From Parvibaculum lavamentivorans DS-1 (GTDB lineage: Bacteria > Pseudomonadota > Alphaproteobacteria > Parvibaculales > Parvibaculaceae): DNA of 64,000 nucleotides. A model generated the notes under the pieces. It made no database searches. It saw only the letters and a list, made by a program, of their open reading frames with translations, and was not told the DNA's origin. The position numbers and the translations under genes were made by a program. Location of the stretch: the NCBI RefSeq assembly GCF_000017565.1, contig NC_009719.1:1426001-1490000 (forward strand), written 5' to 3'. This document shows, one piece after another, positions 1 to 64,000 of this stretch. How positions within the stretch are numbered: position 1 is the stretch's first letter; every line of letters begins with the position of its first letter.

Positions 1-332
1 GGCACATAGAAGTTATGGACCCGCATACCACCCGGCATGTCGAGGTCGGTTGCGAGATGGCGGCAATCGCCTTTCTCGCAGAAATTCATGCTGTCGACCT
101 TCTTGAAGGGGATGCGGCTCAGCGTCGCGACACCATGATATCCCTTCTGTCCATGCACCGCGATGTGTTCATATCCCGCAGCCTTCAATGCCTTCAGGGG
201 AAAGGCATCGTTGATGCACTTGATTTCCTGCAGGCACAGCACATCAGGGCTTTCCTCGGCGATCAGGCGCTCGACAAGATTGATCCTCAGGCGGACGGAG
301 TTGATATTCCACGTCGCGATCTTGATATCCAC
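1..332 (-). CDS. xthA: Exodeoxyribonuclease III, N-terminal part (runs off left edge)
   Basis: AP endonuclease/3'-5' exonuclease of base excision repair, EEP (endonuclease/exonuclease/phosphatase) superfamily. The visible 110 residues begin VDIKIATWNINSV, have the metal-binding Glu in LQEIK (residue 36), and continue through GYHGVATLSR. The remaining catalytic residues lie outside the window. I chose a GTG start because no in-frame ATG or TTG precedes the conserved N-terminus. A weak GGACA lies about 9 bases upstream. The start sits 42 bases after the stop of the upstream hypothetical gene, so the two are probably cotranscribed. Family identification is confident. Confidence 0.9.
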   Translation of the reverse strand, partial: MDIKIATWNINSVRLRINLVERLIAEESPDVLCLQEIKCINDAFPLKALKAAGYEHIAVHGQKGYHGVATLSRIPFKKVDSMNFCEKGDCRHLATDLDMPGGMRVHNFYV

Positions 333-373
333 GTTTCTGTCCGTTTCTTGCTGGATGTGCCGAATAAGGCGGG

Positions 374-1012
374 TCAGAATATGTTGAGCGTTAAACCGGC
401 GACACCGACCGGCCAGCGGCCCCGGGTAAAGAGCGCAAACTTGCGACGGAAAGGATGGTCGTCTTCCGTGCCGACGATCAGCGTGAGTGCGGCCCCATGT
501 GCGGTTTGCAGCGCGGCCCCTGCGGCGGCATTCAGCAGTTCCTCGTCTTCTACCTCCCAGAAGTCCGCCGCATTGCGTACGGCAATGCCGATCTGATCTG
601 CGAGAAGCGACGACACATGGGTCATTGCGATGTTCATGGCATCTTCGCTCAGTATTTCGAGCGCGTCGCCGATGAGGCTTGCACGCAGACCCTCTTCCGC
701 TTCCCAGTGGGCGGGATCAATGTCGAGAGACATGGCAGCGTCGGCCGCTTCTATCCAGTCGCGCAGGCGCGCGGGCTCTGCGTCCGGAAAGCCGAGCCCG
801 TCAAGATAGGAGCGCGCGAGAGCACGCACCTCCCGGTCCAGCGGGCGGCCCAGTTTTGAAAACCACGGCATGTTGGCCGCTTCCTCGGCAAAGCTTCGCA
901 ACCCCGCAAGGACCGGTATTTCCGCCTCCAGAGCGGTCAGATCCGCATCGGAGATGGACGAATATTCACTGCCGTCTTGATCGAAATTTCGGGACATGGT
1001 GCTCGCGGTCAT
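374..1012 (-). CDS. Hypothetical acidic alpha-helical protein upstream of xthA
   Basis: A 212-residue protein rich in Ala, Glu and Asp, with no signal peptide, membrane segment or catalytic motif that I recognise. Its centre (residues 40-150) looks helical and leucine-rich. The C-terminus ends with basic residues and a hydrophobic stretch. An alternative start is the second Met (MSRNFDQDG, residue 6). Coding character is supported by high GC at third positions and by close spacing to xthA. Function is unknown, and a link to DNA repair would rest only on the neighbour. Confidence 0.7.
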   Translation of the reverse strand: MTASTMSRNFDQDGSEYSSISDADLTALEAEIPVLAGLRSFAEEAANMPWFSKLGRPLDREVRALARSYLDGLGFPDAEPARLRDWIEAADAAMSLDIDPAHWEAEEGLRASLIGDALEILSEDAMNIAMTHVSSLLADQIGIAVRNAADFWEVEDEELLNAAAGAALQTAHGAALTLIVGTEDDHPFRRKFALFTRGRWPVGVAGLTLNIF

Positions 1013-1084
1013 CGGGCGATTCGTGAGATTGCGAGCTTAGTCGTTCAGCCCGCAGGTGCAAAAATTTCGACCGGAAATCTTGTG

Positions 1085-1241
1085 GCAGAAAAAGTTGCGC
1101 CCCGCCGGGGGGAGGCGGGGCGCAACCGCGCGACTAGCGCGTGGCACCGGGAGGGGAAAAACCGGCGCCGAAAGGGTGTGGACGCTGCATCGGACGAGCG
1201 GGGGGCAGGTCGCCCGGGCAGCTCAATGTCCCACCCTCATG
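1085..1241 (-). ncRNA. Candidate trans-acting small RNA with three C-rich hairpin loops
   Basis: The only non-coding stretch over 300 bases near the left end (1013-1423) contains a self-contained minus-strand transcription unit. It has a -35 TTGAAC and -10 TATCTA spaced by exactly 17 bases, then about 155 bases, then a 13-bp perfect stem (GTTGCGCCCCGCC with its complement) followed by TTTTTCT. The body folds by eye into a long 5' hairpin (CGGGCGA/TCGTCCG inside GCTGC/GCAGC and GGGTG/CACCC), a second hairpin GGCGCCG/CGGTGCC, and the terminator stem. The three loops are CCTGCCCCCCGC, TTTTTCCCCTCC and TCCCCC. These could pair with Shine-Dalgarno sequences. There is no convincing ORF on this strand. 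The function is inferred, but the promoter and terminator are seen directly. Candidate targets include the adjacent putrescine genes. Confidence 0.6.
1088..1125 (-). terminator. Rho-independent terminator, small RNA 3' end
   Basis: A perfect 13-bp GC-rich stem with a six-base loop is followed on the minus strand by TTTTTCT. It could also end read-through from the aminotransferase gene, whose stop lies 300 bases upstream. Confidence 0.8.
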
Positions 1242-1247
1242 ACCAAC

Positions 1248-1276
1248 TAGATAGGTCCGGTATCGCCGCCGTTCAA
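1248..1276 (-). promoter_or_regulatory. Sigma70-type promoter of the candidate small RNA
   Basis: On the minus strand, TTGAAC (1271-1276) and TATCTA (1248-1253) are separated by 17 bases. Predicted transcription starts near 1241. The next protein-coding start on this strand is over 200 bases further on, beyond a strong terminator. That is why I assign the promoter to a non-coding RNA and not to the hypothetical gene. Confidence 0.55.
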
Positions 1277-1423
1277 TATGGTTTGTTTGCTCAAAAAACT
1301 GTGTACGACCGCGCGCCCTAGCTACAAAAGGGCCAATCGATACAGGTGATTGAGTGCCTTTTTTTAAGCAGTTCATCAAGTTGAGGCAAAACTACGTCAA
1401 CCCGCCAGACAAAATTTCCTCTT

Positions 1424-2806
1424 TCAAACCACCCCGATCTCGCTGGCCGTCAGGTCGAGGCAGTGACGGGCAAGGCCGAAGAGATTGTCCATCTCGCTCT
1501 CGGTGATCGTCAAAGGCGGGCTCAGTACCATTGTGTCGCCGATAGCCCGCATGACCAGACCGTTGGAGAAGCAATGATTGCGGCAGCGGGTGCCGGCATC
1601 TGTCGCGCTGTCGAACTTGGCACGGGTCTTACGGTCCTTCACAAGCTCGATCGCTCCCAGAAGACCGACGCCGCGGGTTTCTCCCACAAGGGGATGATCG
1701 GCGAGTTCGGCGAGCTTTTTCTGAAAGTAGGCTCCTGTCGCGCCCCCGGCCTTCTCGACCAGCTTTTCCTTCTGGATTACTTCGAGGTTTGCAAGGGCGA
1801 CGGCGCAGGCGACTGGATGGCCGGAATAGGTGAAGCCATGCGACCATTCTTCGTCGGAATTGAAAATAACGTCGCCGACGCGCTTGCCCAGTCCGACCGC
1901 GGCAAGCGGCTGGTAGCCGGATGAGAGACCTTTCGCCATGTTGATCATGTCGGGCTCGATGCCGAACGTGTCGGAACCGAACCACTGGCCGGTGCGTCCG
2001 AAACCGCAGATCACCTCGTCGATATGGAGCAGCACGTCGTATTTGCGGCAGATGCGCTGGATCTCTTCCCAGTAACCCTTTGGCGGAATGATAAGCCCGC
2101 CTGCGCCCTGCACGGGCTCCGCCACGAAGGCCGCGACATTATCGGCGCCGAGCTCGAGAATTTTCTCTTCCAGGCTATGTGCGGCTTTCAGTCCGTATTC
2201 TTCAGGCGTCATGTCGCCGCCCTCGGCGAACCAGTCCGGACATTCGACATGAACGAAACCCGGCAGCGGAAGGTCCGCCTGCGGATGAAGATGTGTCAGG
2301 CCGGAGAGAGATGCAGCCGCCAGTGTTACGCCGTGATAGGACTTCTTGCGGGCAATGATTGTCTTCTTGTCCGGTTTGCCCATCAGGTTCCAGTAGTAAC
2401 GGATGATCTTCACCGCGCTGTCGTTTCCTTCGGAGCCTGAATTTGCAAAGAAGAAACGGTCGATCCCTTTCGGGCAGACTTCCGCCAGCTTGTCGGAAAG
2501 TTCCGCCGCATATTGGTTCGTCGTCTGGAAGAAGTTGTTGTAGTAGGAAAGCTCCTTGAGCGCCTTGTAGCCGGCCTGCGCCAGTTCCTCGCGGCCGTAG
2601 CCGACCTGCACGCACCAGAGGCCCGCCATGCCGTCAAGCATGCGCTTGCCTTCACTGTCATAAAGATAAACGCCCTCGGCATGGGTAATGACGCGCGCAC
2701 CCTTGGTGGCGAGATCCTTGTGTGTGGTGAAAGGATGGAGGTGATGGGCAGCGTCCATCTCCTGCCAGCGTTTGGTCTGATTTGAAAGTGCGGTGTTTTG
2801 CGACAC
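1424..2806 (-). CDS. Class III (omega) aminotransferase, putrescine/omega-amino acid type
   Basis: PLP-dependent aminotransferase of 460 residues, moving an omega-amino group from a diamine or omega-amino acid to pyruvate or a similar acceptor. It shows the subclass signature LLHIDEVICGFGRTG and the Schiff-base lysine in MAKGLSSGY (Lys292). The N-terminus (WQEMDAAHHLHPFTTH) is typical of the SpuC-like group. I chose the GTG start preceded by GGAG about 10 bases upstream. A longer frame to 2905 adds 33 non-conserved residues. It lies downstream of puuA- and puuD-like genes on the same strand, which supports a role in putrescine or 4-aminobutyrate catabolism. The exact substrate cannot be read from sequence. 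Confidence 0.85.
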   Translation of the reverse strand: MSQNTALSNQTKRWQEMDAAHHLHPFTTHKDLATKGARVITHAEGVYLYDSEGKRMLDGMAGLWCVQVGYGREELAQAGYKALKELSYYNNFFQTTNQYAAELSDKLAEVCPKGIDRFFFANSGSEGNDSAVKIIRYYWNLMGKPDKKTIIARKKSYHGVTLAAASLSGLTHLHPQADLPLPGFVHVECPDWFAEGGDMTPEEYGLKAAHSLEEKILELGADNVAAFVAEPVQGAGGLIIPPKGYWEEIQRICRKYDVLLHIDEVICGFGRTGQWFGSDTFGIEPDMINMAKGLSSGYQPLAAVGLGKRVGDVIFNSDEEWSHGFTYSGHPVACAVALANLEVIQKEKLVEKAGGATGAYFQKKLAELADHPLVGETRGVGLLGAIELVKDRKTRAKFDSATDAGTRCRNHCFSNGLVMRAIGDTMVLSPPLTITESEMDNLFGLARHCLDLTASEIGVV

Positions 2807-3016
2807 GGTTTTTTGCTCCGGTTCCGATTGCTGAAAAGAGTGCGGAAAGTGCGAGTAATGGCTCGCGGGGAGCGGATCTACGGATTGTAACCGATCCGCG
2901 CGCAAAGGATCAGCAGCTCGCGCTTGGCGAGACGCATCCGGGCGGCCGGTGTGAAAGCGTCGCTGGTCATGGAGAAAGTATAGGTGAGAGGCCGGTTCCA
3001 GGCCAGCCTCTCCGCC

Positions 3017-4408
3017 TCACACATTCAACAGCAGATGTTCGCGCTCCCAGGCCGAAATCACCTGCTGATAGGCTTCGTGTTCGGTCAGTTTGACGTCCAT
3101 GTAGAGCGTGACGAAATCGGCGCCGAGCACTTCCTTCAGCTCTGTCGCTGTCCGTAAGTTGCCCAGCGCATCGAGCAGGTGGCGTGGCAGCGCGTAGCGC
3201 TTGCTGTCATAGGCGTTGCCGGTCATCTCCTTCGTCGGCTTCAGATCGTTCACCATGCCGATATAGCCGCAGGCGAGCGAGGTCGCGATGGCGAGATAGG
3301 GGTTCGCATCCGCGCCCGGCACGCGGTTTTCGATCCGGCGGCCCTGCCGTTTTGCTTCCGGAACGCGAAGGCCAACTGTGCGGTTCTCATGGCCCCAATG
3401 AGTGTTGATGGGCGCCGCATGGTCGCGGACGATCCGGCGGTACGAGTTCACATTGGGTGCGATCAGAGCCATGGCATCAGGCAAATACTTCTGGAGGCCG
3501 GCGATATAGGAGAGGAAAAGCTTTGTATCCTTGCCCTGCTTCGTCGCGAAGAGGTTGTCGCCCGTGCCGCTGCTTACGATCGACTGATGGATGTGCATGG
3601 CGCTGCCGGGTTCGCCCTCATAGGGCTTGGCCATAAAGGTGGCATAGATGCCGTGGCGGAGGGCCGCCTGCCGCATCGTGCGCTTGAAAAGAAATGCCTG
3701 ATCCGCAATGTCGAGCGGTGCACCGTGATCGAAATTGATTTCGACCTGCGCTGCGCCGGATTCGTGGATGAGCGTATCTATATCGAGATCCTGTGCTTCG
3801 CAGAAATCGTACATGTCCTCGAAGATGGGATCGAACTCGTTCACAGCGTCGATACCATAGGACTGCCGCGCGGTTTCCTGGCGGCCGTTCGCGCCCACGG
3901 GTGGCTCGAGCGGGTAATCTGGGTCAATGTTCTTGGCAGCCAGATAAAATTCGATCTCCGGCGCTACGACCGGTGCCCAGCCCTTCTCCTCAAAAAGTGC
4001 GAGCACCCGCTTCAGCACGTTGCGCGGTGCAATCGGCACAGGCTTGCCGTCGCGATAATTCGCATCGCAGATGATCTGGGCGGTGGGTTCGTCGTACCAG
4101 GGAACGACGCGGACAGTGGTGGGATCCGGATCGAGAATGATGTCCGGTTCAATGTCGCCGAGAAAATCGCTGTCGACATAGTCGCCGGTCACTGTCTGAC
4201 CGAAGATGGATTCTGGAAGTTTCAGCGAGCGATCGCTGAGTCCAGCGATGAATTTTCGCGTCGGGATAATCTTGCCGCGCGCGATGCCGGCCATATCCGA
4301 CACCATGCATTCCACTTCGGTTATGCGGCGGTCCCTAAGCCATTTGATCAGGTCTTCCTCGTTGTTGACCGTCTCTTTCGTCTCGTTCTCTTCGCTGCCC
4401 ATCGCCAT
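3017..4408 (-). CDS. puuA: Glutamine synthetase-family gamma-glutamylputrescine synthetase
   Basis: ATP-dependent ligase of the glutamine synthetase fold (463 residues). It is expected to join glutamate to putrescine in the PuuABCD-type pathway. Visible family features are the N-terminal beta-grasp (EVECMVSDMAGIARGKIIPTR), the metal/substrate segment EIEFYL, the AMHIHQS motif of the catalytic domain and NPYLAIATSLACG near the C-terminus. It lacks the adenylylation-loop signature of ordinary GlnA. The ATG start follows GAAAGAG and lies within the last 74 bases of the upstream puuD-like gene, so translation of the two is probably coupled. A general gamma-glutamyl-amine ligase is the alternative. 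Confidence 0.82.
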   Translation of the reverse strand: MAMGSEENETKETVNNEEDLIKWLRDRRITEVECMVSDMAGIARGKIIPTRKFIAGLSDRSLKLPESIFGQTVTGDYVDSDFLGDIEPDIILDPDPTTVRVVPWYDEPTAQIICDANYRDGKPVPIAPRNVLKRVLALFEEKGWAPVVAPEIEFYLAAKNIDPDYPLEPPVGANGRQETARQSYGIDAVNEFDPIFEDMYDFCEAQDLDIDTLIHESGAAQVEINFDHGAPLDIADQAFLFKRTMRQAALRHGIYATFMAKPYEGEPGSAMHIHQSIVSSGTGDNLFATKQGKDTKLFLSYIAGLQKYLPDAMALIAPNVNSYRRIVRDHAAPINTHWGHENRTVGLRVPEAKRQGRRIENRVPGADANPYLAIATSLACGYIGMVNDLKPTKEMTGNAYDSKRYALPRHLLDALGNLRTATELKEVLGADFVTLYMDVKLTEHEAYQQVISAWEREHLLLNV

Positions 4409-5228
4409 GGGACACCACTCTTTCCGTTTCCGCGTTCCCGGCCGCTGCTTCGCGAACCGCGTCTCCAAAAGCCCGGAACAGCTTCTGCGATACCGGGTTT
4501 TCCCAATATTTCCACTCGGGATGCCATTGCACAGCGAGAGCGAAACTCTTCGCCTCACGCACCCGCATCGCCTCCACCGTACCATCGGCGGCGCGGCCTT
4601 CCGCCACCAGTGCATCGGCGAGACGCGCCACGCCCTGCCCGTGCAGGGAGTTTACCTCAATCGTCCGTGTGCCCAGCAGATTTTCGAAAGTGCCGCCCGC
4701 CTCCAGGAACACATCATGCGCGGGCCCATACTGGACATCGAGCGGATCATCCTTGTTTTCCCGGTGATCGAAGCGGGGCGCAAAGCCGGCTTCCGACGGC
4801 TCCTCATGGATGTGCTGATGGAGCGTGCCGCCGAAGGCGACGTTCATTTCCTGAAAGCCACGGCAGACGGCGAAAAGCGGCACCCCACGTTCGACGCAGT
4901 GCCGGATGAGCGTCAGCGTCAGCGCGTCCCGCTGACGGTCGAGGAGCACACCCTCGCGCGGGGGCGTGCCGCCATAATTCTCGGGATGGACGTTCGAGTG
5001 GGAACCGGTAAGAAATATGCCGTCGCAAAGGGCGAAAATCTCGTCGAGCTGGTCCGCCGCCTCCTTGAAGGGCTCTCGCGGTACCGGCAGGAGGATCGGC
5101 TGACAATCGGCGCATCCATCAACGGCGGCGAGGTATTTCTCGCCCACAGCATGAAAGGGGTGCGGCCCCAGCATTTTGACGTCGCAGGGGATACCAACAA
5201 TCGGGCGCCGATGTGATTTTCGTGTCAT
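4335..5228 (-). CDS. puuD: Gamma-glutamyl-GABA hydrolase-like class I glutamine amidotransferase
   Basis: Peptidase C26 family hydrolase, 297 residues. It probably releases 4-aminobutyrate from gamma-glutamyl-4-aminobutyrate. The triad is visible: nucleophile Cys122 in FAVCRGFQE, and His236 and Glu238 in QWHPEW. The N-terminus RPIVGIPCDVK is typical of the family. The last 25 residues are charged and low-complexity where the frame runs into the puuA start, which suggests the C-terminus was extended by the overlap. It is first of three same-strand putrescine genes. No puuB- or puuC-type oxidase or dehydrogenase is present here, so the pathway is incomplete in this window. Confidence 0.82.
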   Translation of the reverse strand: MTRKSHRRPIVGIPCDVKMLGPHPFHAVGEKYLAAVDGCADCQPILLPVPREPFKEAADQLDEIFALCDGIFLTGSHSNVHPENYGGTPPREGVLLDRQRDALTLTLIRHCVERGVPLFAVCRGFQEMNVAFGGTLHQHIHEEPSEAGFAPRFDHRENKDDPLDVQYGPAHDVFLEAGGTFENLLGTRTIEVNSLHGQGVARLADALVAEGRAADGTVEAMRVREAKSFALAVQWHPEWKYWENPVSQKLFRAFGDAVREAAAGNAETERVVSHGDGQRRERDERDGQQRGRPDQMA

Positions 5229-5348
5229 GCAGCTTCACAAGTACCATGCCGCCCCCATAACCGGTCAAGGCGGCAGGCGGCGCGGCGGCATCCAAAAAAG
5301 ACTTCTGTTGAGAATAATAGACGCGAATGGCCACTTATGGCAGCCGGA

Positions 5349-6080
5349 TCAGCGCCTGCCGCCGATCTCCGGCCGCTGGTCGTCGCGCAAGACGAACAGC
5401 GCATTGTCGGCGCGAATGCCCTGTTGGACATTGCGCAGGGCTACGGTGGTCTGCAGACCTTGAGCGTCGGTCACTACCCACTGGCGCAGCTGCAGCGCAG
5501 GCTGGTCGAAAATAAGCGTGATCTTGCCCGGGGCCTCGCCGCTGCGGTCGGCAAGCGTGATGAGAAGCGCGCCCGGCTGTGTTTCGACGTTGAGCACACG
5601 GGCGCTCTCGGTCAGATCGACGTTTTTCCCGAGCAGAAGATTGAGCGGCGTGGACGCCATGGGATAGCGCTGCGCGGGTGCGGAGCTGTCCTTCACCGCG
5701 ACCCAGGTACCGTCCGCCACCACAAGCAGGTTTTCCGGCGGCTCATATTCGAAGCGAAGGCGGCCCGGCCGGCGAAGATAGAATTTGCCCTCCGCAACCG
5801 AACCGTCCGGGCCAACCTGCAGAAAATTGCCCTGAAGGTTTTCGAGTGCGCCGAGATAGGCGCTTGCCTGTTCAAGCGCCTTTTCATCTTCCGCACTGCG
5901 CTGCGCTTCTGACGCGCCGGTGTCCGATGTCTGCGAAGTTACGATCGGCTGGGCGTTGGCTCTTCCGCTTGCCGTGAGAAAAGTCCCAAAGAGCAAGGCG
6001 AGGCCGATCGCCGCCGCAGCCAATAGTGCCAGCTGCCGGTATTTCTGGTTTTGCTGGAAGTCTCTCATGACGGAAATCAT
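5349..6080 (-). CDS. lolA: Outer-membrane lipoprotein carrier (LolA-like)
   Basis: Periplasmic chaperone that ferries lipoproteins from the inner membrane to the outer-membrane receptor. The 243-residue product starts with a basic stretch and a hydrophobic signal segment (LALLAAAAIGLALLFG, about residues 17-32) ending near ASGRANAQ. It then has the LolA core: LGALENLQGNFLQ, GKFYLRRPGRLRFEY and PENLLVVADGTWV. I chose the ATG preceded by AAAAGG at about six bases. A TTG 18 bases upstream and an ATG 12 bases downstream are alternatives. It follows ftsK on the same strand, a common alphaproteobacterial order. Confidence 0.88.
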   Translation of the reverse strand: MISVMRDFQQNQKYRQLALLAAAAIGLALLFGTFLTASGRANAQPIVTSQTSDTGASEAQRSAEDEKALEQASAYLGALENLQGNFLQVGPDGSVAEGKFYLRRPGRLRFEYEPPENLLVVADGTWVAVKDSSAPAQRYPMASTPLNLLLGKNVDLTESARVLNVETQPGALLITLADRSGEAPGKITLIFDQPALQLRQWVVTDAQGLQTTVALRNVQQGIRADNALFVLRDDQRPEIGGRR

Positions 6081-6165
6081 GGCGGCCTTTTGTGGCAAAA
6101 TGTGGAGCCCGGCAGGGCCTTTTGACGGCGTTCGGTTAGCAACGGGTAAATGGAAACCGGGGATT

Positions 6166-8856
6166 CTAGTGGTCGCCTACCAGAACCTCGCGCTTTCCCT
6201 GATGGTTTGGCGGGCTCACAACGCCTTGTTCTTCCATAAGCTCGATCAGGCGGGCGGCTCGGTTATAGCCGATCTGCAGGCGCCGCTGGATATAGCTCGT
6301 CGAGGCGCGCTTGTCGCGGGCGACGATGGCGACCGCCTTGTCGTAAAGATCGTCACCGGAGCCTGCGCCGCCGTCGAACGCGAATGGGTCGCCGCCTTCT
6401 TCTTCCTCCGCGGTAATCGCTTCGAGATATTCCGGCACGCCTTGCCGCTTCAGGAAGTTCACCACCTTCTCCACTTCCTCGTCCGAGACGAAGGGCCCGT
6501 GCACGCGGCGGATGCGGCCGCCGCCGGCCATGTAGAGCATGTCGCCTTGGCCCAGCAGTTGTTCGGCGCCCTGCTCGCCGAGAATGGTGCGGCTGTCGAT
6601 CTTGGACGTTACCTGGAAAGAGATGCGGGTCGGGAAATTCGCCTTGATGGTGCCGGTGATGACGTCGACCGAGGGGCGCTGCGTCGCGGTCACGATGTGA
6701 ATGCCGGCAGCGCGCGCCATCTGTGCCAGGCGCTGAACGGCGGCCTCGATCTCCTTGCCGGCCACCATCATAAGGTCGGCCATTTCATCGACGATGACGA
6801 CGATGAAGGGCATGGGCGAGAGGTCCATTTCCTCTTCCTCGTAGATCGCCTCTCCCGTTTCCTTGTCGAAACCGGTCTGCACCGTTCGCACCAGCACTTC
6901 GCCGCGCGCATTCGCTTCCGATACGCGCGTATTGTATCCGTCGATGTTCCGCACACCGACTTTCGACATCTTGCGGTAGCGGTCTTCCATTTCCTTCACG
7001 ACCCATTTGAGCGCCACCACGGCCTTTTTCGGTTCGGTGACGACAGGAGCGAGAAGATGAGGAATGCCGTCATAGACGCTGAGCTCCAGCATCTTCGGAT
7101 CGATCATGATGAGCTTGCACTGGTCCGGCGACATCCGGTAGAGCAACGACAGGATCATGGTGTTGATACCAACCGACTTGCCGGAGCCGGTGGTGCCCGC
7201 GATCAGAAGATGAGGCATGCGCGTGAGATCGGCGAGCACCGGCTCGCCGTTGATGTTCTTGCCGAGCGCCAGCGTCAGCTTCGAGCTCGAATTTTCATAT
7301 TCCTGCGTTTCCAGAAGTTCGCGCAGATAAACCGTCTCGCGCCGCGCATTGGGAAGCTCAATGCCGATGGCGTTGCGGCCGGGCACGACCGCGACGCGCG
7401 TCGACACGGCGCTCATCGAACGGGCAATGTCGTCGGCGAGTGAAATCACGCGCGAAGACTTGATGCCGGGCGCCGGTTCGAGTTCATAGAGCGTGACTAC
7501 AGGTCCCGGGCTCACCGAAATGATCTCGCCGCGAATGCCGAAATCGTCGAGTACGGATTCGAGCAGCCGCGCGTTCTGCTGCAAGGCATCGTCGGTGAGC
7601 TTCGCGGGCATGGCCGAAGGTTTCGGCTTGGTCAGCAAGTTGAGGGGGGGCAACTGATAATCGCCCGTCTGTTCGAAGGGCAATTTCGGCTGGGCTTCGC
7701 GTGCCGCGCGGTTCGAGGGCCGTACCGGCTTCGTGGTACCGCGGCTCACGCGTGGTGCCGGCTTTTCGGCCAGTGTCGGTTCGATCCGCTCTTCAGCGGT
7801 GAGGGCGGCTCTTGCTTCCCGGCGGCGCGCGCGGCGTTCGCTCGCGCTTTCTTCGCCGCGCCGTCCGAATTCGCCGAGCCTGCCTTGGCGGGCAGCCTCG
7901 ATTTCCTCGGCGGTCAATGGTGCGTAGTCGCCGCGCCGGAGGAGCCGGTCGCGCACATCGCTCAGCCGGTCGCCGACTTCCCACATCGCGATGCGAAGGC
8001 GGCTCGGCTCCACGTCGGGCCTGTGGGGCCGGGCGGGCTCGTCGGCGGGTGCGCCGCGGCGGCGTGCGCGCGCCGCGCCGGTATAAAGCCGGTCTTCTTC
8101 CTCCTCTTCGTCCGCCGCGCGCCAGTTGCGCAGATGTTCGGCCGCCATCCGAAGATCGGCGATGGACGTATCGGTCGCATAGAGAACCAGGAAAAAAGCC
8201 GCAGGCGCGGCGATGAGCGCCGTCAGCGTGTAAGCGAAGCCCTCGCCGGTCAATGGTGCGAAGATGCTGAGCCCGAGCGCCGATAGCGCATCGCCCAGCA
8301 CGCCGCCAAGACCAAGCGCCAGCGGCCAGAAAGCAAAGCGGGGCAGCGCACCGAAAAATGTCGCCGCTGCCAGCGTCGCCGCGAGCCAGGCAGCCACGCG
8401 GAGCACGATATAGCTCGACAGCCGGTGCGAAAAAGCGCGGATGCCCCAGACAAGAGGCGGCAACAGCAGCAGAAGGCAGGCAATACCAAGTGTTTGCAGC
8501 AGCACATCCGCGACATAAGCGCCGGGAAGGCCCATCCAGTTGCCGGGAGGGCGTGTGGTGGCGTTGTTGAGGCTCGGATCGTCGATCGACCAGCTCAGCA
8601 CGGCGAGAAGTCCGAAGCTCGCCAGCCCGACCAGCACAATGCCAGCTGCCTCCACGACGCGCCGCACGACGAAGGCGTTCACTGCCGGTGGCAGATAGGC
8701 AAGCGGATTGACGAGCCAACTCCTCACGCGCTGCATCCTCCGATGGGCCTGCGGGCCCTCCTGCTTTCGGGAAGAGGCTCCCGATTTCGTGCCGCGCGGT
8801 TTGCGCACGGGCTTTCCGCCTGCGGCGCGGCTTCGCTTCGCCGACGTACCGATCAC
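6166..8856 (-). CDS. ftsK: DNA translocase FtsK
   Basis: Septum-anchored hexameric DNA pump that clears chromosome termini at division. The 896-residue protein has a basic N-terminus, four membrane segments (about residues 68-90, 121-140, 150-170 and 209-228) and a short charged linker. The RecA-like motor has Walker A GTTGSGKS (about 553-560) and Walker B VIVDEMADL (about 684-692), followed by ATQRPSVDVITG. A C-terminal winged-helix gamma domain (last 65 residues, IQRRLQIGYNRAARLIELME) reads polarity sequences. The GTG start overlaps the upstream aminotransferase stop by four bases (GTGA), with GGAGG in front, so translation is coupled. A longer in-frame extension to 9018 is rejected because it lies inside the upstream gene. 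Confidence 0.95.
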   Translation of the reverse strand: MIGTSAKRSRAAGGKPVRKPRGTKSGASSRKQEGPQAHRRMQRVRSWLVNPLAYLPPAVNAFVVRRVVEAAGIVLVGLASFGLLAVLSWSIDDPSLNNATTRPPGNWMGLPGAYVADVLLQTLGIACLLLLLPPLVWGIRAFSHRLSSYIVLRVAAWLAATLAAATFFGALPRFAFWPLALGLGGVLGDALSALGLSIFAPLTGEGFAYTLTALIAAPAAFFLVLYATDTSIADLRMAAEHLRNWRAADEEEEEDRLYTGAARARRRGAPADEPARPHRPDVEPSRLRIAMWEVGDRLSDVRDRLLRRGDYAPLTAEEIEAARQGRLGEFGRRGEESASERRARRREARAALTAEERIEPTLAEKPAPRVSRGTTKPVRPSNRAAREAQPKLPFEQTGDYQLPPLNLLTKPKPSAMPAKLTDDALQQNARLLESVLDDFGIRGEIISVSPGPVVTLYELEPAPGIKSSRVISLADDIARSMSAVSTRVAVVPGRNAIGIELPNARRETVYLRELLETQEYENSSSKLTLALGKNINGEPVLADLTRMPHLLIAGTTGSGKSVGINTMILSLLYRMSPDQCKLIMIDPKMLELSVYDGIPHLLAPVVTEPKKAVVALKWVVKEMEDRYRKMSKVGVRNIDGYNTRVSEANARGEVLVRTVQTGFDKETGEAIYEEEEMDLSPMPFIVVIVDEMADLMMVAGKEIEAAVQRLAQMARAAGIHIVTATQRPSVDVITGTIKANFPTRISFQVTSKIDSRTILGEQGAEQLLGQGDMLYMAGGGRIRRVHGPFVSDEEVEKVVNFLKRQGVPEYLEAITAEEEEGGDPFAFDGGAGSGDDLYDKAVAIVARDKRASTSYIQRRLQIGYNRAARLIELMEEQGVVSPPNHQGKREVLVGDH

Positions 8857-10094
8857 AGAACCTCCGCCATGCGGGCGAGGGCTTCTTCCGTTTCCGCCTG
8901 TCCGTCGACCAATGCCACACGGATATAGGCTGCGCCGGGATTGCCGCCGGGTCCGTAGGGTGAATCTTCGCGCGATAGATAGGCTCCCGGCAACACTTTC
9001 ACGCCGGCCTTCGCCCATAGCTCGCGTGCCGCCTTTTCGCCGTCGCCGACATCGAGCCAGAGAAAGAAGCCACCGGCCGGGCGATAGAAGCCGAAACGGT
9101 TGCCGAAGACGCGCTCGGCAGCGTCGATTTTGGCGCGGTAGAGGTCGCGGTTGGCGCTGGCGTGTGCATCATCGTTCCAGCAGGCGGCGGAAGCCGCCAT
9201 CAGCGGCAGGGGCACTTGCGGGCAGGCAATATTCCGGAAATTGCGAAAGCGCTGCATCAGCGCCCGCTCGCCAGCGCAGAAGCCCGAGCGCAGCCCCGGC
9301 AGGCTCGAGCGTTTGGATAGCGAGTGAAAAACGATGATGTTGGCGAAAGGGTCGCCGCCGCCGCCTGTCTCCTCCGCAAGCGCCATCGCCGCCTGCAGCG
9401 CGCCCGCCGGCGGCTCCCGGTCATAGATATCGGCGTAGCACTCGTCGATCGCGAGTGTGATGGCGTATCGCCTTGCGAGCAGGATCAGGCGCTTCAGATA
9501 GTCGAGGCTTGCCACCGAACCCTGCGGATTGGCGGGGCTGCAAAAATAGATCATCGCGGTGCGCGCCAGCAGCTCTTCCGGCAGCGCCGCGAAATCGGGC
9601 ATGAAGCCCGTTTCCCGGGTCGCGTCGACATAGACGGGCTCCGCACCGGCCGCGAGCGCGGCAGCGGCATAACACTGGTAAAACGGGTTCGGCATCAGGA
9701 TTGCCGGTTGCCTGCCCGCCTTCTCCGGCGGCGTGGCGATCTGGGCGATGCTGAACAATGCCTCCCTGGTACCGTTCACAGGCAGGACCTGCTCGTTGGG
9801 GTCGAGCGCGCGCCCCTTTCCGATCGCCGCTTCGAGGCCATAACGGCGGCCGAGCCAGCCGGCGGCGGCATCGCGAAATGCCGCCGTGCCGATGATGGGG
9901 GGGTATTTCCCGAAAAGCGCGGCATTCCGCGAAATTTCTTCCGTCACGAAGGAAGGAAACGCGTGTTGCGGTTCGCCGAGAGACATGACCAGCGGCGGGC
10001 GGCCGGGCTCAATTCCCTCGATCAGCGCGTTCAGGCGCGGAAAGGGGCTGCCGGGCAGTCCATCAAAGCGGGATAGAGCGGCGCTTGCCGTCAT
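8853..10094 (-). CDS. Class I/II aminotransferase, succinyldiaminopimelate-aminotransferase-like
   Basis: Fold-type I PLP enzyme of 413 residues. The order SLGEPQH, PNPFYQCY, SPANPQG, DECYADIY and the Schiff-base Lys261 in SLSKRSSLPG match the DapC/alanine-aminotransferase-like group. In alphaproteobacteria this gene often precedes ftsK. It may supply lysine and peptidoglycan precursors, but the substrate is inferred. I start at the ATG (MTASAALSRFDG). A GTG 30 bases upstream adds ten unconserved residues. The stop overlaps the ftsK start. Confidence 0.82.
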   Translation of the reverse strand: MTASAALSRFDGLPGSPFPRLNALIEGIEPGRPPLVMSLGEPQHAFPSFVTEEISRNAALFGKYPPIIGTAAFRDAAAGWLGRRYGLEAAIGKGRALDPNEQVLPVNGTREALFSIAQIATPPEKAGRQPAILMPNPFYQCYAAAALAAGAEPVYVDATRETGFMPDFAALPEELLARTAMIYFCSPANPQGSVASLDYLKRLILLARRYAITLAIDECYADIYDREPPAGALQAAMALAEETGGGGDPFANIIVFHSLSKRSSLPGLRSGFCAGERALMQRFRNFRNIACPQVPLPLMAASAACWNDDAHASANRDLYRAKIDAAERVFGNRFGFYRPAGGFFLWLDVGDGEKAARELWAKAGVKVLPGAYLSREDSPYGPGGNPGAAYIRVALVDGQAETEEALARMAEVL

Positions 10095-10247
10095 GATTTT
10101 GCGCGGTCTTTGCAGGTCCGCCACAAGGGGTTGTGGGGAACATCAGGGTTAATTCCAATTGCGGCGCGATCTTAGCTGTGAGCGGGCAGGCGGTCCAGTA
10201 GGCCGGCCCGCCTTGGCCAGTGGAAAAAGCTGTGGAATTCCCGCGCC

Positions 10248-10256
10248 TTATCCACA
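10248..10256 (+). other. Perfect DnaA box, isolated
   Basis: TTATCCACA occurs once in the short gap between the aminotransferase start and the end of the first ammonium transporter gene. A partial TGTGGAA lies 17 bases before it. No AT-rich unwinding region or cluster is present, so this is not an origin. It could titrate DnaA or be chance. Confidence 0.3.
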
Positions 10257-10288
10257 CAATTGGAAGCAAATATTTAACCGGACGTTAA

Positions 10289-10315
10289 CCGGAGCGGCCC
10301 GCGCGACCGCTCCGG
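10289..10315 (-). terminator. GC-rich hairpin after first ammonium transporter gene, weak terminator
   Basis: CCGGAGCGG pairs with CCGCTCCGG across a nine-base loop, just past the stop codon. No T-run follows on the minus strand (TTAACG), so intrinsic termination would be inefficient. Confidence 0.35.
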
Positions 10316-10322
10316 CTGATTA

Positions 10323-11576
10323 TTACCGGCCCGGGGAGACTTCGGTCTCCGGGTTGGCGCCGATCTGATGGATCGAGAGGTCGGCGCCCCGGTGCTCTTC
10401 CTCGGCGCTCAGCCGGATGCCCACAACGGCCTTCAGGAGGCCATAGACGGCAAAACCGGCGATGCCGGCATAGACGACGCCGGCGAATGAGCCGACGAGC
10501 TGGCTGAGGAAGCTCACCCCGCCAAGACCACCTAGCTCGGTCAGGCCGAAGATGCCTGCCGCAATGCCGCCCCAGAGGCCGCAAAGACCATGAAGCGGCC
10601 AGACGCCCAGCACGTCGTCGATCTTGAAGCGGCGCTGGCAGGCTTCGAACATCACCACAAAAAGGGCGCCCGCGACGGCGCCAACGACCAGGGAGCCGAG
10701 AGGGTGCATGAGGTCGGAGCCCGCGCAAACGGCCACGAGGCCGGCCAGGGCGCCATTGTGTATGAAGCCTGGATCGTTCCGCCCGACGACGAGTGAAGCG
10801 ATGATGCCGCCCGCCATGGCGAGAAGCGAATTCAGCGCGACAAGGCCCGAAACGCTTTCGAGCGATTGGGCGGACATCACATTGAAACCGAACCAGCCCA
10901 TGCAGAGAAGCCAGGATCCGAGCGCGAGCCACGGGATCGAGGAGGGGGGAAAGCCGACAAGCTTGCCTTCTTTCGTATAGCGGCCATTGCGGCGGCCGAG
11001 CATGAGGACCGCGCCGAATGCCAGCCAGCCGCCGACTGCGTGAACGACGATCGAGCCCGCGAAATCATGGAAAGGAGCGCCGAATGTCTCCTCCAGCATG
11101 TCCTGCATGCCTAAATTGTCATTCCAGACCAGCCCTTCGAAGAAGGGATAGACGAGGCCGACAATGATGGCGGTCGCCATTGCCTGCGGCCAGAAACGGG
11201 CGCGCTCGGCAATGCCGCCGGAAATGATTGCAGGGATCGCGGCGGCAAAGGTGAGGAGGAAGAAGAACTTCACCAGCGAAAGGCCTTGTGGCCCGTATTC
11301 CGAGCCTTCGGTCGCTCCGTTCAGTTCGGCGGCGCTGACGAGGAAATCGACGCCATAGGCCACCGCATAGCCGACGAAGAAATAGGCAATCGTCGAGATA
11401 GCGAAATCGGCGAGAATTTTTACAAGCGCATTGACCTGGTTCTTGTGACGCACGGTGCCGACTTCGAGAAAAGCGAAGCCGGAATGCATGGCGAAGACAA
11501 GAATGGCGCCCATGAGAATAAAAAACACGTCTCCGCCGGCGCTCAATCCAGCGCCCGCGCTTTCAATCGGATCCAT
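10323..11576 (-). CDS. amt: Ammonium transporter, no signal peptide (first of three)
   Basis: Eleven-helix Amt/Rh channel of 417 residues conducting ammonium across the inner membrane. The pore histidines are in GSIVVHAVGGW (His179) and GVWPLHGLCGLWGG (His329). It differs from its two neighbours in lacking an N-terminal signal sequence and in its own C-terminal tail (IGANPETEVSPGR). The ATG is preceded by GGGAGA six bases upstream. A start 24 bases further out is rejected. A sigma54-like element lies about 128 bases upstream. GlnK, encoded 2 kb away on the same strand, is the likely gating partner. Confidence 0.93.
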   Translation of the reverse strand: MDPIESAGAGLSAGGDVFFILMGAILVFAMHSGFAFLEVGTVRHKNQVNALVKILADFAISTIAYFFVGYAVAYGVDFLVSAAELNGATEGSEYGPQGLSLVKFFFLLTFAAAIPAIISGGIAERARFWPQAMATAIIVGLVYPFFEGLVWNDNLGMQDMLEETFGAPFHDFAGSIVVHAVGGWLAFGAVLMLGRRNGRYTKEGKLVGFPPSSIPWLALGSWLLCMGWFGFNVMSAQSLESVSGLVALNSLLAMAGGIIASLVVGRNDPGFIHNGALAGLVAVCAGSDLMHPLGSLVVGAVAGALFVVMFEACQRRFKIDDVLGVWPLHGLCGLWGGIAAGIFGLTELGGLGGVSFLSQLVGSFAGVVYAGIAGFAVYGLLKAVVGIRLSAEEEHRGADLSIHQIGANPETEVSPGR

Positions 11577-11700
11577 CGGGGATCTCCCTTTCGTTGCCAC
11601 CGGGGTCGCCCGTGCCGGATTTTTGAGTTCTTGCCGGCATCGGACGTGGCCGCCTTCTCCGCTTTGGCGCAGGGACGGCCTTATTCTTCAGCGTACTGCC

Positions 11701-11718
11701 CAATCAAGAGGCATGCCA
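11701..11718 (-). promoter_or_regulatory. Sigma54-like -24/-12 element upstream of first ammonium transporter
   Basis: Minus strand reads TGGCATG, four bases, TTGAT. The -24 GG and the TT before the -12 position are correctly spaced, but the -12 dinucleotide is GA where GC is expected. The same deviation is found at the two other transporter/PII promoters here. The predicted leader is about 115 bases. Confidence 0.4.
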
Positions 11719-11883
11719 CGAGCGTGCCCATGTACGAGGCATGGCAGATCAATGACTTATGGAAGAATGTTCACGAAGGGGCATTTTGGCGCGAAACTCG
11801 CTGCCTATCTATTGACCGCCATATTGAGGCAGTAGGCCCATTTTTTATGCAATGACGCGGGCATGGCGAGATCCGCGGCCGAT

Positions 11884-11916
11884 AAAAAAAGAGCCCGGAG
11901 ATAAATCTCCGGGCTC
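11884..11916 (-). terminator. Rho-independent terminator of second ammonium transporter gene
   Basis: GAGCCCGGAGAT and ATCTCCGGGCTC form a perfect stem with a minimal loop, followed on the minus strand by seven T residues. It lies about 100 bases after the stop codon. This is one of the strongest terminators in the window. Confidence 0.92.
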
Positions 11917-12017
11917 CAGTATCACCGCCATCTCCGAAGTGGTGGCAAGGAGATGGCGGCTGTGGGAGGGGCGGAGGCCCCGAGGGAACAGGAACCTCCG
12001 CCCTGGAGAGACGGCCG

Positions 12018-13361
12018 TTAGCGAACCGTGAACTCCGGATAGGCCTCGACACCGATCTCGGCCTTGTCGAGTCCCATCATCTCTTCCTCTTCCGAGCAGC
12101 GGATGCCGATCGTGAAGCGCAGCGCGAGCCAGAGCACGAGGCTCGTCACGGCTACGAAGATGCCGATGGAGATGACGCCCGTCGCCTGTGCGGCGAAGTT
12201 CGTGTCTCCATTGGTCAGCGGAACCGCCATCGTGCCCCAGATGCCGCAGAAGAGATGGACGGGGATCGCGCCCACCACGTCGTCGATGTGGAGCTTGTCG
12301 AGAAGCGGAACGGTGAGGACGACGATCACGCCACCGATCGCACCGATACCGAGGGCCCAACCGAGGGTCGGAGCAAGCGGCTCAGCTGTGATCGAGACGA
12401 GACCGGCCAGAGCGCCGTTCAGCGCCATGGTGATGTCGACCTTCTTGTAGAGGAGCTGCGTCAGGACCATCGCCGCGACCACACCGCCAGCGGCAGCCAT
12501 GTTCGTGTTGATGAAGACGGTCGAGACAGCCTGTGCGTCGGCAACCGTGCCGATGGCGAGCTGGGAGGCGCCGTTGAAGCCGAACCAGCCGAGCCACAGG
12601 ATGAAGGTGCCGAGCGTTGCAAGCGGCATCGAGGAGCCGGGCATCGGGCTCACGCCACCGCCCTTGACATACTTGCCAATGCGCGGGCCGAGAACCAGCG
12701 CACCCATCAGCGCGGCCCAGCCGCCCGTGGAGTGCACGATGGTCGAACCGGCGAAATCGGAGAAGCCGAGTTCGCTGAGCCAGCCGCCGCCCCACTGCCA
12801 GGAGCCCTGGATCGGATAGATGAAGCCCGTCAGGAACACGGTGAAGAGGAGGAACGGCCAGAGCTTGATGCGCTCGGCCAGGGTGCCCGACACGATCGAT
12901 GCGGCGGTGGCAACGAACACGACCTGGAAGAACCAGTCGGACGCTGCCGCATAACCCGTTCCGTCGCTTGCGACGCCACCGGAATCATCGACGCCCCAGA
13001 GCGCGATGCTGCCGAAGTAGCCGCCGTCAACGCCGCTATACATGAGGTTGTAGCCGACGAGGTAGTAGAGGATCGTCGCAACGGAGAAAATCGAAATGTT
13101 CTTCGTGCATTGCATGGCAACGTTCTTGGAACGAACGAGGCCGGCTTCCAGCATCGCGAATCCCGCGGCCATCCACATAACGAGGAAGCCGCCGATCAGA
13201 AACAGCAATGTATTGAAAATATATGCTGTTTCCGGTGCGCTCAGAGTAAAGGCCTCTTCGGCCACTTCTTCGACTTCCTGCGCGAATGCAGGAGCCGCCA
13301 AGGCCAGTGTGGCGAGTCCCGCCATCCCCGCCAACCGTATATATCTTCCAGTGTTGGTCAT
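12018..13361 (-). CDS. amtB: Ammonium transporter with signal peptide, in operon with glnK
   Basis: Amt channel of 447 residues. The N-terminal signal peptide (about 28 residues, ending APAFAQ) is usual for AmtB. Pore histidines are His210 (GSTIVHSTGGW) and His369 (IPVHLFCGIWG). The C-terminal IRCSEEEEMMGLDKAEIG segment is the cytoplasmic region that contacts PII proteins. ATG with GAGAGAGGAACG upstream fixes the start. It is 64 bases downstream of glnK on the same strand, the classic glnK-amtB pairing. The operon is closed by a strong terminator. Confidence 0.95.
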   Translation of the reverse strand: MTNTGRYIRLAGMAGLATLALAAPAFAQEVEEVAEEAFTLSAPETAYIFNTLLFLIGGFLVMWMAAGFAMLEAGLVRSKNVAMQCTKNISIFSVATILYYLVGYNLMYSGVDGGYFGSIALWGVDDSGGVASDGTGYAAASDWFFQVVFVATAASIVSGTLAERIKLWPFLLFTVFLTGFIYPIQGSWQWGGGWLSELGFSDFAGSTIVHSTGGWAALMGALVLGPRIGKYVKGGGVSPMPGSSMPLATLGTFILWLGWFGFNGASQLAIGTVADAQAVSTVFINTNMAAAGGVVAAMVLTQLLYKKVDITMALNGALAGLVSITAEPLAPTLGWALGIGAIGGVIVVLTVPLLDKLHIDDVVGAIPVHLFCGIWGTMAVPLTNGDTNFAAQATGVISIGIFVAVTSLVLWLALRFTIGIRCSEEEEMMGLDKAEIGVEAYPEFTVR

Positions 13362-13425
13362 CGTTCCTCTCTCGTTAGAGGGTTGCCTTCCCCATTTCAC
13401 AGAAGGTTCTTGATCCGTGTAGGGA

Positions 13426-13878
<453 letters not shown>

Positions 13879-13881
13879 TTA

Positions 13882-13899
13882 CAATCAAGAACCGTGCCG
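13882..13899 (-). promoter_or_regulatory. Sigma54-like promoter of glnK-amtB
   Basis: Minus strand CGGCACG, four bases, TTGAT. The -24 half is a full match to GGCACG. The -12 half has GA in place of GC. The NtrC-like site is centred about 135 bases upstream, a standard enhancer distance. Confidence 0.5.
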
Positions 13900-14013
13900 C
13901 GCGAAAGAAGCCCCGGAAGTGGCGGAACAGCGCGGTTTTACCGGCGTTTCCAGCAGATGTTGTGTGCGTGTGAATGCTTCGGCGGAGCGGTTGCCCGCTG
14001 CCGGGCTTTGCTA

Positions 14014-14030
14014 TGCACAATTTCTGTGCA
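14014..14030 (+). promoter_or_regulatory. NtrC-like binding palindrome upstream of glnK
   Basis: TGCACAATTTCTGTGCA is a 17-bp perfect dyad (TGCACA, five bases, TGTGCA). It has the GCAC-N7-GTGC spacing of NtrC sites. Its place upstream of glnK-amtB and of a sigma54-like element fits nitrogen-limitation control. Confidence 0.65.
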
Positions 14031-14090
14031 GCCGCCTCGCGATCGGTCAGTCCACGGAGCGACCCTGGCCGCACGGTGAACGGGTAAACA

Positions 14091-14117
14091 AAAAGGGCGC
14101 TCCGAAGAGCGCCCTTT
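14091..14117 (-). terminator. Rho-independent terminator of third ammonium transporter gene
   Basis: AAAGGGCGCTC and GAGCGCCCTTT form a perfect stem closed by a TTCG tetraloop, with the T-run TTTTTGTTT on the minus strand, 20 bases after the stop codon. Confidence 0.93.
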
Positions 14118-14137
14118 GGCTTTGAGTATGGAAGAGC

Positions 14138-15472
14138 CTACTGGATCACTTCGCCATGCTGGCTGATGTCGAGGCCTTCGACTTCCTCCTGCGGCGTGAC
14201 GCGCAGGCCGAAGAAGAGCTTTGTCACCATCAGCAGAACGAAGGTGCCGAGGCCGCAATAGACGATTGTTGCGACGATGCCCTTAATCTGGATGCCGACC
14301 TGCGCCCAGTTGCCCTCAAGGCCGCCGAGCGGCGCGTCGGCGCCGGTGATCGCGGCAGACGCGAACACGCCTGTCAGGACGGCGCCGACAATGCCGCCGA
14401 TGGCATGCACGCCGAACACGTCGAGCGCATCGTCATAGCCGATCGCCTTCTTTACGCTTGTCGAGGCAATGAAGCAGATGATGCCCGCGGCGAGACCGAT
14501 CCAGAGCGCGCCGGAAGGATCGACGAAGCCCGAAGCGGGGGTGATCGCAACGAGGCCCGCCACGGCGCCGGTGGCAAGACCGAGCAGCGTGGGCTTCCGG
14601 TGGACGATCCATTCGATGAACATCCAGGAGAGCGCGGCGGCGGCCGTCGCGATCTGCGTGACCGCCATCGCCATGCCGGCGCGGCCATCGGCTGCGAGTT
14701 CCGAACCAGCGTTGAAGCCGAACCAGCCGACCCAGAGCAGCGAAGCGCCGACCATGGTGAGGACAACATTGTGCGGAGCCATGTTCTCGGTGCCGAAGCC
14801 CTTGCGCGGGCCGAGCACGAGGCAGGCGACGAGGCCCGCGACACCGGCATTGATGTGCACCACGGTGCCGCCGGCAAAGTCGAGCACGCCGTCTTCGCTG
14901 AGGAAGCCGCCGCCCCATACCCAATGGCAGATCGGCGCGTAGATGAAGACGAGCCAGAGCGCCATGAAGACCAGCATGCTGGAAAACTTCATACGGTCGG
15001 CGAAGGCGCCGGTGATGAGGGCGGGGGTGATGATCGCGAAAGTCATCTGGAAGGTCATGAAGACGCTTTCGGGGATCGTGCCCGAAATCTCGTCGACGCC
15101 CATGCCGCTCAGGAAGAGCCGGTCGAGGCCGCCGATATAGGCATTCATCGAGCCGCCATCCTGGAAGGCCAGCGAGTAGCCGATCACCATCCAGATCACG
15201 GACATCAAGGCCGCGATGGCGAAATTCTGCGCCGTCATGGCGACGACGTTCTTCTTGCGGACCATGCCGCCATAGAACAAGGCGAGGCCCGGTATGGTCA
15301 TCAGCAGCACCAGCGCGGTGGCCGTGAGCATCCATGCCGTGTCGCCGGAATTGAGCGTTGGCGCTTCTTCCTGCGCAAAGGCGCTGCCTGCTGTTGCAAG
15401 CAACGCAAAGGAGGCCGCAAGTCCCGCAGCGCCACTGCGGACAAGCGCCTTGAATCTGAAGTTGTCGGTCAT
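14138..15472 (-). CDS. amt: Ammonium transporter with signal peptide (third of three)
   Basis: Amt channel of 444 residues with an N-terminal signal peptide (ending GSAFAQ, about residue 34). Pore histidines are His206 (GGTVVHINAGV) and His356 (VFGVHAIGGIVG). The C-terminus (LRVTPQEEVEGLDISQHGE) is the PII-contacting type. The ATG follows GGAGAG. A much longer open frame to 16114 has no coding character and would collide with the divergent dehydrogenase gene. It has its own terminator and its own sigma54-like element, so it is a separate transcription unit from glnK-amtB. Confidence 0.94.
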   Translation of the reverse strand: MTDNFRFKALVRSGAAGLAASFALLATAGSAFAQEEAPTLNSGDTAWMLTATALVLLMTIPGLALFYGGMVRKKNVVAMTAQNFAIAALMSVIWMVIGYSLAFQDGGSMNAYIGGLDRLFLSGMGVDEISGTIPESVFMTFQMTFAIITPALITGAFADRMKFSSMLVFMALWLVFIYAPICHWVWGGGFLSEDGVLDFAGGTVVHINAGVAGLVACLVLGPRKGFGTENMAPHNVVLTMVGASLLWVGWFGFNAGSELAADGRAGMAMAVTQIATAAAALSWMFIEWIVHRKPTLLGLATGAVAGLVAITPASGFVDPSGALWIGLAAGIICFIASTSVKKAIGYDDALDVFGVHAIGGIVGAVLTGVFASAAITGADAPLGGLEGNWAQVGIQIKGIVATIVYCGLGTFVLLMVTKLFFGLRVTPQEEVEGLDISQHGEVIQ

Positions 15473-15860
15473 CCGTTTCTCTCCATGATGCGCCGTGTGT
15501 CCGTCTCCCCGGCGGGCATCGCCCCGGCGCTTGGGCGGTTGCATCTCAAAAAGCGTGCCGCGCAGGGCCGTCGGCGCTATCTCGCTGAAATTGCGGGAAA
15601 ATCCGGGCAGAGACTGCCAATCCCGGCGGCAAACACGACTATTTTCGCCAATTCCATGAGCAGTTTTCAAACTTTGCCCAAAATATAGGCTGTATGCCCC
15701 GTGTGAGTCATGGAGCGAGGGCGGGCTAATTTGCGGATGGCCGAGGTATGGGGTGGGTTTCCCGCCTTCGGGGCTTCGGCTAATGTTTGAAAAAGCCGGA
15801 GCAAAGCTCCGCAAAACAGAAAAGCGCGGCTTGAGCGCCTTATGAGGGGATGGGGAGGCC
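15473..15860. other. Divergent intergenic region between ammonium transporter and PQQ dehydrogenase
   Basis: A 388-base divergent spacer. It contains the sigma54-like element near its left side, an AT-richer middle (15640-15700), and a small palindrome CGGAGCaaaGCTCCG at 15797-15811 about 50 bases before the dehydrogenase start. The palindrome has no T-run and may be an operator or leader hairpin. No coding sequence is supported here. The promoter of the dehydrogenase gene could not be assigned. Confidence 0.5.
15545..15560 (-). promoter_or_regulatory. Sigma54-like element upstream of third ammonium transporter
   Basis: Minus strand CGGCACG, four bases, TTGA. This is the same arrangement and the same GA at the -12 position as at the glnK and first-transporter promoters. 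It lies about 75 bases before the start codon. I found no NtrC palindrome in this gap. Confidence 0.4.
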
Positions 15861-18077
<2,217 letters not shown>

Positions 18078-18094
18078 TCCGCTGCCTTGATCGA

Positions 18095-18128
18095 GAAAGC
18101 CCCGGAACGAAATTTCCGGGGCTTTTCT
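18095..18128. terminator. Bidirectional terminator between convergent dehydrogenase and amidase genes
   Basis: AAAGCCCCGGAA and TTTCCGGGGCTTT form a stem over a short loop. TTTTCTTTT follows on the plus strand and a weaker CTTTCTC on the minus strand. It sits between two convergent genes only 54 bases apart. Confidence 0.85.
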
Positions 18129-18131
18129 TTT

Positions 18132-19487
18132 CTAGTGCAGAGCCTTTTCCACGGCACGACCGACACGGAGCAGCTTTTCCTCCGTGAACGGAGCAGCCTG
18201 TAGCATCAGACCAACCGGCAGTCCTTGCCCGTCATAGCCGGCAGGAAGCGTCATCGCGCAAAGCCCGAGCTGGTTTCCCATCGTCGTGTTGCGGAGCGCC
18301 ATGCGGTTCGCCTTGCCATAGGCCTCGCCGCCATCGATCAATGCCGCGATCGGCGGCGGTGAAATCGCCACTGTCGGCATCAGCACTGCATCGGCACCCG
18401 CCGTCGCCGCGAGGTAGCGCGCGCGAATATCGGCGCGCTCCATATCCGCCCGGATGATGTCGCCTGCCATCAGCCTTTCGCCCGCCATCACGCGGTCGCG
18501 GACGGGCTGATAAATGTCGTTCGCGTTGGCTTGGAGCATCTCGCCCCATTGCGCATAGGCATCGGCGACGAGACGGCTCCCTTTCGGGTCCCAGGCAAGC
18601 CTGTGCACCTCGTCGAGCTCGGGGAGCGGATGTTCGACTATTCTGGCGCCGGCATGAACGAGGCGGCGGATCGCACCTTCAAGCGCGGCGGCGACGCCCT
18701 CTTCCAGTTCCGACCAGCCAATGCCACCCGGAAGCATGAAAACCGCGCGGGAGAGATCGAAGGGCTCGATGGCGCGCGCCTGTTTCCCTTCAAGCAAGGC
18801 GAACATCGCCGCGGCGTCTTCCACGTCCTTTGCGAGCGGCCCTACCGTGTCGAATGTCGGCGATAGCGGCACGGTGCCGGTGAGGGGCAGAGATCCGCTT
18901 GTCGTTTTCAGCCCGACCAGCCCGTTCCACGCGGCGGGAATGCGCACCGAGCCGCCAGTGTCGGTGCCGATGGCGCCCGCCGCCAGATCCCGCGCGACCG
19001 AAACCGCGGCACCCGCCGACGAGCCACCCGGCACGCGCTCGATCTTCTCGTCGCATGCATTGGCCGGCGTGCCGAATTTCGGGTTGATGCCGAGGCCTGA
19101 AAAGGCGATCTCGGTCATCGTCGTCTTGCCGAGGCAGACGGCGCCCGCCCGGGTCGCTCGCGCCAGCACTTCGGCATCGCGCGCAGGCACCCGGTCTTTC
19201 AGCGGCAGTGAGCCTGCCGCCGTCGCCGCGCCCGCAGTGTCGAAGAGGTCCTTCCATGAAAGCGGCACACCGTCCAGCGCGTGGCGGCGCAGGCCCCGCT
19301 TCGCCCGGTCCGCCGCCGCGGCCGCCTCGGCCCGGGCGCGTTTCTCAAGCAGGCGCACATAGATGCGATGGTCCGGGTCCGCCGCCGCCGCGCGGGCGAG
19401 AAAATCTTCCGTCGCGTCGCGCGGATCGGCCTCCCCCCGCTCAAAAAGGTCGCCCAGCGCCCGCGCCGTCATGTTGCCGAAATCCAT
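18132..19487 (-). CDS. Amidase (amidase signature family)
   Basis: Hydrolase of 451 residues with the Ser-cisSer-Lys catalytic set: Lys79 (SWKDLFDT), Ser156 (GGSSAGA) and Ser180 (GTDTGGSVRIPA). The 24-residue spacing between the two serines is the family standard. The rest of the GGS-rich core is intact. The start ATG follows AAGGAGCGGC. It is not a GatA: no gatB or gatC is nearby and the C-terminal half is divergent. The substrate, an aliphatic or aryl amide or a carbamate, cannot be told. Released ammonium would fit the nitrogen-scavenging neighbourhood, but this is only context. Confidence 0.87.
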   Translation of the reverse strand: MDFGNMTARALGDLFERGEADPRDATEDFLARAAAADPDHRIYVRLLEKRARAEAAAAADRAKRGLRRHALDGVPLSWKDLFDTAGAATAAGSLPLKDRVPARDAEVLARATRAGAVCLGKTTMTEIAFSGLGINPKFGTPANACDEKIERVPGGSSAGAAVSVARDLAAGAIGTDTGGSVRIPAAWNGLVGLKTTSGSLPLTGTVPLSPTFDTVGPLAKDVEDAAAMFALLEGKQARAIEPFDLSRAVFMLPGGIGWSELEEGVAAALEGAIRRLVHAGARIVEHPLPELDEVHRLAWDPKGSRLVADAYAQWGEMLQANANDIYQPVRDRVMAGERLMAGDIIRADMERADIRARYLAATAGADAVLMPTVAISPPPIAALIDGGEAYGKANRMALRNTTMGNQLGLCAMTLPAGYDGQGLPVGLMLQAAPFTEEKLLRVGRAVEKALH

Positions 19488-19582
19488 TTGCCGCTCCTTA
19501 TTTCGCCGAAGACTAGGCATAGGGCGCGCCTGCGTCCATCCGGCGCTTGCCTTGGGCGGGCTTACGACCGATCTTCCCTTTC

Positions 19583-20812
19583 ATGAGCAATGCACCGGAT
19601 AGCGATGTGCTGATTGTCGGCGGGGGCCTTTCCGGCCTGCCGCTTGCCCTCGCCTGCGCGCAGGGCGGGCTTTCGGTCACGGTCATCGATGCGCTCGATC
19701 CCGCGACCGTCACGGATGCGGCATTCGACGGCCGCGTCTCGGCCATCGCGCTTGCCTCCTGCCGGATGCTGGACAGCCTCGGTGTCACCGCTCATCTCGA
19801 GGGTCAGATGCAGCCGATCAACGACATCATGGTGTCGGATGGGCGGGTGCGCGAAGGTGCCTCGCCGCTCTTCCTCCATTTCGATCACAAGGAAATCGGC
19901 GCCGAGCCGCTCGGCAATCTGATCGAGAACCGGCATGTCCGGATCGCGATGCAGAAAGCGGTCGAAGCGGAGCCGCTCATTCGCCTCATCGCGCCGCGCT
20001 TCGTGAAACATGTCGAATATGGCGCGCGCGTCACCGCCACGCTCGACAATGGCGAAGAGGTAACCGCGCGTCTCTGCTTCGCCGCCGATGGCCGCAACTC
20101 GCCGACGCGCGAAGCGGCGGGCATCAGGACGGTCGGCTGGGATTACGGCCAGACCGGCATTGTCTGCACCGTCGAGCATGAATTGCCGCATGAGGGTGTG
20201 GCGCAGGAATATTTCCTGCCCGGCGGCCCTTTCGCGATCCTGCCCATGGTCGGCAACCGTTCCTCGCTTGTCTGGACGGAGAAGACGGCGGATGCGAAAG
20301 CGATCCTCGCCCTTGGCGATGAAGCCTTCGCGGATGAGATGCGTGCCCGCTTCGGCGACTATCTCGGCGCTTGCGCGCCCACGGGTCCGCGCTGGTCCTA
20401 TCCGCTGACGCTGCAGCTCGCGCGCGATTATGTGCGCCCGCGCCTCGCGCTTATCGGCGATGCGGCGCATGGCATTCATCCGATTGCGGGGCAGGGGCTC
20501 AATCTCGGGCTTCGCGATGTTGCGGCGGCGGCGGAAGTCGTGGTCGATGCGGCGCGGCTCGGCCTCGATATCGGCGCCCTCGACGTGCTGGAGCGTTACC
20601 AGCGCTGGCGCCGTTTCGACAATGTGGCGCTCTCCCTGCTGATGGACGGGCTCAACCGCCTCTTCTCGAACGATATCGGCCCGGTCCGCCTTGCGCGGGA
20701 TCTGGGACTCGGCATCGTCCAGCAGATCGGCCCCGCCCGGCGCTTCTTCATGCGCCATGCCGGCGGCGTCGTCGGCGATCTGCCGCGCCTCCTGAAGGAC
20801 GAGACGGTTTAG
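19583..20812 (+). CDS. FAD-dependent UbiH/VisC/Coq6-family hydroxylase
   Basis: Flavin monooxygenase of 409 residues acting on the ubiquinone ring precursor. The dinucleotide-binding motif GGGLSG is at 13-18. The substrate-ring contact motif is GRNSPTRE, and the second FAD motif GDAAHGIHPIAGQGLNLGL begins near residue 292. The group is conserved but the hydroxylated ring carbon (UbiH, UbiF or UbiL type) cannot be assigned. I start at MSNAPDSD. An earlier ATG 36 bases upstream is less typical. Its stop overlaps the convergent DUF971 gene by four bases. Confidence 0.86.
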   Translation: MSNAPDSDVLIVGGGLSGLPLALACAQGGLSVTVIDALDPATVTDAAFDGRVSAIALASCRMLDSLGVTAHLEGQMQPINDIMVSDGRVREGASPLFLHFDHKEIGAEPLGNLIENRHVRIAMQKAVEAEPLIRLIAPRFVKHVEYGARVTATLDNGEEVTARLCFAADGRNSPTREAAGIRTVGWDYGQTGIVCTVEHELPHEGVAQEYFLPGGPFAILPMVGNRSSLVWTEKTADAKAILALGDEAFADEMRARFGDYLGACAPTGPRWSYPLTLQLARDYVRPRLALIGDAAHGIHPIAGQGLNLGLRDVAAAAEVVVDAARLGLDIGALDVLERYQRWRRFDNVALSLLMDGLNRLFSNDIGPVRLARDLGLGIVQQIGPARRFFMRHAGGVVGDLPRLLKDETV

Positions 20813-21177
20813 TCCCGGCTCAGCCCCTGCCGCTCCAGCGCCGTGATGTAGTCTGTCCAGATTTTCTCGCTGTCCCGGCCCAGCCGGTAGAGCGTCTCCC
20901 AAGTATAGAGGCCGGTGTCGTGGCCATCGTCGAAGACGATCCTCACCGCGTAATTGCCGACAGGCTCGAGCGTCACGATGGCGACATTGGCCTTGCCGGG
21001 CACGGTCTTCTTCTGCGCGCCGCCATGCCCCTGCACCTCGGCGGAAGGGCTTTCCACGCGCAGCAATTCGGCGGGCAGCGCGAAGCTCACGCCGTCATCG
21101 AATGCGATTTCGAGAATGCGCTCGGCCTTTTTCAGCTTGATGCCGGTCGGCCAGGGCGCGGCGCCCGCGTCACTCAT
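20809..21177 (-). CDS. DUF971 domain protein
   Basis: A 122-residue protein of the DUF971 family, a fold shared with the N-terminal domain of gamma-butyrobetaine hydroxylases and sometimes linked to iron-sulfur proteins. Seen here: [27 protein letters not shown] and the C-terminal [18 protein letters not shown]. The gene starts eight bases inside the Trm112-like gene, so the two are cotranscribed. Biochemical role unknown. Confidence 0.85.
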
Positions 21178-21382
21178 CGTCGAGCGAGCGTGCCTCGTCC
21201 GTCAGCATGATCGGAATGCCGTCGCGGATCGGAAAGGCGAGGCGGGCCTTTTCGGAGATCAGTTCCTGCCGCTCGCGGTCGTAACGCAGCGTGGTCTTCG
21301 TCACCGGGCAGACGAGGATTTCGAGAAGCTTCGGGTCCACTTCCATTTTCGGTGCGCGGGCCGTGTCTTGTGTTTCGCTCAT
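21170..21382 (-). CDS. Trm112-family small zinc-ribbon-like protein
   Basis: A 70-residue protein with the family core [17 protein letters not shown] followed by [20 protein letters not shown]. Bacterial members (YcaR-like) have lost most metal cysteines, and only one Cys is present here. Eukaryotic relatives activate methyltransferases. The bacterial role is not settled. It is clustered with Lon-N and CnoX-like genes, an arrangement common in alphaproteobacteria. Confidence 0.88.
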
Positions 21383-21396
21383 GAGTTCGGTCTTCC

Positions 21397-22080
21397 TTAT
21401 TGCACGGTCGCATCGCCGGGGGTGAGTTCGCGCAGCGCCTTCTCGGTCAGCGCGATCAGCATCTGGTTGCGGTCCTCGAGTGTTTTCGCCTCAAGCAGCG
21501 CCTGTTTCTCGCGCGGCCCATAAGGGCTGATCGTGCAGAGCGAGTTCACCAGCGTTTCGTTCGAGGAAAGACGGATCGCGCGCCAGTCGGCCTGCAGGCC
21601 ATGCGTGTCGAGATATTCCTTCAGGATTTCCAGCAGGCGTTCGCGGCTCACCTTGTCCTGGTCGTGACCCGCCGTGAGATCGTCGGCGAATTCATCCCAG
21701 CTCACTTCGCATTGCCGGTAGGGCGTCATGGCGGGCAGCTCGCCCGTGATGCGGAAACGCGCAATGCCCGTCAGCGTGATGACAATGCGCCCGTCGCCCG
21801 TCTCCGCGAAGGAGGTGATGCGGCCCGCGCAACCAATCGCGCAGAGCGGCGGCTTCTTGCCCTCTATCTGCGAGGCGGCAATCGCCTCGTCGCCGTCCGG
21901 CTGCACCATGCCGATGATGCGGTCGCCGCGAATGGCGTCGTCCACCATCTTCAGGTAGCGATCCTCGAAAATATTGAGCGGCAGCTGTCCGCGCGGCAGC
22001 AATATGGCGCCCGCCAGCGGAAAAACGGGGAGCACCCCCGGCAGGTCGGCAGTGTCGCTATATTGCTCCGTGAGCGTCAT
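21397..22080 (-). CDS. Lon protease N-terminal (LON substrate-binding) domain protein
   Basis: Stand-alone LON domain of 227 residues without ATPase or protease parts. It begins with the usual [30 protein letters not shown] after a short leader. Single-domain members are widespread and may bind unfolded protein, but their role is not established. Thirteen bases separate it from the upstream thioredoxin-like gene, in keeping with a joint protein-quality-control operon. Confidence 0.88.
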
Positions 22081-22093
22081 AATTCTCTTTCGG

Positions 22094-23002
22094 TCAACTG
22101 AACAGGATCGACGACAGCCGGCGCCTGCCGCTCAGCGTCGCTTCGTCCTTGGGGCCGTAAGCGTCGAAAAACTCGACGAGTTGCTTGCGGGCTGCCTGGT
22201 CGTTCCAGTTGCGGTCATATTCGATGCTGATGAGAAGCTGGTCGAGCGCGCCTTCCTTGTCGCCGCGCGCATTGAGTGCGAGCGCGAGGTCGAAGCGTGC
22301 CTGGTGGTCTTTCGGATTGGCCTCGACCTTCGCCTGCAATTCGCCGACATCGCCGAGGTCGCCCGCCTTCTCCGCCAGCGAAAGTGCTGCTTCGGCGGCG
22401 GCAATTTCCGGGTCGTTGCGGGCGTCGGGGCGAACGAGCGCCAGCGTCTGCTTCGCGCGGTCGAGATCGCCCGCCTCGATGTAGCAACGCGCGAGCCCCG
22501 CGACGGCGGCAGGGTTGCCCGGCTCTTCCTGCGCGGCCTGCGCGAAAGCCTGCGCGGCCTGCGACAGGTCGCCCGCCTCGCGCGCTTCGCGGCCGATCTC
22601 GATCAGTTCCTCGGCAGGCGAGGGTCCGACATCGCCCGCAAGCCGCGCGATGAAAGCCTTGATCTGGCTTTCGGGCAGCGCGCCCATGAAGCCGTCCACC
22701 GGCTGGCCGTTCCTGAAGGCATAGACCGCCGGGATCGACTGGATGCGGAGTTGCTGCGCGACCGCCGGGTGGTCGTCGATGTTCATCTTCACGAGCTTCA
22801 CCGCGCCCCGCGCCGCCCGCACCGCGTTTTCCAGCACGGGGGTGAGCTGCTTGCAGGGGCCGCACCAGGGCGCCCAGAAATCGACGATAACGGGCACATC
22901 GCGCGAGGCTTCGATCACGTCGCGCGCAAAGGTCTGCGTCGTCGTATCGACGATGAGGTCGTCCGCGCCGAGGGCGGCGTCGTTTCCGATAATCGGTTCC
23001 AT
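22094..23002 (-). CDS. Thioredoxin-TPR co-chaperone, CnoX/YbbN-like
   Basis: A 302-residue protein. Its N-terminal thioredoxin fold has WCGPC at 46-50, and its C-terminal half is built of tetratricopeptide-like helices (about residues 125-300). YbbN proteins hold oxidised clients and pass them to GroEL or DnaK. Unlike E. coli YbbN (SQHC), this one keeps the CGPC redox centre, like the Caulobacter-type protein, so disulfide reduction is plausible. The start ATG begins a conserved alphaproteobacterial leader. It heads the four-gene run ending in DUF971. Confidence 0.9.
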   Translation of the reverse strand: MEPIIGNDAALGADDLIVDTTTQTFARDVIEASRDVPVIVDFWAPWCGPCKQLTPVLENAVRAARGAVKLVKMNIDDHPAVAQQLRIQSIPAVYAFRNGQPVDGFMGALPESQIKAFIARLAGDVGPSPAEELIEIGREAREAGDLSQAAQAFAQAAQEEPGNPAAVAGLARCYIEAGDLDRAKQTLALVRPDARNDPEIAAAEAALSLAEKAGDLGDVGELQAKVEANPKDHQARFDLALALNARGDKEGALDQLLISIEYDRNWNDQAARKQLVEFFDAYGPKDEATLSGRRRLSSILFS

Positions 23003-23186
23003 GCCAGTCCGGGCCTTTTATCTGTGCCGCTCCGATAAAGATGGAGCGGCTTCCTTTGGAAGCAATGGTTTAGCCCGGCCCGCCCGGCCCGCGCAAGAAA
23101 TCGGCAAAATCTTTGTGATGCGGCTGGCAAAGCGCCCGGCGGCTCCACACATAAGAGCTTCATGGGCAATATCAGGGGGGACGCCG

Positions 23187-23597
23187 ATGTCTGCAGGTAT
23201 TTTCAGGGTCGTACTCGCGCTTTCGGGCGCGCTGGTGATTTTTCTCGGCCTCAACGTCGCTCTGGGCGGCATTCCGACCATGAGCTGGCTCGGCGAGCGG
23301 CCTTTCCTCGCGGTGACGGATGAGGCCCAATATCTGCTGATCGACAATCACATCCGCTTTTTCGGCGGGCTTTTCGTGGGCTTTGGCCTCTTCATGCTCT
23401 TTGCCGTCACCGATCCGGTGAAATACCGGCAGGCCTTGACGGTTATTTTCGCGGCGATCTTCATCGGCGGTCTGGCGCGGTTTTCGGCACCAGAAATGGA
23501 CGTTGTCTTCGAGAACGAGATTATCGGCTCACTGGCGGCCGAATTGCTGCTGATGCCGGTGCTGGTGTTCTGGCTGTCGCGGCTCGGCCGGCGCTAG
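23187..23597 (+). CDS. DUF4345 small inner-membrane protein
   Basis: A 136-residue protein with four predicted membrane helices (about residues 6-24, 47-71, 78-96 and 110-128). It carries the family pattern DNHIRFFGGLFVGFGLFMLF near the middle. I chose the ATG after GGGGGGACGCC over longer frames that lack coding character. Function unknown. The stop overlaps the convergent ProX gene by four bases. Confidence 0.8.
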   Translation: MSAGIFRVVLALSGALVIFLGLNVALGGIPTMSWLGERPFLAVTDEAQYLLIDNHIRFFGGLFVGFGLFMLFAVTDPVKYRQALTVIFAAIFIGGLARFSAPEMDVVFENEIIGSLAAELLLMPVLVFWLSRLGRR

Positions 23598-24142
23598 TCT
23601 CCCTCCGCCGCCGCCACGAGGTCGATGATCAGCGGCTCGTGGCCGGTCAGCGCCAGGAATTTTATGAAGTCCTCGCGGGAAATCGCCGTCGTCGCGGTGT
23701 TTTCCAGCGGATGGTAGTGCAGCCGCTCATGCTCCAGCATCGGCGCGTCGAGCACCACCGTCACCTTGCCCTCGCGGTCGTTCACCAGCGCGAAAGGCGT
23801 CACGGAGCCGGGGCGTACGCCCAGCATCTCCCAGAGGAGGTCCGCATTGCCGAAAGAGAGCCGCGCCCCGCCGACAGGCTTCGACAGCCGGTTGAGCTTC
23901 AATTCGTGCGCCTCCAACGTCACGATCAGGAAAAGCCGGCCCTTCTTGTCCTTCAGGAAGAGGTTCTTGCAGAAGGCGCCTTCGCGCTCGGCGTCCGGCC
24001 ATGAGGCCCGGTGGGCCTCGGCCTCCTCCACGGTGTGGAGAGGCGCATGATGGCGCGTTTGATGGCCGATCCCCGCCCGGTCGAGCCAGGCGAGGAAGGC
24101 TTCGCCGGTATGGAAGGGCGGTGAGGAGGGGGTGTCGGACAT
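23594..24142 (-). CDS. proX: Prolyl-tRNA editing protein ProX (YbaK/INS-domain deacylase)
   Basis: Free-standing trans-editing deacylase of 182 residues. It removes alanine wrongly attached to tRNA-Pro. The family pattern is clear: LHTVEEAEA, CKNLFLKDKKGRLFLIV, LSFGNADLLWEMLGVRPGSVTPFAL and the substrate-loop HYHPLENTATTAISREDF. The start ATG is followed by a typical proline-rich leader. A housekeeping gene with no operon partner. Confidence 0.92.
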   Translation of the reverse strand: MSDTPSSPPFHTGEAFLAWLDRAGIGHQTRHHAPLHTVEEAEAHRASWPDAEREGAFCKNLFLKDKKGRLFLIVTLEAHELKLNRLSKPVGGARLSFGNADLLWEMLGVRPGSVTPFALVNDREGKVTVVLDAPMLEHERLHYHPLENTATTAISREDFIKFLALTGHEPLIIDLVAAAEGD

Positions 24143-24296
24143 GGCGGCTTTCCTCGCATGGGAGAGGCCCGCCCGGCAAGCCCGGCCCGGGCGAAATCCC
24201 TCGCATTTCCCGCCGCATCTCCCCCTTGCAAAGGGCCGGGCGATGGGTCATAACACGGCCCTCATAAGGACGGGGCTCCGGCTGCCGTCATCGGAT

Positions 24297-24371
24297 GCGG
24301 GTGTAGCTCAGGGGTAGAGCACAACCTTGCCAAGGTTGGGGTCGAGGGTTCGAATCCCTTCGCCCGCTCCA
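24297..24371 (+). tRNA. tRNA-Gly (anticodon GCC)
   Basis: A complete 75-base cloverleaf with encoded CCA. The acceptor stem GCGGGTG/CGCCCGC has one G-T pair. The D arm GCTC/GAGC, anticodon stem CAACC/GGTTG with loop TTGCCAA, and T arm GAGGG-TTCGAAT-CCCTT are all present. A terminator follows eight bases later. Confidence 0.98.
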
Positions 24372-24378
24372 ATTTTCG

Positions 24379-24407
24379 AAGCCGCCCGAGAGGCGGCTTT
24401 TTCTTTG
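24379..24407 (+). terminator. Rho-independent terminator after tRNA-Gly
   Basis: AAGCCGCC and GGCGGCTT pair over a CGAGA loop and are followed by TTTCTTT. Confidence 0.9.
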
Positions 24408-24437
24408 TGACCGTCCGGGGATGAGAGAGGTGTTTTC

Positions 24438-24935
24438 ATGATTTCAGGTACCGCCGCCTGTCCCTGCAATTCCGGCCTCGCCTTTGCGAGCTGCTGCGAG
24501 CCCTATCTCACTGGCGCAAAACTGCCGCCCTTGCCCGAGGCGCTGATGCGCTCGCGCTATTCGGCCTTCGCCACCGGCAATATCGGCTATCTCGAGGAAA
24601 CGCTGCTGCCCGGCACGCGGGACGATTTCGACCGCAAGGGCGCCGCCGAATGGGCCGCCGCCAGCGAATGGACCGGCCTCGAGGTTCGCCACACCGAAGG
24701 CGGCGGTCCGGGCGAAGACAAGGGCGTCGTCGAATTCGTCGCCCATTACCGGCAGGACGGCGCCGACCGTGTGCATCACGAAACGGCGACCTTCAAGCGC
24801 CAGGACGGCCGCTGGTGGTATGTCGACGGCATCATGGGCGTGCGTCCCCGCCAGGTCGAAAAGATCGGCCGCAACGATCCCTGCTCCTGCGGTTCGGGAA
24901 AGAAATACAAGAAGTGCTGCGGCATCGCGGCGTGA
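24438..24935 (+). CDS. YchJ family SEC-C motif protein
   Basis: UPF0225-type protein of 165 residues. SEC-C-like cysteine clusters at both ends ([16 protein letters not shown], and [14 protein letters not shown] at the C-terminus) are expected to bind zinc. The middle is the NTF2-like YchJ domain ([21 protein letters not shown]). Function is unknown. SEC-C is known as a SecB/ribosome-binding zinc module in SecA. AGAGAGGTG precedes the ATG. Confidence 0.9.
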
Positions 24936-25027
24936 GGGCGCCGATACTTCCCTGATACGGCGGTTCATGCTCCACTGCGCCAGCCCCGATTCAAGAGGGC
25001 GTATGAGTGCTGCGGGGGAGAGTTTTC

Positions 25028-26506
25028 ATGGTGGGTGCCGTCGACAAGACTGCCGGTGACGAGCCGGTTCGCGTGCAGGTGCCGGGTCAGGCGAGCGCGC
25101 AACTTCTCTCCGCCACCGGCGATCATGCGGCAAACGGGCTCGGCCAGTGGAGCTGGGCAATCTTCGAATGGGCCCGCAATCCATACGTCATCCTCATCAC
25201 CATCTATATTTTCGCCCCCTATTTCTCGAGCACCGTCGTCGGCGATCCGGTTCGCGGCCAGGCCATCTGGGGCAACATCAACGGCATCGCCGGTTTCTTC
25301 ATCGCCTGTCTCGGGCCGGTGCTCGGCGCCATCGCGGATACGGGCGGCAAGCGCAAGCCCTGGATCGCCTTCTTCATCGCGGTCATGGTGCCGGCGATCT
25401 TCATGCTCTGGTGGGCGCTGCCCGGCGGCGAGGGACTTTCCATCCTCACCATCGCCGCGCTCATCGTGCTGATTGCGGTCGCCTTCGAATTCTCCGCCGT
25501 CTTCCACAATTCGATGCTGCCCGCCGTCGCACCGCATGAGCGGATCGGCTTTCTCTCAGGCCTCGGCCTTGCGCTCGGCAATGCGGGCGCGCTGCTCATT
25601 CTCTGTTTCATGCTCTGGGCCTTCATGCTGCCGGGCATGGTGCCGTGGGGCTTCATCCCCGACAGCCCACTTTTCGGCATCGACACGGCGGCGCATGAAA
25701 ACAGCCGCGTCGCCGGCCCCATCGTCGCCGTCTGGATGCTTCTCTTCTCGCTGCCGCTTCTTCTCTGGACGCCGGATGTGAAGGGCGAGGGCGTGCCGGT
25801 CGGCACCGCCATCCGCCGCGGCATCGGCTCCGTCGTCGGCACGGTGAAGAAGCTCCGCCACTACCGCAACATCGCGATCTATCTCGGCGCGCGCATGTTC
25901 TACAATGACGGCAAGACGGCGGTGCTCGTCTTCGGCGGCGTCTATGCGGCGGGCGTCTTCGGCTGGGATGTGCTGACGCTCACGATCTACGGCATCGTGC
26001 TGTCGGTCTTCGCGGTCGCGGGCGGCTTTTTCGGCGGCTGGCTCGATGACAGGTTCGGTTCAAAGCGCGCCATCCTCGTCTCGATCGGCGGCACCTGTAT
26101 CGGGCTCGTGTTCGCGATCTCGATGACGCCGACGGAAATGTTCTTCTTCCTCCCCTACGATCCCGCCACCGCGCCGCCGATCTGGGATCTGCCGTTCTTC
26201 CGCACACTGCCTGAACTCATGTATCTGATCGTCGTCCTCATCATCGCGATCTGCATCACGGCGGCCTATGCGAACAGCCGCACCATGCTCGCGCGCATCG
26301 CGCCCGTCTCCAAGATGTCGGAATTCTTCGGCATCTATGCGCTTTCCGGCACGGCGACGGCCTTTCTCGGTCCGCTGCTCGTCGGTGTGGCGACGCATTA
26401 TTTCCAGAGCCAGCGTCTCGGCTTCGCCTCCATTCTCGTGCTGCTCGGCATCGGATTTGCCGGTATGATGTTCGTGAAGGAAGAACGCGCGGAGGCAATC
26501 GATTGA
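25028..26506 (+). CDS. UMF1-family MFS transporter, first of a tandem pair
   Basis: Membrane transporter of 492 residues with about 12 helices. The UMF1 (Atg22-related) pattern is seen in WSWAIFEWARNPYVILITIYIFAPYF, GPVLGAIADTGGKRKPW and ARMFYNDGKTAVLVFGGVYAAGVFG. The substrate is unknown. The ATG lies five bases after GGGGGAGAG. A start 21 bases further upstream is rejected. Its stop overlaps the TTG start of the next, homologous transporter. Confidence 0.86.
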   Translation: MVGAVDKTAGDEPVRVQVPGQASAQLLSATGDHAANGLGQWSWAIFEWARNPYVILITIYIFAPYFSSTVVGDPVRGQAIWGNINGIAGFFIACLGPVLGAIADTGGKRKPWIAFFIAVMVPAIFMLWWALPGGEGLSILTIAALIVLIAVAFEFSAVFHNSMLPAVAPHERIGFLSGLGLALGNAGALLILCFMLWAFMLPGMVPWGFIPDSPLFGIDTAAHENSRVAGPIVAVWMLLFSLPLLLWTPDVKGEGVPVGTAIRRGIGSVVGTVKKLRHYRNIAIYLGARMFYNDGKTAVLVFGGVYAAGVFGWDVLTLTIYGIVLSVFAVAGGFFGGWLDDRFGSKRAILVSIGGTCIGLVFAISMTPTEMFFFLPYDPATAPPIWDLPFFRTLPELMYLIVVLIIAICITAAYANSRTMLARIAPVSKMSEFFGIYALSGTATAFLGPLLVGVATHYFQSQRLGFASILVLLGIGFAGMMFVKEERAEAID

Positions 26507-27927
26507 GCCCCATCGTCGAAGGCATTGTGCCCGGACTTCAGGCGCCGCACGACACGCAGGACGGGGAGCCGGCGTCGAACTGGGCTCAAGGTGCGTGGGT
26601 GCTCTACGAATGGGCGAACCAGACCTATTTCTCGCTCATCACCATCTTTCTGTTTCCGCCTTTCTTCACGCAGGTGCTGGCGGAGAACCCCATTCAGGGC
26701 CAGGCCTATTGGGGCTATGTGCAGGCGGCGGCCGGCATTTCCATCGCGCTGATGAGCCCGCTTCTCGGCGCCATGGCGGATGCGGCGGGACCGCGCAAAC
26801 CGTGGATCGTCTTCTCCACGCTCTTCTGCGCCGCCGGCTGTTTCGGTCTCTGGTTCGCGGTGCCGGGCCAGCCGCTGCTTCCCGTTGCCATCGCGCTCGT
26901 CGTCGCGGCGATCGGCATGGAGCTCACCATCATCTTCGCGAATGCCATGCTGCCGACCATCGCCTCCGACCGGCGCATCGGTCTGCTCTCCGGCATCGGC
27001 ATCGGCGTCGGCCAGCTCGCGGCCATCGTCGCGCTCGTTCTCGTGCTGCTCTTCCTGCAATTGCCGGGCGAGGTCAGCGCGCCATTCATTCCGGACGAGC
27101 CGCTTTTCGGCCTCTCGAAGGAAGCGCATGAGACGGACCGTATCGTCGGGCCGATCTCCGGCCTCTGGTTCCTCATCTTCATGCTGCCGTTGCTCTTTCT
27201 CGTGCCGGACCAGAAGACGCGCGGCCTCAGCCGCCGTCAGGCCGCGAAGGAAGGTCTCTTCCGTCTCTGGCAGACGCTGAAATCCGTAAAGCATTTCCGC
27301 AATGTCGGCATCTATCTCGCTGCCCGCATGCTCTTTTATGACGGCATGACGGCGATCTTCGTCTTTGGCGGCATTCTCGCGGCGTCGCTTTTTGGCTGGG
27401 GCGCGATGGAGATGGCGGTCTACGGCATCTGGGTCACGCTCTTCGCGGCCTTCGGCGCTTTCGTGGGCGGATGGGTCGATCTCAAGATCGGCTCGAAGAA
27501 GACGCTGATCCGCGCCCTTGTCGGTGTCATCGTCACCTTCCTCATCCTTCTTTCCTTCGACAGGGACCGGATTTTCTATGTGATCGAAATCCCGGTCGCC
27601 GCCGATGCAGGCACCTTCACCACGCTGCCGCAGCAGCTTTTCCTGCTCACCGTCGGCCTTTTCGGCATGATGGTCGGCCCGGTCATCGCTTCGAGCCGCA
27701 CCATGATGGCGCGCATCGCGCCGAGGGAAATGATGACGGAGTTCTTCGGCCTCTTCGCACTGGTCGGAAAGGCGACGGCCTGGATCGCGCCGCTTCTCAT
27801 CGGCATCGTTACCGAGGCGACACAGAACCAGCGTTATGGATTGATGGTCGTGGTGCCGCTGATATTGATAGGCCTTGCCGGTCTTTTCATGGTGAAGGAA
27901 GAACGTTCGGCCGCCGTGGTTCACTGA
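26503..27927 (+). CDS. UMF1-family MFS transporter, second of a tandem pair
   Basis: Homologue of the preceding transporter, 474 residues. It matches the first copy in the family segments (VLYEWANQTYFSLITIFLFPPFF, GAMADAAGPRKPW, AARMLFYDGMTAIFVFGGILAASLFGW) and in the end FMVKEER. It begins with TTG overlapping the first stop (TTGA), so translation is coupled. Local duplication followed by divergence is the simplest history. The two may work together as a heteromer or have split substrates. That is inference. Confidence 0.85.
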   Translation: MSPIVEGIVPGLQAPHDTQDGEPASNWAQGAWVLYEWANQTYFSLITIFLFPPFFTQVLAENPIQGQAYWGYVQAAAGISIALMSPLLGAMADAAGPRKPWIVFSTLFCAAGCFGLWFAVPGQPLLPVAIALVVAAIGMELTIIFANAMLPTIASDRRIGLLSGIGIGVGQLAAIVALVLVLLFLQLPGEVSAPFIPDEPLFGLSKEAHETDRIVGPISGLWFLIFMLPLLFLVPDQKTRGLSRRQAAKEGLFRLWQTLKSVKHFRNVGIYLAARMLFYDGMTAIFVFGGILAASLFGWGAMEMAVYGIWVTLFAAFGAFVGGWVDLKIGSKKTLIRALVGVIVTFLILLSFDRDRIFYVIEIPVAADAGTFTTLPQQLFLLTVGLFGMMVGPVIASSRTMMARIAPREMMTEFFGLFALVGKATAWIAPLLIGIVTEATQNQRYGLMVVVPLILIGLAGLFMVKEERSAAVVH

Positions 27928-27999
27928 GCCGGTTGCCCTTTCGCGGGCTGAAGGCTATCCATCGCTTCTTGCCGCGCCGTTTTCGGGGGATATCGCTAC

Positions 28000-28683
28000 A
28001 TGGCCAAAAAGTCGCTGTCGGAACGGCTCATCCGCCGCTTCTATTACAAATATTTCGCCCGCAATATTCTCTATGAATTGCAGATGCGCGCGCGCTCGCA
28101 ATCGGCGGATTATGCGGAAGCGCATATGGCGGATGCGATCATCTTCGAAGATGCGGCCAAGATGCTGAAATACTGCGTGAAACATGCGCCGGAGGGCGCG
28201 GTGCTGGAATTCGGCGTCGCCGATGGCGGCTCGATCGCCGAAATCGCCTCCGTCCATAAAGGCACGGTTCACGGCTTCGACAGTTTCGAAGGACTGCCGG
28301 AAGACTGGTCGGGCCACACCGAAGCCGCCGGCACCTTCGACCGGGGCGGCACGCTTCCGAAAGTCCCGAAGAATGTCGAGCTTCACAAAGGCTGGTTCAG
28401 CGACACGATCCCGGTCTGGAAAGCCGCCCATCCCGATCCGGTCGGCTTTCTCCACATGGATTGCGACATCTATTCATCGACGCGCGACGTGCTCGCGCTG
28501 ATGAAGGACAGGCTCCGCCCCGGCACGATCATCAAGTTCGACGAGTATTTCAACTACCCGAACTGGCAGAAACACGAGTTTCGGGCGTGGCAGGAATTCG
28601 TCGCCGAGCATGGCGTCGAATACCGCTACATCGCCTTCACGGCGCTGCATGGCCGCGTCGCGGTGGAGATCGTGAAGATCTGA
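28000..28683 (+). CDS. TylF/MycF-type class I SAM methyltransferase
   Basis: A 227-residue protein with a Rossmann methyltransferase core: [12 protein letters not shown] (motif I), [25 protein letters not shown] and KFDEYFNY (metal-binding acidic residues of the TylF group). TylF relatives O-methylate sugars or small molecules. The substrate here is unknown. No biosynthetic cluster surrounds it, but other methyltransferases and a sulfotransferase lie within 15 kb, so surface glycan modification is a reasonable guess. Confidence 0.8.
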
Positions 28684-28689
28684 TCTTGC

Positions 28690-30303
28690 TCAGTGGCGGA
28701 AGTGGCGCATCCCCGTCATCACCATGGCGAGGCCCTTTTCGTCCGCCGCCGCGATCACCTCGTCGTCGCGCACCGAGCCGCCCGGCTGAATGACAGCCGT
28801 CGCGCCTGCTTCCGCCGCCGAAAGAAGTCCGTCGGCGAAGGGGAAGAAGGCGTCGGACGCGACGACGGAGCCAATGGTGGCGGGCGTCTTTTCGCCGGCC
28901 GCCTCCGCCGCATCCTGCGCCTTGCGTGCCGCGATGCGCGCTGAGTCCACGCGGCTCATCTGGCCCGCGCCGATGCCGACGGTGGCGCCATTCTTCACAT
29001 AGATGATCGCGTTCGACTTCACATGCTTGCAGACGCGGAAGGCGAATTTGAGGTCTTCCATTTCCTGCGCCGTCGGCGCGCGCTTCGTCACCACCTTGAG
29101 GTCGAGCGTGTCGACGCGGCCATTGTCGCGCGACTGGACGAGCAGCCCGCCCGCGACCGATTTGTAGAAGAGGCCGGCTGTGGCGGGGTCGGGCAGTCCG
29201 TGGGTAATCAGCAGGCGGAGGTTCTTCTTCGCGCCGATGATGCGGCGTGCGTCCTCGTCCGCTTCCGGCGCGATGATCACTTCGGTGAAGATGCGCGCGA
29301 TTTCTTCCGCCGTCTCGCCGTCAAGCGGCCGGTTCGCGGCGATGATGCCGCCAAAGGCCGAAACAGGGTCGCAGGCCAGGGCCTTGCGGTAGGCGTCGGC
29401 CAGCGTCGCACCGGTCGCGACGCCGCAAGGGTTCGCGTGCTTGATGATCGCGATGGCGGGCGCGAGCTTGGGGTCGAATTCGCCGACCAGTTCGAAGGCC
29501 GCATCCGTGTCGTTGATGTTGTTGTAGGAAAGCTCCTTGCCCTGCAACTGTTCGGCATTCGACACGCCGGGGCGGTTCTCGCCCGTCACATAGAAGCTCG
29601 CCACCTGATGCGGGTTCTCGCCATAGCGGAGCGTCTGTTTCAGCGAGCCGCCAAAGGCGCGGTAGTCGGGTGCCGTCTCGCCGATGGCATTCGCGAACCA
29701 GTTGGAGATCGCCGCGTCGTAAGCCGCCGTCCGCGCATAGGCCTTCTGCGCGAGGCGTTTCCTGAGCACGAGCGAGGTGCCGCCCTTGCCGGTGATTTCC
29801 TCGATCACGGCGGCATAGTCCGCGCCGTCCACGATCACGCCGACATAGGCATGGTTCTTCGCCGCCGCGCGGATCATGGCCGGGCCGCCAATGTCGATAT
29901 TCTCGACGCATTCGTCGTAAGCCGCACCCTTCGCTACCGTCGCCTCGAAGGGATAGAGATTGACGCAGAGAAGGTCGATGCCCGCGATCCCGTGTTCCTT
30001 CATCGCGGCGGCGTGCTCCGCGTCGTCGCGCACCGCCAGCAACCCGCCATGTACCTTCGGGTGCAGCGTCTTCACGCGCCCGTCCATCATCTCGGGAAAG
30101 CCCGTCAGGTCCGCCACGTCCTTCACCGGCAGCGCCGCGTCCTTGATCGCCTTCGCCGTGCCGCCGGTCGAGATCAGCTCAACGCCCGCCCCGTGCAGCG
30201 CGCGGGCAAAGTCGATCAGCCCGGTCTTGTCGGAGACGGAGAGGAGGGCGCGGCGGACGCGCTGGATATCGGCGGCTTCGGGGTGGGATTTGGAGGAGGT
30301 CAT
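28690..30303 (-). CDS. purH: Bifunctional AICAR formyltransferase / IMP cyclohydrolase
   Basis: Last two steps of purine synthesis, 537 residues. The N-terminal IMP cyclohydrolase ([45 protein letters not shown]) is followed by the AICAR transformylase domain ([27 protein letters not shown]). I start at [13 protein letters not shown] 40-residue upstream extension is not conserved. Same-strand order with heparinase-like and rpe genes is seen in related bacteria. Confidence 0.97.
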
Positions 30304-30488
30304 GGGGCGCGGGTTCCGGTCTGGCGGGCAGGGGAGGGATGGGCCGGGCGATAGCACGAAATGGCGGCAAGCGCCAAGCTGGCGTCGATGAATTGGCTCC
30401 CCCTCCATTACCTCAGAGGTCATCGAAATACCGGCGGCGGGCCGCTAGGCTCACCCATCCTCATCAACCTGCCGGAAAGAGCAAGCCC

Positions 30489-30884
30489 ATGGACATCTCC
30501 TATCTCCCCTTCGCCAACCTTCTCGGGATCGAAATTGTCGAGGCAAAACCGGAGCTTGTGGTGGCGAGGCTCGCCGTCCGCAAGGAGCTTTGCACCATCC
30601 CGGACATCCTGCATGGCGGCGCCATCATGTCCTTCGCCGATACGGTGGGGGCGGTTGCGACCGTCCTCAACCTCCCCGAAGGCGCCTCCACCACGACCGT
30701 CGAGAGCAAGACCAATTTCCTCGCCCCTGTGCCGCTCGGCGACACCGCCATCGCCACCTGCGAGGCCTTCCACAAGGGCGGAAGGCTGATGGTCTGGCAG
30801 ACGAAAATCACCAGAAACGACGGCCGCCTCTGCGCCGTCGTCACGCAGAGCCAGATGGTGCTGAAGCCCGAGAAGAAGGGCTAG
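30489..30884 (+). CDS. PaaI-type hotdog thioesterase
   Basis: Acyl-CoA thioesterase of 131 residues with the PaaI active-site pattern LHGGAIMSFADTVGAVAT, where the HGG turn and acidic Asp line the site, and VESKTNFLAPVP. Substrate unknown. The ATG is supported by GGAAAGAG about nine bases upstream. It sits between two oppositely oriented genes and is probably monocistronic. Confidence 0.87.
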   Translation: MDISYLPFANLLGIEIVEAKPELVVARLAVRKELCTIPDILHGGAIMSFADTVGAVATVLNLPEGASTTTVESKTNFLAPVPLGDTAIATCEAFHKGGRLMVWQTKITRNDGRLCAVVTQSQMVLKPEKKG

Positions 30885-30887
30885 ACG

Positions 30888-32777
30888 TCACTCCCCCGCC
30901 GGAAATTCCAGCTCCGGCAGTTCGGGCACTTCCGCGTCCTCGCGTTTCGGGTGCCCGGCATTGCGGGTCGAAAGCCGCCGCCAGGCCCAGTTGACGCGCG
31001 CCTCGCCGCGGAAGACGCGGCCCGTCACGACGATCTGCTCGGCGCGGCGCGTCGTGTCGCCGGAGCCGAGATAGACGCTTTCCTCGATGTCGATTTCGCA
31101 TTCGCCGCCGCCGGAGCGGGCGCGGAATTGCCAGCCATCGCCGTTCGGCAGCAGCACCAGCACATTGCTGCGGTCATGGGCGAGCGAAACGCGCGCATCG
31201 GGGTGGATGTGGAAGCGGATGGCGAAGTCCGGGTCTTCCGGCACCTTGTGCCAGTAGAGCGGGTTCCAGGGCTTCGGGCGGCGGCGCGCCTGGGCCGTTT
31301 CCAGCATGTCCTCGCCGCGCAGATCCTCGCCGGTCGCCGAGAGAAACAGGCGGCGGCGATGGATAAGGCCGAAAAGCCCCGCATAGCCGTCATGGCCGGT
31401 ATCGAGCCAGACACCCGCCTCGTTCTCGTTGCGGCGGCTTTCGACCTCGACCGGGCCCTCCATCACGCGGGGGCCGAGCAGGGTGCGTGAGATTTTCCCT
31501 TTCAGCATCCGCGCCGAGGAGGTGTCGTTCAGCACCAGAGTCGAATGCGCGGCGGTGGCGCGGCTCGCCGCCTCCCAGTCGGGCCCGAGCACTTTCGTCG
31601 CGCCGCAATTCACGATCATGCGGTTGCGGCCGACGCTCATCTCGAATGAAAGGCAGCCTGCATGTGCCTCGTGGCTATAGGCGCCGGGCGGCGCGGTGCC
31701 GGTATCGGCGATCAGGTTCACGTTTCCCGCGGCGAGGCGCTGATAGCCGGAATGCGGCGCGAAGCCGAAGGGTTTCCCCTTCGTGTCGTCGCGGTCGAGC
31801 GCGGCATCGACCGCGCCTTCCGGCCCCTCGGTCGAGCCGTTGAAGAGTGCCAGCCTGCCGTCGCCATGGCGGAAGAAGCGCAGCATCGGCGTCATCCGGT
31901 CGATGGCGTCGCGCACCGGCTTCGGCACCTCGATGTTGCGCGCGGTCAGCGCATCGCGCAGCGACAGCAGATCGAGAAGGATCGAAAGCTGCGCCGAAGG
32001 GTTGCGGCTCACATGCCCGCCATCGGCGAGGATCTGCCGGTCGAGTTCGCGGCAGAGAAGCTGCACGCCTTTTGTCAGCCGCTTGTGGCCTTCCGACAGG
32101 CAGAGGCCGGAAAAGGCAAGACCCATCGCGGCCGTGATGCGCGGTTCGCCCGCCGGGGCAATGGCGGCGACGCGGGCGAGGTGGCGTGCCTGCCGCGCCA
32201 TGTTGCGCAGGAGCGTCGAGCGATAGACCAGTTCGGTGCCGTCGATGATGAGCGCGCCGTTCGCGACCCATGAGATGAGCCGCCTTCCGATGACCTGCGG
32301 CCGCCACGCGACGGGATGCCAGTTGCCCTCGGTCGCGATCCAGTCGGCGACGAGCTTCTGCGCATATTGGCGTGCGGCGTCGCCATTGTTCGCTTCATGC
32401 GCGGTGGTGAAATGGCGCAGCCAGGAAAAGCCGTGCAGTTCCTCCGCCCATCTCTCGCTCGGCGGATCGGCGGCAAAGGGCGAGGAGCCGCCCGGCGCGC
32501 GCACTTGTCCGCCCGGCAGGAACCAGCGGCCCTGAAACAAGGCGTCGGCGGCGGAGGCGCGGCCCGGCCGCAGTTCCGGCGGATAAAGCACCATGTGGTC
32601 GGGCATCTGCCCGTGCAGCGTCTGGCCATAGGCCCAGGTGCTGAAGATGCGGGCGAGGGCGGCGTCGCGGGTGCGGATAAGGGCGGCGCCCGCAAGGTCG
32701 ATGGCGCGGTTGCCCGGGGCCGGGCGCGTGCGCGGCCCCGCTCCTCTTCCATCCCGTCCGGTCCGCGTCTCGATCAT
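30888..32777 (-). CDS. Heparinase II/III-family protein
   Basis: A 629-residue protein. It has an N-terminal alpha/alpha-toroid region (WLRHFTTAHEANNGDAARQYAQKLVADWI), then the C-terminal beta-sandwich heparinase II/III domain (GYQRLAAGNVNLIADTGTAPPGAYSHEAHAGCLSFEMSVG, IVNCGATKVLG). Alphaproteobacterial members beside rpe/purH/rsmB are conserved yet biochemically uncharacterised. A polysaccharide lyase role is inferred. No signal peptide is evident. A GTG 21 bases upstream is an alternative start. Confidence 0.82.
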   Translation of the reverse strand: MIETRTGRDGRGAGPRTRPAPGNRAIDLAGAALIRTRDAALARIFSTWAYGQTLHGQMPDHMVLYPPELRPGRASAADALFQGRWFLPGGQVRAPGGSSPFAADPPSERWAEELHGFSWLRHFTTAHEANNGDAARQYAQKLVADWIATEGNWHPVAWRPQVIGRRLISWVANGALIIDGTELVYRSTLLRNMARQARHLARVAAIAPAGEPRITAAMGLAFSGLCLSEGHKRLTKGVQLLCRELDRQILADGGHVSRNPSAQLSILLDLLSLRDALTARNIEVPKPVRDAIDRMTPMLRFFRHGDGRLALFNGSTEGPEGAVDAALDRDDTKGKPFGFAPHSGYQRLAAGNVNLIADTGTAPPGAYSHEAHAGCLSFEMSVGRNRMIVNCGATKVLGPDWEAASRATAAHSTLVLNDTSSARMLKGKISRTLLGPRVMEGPVEVESRRNENEAGVWLDTGHDGYAGLFGLIHRRRLFLSATGEDLRGEDMLETAQARRRPKPWNPLYWHKVPEDPDFAIRFHIHPDARVSLAHDRSNVLVLLPNGDGWQFRARSGGGECEIDIEESVYLGSGDTTRRAEQIVVTGRVFRGEARVNWAWRRLSTRNAGHPKREDAEVPELPELEFPAGE

Positions 32778-32816
32778 GGAAGACGGCCCTTCTGTCACGT
32801 GGTTTGCCGCCCGGTA

Positions 32817-33479
32817 TCAGGCGCCGCCGCGCAGCGCCGCAATGTTCTTTGCATAGGCGGATGGTCCGCCCTTGAATGTCGCCGTGCCGGCAACGAGCAC
32901 ATCGGCGCCCGCCGCGATGGCGCGCGGCGCCGTGTCGAGATTGATGCCGCCATCGACCTCGAGTTCGACGGCGCGTCCGCTCTCGTCGATCCGTTTACGG
33001 ATGATCTCGATACGGGCAAGCTGGCTTTCGATGAAGCTCTGCCCGCCGAAGCCGGGGTTTACCGACATGACGAGCACGAGGTCGAGATCGCCGAGAAGCG
33101 GCCAGAGCAGCTCGAGCGGCGTGCCCGGATTGAGCGACAGCCCGGCCTTGCAGCCCGCCGCCTTGATCGCCTGGATGGTGCGGTGGGGGTGGGGTCCCGC
33201 TTCCGGGTGAAAGGTGATGATGTCCGCGCCCGCCTTCGCGAAGGCGTCGATATAGAGGTCGACCGGCGAGATCATCAGATGGACGTCGAAGACCTTGTCG
33301 GAATGCGGCCGGATCGCCTTCACCACATCGGGGCCGATGGTGATGTTCGGCACGAAATGCCCGTCCATCACATCGACATGGATATAGTCGGCGCCCGCTT
33401 CCGTGATGGCGCGCACCTCCTCGCCCAGACGGGCGAAGTCCGATGCCAGAATCGACGGTGCGATCTTGATGCCGCTCAT
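32817..33479 (-). CDS. rpe: Ribulose-phosphate 3-epimerase
   Basis: TIM-barrel epimerase of the pentose phosphate pathway, 220 residues. Hallmarks are IAPSILASDFARLGEEV, the metal-ligand segment HVDVMDGHFVPNITIGP, VFDVHLMI, MSVNPGFGGQSFI and EVDGGIN. It is complete and of ordinary length. It lies directly before the heparinase-like gene on the same strand, 39 bases apart. Confidence 0.97.
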   Translation of the reverse strand: MSGIKIAPSILASDFARLGEEVRAITEAGADYIHVDVMDGHFVPNITIGPDVVKAIRPHSDKVFDVHLMISPVDLYIDAFAKAGADIITFHPEAGPHPHRTIQAIKAAGCKAGLSLNPGTPLELLWPLLGDLDLVLVMSVNPGFGGQSFIESQLARIEIIRKRIDESGRAVELEVDGGINLDTAPRAIAAGADVLVAGTATFKGGPSAYAKNIAALRGGA

Positions 33480-33591
33480 GGCTGGACACTCTTGTGGTGT
33501 GACTTGTCCGGGCCCCGCCTGTATCCTGCAATCGGGGCTTCTGGAATCAGTGCTTAACAGCTAGATTCCCGGGGTGCAAGAACGAGGGGGT

Positions 33592-33611
33592 CCGGACCGT
33601 CAACGGTCCGG
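33592..33611 (+). promoter_or_regulatory. Perfect hairpin immediately before the ribosome-binding site of the FkbM methyltransferase gene
   Basis: CCGGACCG and CGGTCCGG form an eight-base perfect stem over a TCAA loop. It ends seven bases before the start codon and touches the GGTGGGG ribosome-binding site. In RNA it could hide the site, or the DNA dyad could be an operator. No T-run follows, so it is not a terminator. Confidence 0.5.
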
Positions 33612-33618
33612 TGGGGAC

Positions 33619-34392
33619 ATGAATTCTTCCGTCGAGACGGAGCGTTTGCGCCTGAACGGGCGTCAGCGGCTCACTTGGTTTGCCCATTTCTTCAAGGCTT
33701 TCTTTTACCAGTATCACCGCGAATTCGGCGTTCAGATCGCCAACTTACTGCCGGCGGATGGCGTCGTCATCGATGTCGGGGCGCATTCGGGCCAGTTCGC
33801 GAAGCTCTTCGGCCGCCTGGTGCCGCAGGGCGCTGTCTATGCGTTCGAGCCGAGTGCCTATGCGCTGTCGATCCTGCGGCCCGTGCTGCGCTGGCGCGGT
33901 TTCCGCAATGTGCGCGTGGTGCCTTTCGGTCTCTCGGACAAGAAAGGCAGCGAGGTGCTCAATCTACCGATGAAGAAGAGCGGTACGGTCGGCTTTGGCA
34001 ATGCGCATATCGGCGCGGAAACGCGGCCGGTCGCCATTGCCCAGCAGATCGGCCTCATCACCCTCGACGATTTCGTTGCCCGGGAGGGTCTCGAAAAGGT
34101 CGACTTCATCAAGGTCGACATCGAGGGCTGGGAGGTCAATTTCCTGCGCGGCGCGCTCGGAACGATTGGCCGCTTCCGGCCCATTCTGCTGCTTGAGGTG
34201 ATGGAGCATACGCTGACGCGGGTCGGGGCTTCGCCGGGTGAGATATTCGATCTCCTCGCGCCTCTCGGCTACCGAATCTTTCGCGTGCGTGAGCGCGATG
34301 GCTACAAGATGGTGCCGGTCGAGGGCTTCGCGGGTTCGGCGGATTATTTTTTCATAGCGGAAGCCGAGGCGCCCCGCATCGCAGCGGCCTAG
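33619..34392 (+). CDS. FkbM-family SAM methyltransferase
   Basis: A 257-residue protein with the FkbM pattern: GVVIDVGAHSGQFAKLFGRLVPQGAVYAFEPS (motif I), VPFGLSDKKGSE, the TLDDFVAREGLEKVDFIKVDIEGWE core and LLLEVMEHTL. Family members O-methylate sugars in exopolysaccharides and natural products. I start at MNSSVETE rather than 45 bases upstream. It is convergent with two related methyltransferase genes. Confidence 0.85.
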   Translation: MNSSVETERLRLNGRQRLTWFAHFFKAFFYQYHREFGVQIANLLPADGVVIDVGAHSGQFAKLFGRLVPQGAVYAFEPSAYALSILRPVLRWRGFRNVRVVPFGLSDKKGSEVLNLPMKKSGTVGFGNAHIGAETRPVAIAQQIGLITLDDFVAREGLEKVDFIKVDIEGWEVNFLRGALGTIGRFRPILLLEVMEHTLTRVGASPGEIFDLLAPLGYRIFRVRERDGYKMVPVEGFAGSADYFFIAEAEAPRIAAA

Positions 34393-34398
34393 CTTCGC

Positions 34399-35145
34399 TC
34401 AGCGTTTTCTCGCGAGAAGCTTCATTCCCGGCTTCAGGTTCCATTCGAACTTCACGACATCGAAGCCGTGCCGGTCGAGAAACCGTCCTATGGCGTGCTT
34501 GTTGAAGAACAGAAGATGCTGCGGCGGGCAAACATGGTGCCAGCTGGGAAAATCTTTCGGCACGCGCCAATGGCCTGCGTCCGGCGTCGTCAGATAGAGC
34601 AATGCTCCGCTTCGCGCGCGCGGCGCCAGCGCCTCGAAATAGGCATGCGGGTCGGGCAGGTGCTCGATCACTTCCACCGAAAACAGAAAATCGAATTGTC
34701 CCCATTCCGCCGGCAGGCTGTCGATCGTGCCCGCGTGATATCGTCCGTCCGGGAACAATCTTCGCGCTGTGCCGACGCTGTCCTCGTCGATGTCGATGCC
34801 ATGCGCCTCGAAACCGAGGCGCTTTGCCGCTTCGACGCCGGTGCCGATGCTGCAGCCCATGTCGAGAAAGCGGTTGCCGGGGGACAGGTGCATATATCGG
34901 CGCAGACGCCGCGTGGAGCGGATGATCTTGCGGCGCGCGCGGCGTTCATAGCTGTCGTGCAATGTATATTTTTCGTAGATCGCGGCTATTTCCGAGGTGC
35001 AGGGCATCGGATGCACAAAGGCCAGTCTGCAGGCGCGGCAGCGAAAAAGATTGTATCTGCCCTTGGTGCCGAGCGGCGCAAAGTCGTGTGTCCCGCAGAC
35101 GATGCAGGATGCAGGCGCAATCATGGCGTTGCTTGTGCCGGCCAT
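34399..35145 (-). CDS. SAM methyltransferase with N-terminal zinc-ribbon-like cysteines (copy 1)
   Basis: A 248-residue protein with two CxxC pairs at the N-terminus (CIVC and CRAC, about 20 residues apart), then a class I methyltransferase core: FLDMGCSIGTGVEAAKRLG (motif I), GIDIDEDSV, FLFSVEVIEHLPDPHAYFEAL and TTPDAGHW. The zinc-ribbon-plus-methyltransferase plan resembles C-methyltransferases acting on sugar nucleotides and glycan-cluster enzymes. The start is uncertain among three ATGs. I took the one fronted by GGGGGAGG. It is a close paralogue of the next gene. Confidence 0.78.
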   Translation of the reverse strand: MAGTSNAMIAPASCIVCGTHDFAPLGTKGRYNLFRCRACRLAFVHPMPCTSEIAAIYEKYTLHDSYERRARRKIIRSTRRLRRYMHLSPGNRFLDMGCSIGTGVEAAKRLGFEAHGIDIDEDSVGTARRLFPDGRYHAGTIDSLPAEWGQFDFLFSVEVIEHLPDPHAYFEALAPRARSGALLYLTTPDAGHWRVPKDFPSWHHVCPPQHLLFFNKHAIGRFLDRHGFDVVKFEWNLKPGMKLLARKR

Positions 35146-35381
35146 TCCTCCCCCCATTGGACAACCCGGCGGCTCGTCGGTTGTCCGATGAGTGCAGAAT
35201 GCACAGCGATAATTGCTACGTCAATTTACGACACGGGGCTCGGGGGAAAAGCCATCCAGTCCGCGCGGCGCGGCGTCGGAATACACAGGTGGAATTCACA
35301 TGTGACGATCTCACCTAGCACGGTAAGCGCAGTAAGCGGATGGAACTCTCCGCGCTTGTCTGCCGCGCCGGCAGGTAAGCG

Positions 35382-36104
35382 TTACCGTCTGCGGGCAATC
35401 GCGTGCAGACCGGGCTTCAATTTCCATTCGAACTTGACCACCTCAAGGCCGTGGCGATCGAGAAAGCGGCGCATCGCGTCTTTTGTGAAATAGAGGAGGT
35501 GGTGTGGAGGGAACACCTGGTCCCACTTGGTGAATTCCGACGGTACGCGCCAGTGCCCGGCATCCGGAGTCGTCAGGAAGAGAAGCCCGCCCGGTTTGAT
35601 CCGTAGGCTGAGTGCATTGAAATAGGCATTCGCGTCCGGCAGATGCTCGATCACCTCCGCTGAATAAACGAAATCGAACTGGCCCCATTCCGGGGGCAGG
35701 CTCTCTATCGGCCCCGCGTGGAAATGTCCGCCGGGAAACATCTCCCTTGCGATCTCAATGCTCTGGTCGCCGATATCGATACCATGGGCGTCGAGCCCAA
35801 GCCGCCGCGCCGCCTCCACCGCCGTGCCGACATTGCAGCCGACATCGAGGAAGCGTTTGCCCGGGCCCCGGTTCATGTAGCGGCGAATGCGTTTCATCGA
35901 ACGCCGGATCTTGCGTTCCGCCTTGGCCGCGTAGCTCCGGTTGGTGCCGTACTCCGTGTAGATCGCCGCGATCTCGGCTGCGCCGGGTATCGGGTGGGTG
36001 AAACGCAGTCCGCATTGCAGGCAATGAAAAAGCGAATAGCCGCTGTGAGTGCCGGCCGGCTCGAAAATCTCGCCGTCGCAGACAATGCAAATTTCGGGGT
36101 TCAT
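35382..36104 (-). CDS. SAM methyltransferase with N-terminal zinc-ribbon-like cysteines (copy 2)
   Basis: A 240-residue paralogue of the preceding gene. It shares the two CxxC pairs (CIVC, CLQC), FLDVGCNVGTAVEAARRLGL, DFVYSAEVIEHLPDANAYFNAL, TTPDAGHWRVP and the ending VVKFEW-KLKPG. The two differ throughout, so the duplication is not recent. A 237-base gap separates them. Surface sugar methylation is inferred from family only. Confidence 0.8.
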   Translation of the reverse strand: MNPEICIVCDGEIFEPAGTHSGYSLFHCLQCGLRFTHPIPGAAEIAAIYTEYGTNRSYAAKAERKIRRSMKRIRRYMNRGPGKRFLDVGCNVGTAVEAARRLGLDAHGIDIGDQSIEIAREMFPGGHFHAGPIESLPPEWGQFDFVYSAEVIEHLPDANAYFNALSLRIKPGGLLFLTTPDAGHWRVPSEFTKWDQVFPPHHLLYFTKDAMRRFLDRHGLEVVKFEWKLKPGLHAIARRR

Positions 36105-36181
36105 GATCTCTATGATGTGGTTGTTCGGGTGGAGGCAGCAGCCTGCATTCCCGCGCTATTGCCGTCAATGGTTATGAAAAA

Positions 36182-37504
36182 TCAGGATGCGCGTGTCAGC
36201 CTCGCGGCATAAAACCCGTCCAGCCCGCCCAGCGCGGCGAGGTGGCAGGGCAGCGTGCGCAAATCGCCCTCACCCGTGACGATCTCACCCAGTCCGGCAA
36301 CGTCCTCCACTCCGACAGGCTGGCGGCGGAAAGCCGGATGCGCGGCGAGAAACGCTTCAACCTGGCGCACACCTTCCTCAGGCTCCAGCGAACAAGTGCA
36401 ATAGACGAGCGTGCCGCCCGGCGCGAGCAGCGTTGCCGCATGGGCGAGCAGTCTTGCCTGCAAGGCCGCCAGCTTGTCGCGGTCGGCGGGCGATTTCAGA
36501 TGCGGCACATCGGGGTGGCGCCGCGCCGTTCCGGTGGAGCTGCAGGGCGCGTCGAGCAGGATGAGGTCCCATGTGCGTCCCGGCGCGTAGGCGGTTGCGT
36601 CCGCCACCACGGTTTTCGCCTCAAGCCCGAGCCGGGAAAGGTTCTGTTCCAGCCGGTCGAGGCGCGGGCGCGAGCGGTCGAGCGCCGTCACATGCGCGCC
36701 CGCCGCCGCAAGCTCCGCCGTCTTGCCGCCCGGTGCCGCGCAGAGGTCGAGCACTTCGCGGCCGGTCACATCGCCGAGCAGCTTCGCGGGCAGCGCGGCG
36801 GCGGCGTCCTGCACCCACCATGCGCCGTCGTCAAAGCCCGGCAGGTCCTCGATGCGTCCGGCATCCTCGAGGCGAAGCGTACCGCTCGGCAGGACCGTCG
36901 CGCCCAGCGCCTCGGCGATTGTCATCCGCTCTTCGGCGCGCTTCACGCTGATGTCGAGCGGCGGGTCGGCATAATGCATCCGTACGATCGCGCGCGCGGT
37001 CTCCTCGCCATAGGCCGCGCTCCAGCTTTGCCAAAGCCAGTCCGGCGTGTCGAGACGTTCCGTATCGAGATTATCGAGAATGGCGTCGCCTTCGCGCGTG
37101 GCGCGGCGCAGCACCGCGTTCACCAGTGCCTTGAAGTGGCGCGCATTCTCGTCGCGCGACGCCGCCTCCACGTTCATGCCGACCGCCGCATGGGCGGCGA
37201 CGCGCAGAAACAGGATTTCGGCCAGCCCGGCGCGGAGAATGTTCTCGGTGGCGCCCGCGCGCTTCGGCAGTTCCTTGTCGATCAGAAGCGAGAGAATGTG
37301 GTCGATGGTGCCGAGGCGGCGGAGCGCCGTCGCGGTGATGGCGCGGGCAAAGGCGCGGTCGCGGGGCTCGGCATTCCGCAGATGCCCGCTTGCGGCTTCG
37401 GCGATGAAGGCATCGTCGAAGGCGCGGCGCTCTTTCAGCACGGCTGTGAGAATGGAGGCGGCGCCCTGGCGGGCGGCAAGGCCGGTTTCGTCTGCGCGGT
37501 TCAT
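36182..37504 (-). CDS. rsmB: 16S rRNA (cytosine 967-C5) methyltransferase RsmB-like
   Basis: A 440-residue protein. It has an N-terminal NusB-like helical domain (about 1-140) and a C-terminal Rossmann methyltransferase with VLDLCAAPGGKTAELAA, the active-site DAPCSSTGTARRHPD and LVYCTCSLEPEEG (catalytic cysteines). Length and domain order are normal for RsmB. Some alphaproteobacterial copies are annotated only as Fmu. The target base is inferred. Confidence 0.92.
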   Translation of the reverse strand: MNRADETGLAARQGAASILTAVLKERRAFDDAFIAEAASGHLRNAEPRDRAFARAITATALRRLGTIDHILSLLIDKELPKRAGATENILRAGLAEILFLRVAAHAAVGMNVEAASRDENARHFKALVNAVLRRATREGDAILDNLDTERLDTPDWLWQSWSAAYGEETARAIVRMHYADPPLDISVKRAEERMTIAEALGATVLPSGTLRLEDAGRIEDLPGFDDGAWWVQDAAAALPAKLLGDVTGREVLDLCAAPGGKTAELAAAGAHVTALDRSRPRLDRLEQNLSRLGLEAKTVVADATAYAPGRTWDLILLDAPCSSTGTARRHPDVPHLKSPADRDKLAALQARLLAHAATLLAPGGTLVYCTCSLEPEEGVRQVEAFLAAHPAFRRQPVGVEDVAGLGEIVTGEGDLRTLPCHLAALGGLDGFYAARLTRAS

Positions 37505-37552
37505 GCTCGGTTTAGAGCACAGGCGCGCGCGCCGGGAAAGGGCCCCGCTTTC

Positions 37553-38416
37553 TCAGCCCCAGGGACGTGAGCGGCTGCCCATCGTCTCTGCGATGCGGCG
37601 CAGGGCGTCGATCCGGTTGCCGGTCGCGGGGTGGGTGGAGAAAAGATTGTCGCGGCCGCGTCCGTTCAGCGGATTGATGATGAACATATGCGCGGTGGCG
37701 GGGTTTGCTTCCGCCGCCTCATTGGGCGCGCGCCGCGCCGCTTCGTCGATCCGCTGCAAGGCCGAGGCAAGCCAGAGCGGATTGCCCGAAATTTCCGCGC
37801 CGCCCGCATCGGCCGAATATTCGCGCGTGCGGCTGATCGCCATCTGCACCAGGGCGGCTGCCATCGGCGCAAGGATCGCAAGCGCCAGCGTGCCGATAAG
37901 CCCGCCCGCATTGTTGCGGTTGCCGCCGAAGAAAAGCGCGAAATTCGCCAGCATGGAAATGGCGCCGGCAATCGTCGCCGTCACGGTCATGATGAGCGTG
38001 TCGCGGTTCTTGATATGCGAAAGCTCATGCGCCATCACGCCGGCCAGTTCCTCCGGCGTCAGCATCTTGATGAGGCCGGTGGTCGCCGCGACGGCGGCGT
38101 GTTCAGGGTCGCGGCCGGTGGCAAAGGCGTTCGGCTGCGGATTGTCGATGATGTAGGTGGCGGGCATCGGAATGCCGGCATTCTGCGCGAGCTGCCGCAC
38201 GATGCCGACATAGTTCGGCGCCGTCGTCTCGTCCACCTGCCGCGCCTTGTACATGCGCAGCACCATCTTGTCGGAATTCCAGTAGGCGAAAAGGTTCATC
38301 GCGGCGGCGATGAAAAAAGCGATCATGGCGCCCTTGGGACCGCCGATCAGAAAGCCGAGGCCCATGAAAAGCGCGGTCATGGCGGCGAGCAGCATTCCGG
38401 TTTTGACGGTGTTCAT
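37553..38416 (-). CDS. htpX: Membrane zinc metalloprotease HtpX
   Basis: Inner-membrane M48 protease for quality control of membrane proteins, 287 residues. Two N-terminal helices (about 8-45), the zinc motif HELSH at 130-134, two more helices (about 142-190) and the third ligand region [13 protein letters not shown] are seen. It is divergent from the DUF1674 gene. Confidence 0.96.
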
Positions 38417-38526
38417 GGTTTTTCGAGCTACCTCTTATTCGCTTTGCGGCGTCTGAAGTGGAACATATTTGCGCCTGCCTTATATGTATTCTAGAGGAAC
38501 GGGGTTCAATAAGGACAGGATGTCCC

Positions 38527-38739
38527 ATGATAAACGGTGAAGAGGGCGGGAATCCGTCGCCTCCCGCGCCTGAAAAAGAGCTGACGCCCGCTGCCCGCCG
38601 CGCGCTTGCGGAGGCGGAAGAGCGCCGCAAGGCGGCCGATGCCGCGCCGGCGCGGCCGCGCGAGATCGCCGGGCGCGGCGGCAATGAGCCCACGCGCTAT
38701 GGCGATTGGGAAGTGAAGGGCATCACGAGCGATTTCTGA
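38527..38739 (+). CDS. DUF1674 / SDHAF4-like small protein
   Basis: A 70-residue hydrophilic protein ending NEPTRYGDWEVKGITSDF, the diagnostic C-terminus of DUF1674. The eukaryotic member SDHAF4/Sdh8 helps assemble succinate dehydrogenase by binding the free flavoprotein, and bacterial copies are thought to act likewise. The N-terminal half is Pro/Ala/Glu-rich and disordered. AAGGACAGG precedes the ATG. The next gene starts 36 bases after its stop. Confidence 0.87.
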   Translation: MINGEEGGNPSPPAPEKELTPAARRALAEAEERRKAADAAPARPREIAGRGGNEPTRYGDWEVKGITSDF

Positions 38740-38774
38740 AGCGGGCCCCGGGGGGCATCGGCCGAGGAAGACAT

Positions 38775-39509
38775 TTGAACGAGAGATTTTCGCCCCGCGC
38801 CCGCCGCCTGCTCGCCGTCGCCGGTATCGCTCTCCGCTTCGTCCTTTTCGTCGGCGGCCTCGTCGCCGCCGGCTGGTTCGCCTTCATCTATTTTCCCGAT
38901 GCCTATAATCCCTTCGTGCCGCCGGACCTGCGCGAGGAGCCGAACATCGTCACGCCGCTCAAGCTCAAGGGCCTCGAGGGCGAATACGACATCTGCATGT
39001 CGGTCGTCCGGGCGTCGGGCGCCAAGGCGCGGCGCGACAGCATTTCCTCCCCGTCGGAAGGCTGCGGCATGCCGCAGGGCCTCTATCTCCAGCAATCGCA
39101 GATCTCTTATGGGGGTGGCATCCGCCTCACCTGCCCGGCCACGGCGGCGCTTCTCATGTGGGAGCGTCATGTCGTGGCGAAGGCAGCCGAAGCCCATTTC
39201 GGTTCGGAGGTGACGCGCGTCCGCCATTTCGGCACCTATGCCTGCCGCAATGTGAACAATGCCGTGTCGGGCCGCCGCAGCGGCCATGCCGCCGCCAATG
39301 CCATCGACATAGCGGGCTTCGATCTCGCAAACGGCAAAAGCGTCTCGGTCGAGCGCGACTGGGGCAAGGACAGTCCCGAAGGCCGCTTCCTCACGGAGGT
39401 CCATGACGGCGCCTGCGGCCTCTTCTCCACCGTCCTCGGCCCTGAATACAACGCCCTCCACGGCAATCACTTCCACTTCGAAATGACGCGGTGGGGGATG
39501 TGCCGGTGA
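38775..39509 (+). CDS. Extensin-like C-terminal domain protein
   Basis: A 244-residue protein with one N-terminal membrane segment (about residues 14-38) and an extensin-like domain that would face the periplasm: CRNVNNAVSGRRSGHAAANAIDIAGF, then HGNHFHFEM near the end. The H/D pattern resembles D-Ala-D-Ala-type peptidases, suggesting cell-wall metabolism, but this is unproved. I chose a TTG start with GAGGAAG four bases upstream. A longer frame overlapping the previous gene has no ribosome-binding site. Confidence 0.82.
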   Translation: MNERFSPRARRLLAVAGIALRFVLFVGGLVAAGWFAFIYFPDAYNPFVPPDLREEPNIVTPLKLKGLEGEYDICMSVVRASGAKARRDSISSPSEGCGMPQGLYLQQSQISYGGGIRLTCPATAALLMWERHVVAKAAEAHFGSEVTRVRHFGTYACRNVNNAVSGRRSGHAAANAIDIAGFDLANGKSVSVERDWGKDSPEGRFLTEVHDGACGLFSTVLGPEYNALHGNHFHFEMTRWGMCR

Positions 39510-39614
39510 GGACTGGTCCTGTTCGGATCAGTCACCGCTATTCTCATATTGCCCGGCCGAGGATATAGGAATATAATCCATAAACGGATTAAATACCTCC
39601 ATTTCGGTTTTATC

Positions 39615-40094
39615 ATGCGTGCGTATCTCGCCTCCCTTTTTGCCCTGTCGGCGGCCTTTCCCTCATCCGCCGCCTTTGCCGCCGAGCGCCTTGCCGGTCC
39701 GGTCGAGGCGGAGGTGGTGCGCGTGATCGACGGGGATTCGCTCGTCGTGCGCGCCCGCATCTGGCTCGGCCAGACGGTCGAGACGCATGTCCGGCTTGCC
39801 GGTATCGACACGCCGGAGCTCAGGGGCAAATGCGAGGAAGAGAAGGCGAGGGCGCGGGCGGCGCGCGATGCGTTGGCGTCGCTGACGCAAGGGCGGGTCC
39901 GTCTCAGCGACATCGAGACCGACAAATATGGCGGCCGCGTGCTGGCGCGGATCGAAAGCGCATTTCATGGCGACGTCGCCGCCGCCCTCATCGCGAAGGG
40001 CCATGCGCGTGTCTATGATGGCGGCGCGCGGGCGGGCTGGTGCCGCCTCGCCGCGCTGCCGCTCGCACCGCCGCCCGAAGAGAGCGCGAACTAG
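39615..40094 (+). CDS. Secreted thermonuclease-family (SNase) protein
   Basis: A 159-residue protein with a signal peptide (MRAYLASLFALSAAFPSSAAFA). The nuclease fold is shown by VVRVIDGDSLVVRARI, VRLAGIDTPE (metal/Arg site), DKYGGRVLARI and the C-terminal KGHARVYDGG. Catalytic Asp, Arg and Glu residues appear present. It would degrade nucleic acid in the periplasm. It overlaps the stop of a convergent micro-ORF by two or three bases. Confidence 0.87.
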   Translation: MRAYLASLFALSAAFPSSAAFAAERLAGPVEAEVVRVIDGDSLVVRARIWLGQTVETHVRLAGIDTPELRGKCEEEKARARAARDALASLTQGRVRLSDIETDKYGGRVLARIESAFHGDVAAALIAKGHARVYDGGARAGWCRLAALPLAPPPEESAN

Positions 40095-40162
40095 AAGAGA
40101 AGATAGATCAGGATAATGATCGGAATTGGAACGCCGATAGCCCAAAGCAAAATGCCGCGCAT
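40091..40162 (-). CDS. 23-residue hydrophobic micro-protein
   Basis: The frame reads ATG-RGILLWAIGVPIPIIIL, then IYLLF and a stop. It has a good ribosome-binding site (GGGAGAAGACA) and is one continuous membrane helix with a central PIP kink. I recall similar very short ILLW-GVPIPIIIL peptides in many proteobacterial genomes, often unannotated. This cannot be verified here. It lies antisense to the last bases of the nuclease gene and 83 bases after acs on the same strand. Confidence 0.6.
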   Translation of the reverse strand: MRGILLWAIGVPIPIIILIYLLF

Positions 40163-40197
40163 TGTCTTCTCCCTGTCGTCATTCAAAACCGTCTGTC

Positions 40198-40225
40198 ATA
40201 AAAACCCGGCAGGGAGCTTCGGGTT
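40198..40225 (-). terminator. Probable terminator of acs
   Basis: AACCCG and CGGGTT pair over an 11-base loop. The minus strand continues TTTTTAT. The stem is short, so strength is moderate. It lies 20 bases after the acs stop. Confidence 0.6.
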
Positions 40226-40245
40226 CCATTGGAGCCTTGCCGTGC

Positions 40246-42189
40246 CTACCCCGCCTTGTTCTGCCGGTTGTCCACGAGGTCGGTGACGACGGAGGGGTCG
40301 GCCAGTGTCGAGGTGTCGCCGAGATTGGAGAAGTCGTCCTCGGCGATCTTGCGCAAGATGCGGCGCATGATCTTGCCGGAGCGCGTTTTCGGCAGGCCGG
40401 GCGCGAACTGGATGAGGTCCGGCGAGGCGATCGGGCCGATCTCTTTCCGCACCCAGGTCACCAGTTCCTTCCGCAACTCTTCCGTCGCCGCCTCGCCCGC
40501 GATCAGCGTCACATAGGCATAGATGCCCTGGCCCTTGATGTCGTGCGGATAGCCGACCACGGCGGCTTCCGCGACTTTCGGATGCGCGACCAGCGCGCTT
40601 TCGACTTCCGCCGTTCCCATGCGATGGCCCGAGACGTTCAGCACGTCGTCGACGCGGCCGGTGATCCAGTAATAGCCGTCCTCGTCGCGGCGGCAGCCAT
40701 CGCCGGTGAAGTAGCGGCCGGGATACTGGATGAAATAGGTTTCGACGAAGCGCTGATGATCGCCATAGACGGTGCGCATCTGGCCGGGCCAGCTATCGTC
40801 GATGCAGAGATTGCCGGTCGTCGCGCCTTCCTGCACGTTTCCTTCCGCGTCCACGATCACCGGCTGCACGCCGAAGAAAGGCTTCGTTGCCGAGCCCGGC
40901 TTCGTCGCGATGGCGCCGGGCAGCGGCGAGATCAATATGCCGCCGGTTTCCGTCTGCCACCATGTATCGACGATCGGGCAGCGCCCGTCGCCCACCACGC
41001 GGTGATACCAGAGCCAGGCTTCCGGGTTGATCGGTTCGCCGACGGAGCCGAGGAGCCGCAGCGATTTGCGGCTCGTCTTCTTCACCGGCTCCTCGCCTTC
41101 GCGCATCAATGCACGAAGGGCGGTCGGCGCGGTGTAGAAAATATTCACTTCATGCTTGTCGATCACCTGCCAGCAGCGCGAGGCGTCGGGATAGTTCGGC
41201 ACGCCCTCGAACATCAGCGTCGTCGCGCCGTTCGCCAGCGGCCCGTAGAGGATGTAGCTGTGGCCCGTCACCCAGCCGACATCCGCCGTGCACCAGTAAA
41301 TGTCGCCGTCGTGATAGTCGAAGACATATTGATGCGTCATCGACGCATAGACCATGTAGCCGCCGGTCGTGTGCAGCACGCCTTTTGGCTTTCCGGTCGA
41401 ACCGGACGTATACAGAATAAAAAGCGGGTCTTCCGCGTTCATCTCTTCCGGCGCGCAGGTGGCGGAAACCTTCGCCGCTTCTTCTGCGTACCAGACGTCG
41501 CGTCCTTTCTCCATGGCGACGGCGCCGCCGGTATGCTTCACGACGATCACGCTTTTGACGCCGGGGCATTTCTTCAGCGCCTCGTCGGTATTGGCTTTCA
41601 GCGGAATTTTCCTTCCGCCGCGCACGCCTTCATCCGCCGTGATGACGCAGCTGGAAGCGCAGTCCACAATGCGCCCCGCCAGGCTGTCCGGCGAGAAGCC
41701 GCCAAAGACCACCGAATGCACCGCGCCGATCCGCGCGCAGGCGAGCATCGCATAGGCCGCTTCCGGGATCATCGGCATGTAGATCGTGACGCGGTCGCCC
41801 TTCTTCACGCCGCGTGCTTTAAGCACATTGGCGAAGCGGCAGACCTCGTCGTGAAGCTCGCGATAGGTGATCTTCCGGTCGATGGAGGGATCGTCGCCTT
41901 CCCAGATGATCGCCACCTGGCCGGCGCGGCGTTCGAGGTGCCGGTCGATGCAGTTCACGCTTGCGTTGAGCGTCCCGTCCTCGAACCATTTGATCGAGAC
42001 ATTATGCGGGTCGAAGCTCGTGTCCTTGATCTTCGTATAGGGCTTCATCCAGTCGATGCGCAGTCCCTCGCGCCGCCAGAAGCTTTCCGGGTCGTTGATG
42101 CTTGCCTCATACATGTGGCGGTATTTCTCCGCATCCACGATGGCGCGCTTCTTCCATTCGGCGGGAACGGGAAAAATTTCATCGGACAT
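40246..42189 (-). CDS. acs: Acetyl-CoA synthetase
   Basis: AMP-forming ligase making acetyl-CoA from acetate, 647 residues. Seen are the adenylate motif [21 protein letters not shown], the hinge [20 protein letters not shown] and the C-terminal acetylation site [11 protein letters not shown] (Lys606), which suggests Pat/CobB-type control. Full length. No partner gene is visible. Confidence 0.98.
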
Positions 42190-42354
42190 GGAGGCCTCCC
42201 TTGAAGACGCGGTTTCTGGTTGGCGGCATTATGCCCGCCAAGTCCGGGGCGCGGCAAGGATCGCACCATCACGGCGCTTTCCGCTTCTCGCCGCGTGGAA
42301 GTCGCGATAGGTTGCGCCCATCGATGCATTTTCAGCGCGGAGACATGTCGCGGC

Positions 42355-43197
42355 ATGAGCGCACTTGACGGCAAGACATTCGTTCTGGGGGTCGGCGCGC
42401 AGAAGGCGGGAACGACCTGGCTGCAGTCCTATCTCAATCCGAGGCCGGAGGTCTTTCTCTCGCCGCTGAAGGAAATGCATTATCTGGAGGCGAAATATCT
42501 GCCCGGCCGCCGCGCGCCGATCGAGAAATATTTCAAGCGGAAAGAGCGCATCCTGTTTCGCCAGCAGATCTGGCCGAGCGCGCGCCGCCGCGAAAGGCTG
42601 GAGCATATCAGGGCGCGCCTCGCGATGGCGGACAGCAATGAAGCCTATTTCGCCTATTTCGAAAAATACGTGCCCGCCGGCGCTACGCATTTTGGCGAGA
42701 TAACGCCTGAATATTCGCTGCTGCCGCGCGCCGCCTTCGAGGATCTCGGCCGCCGCTTCGAAAACATGAAGCTCGTCCTTCTTCTGCGCGATCCCGTCGA
42801 CAGATATTTTTCCCATCTGCGCATGGATTGGCGTGCCGGCAGGCTCAAGGGCGAAAGCGAACAGGCGCTGTTCCTGCGGCTCCTGGACGACGACACCTAT
42901 CTCAGAAATTCCTATTATCACGACACCGTCGCCACCATCCGCTCGGTCCTGGACGAGCGGCAGCTCTTCATCGGCTTCTACGAAGATCTTTTCAACGATG
43001 CGGAAATTACCCGGCTCTGCGATTTTCTGGGGTTGAGATTCCTCCCCGGCGCCTATGACGTCAGGGTCAATGCGGCGGCGAAGCCCGCCACCATCGCGCC
43101 CGAAATGGCGTCGCTGGCGCGCGAGAAATTCGCGCCGGTCTATGATTTCTGCCAGGCGGAGTTCGGCGCCCGCCTGCCGGCCTCCTGGCGCGTCTGA
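42355..43197 (+). CDS. Sulfotransferase-domain protein
   Basis: PAPS-dependent sulfotransferase of 280 residues. The 5'-phosphosulfate loop is VGAQKAGTTWLQSYL (Lys17). The 3'-phosphate site is LVLLLRDPVDRYFSHLRM near residue 145. Family relatives sulfate glycans or lipids. Several upstream ATGs exist. MSALDGKTF is chosen because conservation begins at KTFVLGVG. Its location among glycan methyltransferases is suggestive only. Confidence 0.82.
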   Translation: MSALDGKTFVLGVGAQKAGTTWLQSYLNPRPEVFLSPLKEMHYLEAKYLPGRRAPIEKYFKRKERILFRQQIWPSARRRERLEHIRARLAMADSNEAYFAYFEKYVPAGATHFGEITPEYSLLPRAAFEDLGRRFENMKLVLLLRDPVDRYFSHLRMDWRAGRLKGESEQALFLRLLDDDTYLRNSYYHDTVATIRSVLDERQLFIGFYEDLFNDAEITRLCDFLGLRFLPGAYDVRVNAAAKPATIAPEMASLAREKFAPVYDFCQAEFGARLPASWRV

Positions 43198-43253
43198 TAC
43201 CTGTCCCGCCTTCGCCGTCCCGCGTTCCGTCAGCGCCGTGATCTCCGCTTCGC

Positions 43254-43613
43254 TCAGAGCCCAAGCTCCGCGCGCTTCTTCCTGCTCAGTCCCGCCGCGA
43301 CCAGGTCATGCGAGGCTTTCAGATATTGTTTCAGCTCCCGTTTGCCGAGGCCCGTGTCGTAGCTCTGGATCCACTTCATGCCGCGCGAGGCGAGATAAGG
43401 CGCCGGGCGGCAGCCTTCGGCCTCGCGCAGGATTTCCCAGCCGATCTCGGAGACCTTGAAGGTGATGCCGGGATGATGGCCGCGTTCCCAGCCGCCGATC
43501 GCGAAGACTTTGCCGCCCACCTTCCAGACATGCGCGCCGCCCCATTGCACGACATAAGTGGTGGCGGGCAGCGAGCCGCAGAAGCTGTTGAACTCGCGAT
43601 AGGTCAGGGGCAT
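43254..43613 (-). CDS. MmcQ/YjbR family protein
   Basis: A 119-residue protein with the CyaY-like fold of the family: FCGSLPATTYVVQWGGAHVWKVGGKVFAIGGW, then KVSEIGWEILREAEGCRPAPYLASRGMKWIQ. Annotated elsewhere as DNA-binding, with little evidence. Monocistronic, next to a palindromic repeat element. Confidence 0.85.
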   Translation of the reverse strand: MPLTYREFNSFCGSLPATTYVVQWGGAHVWKVGGKVFAIGGWERGHHPGITFKVSEIGWEILREAEGCRPAPYLASRGMKWIQSYDTGLGKRELKQYLKASHDLVAAGLSRKKRAELGL

Positions 43614-43632
43614 GCCTCATCCTCGCTTATTC

Positions 43633-43893
43633 TCTTCCACCCTCCCCTTGTGGGGTGAGGGGCGGTTTGCGGAGCAAACGAAAAGGTCCGGTGGACCTTT
43701 TCGAGCACCGAACGCCCTGAGCTCCGCGAAGGGCAGTCAAACTGCCGAAGGCAGTTTGGGGCGGGGTCGCCGAAGAAGATACGAATACAGTCGCCGGCGA
43801 GTTTGTCTGTCAGGGCGATGACCCCGCCCCGAAATTTATCTCGCTGACGCTCGAAAATTTCGACCCTCCCACAGGGGGAGGGTGGAAAAAGAG
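43633..43893. repeat. Composite palindromic intergenic element with terminal inverted ends
   Basis: About 260 bases bounded by inverted copies of TTCCACCCTCCCC-TTGTGGG. Inside are four further dyads: AAAAGGTCC/GGACCTTTT (43681-43701), CAAACTGCC/GGCAGTTTG (43738-43758), GGGGCGGGGTC/GACCCCGCCCC (43758-43830) and CGAAATTT/AAATTTCG (43830-43862). It encodes nothing. The architecture is that of a MITE-like or REP-mosaic element, of a type I recall from other alphaproteobacterial intergenic regions. Confidence 0.75.
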
Positions 43894-43902
43894 CGACAGA
43901 AC

Positions 43903-45168
43903 TCACACCTTCTCCGCGTCGCCCGCGAGCCGCGCGATCTCCGCCTCGCTCATGCCCGCTTCGCGCAGCACTTCCGCCGTCTGCTCGCCGAGGCGCGGCG
44001 GATGCCTGCGGATGCTCGACGGCGAGGCCATGAAGCGCACCGGCGGCTTCAGCGCGAAATAGGGTCCGGCATGCGGATGGTCGTAGCGGGCGAAGAAATC
44101 GACGGCCTTCAGATGCGGATCGTCCTGCAGATCGTCCAGCCGGTTCATCTTCACGGCAGGGATCGACAAAGGCTTCAAGAGCGCCAGCCATTCCTCCGTC
44201 GTCTTCGTCTCCGTCGTCTCCTCGATCATCGCATAGAGGTCGCGGATATGGATCGTGCGCGCCTTGTAATTGTTGAAGCGCGGATCGCTCTTGTAATCGT
44301 CGAGCCGCCCCGCCAGTTCGAAAAACTGTTCCCACTGCTTGTCGGAATAAGGAAGGAGGCCGATATGCCCGTCCTTGGTGCGATAGGGGCGGCGGTCCGG
44401 GTTGGTGATGCGGCCATAGGTCCATTGCCCGGTCGGCGGGTCATAGACGTGATCGTAGAAATGTTCGGCAAGCACGAAGGAGGTGACGGCTTCGAGCATC
44501 GGCACTTCGACGAATTGTCCCTCGCCGGTCCGCTCCTTGTGGAAGAGCGCCGCCGTCACCGCCTGCACCATGAACAATCCGGACACCTTGTCCGCCATGA
44601 TGGTCGGGATATAGCGCGGCTTCGGGTCGCCATCCATGCGGCCGAGAAGGTCCGCCGCGCCGGAGCCCGCCTGAATGAGATCGTCATAGGCCGGCAATCC
44701 GGCATAAGGCCCGTCCGAGCCATAGCCCGCCGCATGCACGAAAATAATGTCGGGCTTCACCGCCTTCACATCTTCATACGACAAGCCCAGCTTCTTCATC
44801 GCCGCATAGCGGATGTTGGATGTGAGTACGTCCGCCGTCGCGACGATCTTCAGCAGCGCCTCGCGGCCTTCCGCCTTGCCGAGGTCGAGCAGCACCGAGC
44901 GTTTGTTGCGGTTGATGGTCATGAAGATCGGGCCGAGGTCCGCCGCCGCGCCTTCCGGCAGGTGGCCCGGCCAGCGCATGATGTCGCCGCCTTGTCCGCC
45001 GCCGCCGGTCGGCGAGGGCGCTTCGACCTTGATGACGTCGGCGCCCATGTCGCCCAGGATCTGCGTCGCATAGGCGCCGAAGACGACGGCGGTGAGATCG
45101 ACGATGCGCACGCCCTTGAGCGGGCCCTTGTTCTCGGTTTCGAGTTGCTTGTTCTTCTGTTCGCTCAA
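43903..45168 (-). CDS. CaiB/BaiF family III CoA-transferase
   Basis: A 421-residue acyl-CoA:carboxylate CoA-transferase. The family pattern is LKGVRIVDLTAVVFGAYATQILGDMGADVIKVE, NRNKRSVLLDLG, AYDDLIQAGSG and FHKERTGEGQFVEVPMLEA. The catalytic Asp of these enzymes falls in the LGDMGAD/GPIFMTINRNK region. The substrate is unknown. I chose the TTG (LSEQKNKQ) fronted by GGGGAAAG. An in-frame ATG 51 bases upstream overlaps the GNAT gene and is possible. Confidence 0.85.
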   Translation of the reverse strand: MSEQKNKQLETENKGPLKGVRIVDLTAVVFGAYATQILGDMGADVIKVEAPSPTGGGGQGGDIMRWPGHLPEGAAADLGPIFMTINRNKRSVLLDLGKAEGREALLKIVATADVLTSNIRYAAMKKLGLSYEDVKAVKPDIIFVHAAGYGSDGPYAGLPAYDDLIQAGSGAADLLGRMDGDPKPRYIPTIMADKVSGLFMVQAVTAALFHKERTGEGQFVEVPMLEAVTSFVLAEHFYDHVYDPPTGQWTYGRITNPDRRPYRTKDGHIGLLPYSDKQWEQFFELAGRLDDYKSDPRFNNYKARTIHIRDLYAMIEETTETKTTEEWLALLKPLSIPAVKMNRLDDLQDDPHLKAVDFFARYDHPHAGPYFALKPPVRFMASPSSIRRHPPRLGEQTAEVLREAGMSEAEIARLAGDAEKV

Positions 45169-45202
45169 CGCACTTTCCCCGCTTGCCGTCTCTCGCGCCT
45201 CT

Positions 45203-45646
45203 TTACGGGCGCCACTCATACAATATGTCGGGCAGGTTTTCTTCGTTGTCGCCGTCGGTGCGGCGCACTTCCCTGCAGCCGTGGCGCTCATAGAAGCGCC
45301 GGGCGCCGAGATTGGCCTGAAACGTCCAGAGGGAAAAGCCCGCAGGCAGTTCAAGTTTCACCCGCGCCAGCAGAAGGGAGCCTGCCCCTGCGTTATGTTC
45401 GCGCGGATGGACATAGAGATGGTGAAGCCATGCGCCGTCGCGCGTCTGCTCCAGCGCCGCAAACCCCGCCACGCAGCCGCCGCCTTCCGCCACCCACACG
45501 CTTCCCGTTTCCACCGTGCCGCGGATGAAAGCCCTTGTCTCTTCGTCGCTGTGACGCCGCGGCAGATACTCCATCCCCGCCCGCGCGGCGATGAAGACGT
45601 CGGCGACCCTCTGCCACTCGTTTCTGCGTGCGGGGCGGATGAGCAT
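45203..45646 (-). CDS. GNAT-family N-acetyltransferase
   Basis: A 147-residue acetyltransferase. The acetyl-CoA motif A is LHHLYVHPREHNAGAGSLLL and motif B is ANLGARRFYERHGCREVRR. The substrate is unknown. It precedes the CoA-transferase gene by 34 bases on the same strand and is probably cotranscribed with it. Confidence 0.86.
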   Translation of the reverse strand: MLIRPARRNEWQRVADVFIAARAGMEYLPRRHSDEETRAFIRGTVETGSVWVAEGGGCVAGFAALEQTRDGAWLHHLYVHPREHNAGAGSLLLARVKLELPAGFSLWTFQANLGARRFYERHGCREVRRTDGDNEENLPDILYEWRP

Positions 45647-45737
45647 GGGGGAAGTCTAGCGCGCCGGGGCGGGCAAGGCGATGCAAACCGTTATGCTCCT
45701 TGGTTCCAGATGCCCGTGCGATCGCCCAAACCAGAAG

Positions 45738-45873
45738 TGTCATCCCGGCGAAGGCCGGGACCCATTGGTTCCCCCAGCAAGCGCGGCTACGCGCAGCATC
45801 AACGCAGCACTCCGCCCTCTTCCGCGAAATAAAACTCGGCGTGGATTGGGTCCCGGCCTTCGCCGGGATGACA
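45738..45873. repeat. Intergenic inverted-repeat element with identical 27-bp arms
   Basis: Two perfect inverted 27-bp arms (45738-45764 and 45847-45873) enclose about 82 bases. Each arm begins TGTCATCCCGGC and contains its own small hairpin CCCGGC-GAAG-GCCGGG. Paired small hairpins in opposite orientation are the bimonomer layout of mobile REP-type sequences. It is non-coding and lies between two unrelated genes. Confidence 0.8.
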
Positions 45874-45917
45874 TCTATGGGTGTGGCAAAGCAGGGTAAG
45901 GGAGTGGACGCGTCCCG

Positions 45918-46208
45918 CTACCCCAATCCCCTCACCAGCAGCACCGAGCCCTCCGTCGCCGCCTCGCGGTCGGCCGAGATCGCGCGGTACTCCGCACTTT
46001 CCGACCAGTCGCGGAAGGAAGCCTCGTCAGGGAATTCGATCAGCACGAGTTTCGTCCCCTTCCATGTCCCTTCCACCACTTCCGGGTTCTCCTCAGCCGC
46101 CAGCAACCGCCCCTTCCGCCCTTTCATCGTCTCGGCGAAACGCGCCGCATAGGCCTCATACCGCGCCCGGTCGTGAATGGTGAACTGCGCCAGCGCATAG
46201 ACGGTCAT
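45918..46208 (-). CDS. DUF1330 domain protein
   Basis: A 96-residue ferredoxin-like-fold protein: VYALAQFTIHDRARYEAYAARF, then VVEGTWKGTKLVLIEFPDEASFRDWSESAEYRA. This matches DUF1330 along its full length. It is related to dimeric alpha/beta-barrel proteins. Function unknown. Confidence 0.88.
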   Translation of the reverse strand: MTVYALAQFTIHDRARYEAYAARFAETMKGRKGRLLAAEENPEVVEGTWKGTKLVLIEFPDEASFRDWSESAEYRAISADREAATEGSVLLVRGLG

Positions 46209-46372
46209 GGGGTTCTCCCTCGGGTTCCGAATGGAGAAAGGGTGCGGGAGACCGCTTCCTTTCGTAAGCCACTCCTTTCGCAGACGCCCTTGCTCAAAAT
46301 AGATGTGGTTTGCCGCGGCCCTCGAATCTCCCCCGATTCCACATTCTCCCCCGTCTCCCCTATGATCCCCCC

Positions 46373-47119
46373 ATGCTGCTGCATCATTCGAGCTGGCCCG
46401 AAGTCGAGGCTTATCTGAAAAGATCGAAGGGGATCGTCATTCCCATCGGCTCGACGGAGCAGCACGGGCCAAATGGGCTCATCGGCACGGACGCGATCTG
46501 TCCTGAGGCGATCGCGACACGCGCCGGCGCGGAGGCGGACTTTCTCGTCGGCCCCACCTTCAATGTCGGCATCGCGCAGCATCATCTCGGTTTCCCCGGC
46601 ACGCTGACGCTCCGCCCTTCCACCATGATCGCCGCCTTGCATGACTGGGTGTCGTCGCTCGCGCGGCACGGTTTCGAGCGCATCTACTTCTTCAACGGCC
46701 ATGGCGGCAATGTCTCGACCATCGAGGCGGCCTTCGCCGAAATCTATGCAGACGCCTCGCTCGCCCAGGATGCCTCCAATCGGGGACCGGTCCGCTGCCG
46801 CCGCGTGAACTGGTGGGATTTCAAACCCGTCATGGATTTCTGCAAGGAGCGCTACGGCTCGTCGCATGGCGCCCATGCGACGCCATCCGAAGTCGCCGTC
46901 ACTTATTTTCTCCAACCCCAGGCGATCAAGCATGTTGAGATGTCGCCGAAGGTCGCGCCCTGGGGCCGCTACACGGATGCCGATAGCTACCGCGCCGCCT
47001 TCCCCGACGGCCGCATCGGCTCCGATCCCTCGCTGGCCGATCCGAAGGACGGCGAGAAGCTGATCGCCCTCTCGGTCGCCGGCCTGATCGAGGATTTCCG
47101 GAAATTCGAGGCGGCGTAA
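46373..47119 (+). CDS. Creatininase-family amidohydrolase
   Basis: A 248-residue protein with the metal-binding segments VIPIGSTEQHGPNGLIGTDA, GIAQHHLGFPGTLTL, FFNGHGGN and the Glu near SHGAHATPSE. Creatininase relatives include creatininase, FAPy deformylase (ArfB) and mycofactocin MftE. Which activity applies is not clear. I start at MLLHHSSW. A 21-residue upstream extension is unlikely. Confidence 0.85.
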   Translation: MLLHHSSWPEVEAYLKRSKGIVIPIGSTEQHGPNGLIGTDAICPEAIATRAGAEADFLVGPTFNVGIAQHHLGFPGTLTLRPSTMIAALHDWVSSLARHGFERIYFFNGHGGNVSTIEAAFAEIYADASLAQDASNRGPVRCRRVNWWDFKPVMDFCKERYGSSHGAHATPSEVAVTYFLQPQAIKHVEMSPKVAPWGRYTDADSYRAAFPDGRIGSDPSLADPKDGEKLIALSVAGLIEDFRKFEAA

Positions 47120-47137
47120 GGGGCTTGAGGGCATTCT

Positions 47138-47171
47138 CTTGACAAATCAAGCTATTTCTTGATACATCAAG
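47138..47171 (+). promoter_or_regulatory. Promoter and twin palindromic operator of the toxin-antitoxin operon
   Basis: Two copies of the 14-bp palindrome CTTGA-N4-TCAAG (47138-47151 and 47158-47171) have centres exactly 20 bp apart, two helical turns. The first contains a perfect -35 TTGACA (47139-47144). A -10-like ATACAT lies in the second. A dimeric antitoxin bound to both would block RNA polymerase, the usual autoregulation. Confidence 0.7.
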
Positions 47172-47194
47172 ACGCTTCGGAAAGGAACTGCCTC

Positions 47195-47419
47195 ATGACC
47201 ATTCGCCAGAAATTCGCCAGCCAGGCCGATGCCGAACTGCTTGAGCAGATGCGTGAGCTTGCCAAGGCGGAAGGGCGGCAGTTTCAGGCCGTGGTCGAGG
47301 ATGCCTTCCGCGACTACCTCAAGCGGAAGTCTGGCGAAAGCCCGCGCGCCGAAGTCATGTCCCATTTCCGGGATAGCGTTCGTCGCAACGCGGAACTCTA
47401 CAAGCGCCTCGCGAAATAG
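47195..47419 (+). CDS. Antitoxin of Fic/Doc-type module (RHH-like)
   Basis: A 74-residue protein. The N-terminal strand (TIRQKFASQADAELLEQMRELAKAEGRQFQAVVEDAFRDYLKR) has the ribbon-helix-helix pattern. The C-terminus (PRAEVMSHFRDSVRRNAELYKRLAK) is helical and charged, as expected for a toxin-masking segment. I chose the ATG after AAAGGAAC. The toxin gene begins nine bases after its stop. Its binding sites are probably the twin palindromes just upstream. Confidence 0.75.
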   Translation: MTIRQKFASQADAELLEQMRELAKAEGRQFQAVVEDAFRDYLKRKSGESPRAEVMSHFRDSVRRNAELYKRLAK

Positions 47420-47428
47420 CGCGCGCCG

Positions 47429-47803
47429 ATGCCCGATTATCTGACGCTGACGGAGGTTCTCGTAATTCACGAGGAACTGATCGATCTCTATGGCGGCGCG
47501 CATGGCGTGCGTGACATGGGAGCGGTTGAGTCCGCGCTCTTTCGTCCGCAAACGGGCTACTACGAAGACGTGATCGCGGAAGCGGCGGCGCTGCTCGAAA
47601 GCCTCGCCATCAATCATCCCTTCATCGACGGCAACAAGCGCATTGCTTTTGCCGTCGCGGACGTCTTCCTGCGGCTCAACGGATATCTCTTCGAGGAAGA
47701 CCCCGTCGCCGCCTACGATTTCATGATCGGCCTTTTCGAGCGCGGTGAATTCCGGTTCGAGAAACTGGAGCCGTGGTTGAGGGAGAAGGTGCGGGCGCTC
47801 TAG
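47429..47803 (+). CDS. Fic/Doc-family toxin
   Basis: A 124-residue death-on-curing type toxin. The Fic core HPFIDGNKR (His63 to Arg71) is intact and the LLESLAINHPF helix precedes it. Doc proteins phosphorylate EF-Tu, whereas canonical Fic proteins adenylylate targets. The short HxFxDGNKR form favours Doc-like chemistry. It is cotranscribed with the RHH-like antitoxin. The 3' end overlaps the stop of the convergent MazG-like gene by four bases. Confidence 0.86.
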   Translation: MPDYLTLTEVLVIHEELIDLYGGAHGVRDMGAVESALFRPQTGYYEDVIAEAAALLESLAINHPFIDGNKRIAFAVADVFLRLNGYLFEEDPVAAYDFMIGLFERGEFRFEKLEPWLREKVRAL

Positions 47804-48105
47804 TCCCGATGCCTGCCCGTTCCGTCGCCGGCCGGAACCCAGTGGCGCGCGCGGTTCACCTTCATCTTCGCATCGACAGCTTCCAGAAGATCGAAGCCGA
47901 GCGTCGTGCCGAGGCGGTTGAGAAGAATGAGAACATCGGCAGTCTCGCGCGCGGCTTCTTCGGTGTCGCCCTTCTCCAGCGCCTCGATGAGTTCGTCCAT
48001 CTCGATGCTTGCCCGCCTTGCGAGCGCAACGGGATTGCTGACGGGGCCGAATGTTTCCTCGCCCCATCCCGCGATGGTCGATTGCGTTTCGTGCCGGTTC
48101 GCCAT
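47800..48105 (-). CDS. MazG-like nucleotide pyrophosphohydrolase
   Basis: A 101-residue all-helical protein with the metal-binding pattern EMDELIEALEKGDTEEAARETADVLILLNRL (ExxE then ExxD), typical of MazG/dCTPase-like hydrolases that remove unwanted nucleoside triphosphates. AAGGAGATG precedes the ATG. It is convergent with the toxin gene and shares four bases with it. Upstream is a short AT-rich region with a dyad. Confidence 0.78.
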   Translation of the reverse strand: MANRHETQSTIAGWGEETFGPVSNPVALARRASIEMDELIEALEKGDTEEAARETADVLILLNRLGTTLGFDLLEAVDAKMKVNRARHWVPAGDGTGRHRD

Positions 48106-48131
48106 GAGGCATCTCCTTAATTAATCTGTAT

Positions 48132-48147
48132 ACACCCTATATGGTGT
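48132..48147 (-). promoter_or_regulatory. Operator-like dyad upstream of the MazG-like gene
   Basis: ACACC-CTATAT-GGTGT is a palindrome in an AT-rich patch about 30 bases before the start codon, and TATACA overlaps it as a possible -10. A repressor site is likely. The regulator is not identified. Confidence 0.45.
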
Positions 48148-48566
48148 TTAAAACATACATCCCGCGATGCGAGTCGGCCGGGTCCAATATCCAGTGCCAG
48201 CGGCGTCATTGCGAGGAGGGCGAAGCCCGACGAAGCAATCCAGAGGCCGCTTGCGCCTTTCCTTCATCGTCATGGCCCGGACAAGCCGGGTCATGACGAA
48301 ACATGGAAAGATTTCCCCGCCCGTCTCTTGCCCGCCACAGCGGGGATTTCTTTCGCGTCTTCCTTGCCACAGCGGGGACAAGTGCGGCCCCGGAGATTTC
48401 CCCATCGGGGGATAATGGCCGGGGATAGATCATTTCGCGGCGGGCGGCGTGACGATGTGTGTACCGCATTTCGCTCCGCGCTCGTCCCTCCAAAGCGCTC
48501 ACATTCCGATTGTGACGGTTCGTTGACGGTTCGATGACAGTCGCCGCCCTTGTCCCCGATATGGCT
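48148..48566. repeat. Gene-free region with mixed short palindromic repeats
   Basis: No coding sequence. It holds an ATTGC...GCAAT repeat starting GTCATTGCGAGGAGG (48204-48240), a 13-bp dyad CGTCATGGCCCGG/CCGGGTCATGACG with ACAAG loop (48268-48298) and a direct repeat GCCACAGCGGGGA (48334-48346 and 48366-48378). The first two resemble dispersed intergenic repeats I recall from alphaproteobacteria. The right part (48440-48566) has no feature I recognise. Confidence 0.65.
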
Positions 48567-48917
48567 TCACTTTGCGGCCATTCTCACCACGCCATCGACG
48601 ACCTCGACGGGCACGGGTTGAAGGCTTTTTCCGGCGCAAGGGCCGTTCGTACAGAGCCCGTCCTCGATGCGGAAAAGCGCCGCGTGGCCGCCGCAGATCA
48701 GGCTCTTCTCGTCCTGGGTGAGGAAGCGGCCGGGCCGGCTGTCGAGCGGCTGGTTCGCATGCGGGCATTCATTGACATAGGCGCGCAGGGCGTCATCCGT
48801 CCGTACAAGGAACATCTCGAAGCGGCCAGCGCCCTGCCCGAAGGTCAGTCCCTTCGTGCCCGGCGTGTCCAGATCGTCGAGGCGGCAAAGCGGTGTGCCG
48901 GGGGCCGGTCGCGTCAC
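48567..48917 (-). CDS. Rieske-type [2Fe-2S] protein
   Basis: A 116-residue Rieske domain. The cluster motifs are CPHANQPLD (C-x-H) and ICGGHAALF (C-x2-H), with ligand spacing slightly longer than usual. It resembles ferredoxin components of dioxygenases and the small Rieske proteins of unknown role. The GTG start overlaps the stop of the EVE gene (GTGA). An earlier ATG adds 14 residues inside that gene. Confidence 0.82.
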   Translation of the reverse strand: MTRPAPGTPLCRLDDLDTPGTKGLTFGQGAGRFEMFLVRTDDALRAYVNECPHANQPLDSRPGRFLTQDEKSLICGGHAALFRIEDGLCTNGPCAGKSLQPVPVEVVDGVVRMAAK

Positions 48918-49339
48918 GGCGCTTTCTTCAGGCCGCCCATCTTGCAGACGAGCTTCCATTCCTCGTCTCGCACGGGCTGGACGGAGAGGCGCGAATTATT
49001 CGCCAGCACCATGTCGTGAAGTGCCGGCTCCTTCTTCACATCGTCAAGCGTAACGGGTTTCGGCATGTCCTCGACAGCTTCGATCACGACAAGACCGAAC
49101 TTTCCCTTCTCGTCTGTCGGGTCGGGCCGGTGCTCGCCGATCACGCGAACGATGCCGACAATGCTCTTCTCATCCACCGAATGATAAAAGAAGCCGAGAT
49201 CGCCCTTCTTCATCGCCTTCATGTTGTTGTTCGCCTGGTAGTTGCGAACGCCGTTCCAGGGTTCGCCCTTGGCGCCCTTTTTCTTCTGGTCGTCCCACGA
49301 CCATGTCGACGGTTCGGACTTGAAAAGCCAATAAGCCAT
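48914..49339 (-). CDS. EVE-domain protein
   Basis: A 141-residue PUA-like EVE domain starting MAYWLFKSEPSTWSWDDQ and containing WNGVRNYQANNNMKAMKKGDLGFFYHS, all hallmarks. EVE domains bind modified bases in DNA or RNA (the human relative is THYN1). The gene follows YciI and gpsA in the order usual for alphaproteobacteria. An extension of 12 residues upstream overlaps YciI and is unlikely. Confidence 0.92.
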   Translation of the reverse strand: MAYWLFKSEPSTWSWDDQKKKGAKGEPWNGVRNYQANNNMKAMKKGDLGFFYHSVDEKSIVGIVRVIGEHRPDPTDEKGKFGLVVIEAVEDMPKPVTLDDVKKEPALHDMVLANNSRLSVQPVRDEEWKLVCKMGGLKKAP

Positions 49340-49344
49340 CGCGC

Positions 49345-49629
49345 CTATTCCTTCGGTCCGAGAAGCCATTTCCACGCGCGAACTTCCGTCTGCGCGAAGA
49401 GCCCTGCCTTGTTGTAGGGATCGTTCTCGACAAGTTTCTCGGCGGTGGCGCGGTCGGCCACGTCGATCACCAGCATCGAGCCGTTCATCACGCTCGCATC
49501 GTCATTGGTGAAGGGCCCGCCGATTTTCACGCAACCCGCTTCGCCCCAGTATTTCAGATGCGCGTCGCGGTTCGCGAGCCTGAGTTCGAGGGCGTTCGGC
49601 TTGTCGGTGCAGATAAGGCAGAAGAGCAT
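49345..49629 (-). CDS. YciI-like protein
   Basis: A 94-residue YCII domain: MLFCLICTDKPNALELRLANRDAHLKYWGEAG, then DPYNKAGLFAQTEVRAWKWLLG. Probably a small dimeric enzyme of dehalogenase-like fold. The exact reaction is unknown. It lies 20 bases after gpsA and is cotranscribed with it and the EVE gene. Confidence 0.9.
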   Translation of the reverse strand: MLFCLICTDKPNALELRLANRDAHLKYWGEAGCVKIGGPFTNDDASVMNGSMLVIDVADRATAEKLVENDPYNKAGLFAQTEVRAWKWLLGPKE

Positions 49630-49649
49630 TTCCGGTTTCCGTTTCTGTT

Positions 49650-50651
49650 TCAGGTTTCGCTGCGGAAGGGCCGCGAGAGAAGGGCGGCGACGGCATCGTC
49701 CACTTTCGCGGCGCCGGTCACGATCCTCGCCACCGCTTCGGCGATCGGCATTTCGATACCATGTTTGCGTGCCAGCGCCACGACGGCGGTCGCGGAATGC
49801 ACGCCCTCGCTTACCGAGTTGCGCGCGCCCATCACTTCTTCAAGCGTCTTTCCTTCGCCGAGCGCCATGCCGAGCGACATGTTGCGCGATTTCGGGGAAT
49901 TGCAGGTGAGGATGAGATCGCCGAGACCCGAAAGGCCCATCAGCGTTTCGGTGCGCGCGCCCATTGCAAGGCCGAGCCGCGTCAGTTCGGCAAAGCCGCG
50001 CGTCGTCAGCGCGGCGCGGGCGCTGTCGCCGAACTTCTTTCCTTCCACGATGCCGCAGGCAATCGCGAGCACGTTCTTCACCGCGCCGCCAAGTTCCGCG
50101 CCGATCAGGTCGGAGGAATAATATGGCCTGAATGTCGTGATGCCGATCGCATGGGTCAGCGCCTCGGCGACCGTTTCATCCTCGCAGGCAAGCGTCACCG
50201 CCGTCGGCAGGCCGCGCGCCACTTCGGCGGCGAAGCTCGGGCCGGAGAGGACGGCGGCGGCCGCCTGTGGCGCCGCTTCCGCGAGAACCTCCGTGAGCAG
50301 AAGATGGGTCGATTGTTCGACGCCCTTGGCGCAGAGCACGACCGGCTTTCCTTCCGCGATCCGGGGCGCCAGTTGCTCCAGCACGCCGCGCATATGCTGC
50401 GCCGGCGTCACCATCAGCAGCGCATCCGCCTCGGCCGCCTCGGCGAGGTCGCCCGTCGCTCGGATCGATTTGTGAAGGGCGATGCCGGGCAGGAAAAGAG
50501 AGTTCTCATGCGCCGTGTTCACGTTTTGGACCAGTTCGTCCTCGCGTGCCCACAGCACCACCTCTCGTCCCGCGCTCGCCGCCACCTGCGCCAGTGCCGT
50601 TCCCCACGCGCCGGCGCCCACCACCGCTATTTTCCTATATGCCAGCGTCAA
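49650..50651 (-). CDS. gpsA: Glycerol-3-phosphate dehydrogenase [NAD(P)+]
   Basis: Makes sn-glycerol 3-phosphate for phospholipids, 333 residues. The nucleotide motif IAVVGAGAWGTALAQV, the catalytic GAVKNVLAIACGIVEG lysine region and GLGDLILTCNSPKSRN are intact. It heads gpsA-yciI-EVE-Rieske on the minus strand. Confidence 0.97.
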   Translation of the reverse strand: MTLAYRKIAVVGAGAWGTALAQVAASAGREVVLWAREDELVQNVNTAHENSLFLPGIALHKSIRATGDLAEAAEADALLMVTPAQHMRGVLEQLAPRIAEGKPVVLCAKGVEQSTHLLLTEVLAEAAPQAAAAVLSGPSFAAEVARGLPTAVTLACEDETVAEALTHAIGITTFRPYYSSDLIGAELGGAVKNVLAIACGIVEGKKFGDSARAALTTRGFAELTRLGLAMGARTETLMGLSGLGDLILTCNSPKSRNMSLGMALGEGKTLEEVMGARNSVSEGVHSATAVVALARKHGIEMPIAEAVARIVTGAAKVDDAVAALLSRPFRSET

Positions 50652-50689
50652 CAGCCTCTCCGTTTCGCGCTTGTGTGTTGCGGGCGCTA

Positions 50690-50711
50690 ATGATTGAACG
50701 TTTCGTTGAAT
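50690..50711 (+). promoter_or_regulatory. Near-palindrome upstream of the TetR gene
   Basis: ATTGAACG-TTT-CGTTGAAT is a dyad with one mismatched pair, about 30 bases before the TetR start. The left part ATGATTGAA recurs upstream of the micro-protein genes (51517-51525). A shared TetR operator is possible. Confidence 0.35.
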
Positions 50712-50740
50712 ATTTACTCGACCGCTCTACAATCATCTGT

Positions 50741-51367
50741 ATGACCGCTCCAGACGATACGCACCAGAAAATCATTGCCGCCGCCAAACGGCGCTTCATG
50801 CATTACGGCTACACGAAAACAACGATGGCCGAACTCGCCGTCGATTGCGATATGTCGCCCGGCAATCTCTACCGTTATTTCGCGGGCAAGCTCGACATAG
50901 CGGAGGCGATCTGCCGCGAAGCGTCGATGCAGACGGCGGAAGACCTGTCGCGCATTCTCACCACGCCGGGGCGCACCGCCGCGGAGCGGCTGCATGATTT
51001 CCTTTTCATGGATCTCCGGGAGACCTTCCACAAGCTCGAGGACGATCCCAAGATCGTCGAGATGGCGCAGATCGTCACCGCCGAGCGGCCGGAATTTCAC
51101 AATGAAGGTCTGAAGCGCGAGCGCGAAGTGCTTTGCCGCATCATCGAACTCGGCAATCTCTCCGGCGAATTCCAGGTCACCGATCCGGATTTCGCGGCCG
51201 AGATGATCCAGGCGGCCACTCTCAAGTTCAGCTATCCGCAGCTTTTCACGCGCCTGCCGCTCGTCAAACTCGAGCGCGAACTCGAAGGCGTCTACCAGCT
51301 CATCGTCGCCGGCTTGCAGTCCGGCGCCGCATGTTGCGATCCGGAAAAGCGCCTCATCACCGCTTGA
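50741..51367 (+). CDS. TetR-family transcriptional regulator
   Basis: A 208-residue regulator. The N-terminal helix-turn-helix is HQKIIAAAKRRFMHYGYTKTTMAELAVDCDMSPGNLYRYFAGKLDIAEAI. The C-terminal ligand domain is of the YjdC/TetR_C_33-like helical sort. The ligand is unknown. The chosen ATG has no good ribosome-binding site. An in-frame ATG 51 bases upstream would run through the putative operator. Two micro-protein genes follow downstream on the same strand. Confidence 0.88.
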   Translation: MTAPDDTHQKIIAAAKRRFMHYGYTKTTMAELAVDCDMSPGNLYRYFAGKLDIAEAICREASMQTAEDLSRILTTPGRTAAERLHDFLFMDLRETFHKLEDDPKIVEMAQIVTAERPEFHNEGLKREREVLCRIIELGNLSGEFQVTDPDFAAEMIQAATLKFSYPQLFTRLPLVKLERELEGVYQLIVAGLQSGAACCDPEKRLITA

Positions 51368-51630
51368 ATCGTTCCAAACTTATCCACAAGCCTCTATTTT
51401 CATTGCGCTGCGCTAATAGTCTTGGCGCGGCGCAATGTCCTTTTAACGCCTTGTTTTAAAAGGTGAATGGCGGCCGAAAGGGTAATTTGTGTTGCGTTGC
51501 AGCAACATAAATTCTGATGATTGAATATTTTTGATTTTGTTCATTGTTTTTTGTTCAGGCCTCTCCTAAATCCAGCCTGTCAGCGGGCAACCGGAAAATT
51601 CTCGCTGAACCAGCCTCACGGAGACGAGCC
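51368..51630. other. AT-rich regulatory stretch before the micro-protein genes
   Basis: 263 bases, distinctly AT-rich for this genome. It holds an isolated DnaA box TTATCCACA (51380-51388), an 18-bp dyad TGTTGC-GTTGCA-GCAACA (51490-51507) and a T-rich run (51525-51555). Probably the promoter region of the two micro-proteins. I could not fix -10/-35 elements. Confidence 0.45.
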
Positions 51631-51735
51631 ATGACCTACCTCAACAGCAAGCTGACGAACCGCGTCATCACCCTCGCCATTGCCGGCTACACGCTGGCCT
51701 TCCTGACCCAGATCGCCGCGCAATACGCGGCCTGA
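51631..51735 (+). CDS. 34-residue single-helix membrane micro-protein (first of pair)
   Basis: The frame starts MTYLNSKLTNRVITLAIAGY and ends QIAAQYAA. It has one hydrophobic helix (about residues 11-29) preceded by basic residues, the layout of a small inner-membrane protein. GGAGACGAG lies just upstream of the ATG. It resembles the next micro-protein (RV, then AxxxY-T/F, then Q). Its position after a TetR gene suggests regulated expression. Function unknown. Confidence 0.6.
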   Translation: MTYLNSKLTNRVITLAIAGYTLAFLTQIAAQYAA

Positions 51736-51797
51736 GCGACAGGTTACCGATTATTGACCGATAGCGGCGCAGCCGCCCGAGACGAAGGATGATCGAT

Positions 51798-51923
51798 ATG
51801 ACGCAGAACCGGAATTTGAACCGCATCGCCGAACGCGTCTTTGCCAAAGCCGCTGCGGCGCTGCTCGTGGCCTACACATTCGTTCTGATCGTGCAGACCT
51901 CGGGCGTCGCGCGCCTCGTCTGA
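51798..51923 (+). CDS. 41-residue single-helix membrane micro-protein (second of pair)
   Basis: The frame starts MTQNRNLNRIAERVFAKAAA and ends VQTSGVARLV. It has an N-terminal basic patch and one hydrophobic helix (about residues 17-34). GAAGGATGA precedes the ATG. It aligns by eye with the previous gene over the R-V...AYT-F...Q segment, so the two are probably an old tandem duplication. A strong terminator follows about 95 bases later. Confidence 0.6.
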   Translation: MTQNRNLNRIAERVFAKAAAALLVAYTFVLIVQTSGVARLV

Positions 51924-52018
51924 GCCAAGGCTTCCGTTCGACGTTCTCCTCCGCCGGATCTCTCCCTCCCCCTCAAGCGGGATCCGGTGTTCCCCGAGCC
52001 CTCCCCGGAGGGCCTTTG

Positions 52019-52055
52019 ACCCCGCCGCATCCCCCTCGCGGCGGGGTTCTTTTTT
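52019..52055 (+). terminator. Rho-independent terminator after the micro-protein genes
   Basis: ACCCCGCCGC and GCGGCGGGGT form a 10-bp stem over a nine-base loop, followed by TCTTTTTT on the plus strand. It separates this unit from the convergent hydrolase gene. Confidence 0.92.
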
Positions 52056-52071
52056 GAATGGGGAGATAAGA

Positions 52072-52974
52072 TCAATCGAGATGCTGGCGGGCGAAGCGCA
52101 CGATATGCGTGATCGCTTCCCGCGCTTCCGGCAGCATGTCGGCATTGAGCTGCCAGACATGCCAGACTTTCGGCCAGATTTCGAGCGTGGCTTCGCCGCC
52201 CGCCGCCTTGATCGCATCCGCCATCCGCACCGAATCGTCCCGCAGCATTTCGCGGTCGCCGACCTGGAAAAGGGTCGGCGGGAAACCGGCGAGATCGCCG
52301 AAAAGCGGGGAGACGTATGGATCCCTCTCCTCGACTCCTGGGCAGTAAACCGGCATCAGGCTGTCCATCATCTCAGGCACAAACATCGCGTCCGCTTCGG
52401 CATTGCTGTGGCGGGAAGCGCCGCTTCCGGTCATGTCGGTGGCTGGCGAGAGGCAGATCAGCGCGGCAGGAAGCGGCAGACCCTCGGCTTTGAGACGCAG
52501 CGCCAGCGCCAGTGTCAGGTTTCCGCCCGCGGAATCCCCGCCCGCCAGGATGGATCTGGCGGCAATGCCCCGTTCCAGAAGCGCGCGATATGCGGCCACG
52601 CAATCGTCAAGGCCGGCCGGGAAGCAATGTTCCGGCGCAAGCCGGTAATCAACCGCATAGACCGGCACGCCGATATCCGTTGCCAGCCGCCGGGTGAGCG
52701 GGCGATGCGTGCGCGGGGAGCCGGCAACGAAGCCTCCGCCATGAATATAGAGAAATGCCGCATCGTCGCGGCTGCCGGGCGCTGAAAGCCTCTCGGCTGG
52801 CACGCCGCCCAGATTGAGCTCCTCTAGCGCGATGTCCGCCGGCAATTTCGCCATGCGCGGTTCCATCTGCTCCATGATGGGCCGCAGCAATTGAACGTCC
52901 GGGTTCTTGCGGAAGCGGCGCTTCACCTGCCAGCGGATCAACGGATTGAGAAGGAATAGCTGCAGGCTCATCAT
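52072..52974 (-). CDS. Alpha/beta hydrolase of the hormone-sensitive lipase group
   Basis: A 300-residue esterase. The oxyanion motif HGGGF is at 78-82, and the nucleophile Ser148 is in GGDSAGG. The acid and His are in the C-terminal part (GDREMLRDD and WPKVWHVW). Short-chain ester hydrolysis is expected, with natural substrate unknown. AAAGGAAC before ATGATG fixes the start, eight bases after the tsaD stop, so it is probably read with tsaD. Confidence 0.88.
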   Translation of the reverse strand: MMSLQLFLLNPLIRWQVKRRFRKNPDVQLLRPIMEQMEPRMAKLPADIALEELNLGGVPAERLSAPGSRDDAAFLYIHGGGFVAGSPRTHRPLTRRLATDIGVPVYAVDYRLAPEHCFPAGLDDCVAAYRALLERGIAARSILAGGDSAGGNLTLALALRLKAEGLPLPAALICLSPATDMTGSGASRHSNAEADAMFVPEMMDSLMPVYCPGVEERDPYVSPLFGDLAGFPPTLFQVGDREMLRDDSVRMADAIKAAGGEATLEIWPKVWHVWQLNADMLPEAREAITHIVRFARQHLD

Positions 52975-52981
52975 GTTCCTT

Positions 52982-54073
52982 TCAGGCTTTCACGCCGGCT
53001 CCGCGAGCGGGCGTCGCGTCGGCATCGAGCGGCCAGCGGGCCCGGGGCCCCGTGCCGATCGGATCGGTCAGCCCGAGCGCCAGCCTTTCGGCGCCCGCCC
53101 AGGCAATCATCGCGCCATTATCCGTGCAGAGTTTCAGGGGCGGTACAACAAATTCATAGCCGAACGCGTGAGCCGAGACTGTCAGCCGCTCCCGCAGCAT
53201 CATGTTCGCGGCAACGCCGCCGGCCACTACGAGGCGGCGATGGCCAGGGCGGATCATCTCGTTCGCTACCGCCATCGCATTTTCGGTGCGGCTCGCAAGT
53301 ACGTCCGCGACCGCGCATTGAAACGATGCCGCAATGTCCGCCTTGTCCTTGTCGTCCGGTCTGCCCAGGCCTTCCGCGAGCTGCCTTACGGCGGTCTTCA
53401 AGCCGGAAAAGGAAAAGTCGCAGCCCGGCCGGTTGATGAGAGGCCGAGGCAGGGCGAAGCGGGAAGCATCGCCCTCAAGCGCCGCCCGCTCCAGCGCCGG
53501 TCCTCCGGGATAGCCAAGCCCGAGCAGTTTCGCGACCTTGTCGAAGGCTTCGCCCACCGCATCGTCAATCGTTGTGCCGAGACGGCGGTAGCGGCCAACG
53601 CCTTCCACCACGAGAAGTTGGCTGTGGCCGCCGGAAACGAGCAGCAGCAGATAGGGAAAAGGCAGCGCATCCGTCATCCGCGCCGTCAGGGCGTGACCTT
53701 CAAGATGATTGACCGCGATCAGCGGCAGGCCCCGCGCGGCGGCGATGCCCTTCGCCGTCATCAGCCCGACGATCACGCCGCCGATAAGGCCGGGCCCCGC
53801 CGTGGCGGCAATCCCGTCGAGGTCGTCCCAATCGAGACGGGCCTCCTTGAGGGCGCGGGAAATCAACCCATCCAAATGCTCGACATGGGCGCGGGCCGCG
53901 ATTTCCGGCACAACACCGCCGAAAGGCGCATGCGCCTCGATCTGCGAAAAGACGATATTGGAGAGTATTTCGCCGGTCCCGCCATCGGCCGGACGGCGCA
54001 CCACGGCCGCTGCCGTCTCGTCGCAGCTTGTCTCTATCCCGAGAATCGTAAGGGGTCGGTTCACGCGAAACAC
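52982..54073 (-). CDS. tsaD: tRNA N6-adenosine threonylcarbamoyltransferase TsaD
   Basis: Transfers threonylcarbamoyl to A37 of ANN-decoding tRNAs with TsaB, TsaE and TsaC. The 363-residue ASKHA-fold protein shows [16 protein letters not shown], the iron/zinc-binding NHLEGH (His123 and His127), [13 protein letters not shown] and the C-terminal [16 protein letters not shown] and [10 protein letters not shown]. Starts with GTG. A second in-frame GTG nine bases on is equally possible. It diverges from hemC, as in many alphaproteobacteria. Confidence 0.97.
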
Positions 54074-54191
54074 TCAAAAAAGCCGGGAGCCCCTCTCGTC
54101 AGAGGCGGCCAACGGGCTATAAGAAGCCTTGGCGGGACGGTTACCGGATTCGCCAAATTTCCCTGCTGGCATACAACCTTAGAGACCCCGC

Positions 54192-55118
54192 ATGCAACGG
54201 CGCTACCGCATCGGCACAAGAGGCTCCAGATTGGCGCTCATCCAGGCGAACGAAGTCGCCCGCCGGATTGCGCTTGCTCTTCACGCTCCTGTGGAGGAAG
54301 TGACGGAGATCGTCGTGATTTCGACGGCGGGCGATCGGGTCCAGGACCGGGCGCTCTCGGAGATCGGCGGCAAGGGCCTCTTTACGGAGGAGATCGAGGA
54401 GCAGCTCGCGGATGCAAGGATCGATGTCGCGGTCCATTCGATGAAGGACATGCCGACGCTGTTGCCGGAAGGTTTGGTGATCGATTGCCTGCTGGAACGG
54501 GCCGATCCGCGCGATGCATTCCTGTCGTCCAAGGCCAACTCGCTGATGAGCCTTCCGCAAGGGGCGGTCGTCGGCACCTCTTCGCTCCGGCGCGCGGCCC
54601 AGGTGCGTGCGCGGCGGCCGGATGTCACCGTGGTTCCTTTTCGCGGCAATGTGGATACGCGGCTGAAGAAGCTTGCCGACGGCGTTGCCGATGCGACGCT
54701 TCTTGCCATGGCCGGCCTCACACGCATGGACCTGCTTGAATGCGTCACGGCGCCCCTCTCGCCGGAAGAGCTGCTCCCCGCCGTTGCCCAGGGCGCTATC
54801 GGCATTGAGCGCCGCGCCGCCGACGACGAGGCGGCCCACCTGCTTGAAAAGCTGCACCACACAGAGACCGGGCTTCGCGTCGCGGCGGAGCGTGCTTTCC
54901 TCGCTGTGCTCGATGGTTCCTGCCGCACGCCGATTGCCGCCCTTGCCGAGATCTCCGGCGATCATATGCGTCTGCGCACCATGATCCTGACGCCGGATGG
55001 TGCCGAAATCCATGAGACCGAGCGAGAAGGCCTGGCCGCGGACGCGGTTTTGCTCGGCCAGGATGCGGGTGAGGAGCTCAAGGGCAGGGCGGGCCCCCAT
55101 TTCTTCGACACGGTCTGA
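54192..55118 (+). CDS. hemC: Porphobilinogen deaminase
   Basis: Joins four porphobilinogens into hydroxymethylbilane, 308 residues. Seen are IGTRGSRLALIQA, VHSMKDMPT, GTSSLRRAAQ and VPFRGNVDTRL. The dipyrromethane cofactor cysteine is Cys244 (LDGSCRTPIAAL). It is the first gene of a haem operon, with hemD starting five bases after its stop. Confidence 0.97.
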   Translation: MQRRYRIGTRGSRLALIQANEVARRIALALHAPVEEVTEIVVISTAGDRVQDRALSEIGGKGLFTEEIEEQLADARIDVAVHSMKDMPTLLPEGLVIDCLLERADPRDAFLSSKANSLMSLPQGAVVGTSSLRRAAQVRARRPDVTVVPFRGNVDTRLKKLADGVADATLLAMAGLTRMDLLECVTAPLSPEELLPAVAQGAIGIERRAADDEAAHLLEKLHHTETGLRVAAERAFLAVLDGSCRTPIAALAEISGDHMRLRTMILTPDGAEIHETEREGLAADAVLLGQDAGEELKGRAGPHFFDTV

Positions 55119-55123
55119 CGCAA

Positions 55124-55837
55124 GTGAAGCTTCTCGTCACCAGACCGGAAGCCGACAGCGAAGCGCTTGCCGAAACTCTGGCGGCGCTCGGCCATGAAGC
55201 GGTGCAAGCGCCTCTTCTCACGATCCGCTTTTTCGACGATGCAACCCTGCCGGCGGGAGACTGGCAGGCGCTTCTTGTCACATCGGCAAATGGCGCCCGC
55301 GCGCTTGGCCGCCGGGAAATCGCACGAGAGCTCAAAAGCCTGCCGGTCCTGGCTGTCGGCCCCTCAAGTGCCGCGGCGCTCCGGCGGGAAGGGTTTGTCT
55401 CGGTTAAGGCCGCTGGAGGAGATGTCGAGGCGCTGGCCGCTCTCGCGGTGGCGGAGCTGAAGCCGGAGGCCGGACCGCTTCTCCACATCGCGGGCAGCGT
55501 GGTCGCGGGCGATCTGGGTTCGGCGCTTGGCGCCCATGGTTTCACGGTCGAACGGGCGGTGTTTTACGAGGCGGAGCTGGCGCAACAGTTGCCGGAGACG
55601 GCGCGGCGCGCGCTGGAAGACCACACGCTCGAGGGCGTTCTTTTCTATTCTCCCCGAACGGCACGGGCTTTCACGTCGCTGGTGATGGCGGCGGGTCTGA
55701 AGGACTGTCTCACGGGCGTCACGGCCTATTGTCTCTCGCGAGCGGTCGCCGATGAATTGCGGGAACTGCCCTTTGGCGGTGTGAAGATTGCGGCCAGGCC
55801 CGAGCAGCCGGCATTGCTTGCGCTCATTTCCGCCTGA
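55124..55837 (+). CDS. hemD: Uroporphyrinogen-III synthase
   Basis: A 237-residue HemD-fold protein. It is poorly conserved as usual but recognisable by LLVTRPEADSEALAETLAALGHEAVQAPLLTI, LVTSANGARAL, LAVGPSSAAALRREGF and VLFYSPRTARAF. GTG start. It closes hydroxymethylbilane into uroporphyrinogen III. Confidence 0.9.
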   Translation: MKLLVTRPEADSEALAETLAALGHEAVQAPLLTIRFFDDATLPAGDWQALLVTSANGARALGRREIARELKSLPVLAVGPSSAAALRREGFVSVKAAGGDVEALAALAVAELKPEAGPLLHIAGSVVAGDLGSALGAHGFTVERAVFYEAELAQQLPETARRALEDHTLEGVLFYSPRTARAFTSLVMAAGLKDCLTGVTAYCLSRAVADELRELPFGGVKIAARPEQPALLALISA

Positions 55838-55923
55838 TTTATCGCTGAACTTCGCCCTGACCCTGAGCGTTCAAGCCTCTATAGTGACCCTCCGAAGCCG
55901 AATACCCCCGAAAAGGCCTCCCG

Positions 55924-57219
55924 ATGAGTGATGCGAACGACAAGGATGCTGGCAAGCCGACAGGCGGAGATACAGCGCAGAGCGGCGCCGAAACCGGTAC
56001 AGAAGGCGAATATCTGAAGCCCGAAGCCGAGAAAAGCGAACGCAAGGGCAGGCGCCGCAAGGAGCCCCGCACCATCGACGCGACCGCCGAGGAGGTCCGC
56101 GAGGAGCAAGCCCCGAACCCCGGTGCCGGAGAGATGCCGCAAGGAACGGATGCGCCCGGGCCGTCCGCGGCAGCCGGGATTCTGGTGGCTGGCGCAGCAG
56201 GGCTTGGCGGTGCGCTCGTGGTGCTTGCGGGCGTTTGGGCGAGCGGCATCTTGTCGAACGATCAGGACGGCGTCGTGCGAAGCGATTTCGATGCGCGCCT
56301 CGAGACGCTGGAGAGCGGTACCGGAGACAGCGTCTCCTCGCTGACGGAACGGCTCGACGAACTGACCGGCCGGCTCGACAAGGTTGAGCAGGGGGCGGCT
56401 GCCGCCGCGGAGACACCCGAAAGCGCCGCCGCGATCACGGAACGGCTGGAAGCCCTCGCCGCCGAAACGCAGCAATTGAAGAATGCCCTCAACGACACAC
56501 GAACGACGGCGCGCAGCATGCAGGAGCGTCTTGACGAGATGTCGGCCGCGCTGCCGCCCGCCGGCATCGCGGAGCAGATCGGCAGTCTCGACGCGCTGGT
56601 GAGGGCGCTCGACCTCCGTCTTGCTTCGCTGGCGCCGAAGATCGAGGAAATGGAGACGCGTGTCGTCGCGCTCGAAGAAAAGAAAGACGATCCGGACGCC
56701 GCCGCGCGCGCCGCGCTTGGCCTGGCGCTCGCCAATCTCGCACGTGCCGCCGAAACGCCCGGGCCCTTTCTTGCCGAGTTGAACGCGGTCGCGGCTTTTC
56801 TCCCGGAAGAACCGGCGCTGCAGGAGCTGGCGCCGGCGGCGGCGGAGGGCGTTCCCACGCGGGCCGCGCTTGAGGCGCGTTTTTCATCTCTCTCGCAAAA
56901 TATTTTCGAAGCCGAACGGCGCGCGGGCGAGGACGGTGTCTGGTCGCGCTTTGTCTCCAACGCGAAATCGCTCGTGACGGTCCGCCGGACGGGCGAGATA
57001 TCGGGCGACACGACGGAAGCGGTCGTTGCGCGAATGGAAGAGCGTCTCAAGGTGAACGATCTTGCAGGCGCCGTTGCCGAAGCAAAGCAGCTGCAGGGAG
57101 CTGCCGCCGAAGCCGCCGCGCCATGGATCGCCGATGCCGAGGCCCGGTTGCAGGCCGACGCGCTTGTGCGCGATCTCAGCGCACGTGTCGCAGGACAACT
57201 CGCCCAGACGAAAGGCTGA
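55924..57219 (+). CDS. Mitofilin/Mic60-like inner-membrane protein
   Basis: A 431-residue protein. It has an acidic disordered N-terminus (about 1-75), one membrane helix (about 83-106), a long coiled coil (about 115-265) and a C-terminal helical domain (about 270-431) with the mitofilin-like pattern. Alphaproteobacterial Mic60 homologues are known to lie in this spot between hemD and hemY and to shape intracytoplasmic membranes, an ancestor of mitochondrial crista junctions. The sequence supports the topology and context. Membrane-bending activity is inferred. Confidence 0.8.
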   Translation: MSDANDKDAGKPTGGDTAQSGAETGTEGEYLKPEAEKSERKGRRRKEPRTIDATAEEVREEQAPNPGAGEMPQGTDAPGPSAAAGILVAGAAGLGGALVVLAGVWASGILSNDQDGVVRSDFDARLETLESGTGDSVSSLTERLDELTGRLDKVEQGAAAAAETPESAAAITERLEALAAETQQLKNALNDTRTTARSMQERLDEMSAALPPAGIAEQIGSLDALVRALDLRLASLAPKIEEMETRVVALEEKKDDPDAAARAALGLALANLARAAETPGPFLAELNAVAAFLPEEPALQELAPAAAEGVPTRAALEARFSSLSQNIFEAERRAGEDGVWSRFVSNAKSLVTVRRTGEISGDTTEAVVARMEERLKVNDLAGAVAEAKQLQGAAAEAAAPWIADAEARLQADALVRDLSARVAGQLAQTKG

Positions 57220-57226
57220 AGCCGGT

Positions 57227-58765
57227 ATGTTGCGCGCGTTGTACATATTCCTCATCGTTGCGGTGTTGAGCGGCATCGCGATCTGGCTCGCCGACAATCC
57301 CGGCGACCTCATCATGCATTGGCGCGGCTATGAGATCCGCACCAGCTTCGTGGTGGGGGTCGGCGTGATGGCGCTGGCCGCTTTCCTGGTGCTGCTTGCC
57401 TACCGGATCATCGTCAGCTTCATCGAGACACCGGCGAGCGTTTCCGCCTATCTCGAAAAGCGCCGGCAACAGAAGGGTTTTCTTGCGCTCTCACGCGGCA
57501 TGGTGGCGGTTGCCGCCGGCGATGCGGCAGATGCAAAGCGTTATGCGGCGCAGGCGCACAAGCTGTTGGACGCACCGCCGCTGACATTGCTGCTCGCCGC
57601 ACAAGCGGCGCAGCTTGAAGGCAATGAGGCGGCGGCGACGGCCTATTTCGAACAAATGCTCGCCGCGCCGGAAACGGAATTTCTCGGTCTGCGCGGGCTC
57701 TTCATTCAGGCCCGTCGCGCAGGCGACCGCGACGGGGCGCTTGCTCATGCGCGCCGCGCCTTCAATCTGAGGCCGCAGACGCCATGGGCTGCCCAGGCGG
57801 TGTTCGAAATCGAAGCAGCCGAGGAAGACTGGGATGCGGCGCTGGAGACGCTCGACCGCGTCGTCTCGGCAAAACTTATCCCGCGCGACGAAGCTCGCCG
57901 CCGTCGTGCGGTGCTGCTGACCGCGCGGGCGATGACGGCTGCCGAGGCTGCATATGGGCAAGTGGGCGAGGGCCGGACTTCGGCACTGGAGAAAGCGACA
58001 AAGCTTTCGCTTGAGGCTGTATCGCTCGAGCCGAAATTTCCGCCGGCGGTCGCTCTTGCCGCGCGGCTGTGCGGTGAGACCGGCCGGGCGCGAAAGGGTA
58101 TGAAACTCATCGAGGATGCCTGGAGCGATGCGCCTCATCCCGACCTTGCCGATGTCTGGCTCGACATGATCGAAGGCGAAAGCGGTTATGACCGCGCCAC
58201 GCGCGCCCGCGTGCTTGCGTCGCGCAATGTCGACCATATCGAAAGCAGGATACTTGTTGCGCGGGGGGCCATCGGTGCCCGTGACTGGGCGGCGGCGCGT
58301 GAGGCGCTGGTGCCCTATACGGGCGCGGAGGCGAAAGAAGTGCCGACGCAGTGCATATGCGAGCTTATGGCGGAGATCGAGGAAGGCGAGTTTGGCGACC
58401 GCGGAGCATCGCGGAGCTGGCTGACCCGCGCGCTTCACGCGCCGGCAGATCCGCAATGGACCGGCACCGGCTATCGTTCGCCGCGCTGGTCGCCGGTCAA
58501 TCCGGTCACGGGCGAGTTCGACGCACTGGAATGGTCCGCGCCCCTGCCCATGCTTGGCCGGGAAACGGCCGCCGTCGAACCCGCCCCCGCAAAGTCCACG
58601 CCTGAGCCCGCTCCAGTGCAAAGCGCCGAGCGGTCGATAGCCGCGCGCGAAGAGCATAAATCAACCGCTGCGGGTGAGGTGCTTGCCTTTCAGCCGCCGC
58701 TGCCGGACGATCCCGGTCCTGATGAATTGGCCGATGATGCCCATGAGGGGGAACGGAAATGGTAA
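57227..58765 (+). CDS. hemY: HemY-like TPR membrane protein
   Basis: A 512-residue protein. It has two N-terminal helices (about 4-22 and 40-62) with the HemY_N pattern WLADNPGDLIMHWRGYEIRTS, then TPR-like repeats to about residue 400 and a Pro-rich acidic tail. HemY of proteobacteria helps late haem synthesis as a scaffold. It is not the Bacillus oxidase of the same name. The start follows the Mic60-like stop by seven bases. The tail overlaps the next gene by seven bases. Confidence 0.9.
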   Translation: MLRALYIFLIVAVLSGIAIWLADNPGDLIMHWRGYEIRTSFVVGVGVMALAAFLVLLAYRIIVSFIETPASVSAYLEKRRQQKGFLALSRGMVAVAAGDAADAKRYAAQAHKLLDAPPLTLLLAAQAAQLEGNEAAATAYFEQMLAAPETEFLGLRGLFIQARRAGDRDGALAHARRAFNLRPQTPWAAQAVFEIEAAEEDWDAALETLDRVVSAKLIPRDEARRRRAVLLTARAMTAAEAAYGQVGEGRTSALEKATKLSLEAVSLEPKFPPAVALAARLCGETGRARKGMKLIEDAWSDAPHPDLADVWLDMIEGESGYDRATRARVLASRNVDHIESRILVARGAIGARDWAAAREALVPYTGAEAKEVPTQCICELMAEIEEGEFGDRGASRSWLTRALHAPADPQWTGTGYRSPRWSPVNPVTGEFDALEWSAPLPMLGRETAAVEPAPAKSTPEPAPVQSAERSIAAREEHKSTAAGEVLAFQPPLPDDPGPDELADDAHEGERKW

Positions 58766-59778
58766 AGCGGCTTTTTGCGGGCACGCTCACGCTTGTCGTG
58801 TTGGCGCTGGCGGTGATCGTCATTTCGGTCCTGCGGTTCGATATCTCGCGCGAGGAGCTGGCTGGCAAATATGCGACAGGCGCGTCGCAATTCGTCACGC
58901 TTCCCGGCGGCGGCAGCATGCATGTTCGCGACGAAGGCAATCGTGAAGGGCCGGCGCTCCTGCTCGTTCATGGTTCGAATGCATCGCTGCATACATGGGA
59001 GCCCTGGGTCGCCTCACTCGGCGACACCTATCGTATCGTCAGCATGGATCTGCCCGGGCATGGCCTGACCGGCCGCATCCCCGGGGACGATTATTCCCGC
59101 GAGGGAATGACGCAGAGCGTCCATGAGCTGACGGAGATACTCGGGATCGATCGTTTTGCGATCGCGGGCAATTCGATGGGTGGCGGCGTGGCCGCGCTTT
59201 ACGCGCTCGAACATCCCGCCCAGGTCTCGGCGCTCATTCTGGTCGACGCGGCGGGTGTTCCCGTGCCGCGCAACGATGACGAGGTGCCGCTCGCCTTCCG
59301 CATTGCGCGCATGCCGGTCATCAGCAATGTCATGCGATATGTGCTGCCACGCTCGCTGGTGGAAGAAGGCGTGCGCAAGGTCTTCGTCGATCAGTCAAAG
59401 GTGACGGACGAGATGGTGGCGCGCTATTTCGACCTGTCGCTGCATGAAGGCAATCGCGACGCGACGCGCATTCGGTTCGCCAGTTATGCGGGGCGGGACG
59501 AGGAGGCCTTCGCAGCCCGCCTCGGCGGGATCGAAATGCCGACACTTGTCCTTTGGGGCGACAAGGATGGTCTCATTCCCGTCTCCGCCGCGCATGAATT
59601 CAAGGCGCGCATACCGCAGGCGGAGCTCGCGATCTTCGAGAATGTCGGTCATGTGCCAATGGAGGAAGTACCGGAGGAAAGCGCCGCCGTGGTTCGGGAT
59701 TTCCTTGGCCGGGCGCTTGCCGAAACCTCCCCGTCCGCCGGCGGAATGGCGGCGGCCGGGGTCATGGCGGAGGAATAG
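58759..59778 (+). CDS. Membrane-anchored alpha/beta hydrolase
   Basis: A 339-residue protein with an uncleaved-looking N-terminal helix (about 5-25). The hydrolase core has LLLVHGSNASLHTW, nucleophile Ser139 in AGNSMGGG, Asp in LWGDKDGLIP and His in FENVGHVPMEE. The substrate is unknown. The start lies within the hemY 3' end, so translation is coupled to the haem operon. Whether it acts in haem metabolism is not known. Confidence 0.87.
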   Translation: MVKRLFAGTLTLVVLALAVIVISVLRFDISREELAGKYATGASQFVTLPGGGSMHVRDEGNREGPALLLVHGSNASLHTWEPWVASLGDTYRIVSMDLPGHGLTGRIPGDDYSREGMTQSVHELTEILGIDRFAIAGNSMGGGVAALYALEHPAQVSALILVDAAGVPVPRNDDEVPLAFRIARMPVISNVMRYVLPRSLVEEGVRKVFVDQSKVTDEMVARYFDLSLHEGNRDATRIRFASYAGRDEEAFAARLGGIEMPTLVLWGDKDGLIPVSAAHEFKARIPQAELAIFENVGHVPMEEVPEESAAVVRDFLGRALAETSPSAGGMAAAGVMAEE

Positions 59779-59876
59779 AAGACAGTTTCGCCGGTCCTTC
59801 CTTTCTCCCTGTTGCCAAAGGCGGCGGGGCGGGGTATCTGAGGGCCCTTGCAGACCGGGTTTTACCTCGGTCCGGC

Positions 59877-59952
59877 GCCGCTTTAGCTCAGTTGGTAGAG
59901 CACCTCATTCGTAATGAGGGGGTCGGGTGTTCGAGTCACCCAAGCGGCACCA
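59877..59952 (+). tRNA. tRNA-Thr (anticodon CGT)
   Basis: A 76-base cloverleaf with encoded CCA. The acceptor stem is GCCGCTT/AAGCGGC, D arm GCTC/GAGC, anticodon stem CCTCA/TGAGG with loop TTCGTAA, and T arm GGGTG-TTCGAGT-CACCC. It reads ACG codons. There is no terminator at once downstream. The homospermidine synthase gene starts 105 bases on. Confidence 0.98.
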
Positions 59953-60056
59953 TTTTTCCCGCACTGCCTTCGCATTTCCGACATATCGCCCTAGATTTGT
60001 GCCGGTCCACGGGGCCATCCTGCGCGCCTGCTTTTCCGACAACGAGGCCATGACCG

Positions 60057-61484
60057 ATGAGCGACGCGTCTTTCGACCTTAAATATACGAGCTTCGGCGG
60101 CCGTATCGTCATGGTCGGTTTCGGCAGCATCGGCCAGGGCGTCCTGCCGCTTCTGTTGCGTCATATCGATGTGAAGCCCGGTCAGATTTCGATCGTGACG
60201 GCGGATGAGACGGGGCGTGCCGAGGCGGAAGAGTATGGTGTCCGGTTCACGGTTTCGCCGCTCCGCAAGGGAAATTATCTCTCGACCCTGGATCCGCTGA
60301 TTTCGGAAGGCGACTTCCTCATCAATCTCTCGGTCGATGTGTCGAGTGTTGCGCTGGCGGAGTTCTGCCGGTCGAAGGGTGCGCTTTATCTCGACACCTG
60401 CATCGAACCCTGGAGCGGACAATATACCGACCCCTCCCGCTCGCCTTCACAGCGGTCCAATTACGCGCTTCGCGAAACCGCACTGGCGCTTCGGGACAAA
60501 TACAGCGATGGGCCGACCGCCATTTTCACACATGGCGCCAATCCCGGTCTTGTCTCGCATTTCGTGAAGCAGGCCTTGCTCAATATCGCGAAGGACACCG
60601 GCGTCGAGGCGGGAAAGCCTGAAAGCCGCGAGGAATGGGCACAACTGTCCCTGCGTCTCGGCATCAAGGTCATTCATATCGCCGAACGGGATACGCAGGT
60701 TTCGCCGATACCGAAAGCGGCGGGAGAGTTCGTCAATACATGGTCGGTCGATGGGTTTGTCGGCGAAGGCAGCCAGCCGGCGGAGCTTGGCTGGGGCACG
60801 CATGAACGGCATTTTCCGGCGGATGGGCATGGGCACAGCGCCGGCTCGCGCTGTGCGATTTTTCTCGCCCGTCCCGGCGCTTCCACGCGCGTGCGCAGCT
60901 GGACGCCGAATGAAGGGCCCTATCATGGCTGGCTTATCACGCATAACGAATCGATTTCGCTTGCCGACTATCTGACGGTGAGGGAGGGGGAGGCCGTGAA
61001 ATGCCGGCCCACCGTTCACTACGCCTATCATCCCTGCAATGCTGCGGTCCTTTCTCTGCACGAACTTGCCGGAAAGAACTGGCAGATACAGAAAACAAAG
61101 CGGCTAATGATGGATGAAATCAGCGAGGGAATGGACGAGCTTGGCGTTCTGCTGATGGGTCATGCCAAGGGCGCTTATTGGTACGGTTCGCAACTCACAA
61201 TCGAAGAGGCACGGCGCCTTGCGCCGCATAACAATGCGACGAGCCTTCAGGTCACGGTCGCCGTGCTCTCAGGCATGATCTGGGCGATCGAGAATCCGGA
61301 TCGCTGGGTGACGGAACCGGAAGAAATGGATTTCGAGCGGGTTCTGGAAATTGCGCGGCCCTATCTCGGGACGATGACGGGCGTCTATAGCGACTGGACA
61401 CCGCTGCTCGATCGCGGCCTGCTGTTCAGTGAGGATGTCGATGAAGAAGACCCCTGGCAGTTCAAGAATTTCCGGGTGATCTGA
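60057..61484 (+). CDS. hss: Homospermidine synthase
   Basis: NAD-dependent enzyme forming sym-homospermidine from two putrescines or from putrescine and spermidine, 475 residues. The saccharopine-dehydrogenase-like N-terminus has IVMVGFGSIGQGVLPLLLRH. Later conserved segments are LYLDTCIEPWSGQY, FTHGANPGLVSHFVKQAL, LGWGTHERHFP, and HYAYHPCNAAVLSLHEL. Homospermidine is a main polyamine in many alphaproteobacteria. It may draw on the same putrescine that the cluster at the left end breaks down. Confidence 0.94.
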   Translation: MSDASFDLKYTSFGGRIVMVGFGSIGQGVLPLLLRHIDVKPGQISIVTADETGRAEAEEYGVRFTVSPLRKGNYLSTLDPLISEGDFLINLSVDVSSVALAEFCRSKGALYLDTCIEPWSGQYTDPSRSPSQRSNYALRETALALRDKYSDGPTAIFTHGANPGLVSHFVKQALLNIAKDTGVEAGKPESREEWAQLSLRLGIKVIHIAERDTQVSPIPKAAGEFVNTWSVDGFVGEGSQPAELGWGTHERHFPADGHGHSAGSRCAIFLARPGASTRVRSWTPNEGPYHGWLITHNESISLADYLTVREGEAVKCRPTVHYAYHPCNAAVLSLHELAGKNWQIQKTKRLMMDEISEGMDELGVLLMGHAKGAYWYGSQLTIEEARRLAPHNNATSLQVTVAVLSGMIWAIENPDRWVTEPEEMDFERVLEIARPYLGTMTGVYSDWTPLLDRGLLFSEDVDEEDPWQFKNFRVI

Positions 61485-61496
61485 CGTTCAAAGGAA

Positions 61497-61528
61497 AAGG
61501 CCGCCCCCTCATACAAAGGGGCGGCCTT
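61497..61528. terminator. Bidirectional terminator between hss and the small YRG-repeat gene
   Basis: AAGGCCGCCCC and GGGGCGGCCTT form an 11-bp stem over a ten-base loop. The minus strand continues TTTTCCTTT (good). The plus strand continues CTTGCTT (weaker). It lies between convergent genes. Confidence 0.85.
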
Positions 61529-61608
61529 CTTGCTTACCGGGACCTGCGCGCTGAGTTCTCGTTTGGGGAAGGCAACCCTCAGACGGTGACAGGAGCGGCA
61601 GTTTTCCG

Positions 61609-61785
61609 TCAGCCGTGCTGCGGAATGCCCCGGTAGCGCAAGTCTGCGCGGCTGGCGCGCGGCTTTTCCTTGAGGGAAAGCGCGGAGTTGTAGCGCGTGC
61701 CGCGGTAATTGAGAGTGGTGTCCTGGCTCTTCGCCGCATTCTTTTCGCCGTGATGGGCCACGCCCCTGTAGCTGAGATCGGTCAT
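61609..61785 (-). CDS. Small DUF4278-like protein with three YRG repeats
   Basis: A 58-residue protein beginning MTDLSYRGVAHHGEK. It holds three spaced copies of a short repeat, LSYRGVAH, LNYRGTRY and LRYRGIPQ, the pattern of DUF4278. It has an excellent ribosome-binding site (AGGAGG, six bases before ATG) and a consensus-like promoter upstream. It is basic and has no membrane segment. Function is unknown. It diverges from the RHH-PII fusion gene, and its promoter overlaps heptamer repeats that the fusion protein might bind. Confidence 0.75.
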   Translation of the reverse strand: MTDLSYRGVAHHGEKNAAKSQDTTLNYRGTRYNSALSLKEKPRASRADLRYRGIPQHG

Positions 61786-61818
61786 GGATGCCTCCTGTGT
61801 CGCTGATGTCTTGAAGGC

Positions 61819-61847
61819 AATATGAGTAATATGTGTGAGTTTGTCAA
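61819..61847 (-). promoter_or_regulatory. Sigma70 promoter of the DUF4278-like gene
   Basis: Minus strand -35 TTGACA (61842-61847) and -10 CATATT (61819-61824) are separated by 17 bases. Transcription should begin near 61812, giving a short leader of under 30 bases. Confidence 0.7.
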
Positions 61848-61854
61848 TATAAGT
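61821..61854 (+). promoter_or_regulatory. Three direct heptamer repeats overlapping the divergent promoter
   Basis: TATGAGT (61821), TGTGAGT (61834) and TATAAGT (61848) share T-R-T-R-AGT and start 13 and 14 bases apart. They cover the -10, the spacer and the edge of the -35 of the DUF4278-like promoter. Arrays of short direct repeats are typical ribbon-helix-helix operators, and an RHH protein is encoded next door. Confidence 0.45.
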
Positions 61855-61981
61855 AACTTAACATTTTTCGGACAGGCGAAGAGCTGACTGTTACAAAGGG
61901 CTAATTCTCAAGCTTTCCGGCGTTTTTCGGCATAATTGCCGCCCTTGACCGTCGGCGAGTGTCGTGTGTGCGAGGTTGAAT

Positions 61982-62479
61982 ATGGAAAAACTTGATCAGC
62001 GAATCCAACTCGTCGCATCGGTCGAGTTCAACAATGTGGTGGATCGTTGGCGCCGGGAGCAGGCGGATCTGCCCTCCCGTTCGGAAGCCATCCGGCGCCT
62101 CGTCCTTCACGGCCTCGAATATGAAAAGAGTTTTCCGATGCGCATGATCACCGCGATTATCCGGCCCCATAAATACGAGGAGCTGCGCGATGCATTGATC
62201 GCGCTCGGCATTGAGGGCATCACCGTTACGCAGGTTTCGGGCTTCGGCCGGCAGCGGGGCCAGACGGAGATTTATCGGGGCGCCGAATACAATGTCGCCG
62301 AAGTGCCGAAAGTCCGTATCGACGTCGCCGTGAGTGCCGCGCTTGCCGAAAAGGCGGTCCGCGAGATCGAGCGGGTGGCCAATACCGGCAAGATCGGCGA
62401 CGGCAAGATATTCGTGCAGCCGCTGGAGCAGGTCATCCGCATCCGCACCGGTGAGACGAACGAGACCGCGCTCGGCTGA
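61982..62479 (+). CDS. Ribbon-helix-helix/PII fusion protein (or RHH gene with in-frame PII)
   Basis: A 165-residue frame with two parts. Residues 1-52 have the RHH pattern: strand RIQLVAS, helix EFNNVVDRWRREQADLP, helix SRSEAIRRLVLHGLEYE. Residues 53-165 are a complete PII protein. Met53 aligns with PII Met1, the T-loop is [17 protein letters not shown] with Tyr103 equivalent to the uridylylated Tyr51, and [11 protein letters not shown] and RIRTGE complete the nucleotide sites. GAGG precedes the first ATG. A weaker AAAAGAG lies seven bases before Met53, so a separate PII may also be made. The sequence suggests a DNA-binding regulator sensing 2-oxoglutarate, ATP and ADP directly. No amt gene is adjacent. 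Confidence 0.85.
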   Translation: MEKLDQRIQLVASVEFNNVVDRWRREQADLPSRSEAIRRLVLHGLEYEKSFPMRMITAIIRPHKYEELRDALIALGIEGITVTQVSGFGRQRGQTEIYRGAEYNVAEVPKVRIDVAVSAALAEKAVREIERVANTGKIGDGKIFVQPLEQVIRIRTGETNETALG

Positions 62480-62485
62480 CAGGTT

Positions 62486-63188
62486 CTACCCCGCGGCGGC
62501 GCCGCTTGCGATCATGCCGCGGATTTCCTCTTCGCTGAAACCGCAGCTCGCCAGGATGCTGCGTGTGTGCTCGCCGATGCCCGGCGCCGGGCGCGGCGCG
62601 GTTTTCTTCTCACCCTTGATGGAGATGGGGCTGCCGACTGTGCGCAGGCCATTGGTGCCGGCAATTTCGGGCAATAGTCCGTTGGCTGCCACCTGGCTGC
62701 ATTCGAGATGATCGCTTGGCTGTGCGATCGGACCGAAGGTAATGCCGGCGCTCACGAAGCATTCTCGCCAATGCTGCCAGTCGGCGGTGACGAATATATC
62801 TTCCAGCAATTTTACAAGCTCCGCCCCATTCGCCTTGCGCGCCTCCGGCGTTGCGAATCGCGGATCGTCCAGCCATTCGGAACGGCCGATACAGTGCGCG
62901 AGCAGCGGCCATTCGCGCGCGTAGTTCAGCAAGGCAAGCATGAACCAGCGTCCGTCGCGGCATTTGTAGAGCTCCGTCAATGCGCCGCGCTGACCGCGCC
63001 GCAGCCTCACGGAAAAATCCGCATCGCAAAGAACCGCCTGCATCCAGACACTGTTCGACCAAAGCCCGTTGGCGAGAAGCGAAGTCGATACCACGCCGCC
63101 CTTGCCGGTTTTCTCGCGCCGGTAGAGGCCCGGCAATGAAGCTCGCGCAATCGATGACCAGCAGGTCATCGAATATCCCCTTCTCCAT
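62486..63188 (-). pseudogene. CaiB/BaiF CoA-transferase pseudogene with internal deletion and frameshift
   Basis: It begins with a perfect ribosome-binding site (GGGGAGGAAATC, then ATG) and the family N-terminus (MEKGIFDDLLVIDCASFIAGP). It then jumps after about 21 residues, and in another frame, to the middle-to-end of the same family: LYRREKTGKGGVVSTSLLANGLWSNS through RSILASCGFSEEEIRGMI. About 140-150 residues, including the usual catalytic Asp region, are missing compared with a ~400-residue enzyme. Neither frame alone makes a working product. A paralogue, intact, lies at 43.9-45.2 kb. Confidence 0.82.
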
Positions 63189-63423
63189 GATTTCCTCCCC
63201 TTGTCCCGTCTTTGCGGGCCTTTGATTTCGCGATGGGAAGCATGAGGTGCCTGCAGGCTGAAGTCGACCGTCTTCATGGGGCCCAAGAATGTCTCACGTT
63301 GAAACACTCACCGCGCTTCCCCCCGGGGAAAACCCCTGGTTTCCCTAACGAGCCGTTTACCCGGTCGCAACGAACGGCGGCCTATGCTCCCGCAAGACAC
63401 TATTAGCGGGCGATGCCACTCTC

Positions 63424-64000
63424 ATGTTCGGTCACAAAGCCAGCAGGGGCCGCCGGAAATCTCTTCTGGCAGGCTACTCGACCAACCTCGGCGAACTCAT
63501 GTCTCGCCAGAGGTCGGAGGTTGCCTTGCGCTCGGCCAAGATCGAAGCCGACATGGCAAGCCGGACCAAATCCGAATTCCTTGCGAATATGAGCCACGAG
63601 CTGCGGACGCCGCTCAACGCCATTATCGGTTTTTCGGAATTCATCCAGCACATTGCGGCAAGCGGCAAACCTTCTGAAAAGACCGGCGAATATGCGACGC
63701 ATATTGCAGGCGCCGGCCGCCACCTCCTCAATATCATCTCCGACATTCTCGATATTGCGAAAATCGAGAGCGGCACGTTTTCGCTCGCTACCGAGCCTTA
63801 TGACGTGCGCGAACTTGTGGATGCCTGCATTGTGCTGATCGAACCTCGCATCCGAGAGAAGAAGCAGGTGCTCGAGATCAAGGCCGACCCGTCGCTGCCG
63901 GAGGTGCCGGTCGATGCGCGCCGGATCAAGCAGGTGCTCATCAACCTCCTGTCCAACGCGCACAAGTTTACCGGTGAAGGCGGACGCATCGTGCTGGTTG
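63424..64000 (+). CDS. Sensor histidine kinase, N-terminal part (runs off right edge)
   Basis: The visible 192 residues have a short basic leader, then a HisKA domain with phosphorylated His58 in NMSHELRTPLNAIIGFSE, and the start of the ATPase domain with the N-box INLLSNAHKFT. There is no membrane segment or sensor domain before HisKA, so it is either a soluble kinase or a shortened PleC/DivJ-like protein. The start lacks a clear ribosome-binding site and sits 235 bases from the pseudogene. A response-regulator partner is not visible. Confidence 0.85.
   Translation, partial: MFGHKASRGRRKSLLAGYSTNLGELMSRQRSEVALRSAKIEADMASRTKSEFLANMSHELRTPLNAIIGFSEFIQHIAASGKPSEKTGEYATHIAGAGRHLLNIISDILDIAKIESGTFSLATEPYDVRELVDACIVLIEPRIREKKQVLEIKADPSLPEVPVDARRIKQVLINLLSNAHKFTGEGGRIVLV

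Follow-up and report, generated by a model that had tools for sequence, protein, structure and literature searches.

PII proteins are among the most studied and most widespread signal proteins, and their usual mode of action is contact with other proteins rather than with DNA. In the GlnK-AmtR and GlnK-TnrA pairs, PII controls a separate transcription factor for nitrogen genes. NikR is a one-component regulator, in which an N-terminal ribbon-helix-helix (RHH) domain is joined to a C-terminal ACT-like ferredoxin-fold nickel sensor. According to passages of PMC8092223, gifA and gifB are repressed by NtcA under nitrogen limitation. In passages of PMC6316151, DUF4278 is said to span the N-terminal part of IF17, the glutamine-synthetase inactivating factor of cyanobacteria, and to be dispensable there for function while promoting stability; the same passages report glutamine riboswitches associated with DUF4278 genes. 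That PirA is a DUF4278 protein was unsupported by the literature passages.

We analysed a window of 64,000 nucleotides from Parvibaculum lavamentivorans DS-1 (NC_009719.1, positions 1,426,001 to 1,490,000), which belongs to a single contig of 3,914,745 bases. The first-pass annotation of this window had singled out a gene joining an RHH module to a PII protein and knew of no described example. A search of an open-access literature library likewise yielded no natural RHH-PII protein or other PII-DNA-binding fusion. Passages retrieved from it name PII and RHH separately in archaeal mobile elements (PMC6563490), use RHH for a proline-utilisation protein (PMC7354497) or concern engineered fluorescent PII fusions (PMC3861474).

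An RHH-like head in frame with a complete PII domain

The gene and its two parts are as follows.

61982..62479, forward strand: RHH-PII fusion gene, 165 amino acids (open reading frame, Pfam, selection, conservation)
61982..62137, forward strand: RHH-like domain and linker, codons 1-52 (selection, conservation, structure model)
62138..62476, forward strand: complete PII domain, codons 53-165 (Pfam, alignment, tree)

The frame runs from ATG to TGA through 165 codons plus stop without interruption, and the earlier reading of it as a 52-residue segment followed by a full PII was confirmed by the frame itself, Pfam, selection and conservation. Among 16 full-length copies, pN/pS was 0.094 for codons 1-52 and 0.161 for codons 53-164 of the PII part, whereas the 20 codons that precede Met1 in the same frame gave 1.02; when the two most divergent copies were left out, the corresponding values were 0.039, 0.113 and 1.00. 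These values indicate that the head codons are translated and are under a constraint at least equal to that on PII. Across 30 fusion loci from two clades (21 distinct proteins), picked out by their coordinates so that no motif entered the choice, invariant residues occupy 28 of 52 head positions, Met1 included, and 50 of 112 PII positions. A chance or artefactual frame is ruled out by this selection and conservation. Separate RHH and PII genes in related genomes, which the first-pass annotation had named as evidence against a fusion, were not seen, since no PII motif lies within about 1.5 kb on either side of the RHH relatives examined (30 stand-alone or otherwise fused loci at 28 distinct places, taken from the class, phylum and family surveys). 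A search of 61000-63500 against Rfam gave no match above the gathering score.

In our test the C-terminal domain has the PII fold. Residues 53-158 match Pfam P-II (PF00543) with 97 bits against a cut-off of 25, and residues 53-164 align without gaps to the solved PII chain 3mhy_A by phmmer. T-, B- and C-loop motifs are all present (B-loop TGKIGDGKIF, C-loop RIRTGE), as is the Tyr51 equivalent, which lies in EIYRGAEY and is Tyr103 of the fusion; alignment to solved and canonical PII thus bears out the complete PII that had been described. The fusion PII carries signatures of its own, RPHKY and EVPK, where most canonical PII in our tree have FKL and FLPK. Among rows picked by a PII pattern, PHKY together with [ED][VI]PK occurs in every one of the 21 distinct fusion rows and in none of the 99 distinct canonical ones. 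The domain is 51-64% identical to the 14 canonical PII proteins with which it was aligned. The 21 fusions form one clade (support 100/96; 99% of 200 bootstraps) in a tree of PII domains, 120 of them distinct, that was built on few columns and is weak in its inner forks. Canonical PII genes of the same genome lie at 3462816 and at 13447-13764 of the window, and there is one further weak PF00543 match.

For the head, the RHH label held in part. The head of the fusion itself scores 15.4-15.9 bits against RHH_1 (PF01402, CopG-like), under the curated cut-off of 20.5, and with an E limit of 1 the family is matched by five of the nine sequences aligned for the N-terminus, the best at 0.012. A homologue of the head, fused to YfbU (locus L149, sister genome G018), matches our N-terminal model with E 4.9e-12 and does pass the RHH_1 cut-off (23.7 vs 20.5 bits). 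A structure model of the head (mean pLDDT 87) has helices at 14-25 and 33-50; the strand is unformed in the monomer, and the best PDB match is weak. Comparing the RHH alignment with the sequences of solved structures gave no match, and comparison with a viral fold library returned nothing informative. The longest invariant run in the head is DQRIQLVAS (residues 5-13), the predicted base-reading strand, which is identical in 30 of 30 fusion loci.

Related RHH heads also occur joined to other domains, at L149 to YfbU; L131 (genome G135) looks similar by eye. The closest stand-alone RHH to the fusion head contains KLNQRLQIVAS and lies at about 8900-9100 of L154 (G195), in surroundings that by eye look like a prophage of the Mu type carrying several RHH genes. 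An RHH gene of this region is a possible source of the fusion head.

Distribution of the fusion and of its DUF4278 neighbour

Within the genus, the N-terminal model matches 17 of 27 genomes, giving 16 intact fusions and one split over two contigs (G020); the ten members without a fusion include the incomplete assemblies G025 (74%) and G029 (57%), and among near-complete genomes the fusion is found in 11 of 19. None of 13 genomes from the family's other genera has it, and one of these, G009, carries a weak stand-alone relative. A class survey of 385 genomes gave 16 matches, comprising two from the genus, four more fusions, all in family f49, and ten other genes, and a phylum survey of 398 genomes gave 14 matches to the N-terminal model. 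In the distant order to which f49 belongs, the fusion is present in 14 of 18 genomes and in all six near-complete ones. These 18 genomes are 0.9-1.4 Mb in size, with a G+C content of 31-36% in the four contexts read. Every one of the 18 has a P-II match; one canonical PII accompanies the fusion in 11 of its 14 carriers, and GlnD scores above cut-off in 13 of the 18. Across the linker the second-clade fusions can be aligned without a single gap, which answers the earlier suggestion to look for other RHH and P-II proteins with a conserved linker.

The best 80 loci of a scan of named relatives included one fusion, in Parvibaculum, and among them the other-genus matches that seemed to reach upstream had no RHH head; the scan missed the second clade as well and is no evidence that the fusion is rare. 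Of 123 plasmid records matching the fusion query, eight cover 80% or more; among ten that were listed, seven Bradyrhizobium glnK genes (89% cover) begin at query residue 18 and three matches at residue 42. Viral contigs gave 66 pattern matches and no relatives.

Upstream of the fusion gene lies a small divergent neighbour.

61609..61785, reverse strand: DUF4278 gene, 58 amino acids with three YRG motifs (Pfam PF14105, 47.4 bits; cut-off 25.3)

Its pN/pS over 16 copies is 0.51. All 17 genomes of the genus with a fusion have a homologue, always adjoining and divergent, and the ten others have none. In a set of 80 genomes (two of the 17 fusion genus members, 18 from f49, the ten genus members without a fusion, 13 from elsewhere in the family and 37 others), PF14105 matched in five, G000, G012, G306, G421 and G424, in every case adjoining the fusion and in three above cut-off. 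In f49, one or two short YRG frames, defined as short frames with at least two YRG, lie within 900 bases upstream of 10 of 14 fusions on the same strand. None was found in the available sequence upstream of the fusions at L167, L168, L171 and L173. At L150 and L153 a tRNA-Gly gene stands between the YRG frame and the fusion. Because PF14105 scores are borderline or below the cut-off of 25.3 (25.8 bits at L153, 13.6 at L160), the name DUF4278 rests in f49 on the YRG pattern and on position. Six near-identical f49 YRG frames have a pN/pS of 0.16. In G306, two tandem DUF4278-like genes (L172/L153), overlapping or abutting, lie upstream of the fusion.

On the downstream side, the reverse-strand frames 62486-63307 and 62610-63188 are a CoA-transferase III remnant, in which the profile match covers only the C-terminal half (positions 172-366) and, by eye, a CaiB-like N-terminus lies in another frame; this gene looks decayed.

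Nine-base repeats as a candidate operator

Three elements were recognised between the divergent genes.

61822..61839, forward strand: tandem 9-bp repeats ATGAGTAAT ATGTGTGAG (units 61822-61830 and 61831-61839), proposed RHH-PII operator (motif, matrix)
61819..61847, reverse strand: promoter-like TTGACA (61847-61842), 17 nt, CATATT (61824-61819), for the DUF4278 gene (by eye, conserved)
61869..61897, forward strand: promoter-like CGGACA, 17 nt, TACAAA, for the fusion gene (by eye)

The two repeats fill the spacer between the -35 and -10 elements of the DUF4278 promoter, and elements similar to those of the fusion-gene promoter sit at the same place in the other 11 loci. The 12 loci have in common a near-invariant intergenic block with the consensus AATATGAGTAAGATGTGTAAGTTTGTCAATA. 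Allowing up to three mismatches, 16 of the 17 fusion genomes have the repeat motif at this locus, the exception being G024 with four mismatches; elsewhere in all 27 genomes of the genus the motif gave six matches, each with three mismatches and two of them upstream of glnK, and a reversed control pattern gave 11 matches over the same 27. A widened pattern that fits the window's own site was found once in the window, with 0.01 expected, and a matrix built without that site still ranked it first (23.4 vs 14.7 bits).

Upstream of glnK, five fusion genomes (G018, G028, G027, G022 and G037) score 12-20 bits, and G025, the 74%-complete assembly in which no fusion was found, scores the same as G027; the matrix scan gave no such glnK score in the window's own genome. 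At L360 and L368, the glnK upstreams of G018 and G028, candidate sites of 19-20 bits lie about 350 bases from the gene, in G018 with several similar candidate copies in a row. Far-upstream glnK candidate sites in some genomes of the genus are suggestive only. Among glnB upstreams of the genus, the highest score is 12.0 bits in G036, which has no fusion, followed by 11.0, 10.4 and lesser values.

We then applied the matrix, made from seven distinct sites of this genus only, to the second clade. In nine of nine available upstream regions of first YRG genes in f49, its best score was reached by 0, 1, 1, 3, 0, 7, 1, 0 and 0 of 300 shuffles; two of 11 f49 upstreams gave no match, L170, which a contig end truncates, and that of the gene standing second in the L172 tandem. 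When G306 was scanned whole (1,444,043 bases, 1412 crude open reading frames, 95.5% coding), the top three intergenic sites lay upstream of glnB-glutamine synthetase (19.2 bits), amtB (16.7) and the DUF4278 genes (14.6), the next scoring 13.0. Without the intergenic filter, the DUF4278 site ranks 10 of 81 above 11 bits, ranks 3-9 being inside crude reading frames. Of 2000 column-permuted matrices, 1965 placed none of these promoters in the top three, 34 placed one, one placed two and none placed all three, a control that is not fully independent since glnB and amtB were named as targets after the first scan. Family models back the G306 gene names glutamine synthetase, P-II, ammonium transporter, NtrC and sigma-54; the best NCBIfam match of the glutamine synthetase is GlnII, below its cut-off. 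A canonical PII was found in six g219 genomes, and in each of them the glnB site recurs at -92/-93 with a score of 10.9-19.2 bits; three of these assemblies are incomplete and gave no fusion. The scan of glnB upstreams found the site in none of eight g53 genomes and not in the one g279 genome. All 15 of these glnB upstreams have a sigma-54-like element. Directly upstream of the fusion gene in the second clade, the matrix scan found no repeat site.

A proposed one-component nitrogen regulator

We consider it probable, from sequence evidence, that RHH-PII is a one-component nitrogen regulator, in which PII would read 2-oxoglutarate and ATP/ADP and the RHH-like head would bind the 9-bp repeats as operators. 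This proposal, made in outline by the first-pass annotation, gains support from conservation in two clades, the linkage to DUF4278, the shared repeats and the sites at glnB-glutamine synthetase and amtB; the fixed linker length and the invariant DQRIQLVAS would fit an operator common to both clades. The RHH domains may pair so as to join two PII trimers into a hexamer with three RHH dimers, which is the simplest answer we can offer to the puzzle of assembling dimers with trimers and would suit a repeat array. RHH dimers would then read the array through DQRIQLVAS, and bound RHH-PII could block the DUF4278 promoter or modulate promoters. Binding of 2-oxoglutarate and ATP/ADP, perhaps with uridylylation of Tyr103, might alter the spacing of the RHH domains and with it their affinity. 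If NtcA and gifB are a guide, DUF4278 might be repressed at high 2-oxoglutarate, the sign of this effect being a guess. A replacement of NtrC by RHH-PII was considered and dropped, as G306 has NtrC.

The repeats could instead serve another nitrogen regulator, the head only oligomerising or recruiting a partner and PII acting by protein contact. The RHH_1 score of the head below cut-off, the lack of a site before the second-clade fusion gene, the NtrC of G306 and the three incomplete g219 assemblies with a glnB site and no fusion found all lean this way, and the joint presence or absence of motif, fusion and DUF4278 in the genus does not alone tell which protein reads the motif. However, the longest invariant run in the head is the very strand predicted to read bases, and nitrogen promoters of one fusion-bearing clade are picked up by a matrix made from the other, so that we hold this explanation to be quite unlikely. 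The gene might also yield two products, the full RHH-PII and a PII-only form starting at Met53, giving mixed trimers with tunable DNA binding. M53 is kept in 30 of 30 fusion loci and is preceded by purine-rich tracts in both clades, but a methionine at this place is inherited as the start of PII and may have a structural role, an E/K/R-rich linker also accounts for the purines, and pN/pS shows selection on the long form; a second product, compatible with the one-component regulator, thus seems rather unlikely to us.

RHH antitoxins autorepress, and a small gene adjoins the fusion throughout the fusion genomes of the genus, as expected if RHH-PII and DUF4278 were an antitoxin/toxin-like divergent pair in which the RHH protein neutralises, and autorepresses, its small neighbour. 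The intact ligand motifs of PII, the candidate sites at glnB-glutamine synthetase and amtB, and the missing neighbour in four of the 14 second-clade stretches examined speak against such a pair, as do passages of PMC6316151 that place DUF4278 in cyanobacterial nitrogen control, and we regard it as highly implausible.

We think it somewhat better than an even chance that PII itself serves here as a transcription factor of a new class, with hexamers on 9-bp arrays reading 2-oxoglutarate and adenylate charge directly and controlling the DUF4278 protein, which would tune glutamine synthetase or PII, as well as glnB-glutamine synthetase and amtB where sites exist. It would be a PII-based counterpart of NtcA-gif outside cyanobacteria. 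A natural PII fusion of this kind, with a head that resembles a DNA-binding domain and an operator that can be identified, would allow PII signalling to be followed in a simple DNA-binding assay. It would also reveal how RHH heads that form dimers are joined to a sensor that forms trimers, and would connect DUF4278 proteins with nitrogen sensing of the PII type beyond the cyanobacteria.

Of the known systems, NikR resembles the fusion in having an N-terminal RHH or RHH-like domain and a C-terminal ferredoxin-like ligand sensor in one chain. The sensor of the fusion, however, is P-II and not a nickel-binding ACT-like domain: it is a full PII with 2-oxoglutarate and nucleotide motifs, expected to be trimeric, and its operator would be a 9-bp tandem array. 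With GlnB and GlnK the fusion shares a complete PII domain, the Tyr51 equivalent and the B- and C-loops, but it differs from them in its own DNA-binding-like head and in the PHKY and [ED][VI]PK signatures. GlnK-AmtR and GlnK-TnrA likewise tie PII to the transcription of nitrogen genes, although their transcription factor is a separate protein. To NtcA and gifB, as described in passages of PMC6316151 and PMC8092223, the likeness lies in a 2-oxoglutarate-linked regulator of a small DUF4278-bearing protein. The 58-residue DUF4278 protein, judged by its length, is shorter than IF17, and whereas NtcA is a CRP-family protein that works with PipX and PII, the fusion would be sensor and DNA binder in one chain.
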